DNA of 12,521 nt from Desulfobacterales bacterium (GTDB lineage: Bacteria > Desulfobacterota > Desulfobacteria > Desulfobacterales > C00003106): contig JAUWMN010000017.1 in NCBI GenBank assembly GCA_030613165.1, positions 1 to 12,521 of the forward strand. The letters run 5' to 3'. Position numbers and translations under genes: made by a program. Positions 1-12,521 of this stretch are shown here, piece after piece. The stretch's first letter is position 1, and the number at the start of each line of letters is the position of its first letter. The notes under the pieces were generated by a model. The model was not told the DNA's origin and did not search any database. It worked only from the letters and a program-made list of their open reading frames with translations.

Positions 1-2
1 GT

Positions 3-389
3 CTCCAAGAGGAGGTAACAAGCAAATACACTGAAATGATGCAGCACATCCGGAACGCGTGGGTCTTTCAAAATGATGGAATCATGGGATGGCAGCTCAT
101 GGATCAGGCAATGGAAAAGATGAAACAGCTTGCCCACTTTGCCGAAGACATCGCTGAAAACGGCATTTCGCCCCGGCTCAAAGCCGACCCTATCGATAAA
201 AGTACCGTGATCGGCGTAGTATTACAAAGGGCATTGGAGGATGCCAGAACAGCGCTTGCCCGACACAGCGAACTGGGACAGGACGGTGAAGTTAAAAAAC
301 ACGAGGGATTGGTCATCAACCTCGATCTTACACTGAAACAGGAAGAATATCAGGCAGAGGAGTTGGAAGACTGGTCAAAGGACATATAG
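3..389 (+). CDS. Hypothetical protein, C-terminal part (partial at left edge)
   Basis: The reading frame is open from the first complete codon of the window to a TAG stop, so this is most likely the 3' end of a gene starting upstream. The first ATG pair (36 and 39) is a possible start, but the only purine-rich Shine-Dalgarno-like stretch (AGGAGG, 9-14) lies about 21 bases before it, too far to be convincing, and in this frame it encodes Glu-Glu-Val. The visible 128 residues are highly charged, probably helical, with no Cys, no signal peptide and no membrane segment; the C-terminus is acidic (EELEDWSKDI). I do not recognise the family. The gene converges on the GH63-DUF547 gene with only 5 bases between the stop codons, and I see no hairpin terminator there. 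Confidence 0.6.
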   Translation, partial: LQEEVTSKYTEMMQHIRNAWVFQNDGIMGWQLMDQAMEKMKQLAHFAEDIAENGISPRLKADPIDKSTVIGVVLQRALEDARTALARHSELGQDGEVKKHEGLVINLDLTLKQEEYQAEELEDWSKDI

Positions 390-394
390 GATCT

Positions 395-2572
395 TTATCG
401 ATTAAGGTTCCAGTCGTAGTAAATGTATTCAAACTTAAGCGATTCAGCTTTGTTCCGGATGAATTGCCGGGCTTCTGTGTCATGCAGATAGTCATAAAGG
501 AAATCCACAACGCCGCGTCGCCCGCCAAAGTCGGGTTCATACCAGCGGAAGATCTCAGATAAGAGTATCTTGTTCTCTTCAGGGAGGACGATCACTTCTG
601 AAGAATTTACGAAGCTTCCGGCAGCATCCTCAAGCTGGTCATAAATCGTAGCCGCGTCATAACAGTCGATAGGAGCACAGGACCGAGAGCCGCACACCAG
701 GGTGAAGTGAATACGGGGATCCACAGGCTTGAGCATAAAGGACTTGCGAGGGTTTCCGGGACCAAACTGTCGTAGCGGACTAAACCAGGGGCGAGTGTTA
801 GCGCGCAGGATCCCGTGTTCGATGTCGGCGGCGGAGAAGAGGTAACCCCCGATATCGTACTTCACGCGCCTAAAGAAGCGAGGGATTTCCTGAACCGATT
901 GAGTAATGCCGAGAGACGCAATACCGTCGACCACAATACTGTTATAAAGGTTCACCCAAAAGGCCAGCTTTTGCCGACGTCCTACGAGACGGGACAGACG
1001 GAATCCCCGTAAACCATTGGTAAGAATTCGGTAGTCCTGGTACTCGGCAGACTCCCGGAGCGCCTGGTAGTCTACCCGGCCCCTCGTGGTATCGTAAAAG
1101 GAATTCCGCAATGCCCGAATGGCCCGCATGAGAGCGCCCGCAAGGTTGTCGAGTGCGATATCAGGCATTATGTTTCCCTTGTTTAATACTATATCAGAGG
1201 TGAAGAAACCGCGCACCTTGGCGGTTACCCGCCTCGATATTGTCTCGCTTTCGTAAAATTCATGCACCAGGTCGATAAACAGGGCTGCCGTCCAGCTGAA
1301 ATTGTCGCTTCCGTACCCCGTGCCATCGAAGGAATCAAAGTACTCGTGAAAGCCGAAGCGTATAGGGAGCTGTAAGAGATCCTTTTGCAGAGAGTCGGCC
1401 TTCAGGGTATAGCCGTAGCGGCGGAGACCCTGGGCGAGCATCCAGTTGATATTGATCCATACGGGTCCGCGCCAGTAATTGGCGCGGTCAAAATCCCGGC
1501 TCTGGGTGTCGTAGTTAGGAACAGTGAAACAGTTACCCTGGTTAAGGGCACAAAACGAGGCAGAATCAAGATGCTGGTAGAGGCTTTCGGCCTGCTCTCG
1601 GCTTGCCGCTCCGGCAAAGAGCGGCAGAAAACCCGCGGCGGTATCTACCTCGATGGGGTCATCGGCCACCAGGTCGTATGCATCAAATATTTTATGTTCG
1701 GGGTGCCACAGCTTTCGCCGCATGGATGCCGCTGTTTTTTCGGCCCAGGAGAGCGGCAGATCCGGAGACGCGCCGATTACACGTGCTATCTCTGCCAGTG
1801 ACTGGTTAGCTCTGCATAGCACCGAGTTAAAGAGCGGGTCCTGGACGAGGAATGGGCACGATTCGCGAATACTGTATTCGTCATAGTTACGCCGGCGAAA
1901 CAGATCCACCAGGTAAATGTATCGGTCGTAGTTCTCGTCGGTGGGGCGCATACTCGGGTCTACTCCGTGCTCAAGGTCTTTGCGTTGATATGGGGGCATT
2001 GTGGCCCGGTCAATCGCTATCCGCTGGAGGGGAAGATCCCACGTTGGCGAGTTGTCGATACCCGACTCCCAGGGATGACGTATATAGACAAGCCCTTCGT
2101 TGTTGGGGTCTCGCTCCCGATATAGGTACTCGTGTAGAGCTATCAGCTTGGGATAGATACGCTCCAGAAAAGGGAGTATGTTACGGGGGCGCCTGGAGTT
2201 GCGGTAGATTTTCTCCACCGCTATAGCGTGAATTGGGGGCATGGTAACGCCTGATGTCAGCGTGCCGTCCGGGGCGTTGGGGGACCGTTCGGTCTGCCAG
2301 AAGTCAGGCTCCGGGAAGTAGTGCCCAAGTGCGTTGGGATTGAAGACAATTTGCGGCAGCATGCCGTTTCGCCACTGGGCGCCGAAGAGAGTTTCGATCT
2401 CCATGGTTGTTCGCTCAATGTCATAGTGAGAGCGACCTATAGCAATGAATCCCGAATCCCAATTCCACTGGTGTGGGTAAAGTGAAGGAGCAGGTTTGGT
2501 AGATGATCCCATCCAGTTCTGATCTAAAATGCGCTTGGCCTTTTCCACGTAGGTAGCAAAAATGCGAGGCAC
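395..2572 (-). CDS. GH63-type glycosidase (glucosylglycerate hydrolase-like) fused to DUF547
   Basis: A 725-residue two-domain protein. Residues about 1-440 look like the bacterial GH63 (alpha/alpha)6-barrel group that includes mannosyl-/glucosylglycerate hydrolases: HQWNWDSGF at 34-42, HPWESGIDNSPTWD at 166-179, YWRGPVWININW near 366-377, and HEYFDSFDGTG at 409-419. Candidate catalytic acid and base are D173 and E410; their spacing of 237 equals that of the pair I recall for mycobacterial GgH (D182/E419). Residues about 490-690 carry DUF547 signatures: AFWVNLYNSIVV, IEHGILR, DPRIHFTLVCGSRSCAP (C627, C632). No signal peptide is visible, so a cytoplasmic location is inferred. The start is GTG, chosen because AGGAGG (2577-2582) lies 4 bases upstream; an ATG overlapping it is in another frame. 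It is last in the minus-strand cluster, 66 bases after the radical SAM gene. Exact substrate and DUF547 role are unknown. Confidence 0.85.
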   Translation of the reverse strand: MPRIFATYVEKAKRILDQNWMGSSTKPAPSLYPHQWNWDSGFIAIGRSHYDIERTTMEIETLFGAQWRNGMLPQIVFNPNALGHYFPEPDFWQTERSPNAPDGTLTSGVTMPPIHAIAVEKIYRNSRRPRNILPFLERIYPKLIALHEYLYRERDPNNEGLVYIRHPWESGIDNSPTWDLPLQRIAIDRATMPPYQRKDLEHGVDPSMRPTDENYDRYIYLVDLFRRRNYDEYSIRESCPFLVQDPLFNSVLCRANQSLAEIARVIGASPDLPLSWAEKTAASMRRKLWHPEHKIFDAYDLVADDPIEVDTAAGFLPLFAGAASREQAESLYQHLDSASFCALNQGNCFTVPNYDTQSRDFDRANYWRGPVWININWMLAQGLRRYGYTLKADSLQKDLLQLPIRFGFHEYFDSFDGTGYGSDNFSWTAALFIDLVHEFYESETISRRVTAKVRGFFTSDIVLNKGNIMPDIALDNLAGALMRAIRALRNSFYDTTRGRVDYQALRESAEYQDYRILTNGLRGFRLSRLVGRRQKLAFWVNLYNSIVVDGIASLGITQSVQEIPRFFRRVKYDIGGYLFSAADIEHGILRANTRPWFSPLRQFGPGNPRKSFMLKPVDPRIHFTLVCGSRSCAPIDCYDAATIYDQLEDAAGSFVNSSEVIVLPEENKILLSEIFRWYEPDFGGRRGVVDFLYDYLHDTEARQFIRNKAESLKFEYIYYDWNLNR

Positions 2573-2576
2573 ATAA

Positions 2577-2582
2577 CCTCCT
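2577..2582 (-). promoter_or_regulatory. Ribosome binding site for the GH63-DUF547 gene
   Basis: A perfect AGGAGG on the minus strand, 4 bases before the GTG at 2572-2570. It decides the non-ATG start, since the next in-frame ATG is 20 codons later and would cut into the conserved N-terminus. Confidence 0.75.
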
Positions 2583-2638
2583 AATCAATGGATCAAAGGG
2601 AGACCTTTATGTCGCGACCTTCGCAGCGAGAGTTGCTG

Positions 2639-4228
2639 TCAGGCCATCTCCATAAAGCACTGCGGATCTCGTTCTTCAAACATGTCCAAGCCGTGGCCAT
2701 GGGCAATCGAAAGGCAGCCGCCACATACCGGACGGATGGCACAGGAACGACATGTATTACACCCCTGGCGGTAGCGACGAGCTATATCGGACTCATAGAT
2801 ATCAGCGATGCTTTGATCCAGTACGTTTCCAATAAGAGAGGGAAACTTCCTGCAGGCGTGGGCTTCTCCGTCCGGTAGGACTGCCATAAAGTTGAACGCC
2901 GCGCCACATCCATAGCCGGTACACCCGCCAAAGGGTTCCCTTCCCTTTTGGTGAAGCACTATATTGATGAGGTTGTCCTTGAAACCAATGATAGGATTGT
3001 TCTCCGATGCCGCTACGTACGCCTCCAGAAAGGCGGCATACTTTTCGCGTGTGGGGAGTTGAAGGTTTGCCCCCTCTCCGACCGGAGAGAGACGGTTGAA
3101 GGTAAAGTCATCGGCTAACCCGCGAAGCCTCTCGGCAAGAGGGAGTACCTGATCAATGTTGTCTCTCGTGAGGGTGAGCATCACTGTAGAGTAGATGTCA
3201 AGTTCCCGGAGCACCGCAAGAAATTCGATCACTCGCGCGAAATGCCCTGGGCCGCGTATGATATCGTTGTGTTCCGGCAAGCCTTCCAGGCTCACCTGAA
3301 AAAACGTAAGTTTCTGGATCGCAAGCAGCTCTTCCATACGTTCCCTGGGTGTGGGATTTCCGAGAATCGAGATGGAGAAACCACGTTCTGACGCAGCGCG
3401 ATACAGTTCAGAAAAATGTGGATAGAGAAGCGGATTGCCACCGGTAAAGGAGACATGTTTTCGAACATATTGACTCAGGCAAAAAGCACGTAGGTCGTCA
3501 AGAATACCGACAGCCTGGTCCAGGCTAAGGCTGGATCGCCTGCTCCTGTCATAACAGTGTTTACAGTGAAGATCGCAGGCCTGGGTCACATGCCACTGAA
3601 GAGTAAATGCGGATGCGGACAAGAAGTGCTCAGGCGTGTTCTGTCCCAGAGGGAAACTATCAGAATCGCGCCGTATGCGTGATGGGGGTGCGATCAGGAT
3701 GCCCCTATGGACTGCACGATCAATCGCGGCATCGACGGAGCCGATCGGGACTTCACCTGCCGCTGCCGCTGCCACCGGGTCAACCTCCTCGATTACCATC
3801 TTGAGTACAAGGAGATCCTCCTCTGTGGCAGCTTTGGTCTCTGTCTTTCCGGATCCAGGGTCCCGCCAGACGAGCAATAATTCCTCGCCGGGGATAGGCA
3901 TAGCAGGGGAAGCGTCGCTCTTAGCAGTCAGAAGGGAGGAAAGTTTCCAGGAAAGCGTGAGCAGTACAAGTGTGGGATTAACCTGAAGCTGCTCGAGTTC
4001 TCGGGGAATTGCAATCTCGCCGGCTGCTGCTTTGTAGCGAGCCCACTCCACACGTGCAAGGTCGGGCAGAAAAGCGGGCAAACCAATCGCGCCCGACTGA
4101 CCCGCAAGTCTATCGGCCACCCTGTCAAGCTCCGCGGATTCGTCACACCCCGCAATGAGCTGACTCCAGGCTTTAGGCTCTAAAATAGAGCGGCATTTGG
4201 GGTAAATCTCTTCGAGTTTCAGATGCAC
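2639..4228 (-). CDS. sbtM: Radical SAM/SPASM peptide maturase, SbtM-like
   Basis: A 529-residue radical SAM enzyme. Residues 213-226 contain CDLHCKHC, the C-x3-C-x2-C [4Fe-4S] site (C218, C222, C225), followed by FTGGNP (261-266), a GGE-like SAM-binding motif with Asn in place of Glu. The C-terminal region (436-524) is SPASM-like, with C436, C441, C459, C490, C493, C496, C502, C505 and C524, enough for auxiliary Fe-S clusters. The ~200-residue N-terminal extension has LPDLARVEWA (54-63), NPTLVLL (84-90) and LLLVWRDP (117-124), which to my eye recall DUF2063/HvfC; this could be the peptide-recognition part. The product is expected to modify Cys in the adjacent peptide; NCBI names the family I recall thio(seleno)oxazole maturase SbtM. 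The start is GTG, 13 bases after the peptide's stop, with an in-frame TAG two codons upstream and only a weak AGGG nearby, so translational coupling is likely. Radical SAM/SPASM is certain; the SbtM name comes from memory plus context. Confidence 0.88.
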   Translation of the reverse strand: MHLKLEEIYPKCRSILEPKAWSQLIAGCDESAELDRVADRLAGQSGAIGLPAFLPDLARVEWARYKAAAGEIAIPRELEQLQVNPTLVLLTLSWKLSSLLTAKSDASPAMPIPGEELLLVWRDPGSGKTETKAATEEDLLVLKMVIEEVDPVAAAAAGEVPIGSVDAAIDRAVHRGILIAPPSRIRRDSDSFPLGQNTPEHFLSASAFTLQWHVTQACDLHCKHCYDRSRRSSLSLDQAVGILDDLRAFCLSQYVRKHVSFTGGNPLLYPHFSELYRAASERGFSISILGNPTPRERMEELLAIQKLTFFQVSLEGLPEHNDIIRGPGHFARVIEFLAVLRELDIYSTVMLTLTRDNIDQVLPLAERLRGLADDFTFNRLSPVGEGANLQLPTREKYAAFLEAYVAASENNPIIGFKDNLINIVLHQKGREPFGGCTGYGCGAAFNFMAVLPDGEAHACRKFPSLIGNVLDQSIADIYESDIARRYRQGCNTCRSCAIRPVCGGCLSIAHGHGLDMFEERDPQCFMEMA

Positions 4229-4241
4229 ACCCTAATACCGG

Positions 4242-4460
4242 TCAGCTGCAAGAACTCTTCCCGCAGGAAGACCCTCCACAGGAACTCTTGCCCTTCTTGT
4301 CGTCGTCGGTTTGGGTCTTGCCACTGCACGATGACCCGCTGCAACTCGTCTGCGTCTTCTCGTCCGGGGTAGAGCATCCGGTGATCGGAAGTGAAGCGCC
4401 GGCAATCAGCCCGGCAATACTAAACCCTGCCAAGATCTTCTTAAGTTTCTTTAAGTCCAT
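4242..4460 (-). CDS. sbtA: Cys-repeat RiPP precursor, SbtA-like, with lipoprotein-like leader
   Basis: A 72-residue peptide, the probable substrate of the radical SAM enzyme 13 bases downstream. The N-terminus has a basic patch (KKLKK, 4-8), a hydrophobic stretch (9-26) and a lipobox-like ITGC (26-29), so secretion, possibly as a lipoprotein anchored at C29, is predicted. The rest is low-complexity: TSCSG-SSCSG-K (38-48), an acidic/basic spacer (TQTDDDKKGK, 49-58), then SSCGG-SSCGK-SSCS (59-72). Cys 40/45 and 61/66/71 are five residues apart. Serine, glycine and cysteine codons vary between repeats, so the pattern is kept at protein level. The ATG at 4460 is chosen over a TTG 18 bases upstream because AAGGAGG sits 5 bases before it. 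The family I recall includes members with selenocysteine at these sites; here all are Cys codons (TGC/TGT), and the gene ends at TGA. Precursor identity is supported by composition and neighbour; the modification is inferred. Confidence 0.82.
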   Translation of the reverse strand: MDLKKLKKILAGFSIAGLIAGASLPITGCSTPDEKTQTSCSGSSCSGKTQTDDDKKGKSSCGGSSCGKSSCS

Positions 4461-4465
4461 CGTAG

Positions 4466-4472
4466 CCTCCTT
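4466..4472 (-). promoter_or_regulatory. Ribosome binding site for the sbtA-like gene
   Basis: AAGGAGG on the minus strand, 5 bases before the ATG at 4460. It fixes the start of the peptide and excludes the upstream TTG, which would add six residues and place this motif inside the coding sequence. I could not identify a convincing -35/-10 pair further upstream. Confidence 0.8.
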
Positions 4473-4548
4473 ATTCAAGTAGTATTTAAAAAATTCTCAA
4501 AGAAAAATTGATGATGAGGGGTTATCACGGTTAACAATATGCCCGTGG

Positions 4549-4555
4549 TTCGTAC
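4549..4555. repeat. Direct repeat flanking element copy 1 (left)
   Basis: TTCGTAC immediately left of the element. The same seven bases recur immediately right of it, as expected for a target-site duplication. Chance cannot be excluded at this length. Confidence 0.45.
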
Positions 4556-4695
4556 GAGACTTTTGCATAACTACCATTTTTCCGTGATGCGGCGTCAGGC
4601 TTCAAATATTAATCCTCAAAATACCTAATGTATTCCTCCGGTTAAGATTTTCGCCTTCCTTGCCTGACAAAAAAATGTCGCGTTGTGCAAAGGTC
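4556..4695. repeat. MITE/REP-like inverted-repeat element, copy 1
   Basis: The left end GACTTTTGCATAAC (4558-4571) pairs with the right end, which on the minus strand reads GACCTTTGCACAAC, 12 of 14 identical. The element is flanked by an identical 7-base direct repeat, TTCGTAC, at 4549-4555 and 4696-4702, which could be a target-site duplication. It has no plausible coding capacity. Its right end (4659-4693, minus strand) matches the left end of copy 2 (5700-5734) at 29 of 35 positions, so the two are homologous and in opposite orientation. It lies about 90 bases upstream of the sbtA-like gene. Confidence 0.6.
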
Positions 4696-4702
4696 TTCGT
4701 AC
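4696..4702. repeat. Direct repeat flanking element copy 1 (right)
   Basis: TTCGTAC immediately right of the inverted-repeat element, identical to 4549-4555. Confidence 0.45.
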
Positions 4703-5279
4703 AAGGGAAAATGATTTGGTTGAATTGTCTTGTATTAAACGGGAATTTCTCTGTAGGACGATTGAATAAACTTATATTACCATAAAAAAACAAATGATGT
4801 AAAGCTAAATTTAAACAGCCGTGTCGATTAGTTATTGATATGGTATTGAAGAATTGGTGGGATTTGAGATTGCTACGAGGATTTGACGAAAATAGGAAAT
4901 ACTTTCCGCACTGCGCGAAAAGTATACTTAACGTGTGGGGTGTTTAAGCCTATAAATGTGCGTCGCAATTACTGTAAGCCAGACAATCCAACTGTATACA
5001 ATAAGTTCGTAACACCTGCATATCGAGATAGAAAGTCGCTTATTCAAACCTTTCTCTATCAGGCGGCAATACACATGAAGCGGGTTGAAGCAGTGTTGAA
5101 TATTTAATATCCTGTTGAACACTATATGTTGCCCCCTGATTTTCGTTAAAACCAATTATGATCTTAACTAATAAGCCAAGCAAAAGTCATGCCCATTTAA
5201 CCTTTTAACTCTAACATGTTGTATTTACATAACTTTAAACAATTGAGCTGGTAAAAAGCACTTTCGGAAGGAGAACAAA

Positions 5280-5310
5280 ATATGCAATCATTTTCCACTC
5301 ATATGCAATC
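5280..5310. repeat. Tandem 10-base direct repeat with 21-base period
   Basis: ATATGCAATC occurs at 5280-5289 and again at 5301-5310. The 21-base period is two helical turns, so both copies face the same side of the DNA, as for a tandem regulator site. The repeats overlap the start of the 35-codon small ORF, where they encode Met-Gln-Ser twice. The repeat is exact; any binding role is inference. Confidence 0.4.
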
Positions 5311-5389
5311 TATTTCTCTTTTAATGGGAAAACTTTTGCAAGAAATTGCAAAAACGTCTTCTTGTGCTCAATCGCCGACTTCGCCATAG
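5282..5389 (+). CDS. Possible small ORF, 35 residues, unknown function
   Basis: ATG at 5282 is preceded by GGAAGGAG (5266-5273) at 8 bases, the strongest ribosome binding site in the intergenic region. The frame runs 35 codons to TAG. The peptide begins MQSFSTHMQSISLLMGKLLQ; it has a moderately hydrophobic middle, one Cys and a Ser/Pro/Thr-rich end. I recognise no family. The DNA includes a 10-base direct repeat at the start and a perfect hairpin in the middle, so the segment may be regulatory instead, for instance a leader peptide or small RNA. After the stop, other frames stay open briefly, so a decayed longer gene is also possible. No promoter was identified. Confidence 0.3.
   Translation: MQSFSTHMQSISLLMGKLLQEIAKTSSCAQSPTSP
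5334..5353. other. Perfect 8-bp hairpin with GAAA loop
   Basis: TTTTGCAA-GAAA-TTGCAAAA forms a perfect 8-bp stem closed by a GNRA-type tetraloop. It shares TTTTGCAA with the ends of the two inverted-repeat elements and may be a remnant of joined element ends. It is not followed by a T run, so I do not call it a terminator. Confidence 0.4.
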
Positions 5390-5585
5390 TAGCCGTTTTG
5401 GCTATGACGGCTGAATCTATGTCAGACTCAGATAAGGTTCGAGAATAAAGGAAAAGGGTTGAAGAGTGGAGAAGAAGGGACGAAAGGTCTTGATTTCTAA
5501 GAAGCTTTGGAGGTTCATACCAAAGAGTGCGTTGGATGACTTTTAAAGTGCTCGAAAAAACGAATTTTTTTAGCAAATTTTAACT

Positions 5586-5613
5586 TTATCATCAATCTTA
5601 ATCGTGTTATAAT
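5586..5613 (+). promoter_or_regulatory. Candidate sigma-70-type promoter for the cus operon
   Basis: TTATCA (5586-5591), a 16-base spacer, then a perfect TATAAT (5608-5613). This is the best promoter-like match upstream of the plus-strand operon. Transcription would start near 5620, giving a leader of roughly 220 bases that contains inverted-repeat element copy 2. The surrounding sequence is AT-rich, so chance matches are more likely. No CueR- or CopY-type operator was recognised beside it. Confidence 0.4.
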
Positions 5614-5695
5614 ATATTAATAAGATTACTTCAGCAAAATATATTTCATCTCACTGCTCATCTTCAATTAACTTTCTCCGTTCAGCCGTATCATC

Positions 5696-5803
5696 GAGTC
5701 CTTTGCAAAACGTCACATTTTGTTGTCCTGCAAGTTGAGCGCAGTGAAATTCCGTCGCCGGGGGAAGGGAAAAACTTCATAATGGCGGTTTTGCAAAGGC
5801 CTC
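5696..5803. repeat. MITE/REP-like inverted-repeat element, copy 2
   Basis: CCTTTGCAAAAC (5700-5711) has a perfect 12-base inverted copy at 5788-5799, with partial agreement continuing outward (GAGT against GAGG). The left 35 bases match the right end of copy 1 at 29 positions, and the right end (5781-5801, minus strand) matches the left end of copy 1 (4558-4578) at 16 of 21. This copy is therefore inverted relative to copy 1. It lies 35 bases before the cusC-like start codon, inside the probable leader of the efflux transcript, where it could fold. Confidence 0.6.
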
Positions 5804-5838
5804 TCACCGACGAGATATCTGCGTAAGGAATACGACCC

Positions 5839-7224
5839 ATGCCGGAAAAAAGCAAATCACTTGGAATGTTTATTTTCACAGCGTTTTGTCTACTTACTAT
5901 ATGGACAGTAGGCTGTGCCACGTCAAAGGAACGACATGCGTTTGAACAATTTCATCAAGTAGAGCATAGCTCATACGTTAATGCTGACGAGTCACTGCCT
6001 CCATCTCTTCTGCCCAAGCTTGACGAAAACTCCACACTATCCGACTACATCGCATATGCAGCGCTTAATAACCCCGGACTAAAAGCAGCCTTTAATCGGT
6101 GGAAGGCATCACTCGAAAGAATACCACAAAATCGGTCCCTTCCAGACCCGCGTTTCAACTACACATACTTTGTCAAAGAGGTAGAGACACGGGTCGGACC
6201 ACAGCGACAAAAATTTGGACTTGTACAAACATTCCCCTGGTTGGGCAAGCTAAAAGCCAGAGGAGACGTTGCTACAGAGGCTGCAAAAGCCATTCAACAG
6301 CAATACGAGGCAGCAAAACTCAAACTCTTCTTTCAGGTAAAAAAATACTACTATGAATATTACTACCTGGCCCGAGCAATCGCCATTACTCAAGAAAATG
6401 TGAACCTGGTAAAATATTTAGAGGCGGTTGCACGGACAAAATATAGAGCCGCGGCAGAGAGCTATGCCAACGTAATCAAAGCACAGGTGGAACTCGGCAA
6501 ATTAATCGATAGATTGCAAACTCTCCAAGAGCTGCGGGGACCTATTGCGGCAGAACTTAATGCAGCGCTCAACCGCCCTTCTGATGCTCCCCTCCCCTGG
6601 CCCACGTCAATACCCGAATTAGAGATGACATATTCGAAGAAGGACCTTGTTCGCCGGCTTTCAGAAAACAACCCTGACCTTAAGGCCATGGACTGTCAAA
6701 TTGCCAAAGCAAAGTCAGGAATAGATCTGGCCGGTAAAAACTACTTTCCCGATATTACCATAGGGGCGGAATTTATTGATACGGACGATGCCCTGAATAC
6801 GGCTACGCCGGACAGCGGCAAAGACCCGGTCATGGCCATGGTTTCCATCAACATACCCATTTGGTATGGTAAGTATAAAGCTGCCGAAAGCGAGGCTCGC
6901 GCACGGTGGAGAGCGGCAAAAGGAACCCGAATCAATGTTGCGAACAGCTTGATCGCCGAACTCAAAATGACCTTTTATGAGTTTGCCGACGCCAAGCGAA
7001 AGATCAACCTTTACAGGGATACCCTTATACCCAAGGGGACTGAATCCCTTGAAGTCACACAAAAAGCTTTCGAAGGCGGCAAAGTCGACTTTATCAATTT
7101 GATCGATGCCCAACGCATTCTATTGGAGTTTCGTCTCTCTTATGAAAGGTCCCTTGTTGATTATGCCCAAAGCCTGGCGAAGCTCGAAATGTTGGCAGGT
7201 AAAGAATTGCTCCCAGACCCATAA
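5839..7224 (+). CDS. cusC: Outer-membrane efflux channel, CusC/CzcC (TolC) family
   Basis: A 461-residue TolC-family protein, the usual length. The N-terminus has basic residues, a hydrophobic stretch (8-25) and TVGC (23-26), so a lipoprotein anchored at C26 is likely, as in E. coli CusC. The body holds two outer-membrane-efflux repeats, roughly 45-245 and 250-455, with typical long Ala/Lys/Glu-rich coiled-coil helices, the QTFPWLGKLKARGDVA segment near 130-145, and the late FEGGKVDFINLIDAQR motif near 410-425. It would form the trimeric outer-membrane duct of the metal pump. The start ATG has AAGGAA about 8 bases upstream. It opens an operon: the adaptor gene begins 22 bases after its stop. 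Confidence 0.92.
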   Translation: MPEKSKSLGMFIFTAFCLLTIWTVGCATSKERHAFEQFHQVEHSSYVNADESLPPSLLPKLDENSTLSDYIAYAALNNPGLKAAFNRWKASLERIPQNRSLPDPRFNYTYFVKEVETRVGPQRQKFGLVQTFPWLGKLKARGDVATEAAKAIQQQYEAAKLKLFFQVKKYYYEYYYLARAIAITQENVNLVKYLEAVARTKYRAAAESYANVIKAQVELGKLIDRLQTLQELRGPIAAELNAALNRPSDAPLPWPTSIPELEMTYSKKDLVRRLSENNPDLKAMDCQIAKAKSGIDLAGKNYFPDITIGAEFIDTDDALNTATPDSGKDPVMAMVSINIPIWYGKYKAAESEARARWRAAKGTRINVANSLIAELKMTFYEFADAKRKINLYRDTLIPKGTESLEVTQKAFEGGKVDFINLIDAQRILLEFRLSYERSLVDYAQSLAKLEMLAGKELLPDP

Positions 7225-7246
7225 CGTAGGCATAGGAGTATAGGCC

Positions 7247-8623
7247 ATGAAGGTCTTCATACAAAACTTGTGGAAACACTATTCAAAGATTATCGTTCCG
7301 GGCCTGCTTCTCATAGCATTCTTGCTCGGTTATCTTTTCAGGGGCGCGCCTCCTACACATCCTGTGCATGAAGCTCCCCCGTCAGGCGCTCATGTCGGCC
7401 ATGACGTTGGCATGATGCCCGCGCGTCACCTCGTGCTTTCCGAGACAGCCCGGAAACTTGCCGCTATACAGGTAGCGCCTGTGGAAAAAAAGTTTGTAAC
7501 ATCTCAAATCCGAATGTTTGGCAAGGTCGACTATGACGAAACACGATTGGCATATATTGCTGCCAGGGTACCGGGACGTTTAGACCGGCTTTATGTCGAT
7601 TATACAGGTATTACCGTAAAGAAAGGGGATCACCTGGTCTATCTTTACAGCCCGGAGCTCTTAACTGCCCAGGAAGAATTGATTCAGGCATTGAGGGGAG
7701 TGGAAAATATAAGAAAGAGCGCTATCAAATCTATACGAGAAGCATCCCTGGCCACACTTGAAGCCGCGCGTGAAAAATTAAGACTCTGGGGATTGACTCC
7801 GTCACAGATAAAAAAGATCGAGAGACAAAAAAAACCGTCCGACCATATCACCATTTATGCCCCCATAAGCGGGACCGTTATTCACAAGAATGCCGTAGAA
7901 GGAATGTATGTCGATACCGGCACCCGCATTTATACGATCGCCGATCTCGCTTGGGTGTGGGTCAAATTAGACGCATATGAGGCAGATATTATGTGGGTCC
8001 GCTATGGACAGGAAGTTGAACTTATGACAGAGGCCTATCCGGGAGAAAAATTTAAAGGGCGGATCTCATTTATTGATCCGATACTGAATGCCAAAACCAG
8101 AACCGTCGCTGTAAGGGTCAATGTGGACAACAGGGACGGAAAGTTGAAACCGGGGATGTTTGTCAGGGCGGTGGTACACTCGAAAGTAGCCAAGGGAGGC
8201 AAGGTGATGGATCCCGGGCTGGCAGGCAAGTGGATAAGTCCGATGCACCCGGAGGTCATCAAGAACAAGCCGGGCAAATGCGACATCTGTGGTATGCCGC
8301 TGGTGCGGGCGGAGGATCTTGGATACGTCAAGGCGGAACCAAAAGAAGCGCCATTAGTGGTCCCTGCCACTGCTCCTTTGATTACCGGCAAGCGTGCGGT
8401 GGTCTATGTCCAGATGCCTGACAATAAGACCATGTTCGAAGGGAGGGAGATCGTTTTAGGTCCTCGGGCCGGCGATTATTACCTTATCCGAGCAGGGCTC
8501 AAGGAAGGAGAGCTGGTTGTGGTCAATGGAAACTTCAAGATTGACAGCGCTATGCAAATTCAGGCCAAACCGAGCATGATGAATCCCGAGGGCGGGGCTG
8601 CGGCTCCGGTTCACAGACATTAA
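7247..8623 (+). CDS. cusB: Periplasmic adaptor (membrane fusion protein), CusB family, with heavy-metal-binding module
   Basis: A 458-residue adaptor linking the RND permease to the outer-membrane channel. An N-terminal anchor or signal helix (about 14-31) is followed by a His/Met-rich segment (36-61: H38, H41, H49, H52, M56, M57, H61), a plausible metal-capture site like the N-terminal Met cluster of CusB. Then come the barrel-sandwich half (PGRLDRLYVDYTGITVKKGD), a helical hairpin (about 138-198), the second lipoyl half (ITIYAPISGTVIHKNAVEG) and the beta-barrel (about 230-315). Residues 329-353 are a heavy-metal-binding domain: WISPMHPEV then GKCDICGMPL (C345, C348). The C-terminal membrane-proximal region follows and ends in HRH. 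The module is usually N-terminal in this family, so its late position is notable. AGGAGT lies 7-8 bases before the ATG; 24 bases separate this gene from the permease gene. Confidence 0.92.
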   Translation: MKVFIQNLWKHYSKIIVPGLLLIAFLLGYLFRGAPPTHPVHEAPPSGAHVGHDVGMMPARHLVLSETARKLAAIQVAPVEKKFVTSQIRMFGKVDYDETRLAYIAARVPGRLDRLYVDYTGITVKKGDHLVYLYSPELLTAQEELIQALRGVENIRKSAIKSIREASLATLEAAREKLRLWGLTPSQIKKIERQKKPSDHITIYAPISGTVIHKNAVEGMYVDTGTRIYTIADLAWVWVKLDAYEADIMWVRYGQEVELMTEAYPGEKFKGRISFIDPILNAKTRTVAVRVNVDNRDGKLKPGMFVRAVVHSKVAKGGKVMDPGLAGKWISPMHPEVIKNKPGKCDICGMPLVRAEDLGYVKAEPKEAPLVVPATAPLITGKRAVVYVQMPDNKTMFEGREIVLGPRAGDYYLIRAGLKEGELVVVNGNFKIDSAMQIQAKPSMMNPEGGAAAPVHRH

Positions 8624-8647
8624 GGCACAAATTAGGAGCAGCTACCA

Positions 8648-11600
8648 TTGATCGATAAAGTCATCTGGTTTTGCCTAAAAAATAAGCTGGTCGTGCTATT
8701 GTTCATGATCCTCATCATCGGCTGGGGGATTATGGTCGCGCCGTTCGACTGGGAACTGGGGGACCTCCCCCGTAATCCCGTGCCGGTCGATGCCATACCG
8801 GATATAGGGGAAAATCAGCAGATTGTCTTTACAAAGTGGATGGGTCGATCCCCCCAAGATATTGAAGACCAAATATCGTACCCGCTTACTGTATCTCTGT
8901 TGGGTATCCCGGGAGTCAAAACCATTCGTGTTTACTCCATGTTCGGTTTTTCCACAATCTACGTTATCTTTAAAGAAGAGGTGGACTTCTACTGGTCAAG
9001 GACAAGGATACTCGAAAAATTGAACAGTCTTCCCGCCGGCACCCTCCCCTCAGGTGTTCAACCGGCATTAGGACCGGACGCAACAGCTCTTGGACAAATA
9101 TTTTGGTATACCCTGGAGGGTCAGGACGAACACGGCAAACCCACGGGCGGATGGGACCTCCATGAGCTCCGGTCAATACAGGATTGGTACATACGCTATG
9201 CCCTGCTAAGCGCTGATGGTGTGGCGGAAGTAGCCTCTGTAGGCGGCTTTGTCCGGGAATACCAGATTGATGTCGATCCCGATGCCATGCGTGCTTTTGG
9301 CGTTAAACTTGATGAAGTCTTCATGGCCGTCAAGATGTCGAACGTAGATGTTGGGGCGCGCACCATTGCTGTCAATAAGGTTGAATACGTAATACGCGGG
9401 GTCGGTTTTCTCAAAAGCCTGGAAGATATCGAAAACACTGTAATCAAGGTCAATGATAATATACCGGTCTATGTAAAGAACGTAGCACATGTAGCCATGG
9501 GGCCTGCTCTCCGTCGCGGCGCACTCGATAAAGAGGGCGCGGAAGTGGTTGGGGGGAGTGTAGTGGTTCGTTACGGTGAAAATCCCCTTGCCGCCATAAA
9601 AAACGTTAAAAAAAAGATCGCTGAAATATCGCCCGGCCTCCCCCAAAAAACATTGCCTGATGGCACGATAAGCCAGGTCAAAATCGTCCCTTTTTATGAC
9701 CGGGCAGGTCTGATTTACGAAACTCTGGGGACACTCAACTCCGCGCTAACCGAAGAAATCCTCATTACCATTATCGTGGTTATTATTGCCACGTTCCATC
9801 TGCGGAGTTCTCTCCTTATATCCGGTCTCCTCCCTCTGGCTATACTCATGTCCTTCGTCGCCATGAAGATCTTTGGCGTGGACGCTAATATTGTAGCGCT
9901 TTCAGGCATCGCGATTGCCATTGGCACCATGGTGGATATGGGCATCATTGTCTGCGAAAATATCCTGAAACATCTTGCAGAAGCAAGGCCCGATGAAGAC
10001 CGCGAAGGGGTCGTCTTTCGGGCTGTCAGGGAAGTGGGGGGAGCAGTGCTGACCGCGGTTTCCACAACCGTGGTAAGCTTTCTCCCCGTATTTGCCTTAG
10101 AGGCTGCGGAAGGCAAGCTTTTCAAACCACTGGCTTTCACGAAGACCTTCGCCCTGATCGCGTCCGTAATCGTGGCACTGGCTATTATTCCTCCGTTTGC
10201 TCATATCCTTTTTACCGGCAGAATCAAACAAAAGAATCTGCTGTGGGAAAAACTCCCGAAAACAGCGAAACGTATTTCCCACAGGCTGGCTGTAGGGCTG
10301 ACTGTCCTGATCGTTGCGACGCTCCTCACCCGGTACTGGCTCCCGCTCGGACCGGAAAAAGGGGTCCTGCGCAACCTGGTCTTTGTGGCAGTTTTAATCG
10401 GCGGCCTCCTCGGCTTCTTTTATATCTTTCAACGTTTTTACGAGTCCCTCCTGCGATGGTGTCTTGCCCACAAAATGACCTTTCTCTCCCTTCCCGTGGC
10501 TCTGATTCTCTTTGGAGGGTTTGTCTGGCTCGGTTTTGATTCATGGTTCGGCTGGCTCCCTGAACCGGTACGGAATACGCGTGTCATAGCATTCCTTAAT
10601 GATAAATTACCCGGTCTGGGTAAAGAATTTATGCCTCCTTTAGATGAAGGATCATTTTTATTTATGCCTACCATCATGCCCCATGCCTCAATCGGAGAAG
10701 CGCTCGATGTACTCCGGAAACAGGACATGGCGATCCGTTCCATTCCCGAAGTCGATTCCGTGGTGGGGAAGCTCGGCCGGGCAGATACGCCTCTTGATCC
10801 CGCGCCGATTTCTATGTTCGAAACGGTTATTAACTATAAACCTGAATACACCACCGATAAAGATGGGCGCCGCGTACGTTTTCGCTTTGATAAAACCTCT
10901 GGCACGTTCGCCAGGGACGCCCACGGCAATCTCATCCCGGATTCCAGTGGCAGACCATACAGATTGTGGCGACCACAGATCAAAAGCCCTGACGATATCT
11001 GGAAAGAGATTGTTCGCGCTACGGATCTTCCCGGCGCCGTATCTCCCCCTAAACTCCAGCCTATAGCTGCCCGAATCGTTATGCTACAAACCGGCATGCG
11101 CGCCCCTATGGGCATTAAGATCAAAGGACCGGACTTGGAGACTATCGAGAAGGTAGGATTGCAGCTTGAGCGATTTCTTAAAGAGGTTCCATCAGTGGAG
11201 CCTACCGCGGTTCTGGCCGACCGAATCATGGGTAAACCATACCTGGAAATAGATATTGACCGTATGGCCACAGCCCGTTACGGAATAAAGCTACGCCAAA
11301 TCCAGGATGTTATTGAAGTGGCCATTGGAGGGAAACGAATCACTACTACGGTGGAAGGTCGAGAGCGGTATCCTGTGCGCGTTCGCTATATGCGCGAGCT
11401 GAGGGACCGGATCGAGTCCCTGGAGAGAATACTTGTTCCTGCGCCTGACGGCGTTCAAATACCGATCGCGCAGTTGACGACCATTCGCTATGTGCGTGGC
11501 CCTCAAGTTATTAAAAGCGAGGATACTTTCTTGGTCGGTTATGTCATTTTCGACAAAAAACCCGGGTATGCCGAGGTGAATGTTGTAGAAGATTGCCAGA

Positions 11601-12292
11601 CCTACCTGCGGGAAAAGACTAAAAGCGGGGAGTTCTCGCTTCCTGCGGGTGTTACCTATACGTTTGCCGGCAGCTATGAAAACCAGGTACGTTCCGAAAA
11701 AAAGCTGAAGATTATACTACCTTTGGCCTTTTTTATTATATTTATGATTCTCTATTTTCATTTCAGATCTGTTTCCACCACGGCAATGGTCTTCTCGGGG
11801 ATCGCGGTGGCATGGGCCGGGGGGTTTCTCATGATCTGGCTTTATGGACAACCATGGTTTCTCAATCTTAGTGTCCTGGGGACCGATATGCGCGGACTCT
11901 TCCAGGTGCACCCCATAAATCTGAGTGTTGCTATTTGGGTCGGTTTTCTTGCCCTGTTCGGCATTGCCTCCGACAATGGCGTAGTGATCGCCACCTACTT
12001 AGACCAGAGATTCGCCTCTGGGAATATTACTTCCATAGAAGCAATACGGAACGCAACAGTTGAAGGCGCGGTTCGCAGGATCAGACCGTGCCTGATGACC
12101 TCTGCAACCACTATACTCGCTCTAATCCCCATTCTTACCTCCACGGGTCGCGGCGCTGATATTATGGTGCCGATGGCCATCCCCTCGTTTGGCGGAATGG
12201 CCGTGGTCTTTATTTCGGTCTTTGTCGTGCCCGTGCTCTATTGTATGGTCAAAGAACTCTCATTCAAACACACCGCAAACGAAAATCTATAG
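8648..12292 (+). CDS. cusA: Heavy-metal RND efflux permease, CusA type (Cu+/Ag+)
   Basis: A 1214-residue heavy-metal-efflux RND protein, longer than E. coli CusA (about 1047). It starts with a membrane helix (about 12-31), then porter-domain sequence typical of CusA (DAIPDIGENQQIV, GRSPQDIEDQISYPLT). The proton-relay helix carries GTMVDMGIIVCEN with D430 and E437. The three Met of the CusA metal site (M573, M623, M672 in E. coli) align with M673 (FMPTIMP), M723 (ISMFET) and M812 (MLQTGMRAPMG), arguing for Cu(I)/Ag(I) over divalent metals. Extra length lies in three places: two additional hydrophobic segments (about 545-566 and 573-597), a charged porter-domain insertion (about 731-780) and an insertion near 1057-1099. 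The start is TTG with AGGAGC 8 bases upstream; no ATG fits better. It ends the operon and converges with the next gene 30 bases on. Confidence 0.94.
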   Translation: MIDKVIWFCLKNKLVVLLFMILIIGWGIMVAPFDWELGDLPRNPVPVDAIPDIGENQQIVFTKWMGRSPQDIEDQISYPLTVSLLGIPGVKTIRVYSMFGFSTIYVIFKEEVDFYWSRTRILEKLNSLPAGTLPSGVQPALGPDATALGQIFWYTLEGQDEHGKPTGGWDLHELRSIQDWYIRYALLSADGVAEVASVGGFVREYQIDVDPDAMRAFGVKLDEVFMAVKMSNVDVGARTIAVNKVEYVIRGVGFLKSLEDIENTVIKVNDNIPVYVKNVAHVAMGPALRRGALDKEGAEVVGGSVVVRYGENPLAAIKNVKKKIAEISPGLPQKTLPDGTISQVKIVPFYDRAGLIYETLGTLNSALTEEILITIIVVIIATFHLRSSLLISGLLPLAILMSFVAMKIFGVDANIVALSGIAIAIGTMVDMGIIVCENILKHLAEARPDEDREGVVFRAVREVGGAVLTAVSTTVVSFLPVFALEAAEGKLFKPLAFTKTFALIASVIVALAIIPPFAHILFTGRIKQKNLLWEKLPKTAKRISHRLAVGLTVLIVATLLTRYWLPLGPEKGVLRNLVFVAVLIGGLLGFFYIFQRFYESLLRWCLAHKMTFLSLPVALILFGGFVWLGFDSWFGWLPEPVRNTRVIAFLNDKLPGLGKEFMPPLDEGSFLFMPTIMPHASIGEALDVLRKQDMAIRSIPEVDSVVGKLGRADTPLDPAPISMFETVINYKPEYTTDKDGRRVRFRFDKTSGTFARDAHGNLIPDSSGRPYRLWRPQIKSPDDIWKEIVRATDLPGAVSPPKLQPIAARIVMLQTGMRAPMGIKIKGPDLETIEKVGLQLERFLKEVPSVEPTAVLADRIMGKPYLEIDIDRMATARYGIKLRQIQDVIEVAIGGKRITTTVEGRERYPVRVRYMRELRDRIESLERILVPAPDGVQIPIAQLTTIRYVRGPQVIKSEDTFLVGYVIFDKKPGYAEVNVVEDCQTYLREKTKSGEFSLPAGVTYTFAGSYENQVRSEKKLKIILPLAFFIIFMILYFHFRSVSTTAMVFSGIAVAWAGGFLMIWLYGQPWFLNLSVLGTDMRGLFQVHPINLSVAIWVGFLALFGIASDNGVVIATYLDQRFASGNITSIEAIRNATVEGAVRRIRPCLMTSATTILALIPILTSTGRGADIMVPMAIPSFGGMAVVFISVFVVPVLYCMVKELSFKHTANENL

Positions 12293-12322
12293 CTTGCGGA
12301 GGATTCATATTTTGGCGAACTA

Positions 12323-12521
12323 TTACGGCGAACCAGGAACTTTTGTAAGATCATCAATAGCCTGTCGCAGATAAGTAAAAAAATTATGCGACCCCCCCAC
12401 CCCTTTTCGGCCCAACATAAAATTTATCTCGGAACGGAGCGGCGCCGGATTTGGTGCGCTTCGATCAAACAGGATATCAAAAGCGGCAAGGTTCAGCCCT
12501 GTCTTTTCGCAAAATGTGCGT
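12323..12521 (-). CDS. C-terminal end of a probable ATP-grasp protein (partial at right edge)
   Basis: On the minus strand the frame is open from the window edge to TAA at 12325-12323, giving 65 residues. They read as real protein: LNLAAFDILFD, then an SEIN motif followed by GRKGVGGS, and a helix ending QAIDDLTKVPGSP. An E-x-N motif shortly after a D-x-L-x-D strand is typical of the metal-binding end of ATP-grasp ligases of the RimK/glutathione-synthetase type, and the Gly-rich stretch after it fits some of that group. The N-terminal part lies outside the window, so substrate and length cannot be judged. It converges on the permease gene, 30 bases between stops, with no clear terminator. ATP-grasp is a motif-based assignment; the frame itself is more certain than the name. 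Confidence 0.6.
   Translation of the reverse strand, partial: RTFCEKTGLNLAAFDILFDRSAPNPAPLRSEINFMLGRKGVGGSHNFFTYLRQAIDDLTKVPGSP

Follow-up and report, generated by a model that had tools for sequence, protein, structure and literature searches.

We identified, in a Desulfobacterales genome, a two-gene locus that is best explained as a selenocysteine-free thiooxazole RiPP system, in which a radical SAM enzyme fused to a DUF2063-RRE module would modify a small peptide that is exported, lipid-anchored and perhaps metal-binding; we put the probability of this reading at roughly 0.63. It is supported directly by the gene pair itself, its family membership, the catalytic motifs, the homology of the module, the conservation of a lipobox and the absence of selenocysteine features. 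The window, by which we mean the whole stretch of DNA analysed, comprises 12,521 nucleotides (contig C251, bases 1-12521) of a 1.77 Mb assembly that is 67% complete. Statements taken from papers cited by PMC number are limited to the excerpts of those papers available to us. The window's features, with profile cut-offs in brackets, are these:

4242..4460, minus strand: sbtA, precursor peptide of 72 aa (TIGR04081, 43.9 bits (30.5); lipobox comparison)
4374..4460, minus strand: SbtA leader and lipoprotein-type signal through Cys29, the proposed recognition sequence and export signal (leader conservation)
4242..4373, minus strand: SbtA core with five predicted thiooxazole sites (from the sequence; the motifs carry Cys or Sec in relatives)
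2639..4228, minus strand: sbtM, radical SAM/SPASM maturase of 529 aa (TIGR04082, 744 bits (350); PF04055, PF13186; AlphaFold2 pLDDT 90.2)
3659..4228, minus strand: SbtM N-terminal module, residues 1-190, kin of MNIO partner proteins (homology to DUF2063-RRE)
3128..3607, minus strand: SbtM radical SAM domain, residues 208-367, with C218-x3-C222-x2-C225 (PF04055 at residues 214-367)
2657..2923, minus strand: SbtM SPASM-type C-terminal region, residues 436-524, with presumed auxiliary Fe-S ligands (PF13186 at residues 441-496)
395..2572, minus strand: MGH1-like glycoside hydrolase (residues 32-428) fused to DUF547 (residues 532-655) (PF22422, PF04784)
5839..12292, plus strand: divergent Cus/Czc-type heavy-metal RND efflux operon (TIGR00914, 778 (701); TIGR01730, 139.7 (94.9); PF19335 HMBD; PF02321)

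The sbtA frame runs on the minus strand from an ATG at 4460 to a TGA stop ending at 4242 and encodes MDLKKLKKILAGFSIAGLIAGASLPITGCSTPDEKTQTSCSGSSCSGKTQTDDDKKGKSSCGGSSCGKSSCS, with a putative ribosome site, AAGGAGG, ending 5 bases ahead of the ATG. Residues 1-28 form the signal or leader, followed by the lipobox I26-T27-G28-C29 and a core with five motifs of the general form [ST]S-C-[SG] (TSCSG, SSCSG, SSCGG, SSCGK and SSCS). The sbtM frame extends from a GTG at 4228 to 2639; no clear ribosome site was seen at this GTG, so the exact start is tentative. The ORF coordinates bear out what had been read from the sequence alone, a 72-residue peptide with a Cys pentad lying 13 bases (4229-4241) upstream of a radical SAM/SPASM gene, and the C-x3-C-x2-C site noted there is present as C218/C222/C225. 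These three residues are invariant in 58/58 aligned SbtMs, together with C436, C441, C459, C493, C496, C502, C505 and C524. No Rfam family matched the window at its gathering score, and the window's SbtA was the sole SbtA match in its genome (67% complete).

The sequence-only reading had assigned the pair to the SbtA/SbtM family and named the two NCBIfam profiles as the check. Both curated cut-offs are exceeded, SbtA matching TIGR04081 over residues 1-24 and SbtM matching TIGR04082 over profile positions 1-516 of 516, and the runner-up radical SAM family for SbtM, that of the ACGX system, reached 157 bits against a 400-bit cut-off. As in the published family, the genes are adjacent and the core repeats an S-[CU]-[SG] motif, here five times and always as S-C-[SG]. 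The gene pair is not a chance arrangement, since both proteins pass curated cut-offs and the pair recurs, with an SbtA leader in 58/81 SbtM loci. The window's precursor differs from the published systems in being free of selenocysteine, and neither a lipoprotein signal nor an MNIO-partner-like module appears in the available excerpts describing SbtA/SbtM (PMC11002830, PMC12668002).

The locus thus falls within a known family, and the chemistry on which that family was founded is already published; the earlier view that the family had no characterised product does not hold: a thiooxazole was reported as the SbtM product in 2021 (PMC11002830). SbtM WP_083768621 is reported to take four hydrogens off both Cys and Sec substrates, the chemistry thus accepting either residue, and to give a Cys product identified by NMR as a thiooxazole (PMC11002830). 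The in vitro assay is credited to Lewis et al. 2021, Biochemistry 60:3347 (PMC11002830, PMC12668002), and 'modified SbtMa' is placed among 5-thiooxazole compounds absorbing near 305 nm (PMC12668002). Thioether-forming enzymes are among the closest solved folds of the whole SbtM, and the Cys residues might instead acquire a thioether or another change, as with other SPASM maturases; the TIGR04082 equivalog match at twice the cut-off and the thiooxazole reported in vitro for one family member (PMC11002830) make this very unlikely.

To place the pair among its relatives, we draw on a scan of named genomes that gave 159 pattern matches, 90 of which encode a relative; the best 80 of the 90 (L004-L083), together with the window, are the 81 loci discussed here. 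Going by title, most of these 80 belong to Desulfo- and 'Deltaproteobacteria' lineages or to Nitrospirota, and a few to Omnitrophota and other groups. Cultured carriers of the two genes that came up in the scan include Malonomonas rubra DSM 5091 and Desulfospira joergensenii DSM 10085. SbtM also scored above cut-off in 29/297 genomes drawn from the window's phylum, the window's own genome (G000) counted. A leader HMM seeded with eight peptides, the window's among them, recognised SbtA in the 58 loci, window included, and in 48 of these the precursor lies at most 1.1 kb upstream of SbtM on the same strand. It found none in 23/81 loci; SbtM is less than 200 bases from a contig end in three of them (L009, L078, L079), and the remaining 20 are unexplained. 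From 64 HMM matches we retained a set of 62 precursors, dropping L078 (E 0.5) as well as L001, which is the window itself, and keeping L081 (E 0.03); the set counts both L014 and L015, near-copies from one assembly. Cys-only and Sec classes were assigned by eye; where a TGA codon was trailing or lay outside a motif, it was read as a stop (L017, L043, L083, window). Tandem SbtA paralogues, one with a lipobox and one without, precede a single SbtM at L013, L023, L024 and L034. SbtM matches in G123, G279, L072 and L081 start only at about position 102-120, and the helical half of the N-terminal module may be absent from them.

The N-terminal 190 residues of SbtM share homology with the DUF2063-RRE proteins that serve as partners of MNIO enzymes. 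The module comprises a DUF2063-like helical half (about residues 1-80) and an RRE-like half (about 81-186, three strands followed by three helices). In hhalign comparisons, all four MNIO partners tested scored above all 180 controls, one of them (L092) aligning over 96 columns only, and the L091 partner aligned over 181 columns with an E-value of 4.4e-14. The RRE half alone beat the controls in just 2/4 partners. What had been described from the sequence as an N-terminal extension is therefore real as a feature, and its identity is now that of an MNIO-partner-like DUF2063-RRE module. The module is not filed as PF09836, which gave no match to SbtM at E <= 1 in Pfam. An HMM of the module, run against PDB sequences, recovered no partner protein, neither 3dee nor TglHI. 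Kin of the L091 partner were also sought among plasmids, with two weak matches.

Several sactipeptide and ranthipeptide SPASM maturases also carry an N-terminal RRE, and members of this group (SuiB, SkfB, PapB and others), which share the radical SAM and SPASM domains, are the top folds of the whole SbtM. The N-terminal part might accordingly be an ordinary RRE of the SuiB kind, its likeness to MNIO partners being generic. We consider this improbable on three counts. The helical half alone scored 30-41 with all four partners, whereas none of 100 controls exceeded 20.8; the folds of 3dee and of TglHI chain A match SbtM over 165-178 residues, helical half included, well above the SuiB-type maturases; and the motif [DE]LAx[LV]E is common to SbtM and all four partners.

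Two features of MNIO systems, an MNIO encoded beside the partner and a product installed by an MNIO, do not apply to the window. PF05114 had no matches in the window's genome (67% complete) or in the 28 other SbtM-bearing genomes of the phylum. This 0/29 proves nothing about mutual exclusion of SbtM and MNIOs, an idea we rejected, because DUF2063 is rare in the phylum anyway (3/59). Of the four partners tested, the one most closely related to the SbtM module is that of L094, a locus with its MNIO at 3629 on the reversed strand. Shortly ahead of this MNIO gene is a small frame, a likely precursor, with a signal-peptide-like start and then the repeat GQCGSGNCGSGNCGSD, which resembles the GSCGKGSCGK cores of some Cys-only SbtAs. 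We found no link between SbtM and DUF2063 in the available excerpts of the literature searched (PMC12452194, PMC12710340, PMC12538549, PMC12668002), nor did SbtM figure there as a fusion of an MNIO-partner module and a radical SAM enzyme.

The leader of SbtA is strongly conserved. Among the 55 leaders that start with M, L10 and L18 are invariant, K7, K8, G12 and A16 occur in 50-52/55, and residue 29 is Cys in 27/55. A regular expression found lipobox-like sites in 34/62 precursors; inspection by eye discarded six (L017, L046, L056, L057, L059, L076), leaving 28/62, in 27 of which the lipobox Cys falls at exactly residue 29. The window's SbtA, with ITGC at residues 26-29, passed both the pattern and the inspection, so that the signal-like leader noticed at the outset stands and can be sharpened to a lipoprotein-like one. 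Lipidation by Lgt would need a Cys kept at the lipobox position. In 18 of the 28 lipobox precursors the core has only Sec and no Cys, and the lipobox position is still Cys, as Lgt lipidation would require. The SbtA 'leader' thus looks like a lipoprotein signal, judging from these sequences. The Olavius algarvensis Delta 4 symbiont differs at this position (L049:9458-9544, plus strand): TGA encodes the lipobox residue 29, LSA-Sec replacing LSA-Cys, in a precursor with an all-Sec core. By our count 34/62 precursors have no lipobox, so the family can do without a lipid anchor; many of these 34, by eye, look as if they end in signal-peptidase-I-like sites.

The window's SbtA is a probable lipoprotein RiPP made by a radical SAM enzyme, and the literature searched contained no report of a lipobox with a radical SAM enzyme and precursor peptide. 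A close parallel is with the DAG-RiPPs DybA and NedA, which are likewise RiPP precursors with a signal peptidase II signal and a lipobox Cys; they were shown for MNIO systems, and the same preprint allows that hybrids beyond MNIOs may exist (PMC12636315). SbtA would be a radical SAM case. A 2026 review enters TIGR04081 as 'Selenobacteriocin' (PMC13188914), a name that fits a toxin or signalling peptide released to the medium. We think such a role unlikely for SbtA, given a tethering lipobox in 28/62 precursors, the window's included, and the absence of any recurrent exporter, protease or immunity family around SbtM among the 25 commonest families of each set of neighbours.

The window's precursor is a Cys-only form among selenocysteine lineages. 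The features of Sec-bearing SbtAs, an in-frame TGA with a SECIS-like hairpin and the Sec machinery, were not found for the window. Across the family, hairpins after core codons were more stable at 138 TGA codons, some of which may be stops, than at 62 Cys codons (mean z -1.26 vs -0.09; Mann-Whitney p 4.5e-10, with codons within one gene not independent). A hairpin with GGT in its loop followed 67/138 TGA and 7/62 Cys codons and was never seen in the window; with 71 TGA codons left unmatched, the GGT-loop pattern is incomplete. A peptide block that recurs, GAG[GS]T, arises by translation of GGTGCAGGTRGCACC, a SECIS-like hairpin. The terminal TGA of the window's sbtA was considered as a Sec codon and rejected, as it has no GGT-loop hairpin and SelA was not found in the genome; in this assembly (67% complete) SelB likewise gave nothing above cut-off.

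SelA was absent from 7/8 genomes with Cys-only precursors and from 2/42 with Sec precursors, a comparison that covers 50 of 56 genomes (Fisher p 2.8e-6, or 6.1e-7 with the window's incomplete genome added). A tree of 53 SbtMs requires three changes for the Cys-only state, all forced by starred branches, and places the window's SbtM among Sec lineages, its exact position not being starred. Given the three forced changes and the window's place amid Sec lineages, replacement of Sec by Cys has probably happened more than once, in the window's lineage included. Most precursors found use Sec, and SelA occurs in 26/29 SbtM-bearing genomes of the window's phylum, which would suit an envelope lipoprotein that serves redox or the handling of selenium or sulfur, not metal binding. 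This is possible but rather doubtful: oxidation to a (seleno)thiooxazole should remove the ordinary thiol redox couple, and Cys-only forms persist without SelA.

Under the reading that we prefer, a selenocysteine-free and lipid-anchored thiooxazole RiPP, SbtM would combine, as a natural fusion, a DUF2063-RRE module for recognition and a radical SAM/SPASM module for catalysis. The N-terminal module would hold the conserved signal/leader of SbtA in the cytoplasm while the radical SAM half strips four hydrogens from each [Ser/Thr]-Ser-Cys site, giving up to five 5-thiooxazoles and a predicted mass shift of -4.03 Da per thiooxazole (-20.2 Da in total). The Sec export route, Lgt and signal peptidase II (LspA) would then export SbtA and attach it to the membrane at Cys29; as the leader would itself serve as the lipoprotein signal, the system could do without a transporter or protease of its own. 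We infer these steps, from modification of the window's SbtA and binding of its leader to export and lipidation. At the envelope, the anchored array of thiooxazoles and thiolates would most likely bind soft metals, e.g., Cu(I), a role that is the least certain step of the proposal.

The window contains a possible hint of such a role, a Cus operon consisting of an outer-membrane channel, a CusB-like adaptor with a heavy-metal-binding domain and a CusA/CzcA pump. It starts 1.4 kb away on the opposite strand, and a functional link to SbtA/SbtM is suggested only. The gap between sbtA and the efflux operon also holds a 35-residue frame, MQSFSTHMQSISLLMGKLLQEIAKTSSCAQSPTSP, at 5282-5389 (+), preceded by GGAAGGAG. 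Elsewhere, L046 has a CusA-type pump ahead of SbtA on the same strand, with 111 bases between them, SO_0444 Cu/Zn efflux genes lie about 100-150 bases after SbtM (L033, L038), and ArsP-like permeases occur within 2 kb (L065, L071, L082). Metal-efflux neighbours were thus noticed, unsystematically, in 7/81 SbtM loci, a set too small, and in part too closely related, to establish a metal link, and SbtA was unrecognised in five of them (L033, L038, L065, L071, L082), which holds down our confidence in the overall explanation. Copper binding has been published for other thiooxazole peptides (PMC12452194, PMC12636315, PMC12668002), and by analogy this is a stronger argument for a metal role than the gene neighbourhood.

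Conserved neighbours were considered as a guide to function and rejected, since the neighbourhoods are not conserved. When the 1192 ORFs of the 81 loci were clustered, SbtM itself spanned 79 loci, one other cluster spanned 39 (the one member scanned is a sensor histidine kinase), and nothing else occurred in more than 13. The 13-locus cluster is an endonuclease/exonuclease/phosphatase family, as judged from one member alone and then from five scanned. Such a gene lies directly downstream of SbtM at nine loci (L021, L025, L026, L029, L030, L031, L036, L042, L044), and the six of these on the SbtM tree form one clade. Six of the nine have a recognised SbtA (all except L026, L029 and L036), located downstream of the endonuclease/exonuclease/phosphatase-family gene and not before SbtM. 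Near neighbours (two per side, within 3 kb, window excluded) numbered 275, of which 268 (135 + 133) were scanned against Pfam; around these other 80 loci, no metal or peptide-export family was prominent among the 25 most frequent families of each set, metal-type families amounting to two ArsP_1, two ACR_tran and three ArsR-type HTH_5 matches. The MGH1-DUF547 gene lies 66 bases downstream of the window's sbtM and is co-directional, its association being uncertain; DUF547 adjoins SbtM in 3/81 loci, namely the window, L004 (convergent) and L043 (overlapping, same strand).

Bufferins and captophorins, made by an MNIO with a DUF2063-RRE partner, share with SbtA/SbtM an exported Cys-rich precursor and a homologous recognition module. 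Their product is reported as a thiooxazole (PMC12452194, PMC12668002), and about 16% of Buf2 precursors are lipoprotein-like, a mix of signals that resembles that of SbtA (PMC12452194). In contrast, their catalyst is a multinuclear iron enzyme with the partner as a separate protein, whereas SbtM is a radical SAM fusion. By this comparison, the two systems appear to have similar precursors, export routes and recognition modules and, in the cases that others have tested, similar products; what differs is the catalyst. We think there is a good chance that one chassis, an exported and often lipid-anchored Cys/Sec-repeat precursor with a DUF2063-RRE module, has been fitted with two engines, the oxidative iron enzymes of the MNIO class and a radical SAM enzyme, the latter fused to the module in lineages whose names suggest a mostly anaerobic habit. 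The bufferin machinery would in that case have its radical SAM counterpart in SbtM, and SbtAs with a lipobox, the window's among them, would be the first lipoprotein RiPPs to come from a radical SAM enzyme.

Two enzyme classes that work by quite distinct chemistry arrive at the same unusual heterocycle, and their shared module and precursor style suggest that what defines a thiooxazole peptide is its chassis and not its catalyst. How a maturase holds a precursor whose leader doubles as a Sec export signal, a question raised in PMC12452194, becomes testable, as does what the DUF2063-associated RRE recognises. No specific recognition motif was seen for this RRE in the excerpt of PMC12710340, and the strong conservation of SbtA leaders offers a clear candidate. 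SbtA itself, for which 'selenobacteriocin' is the only role named so far in the excerpts available, gains a concrete hypothesis of a function at the envelope.
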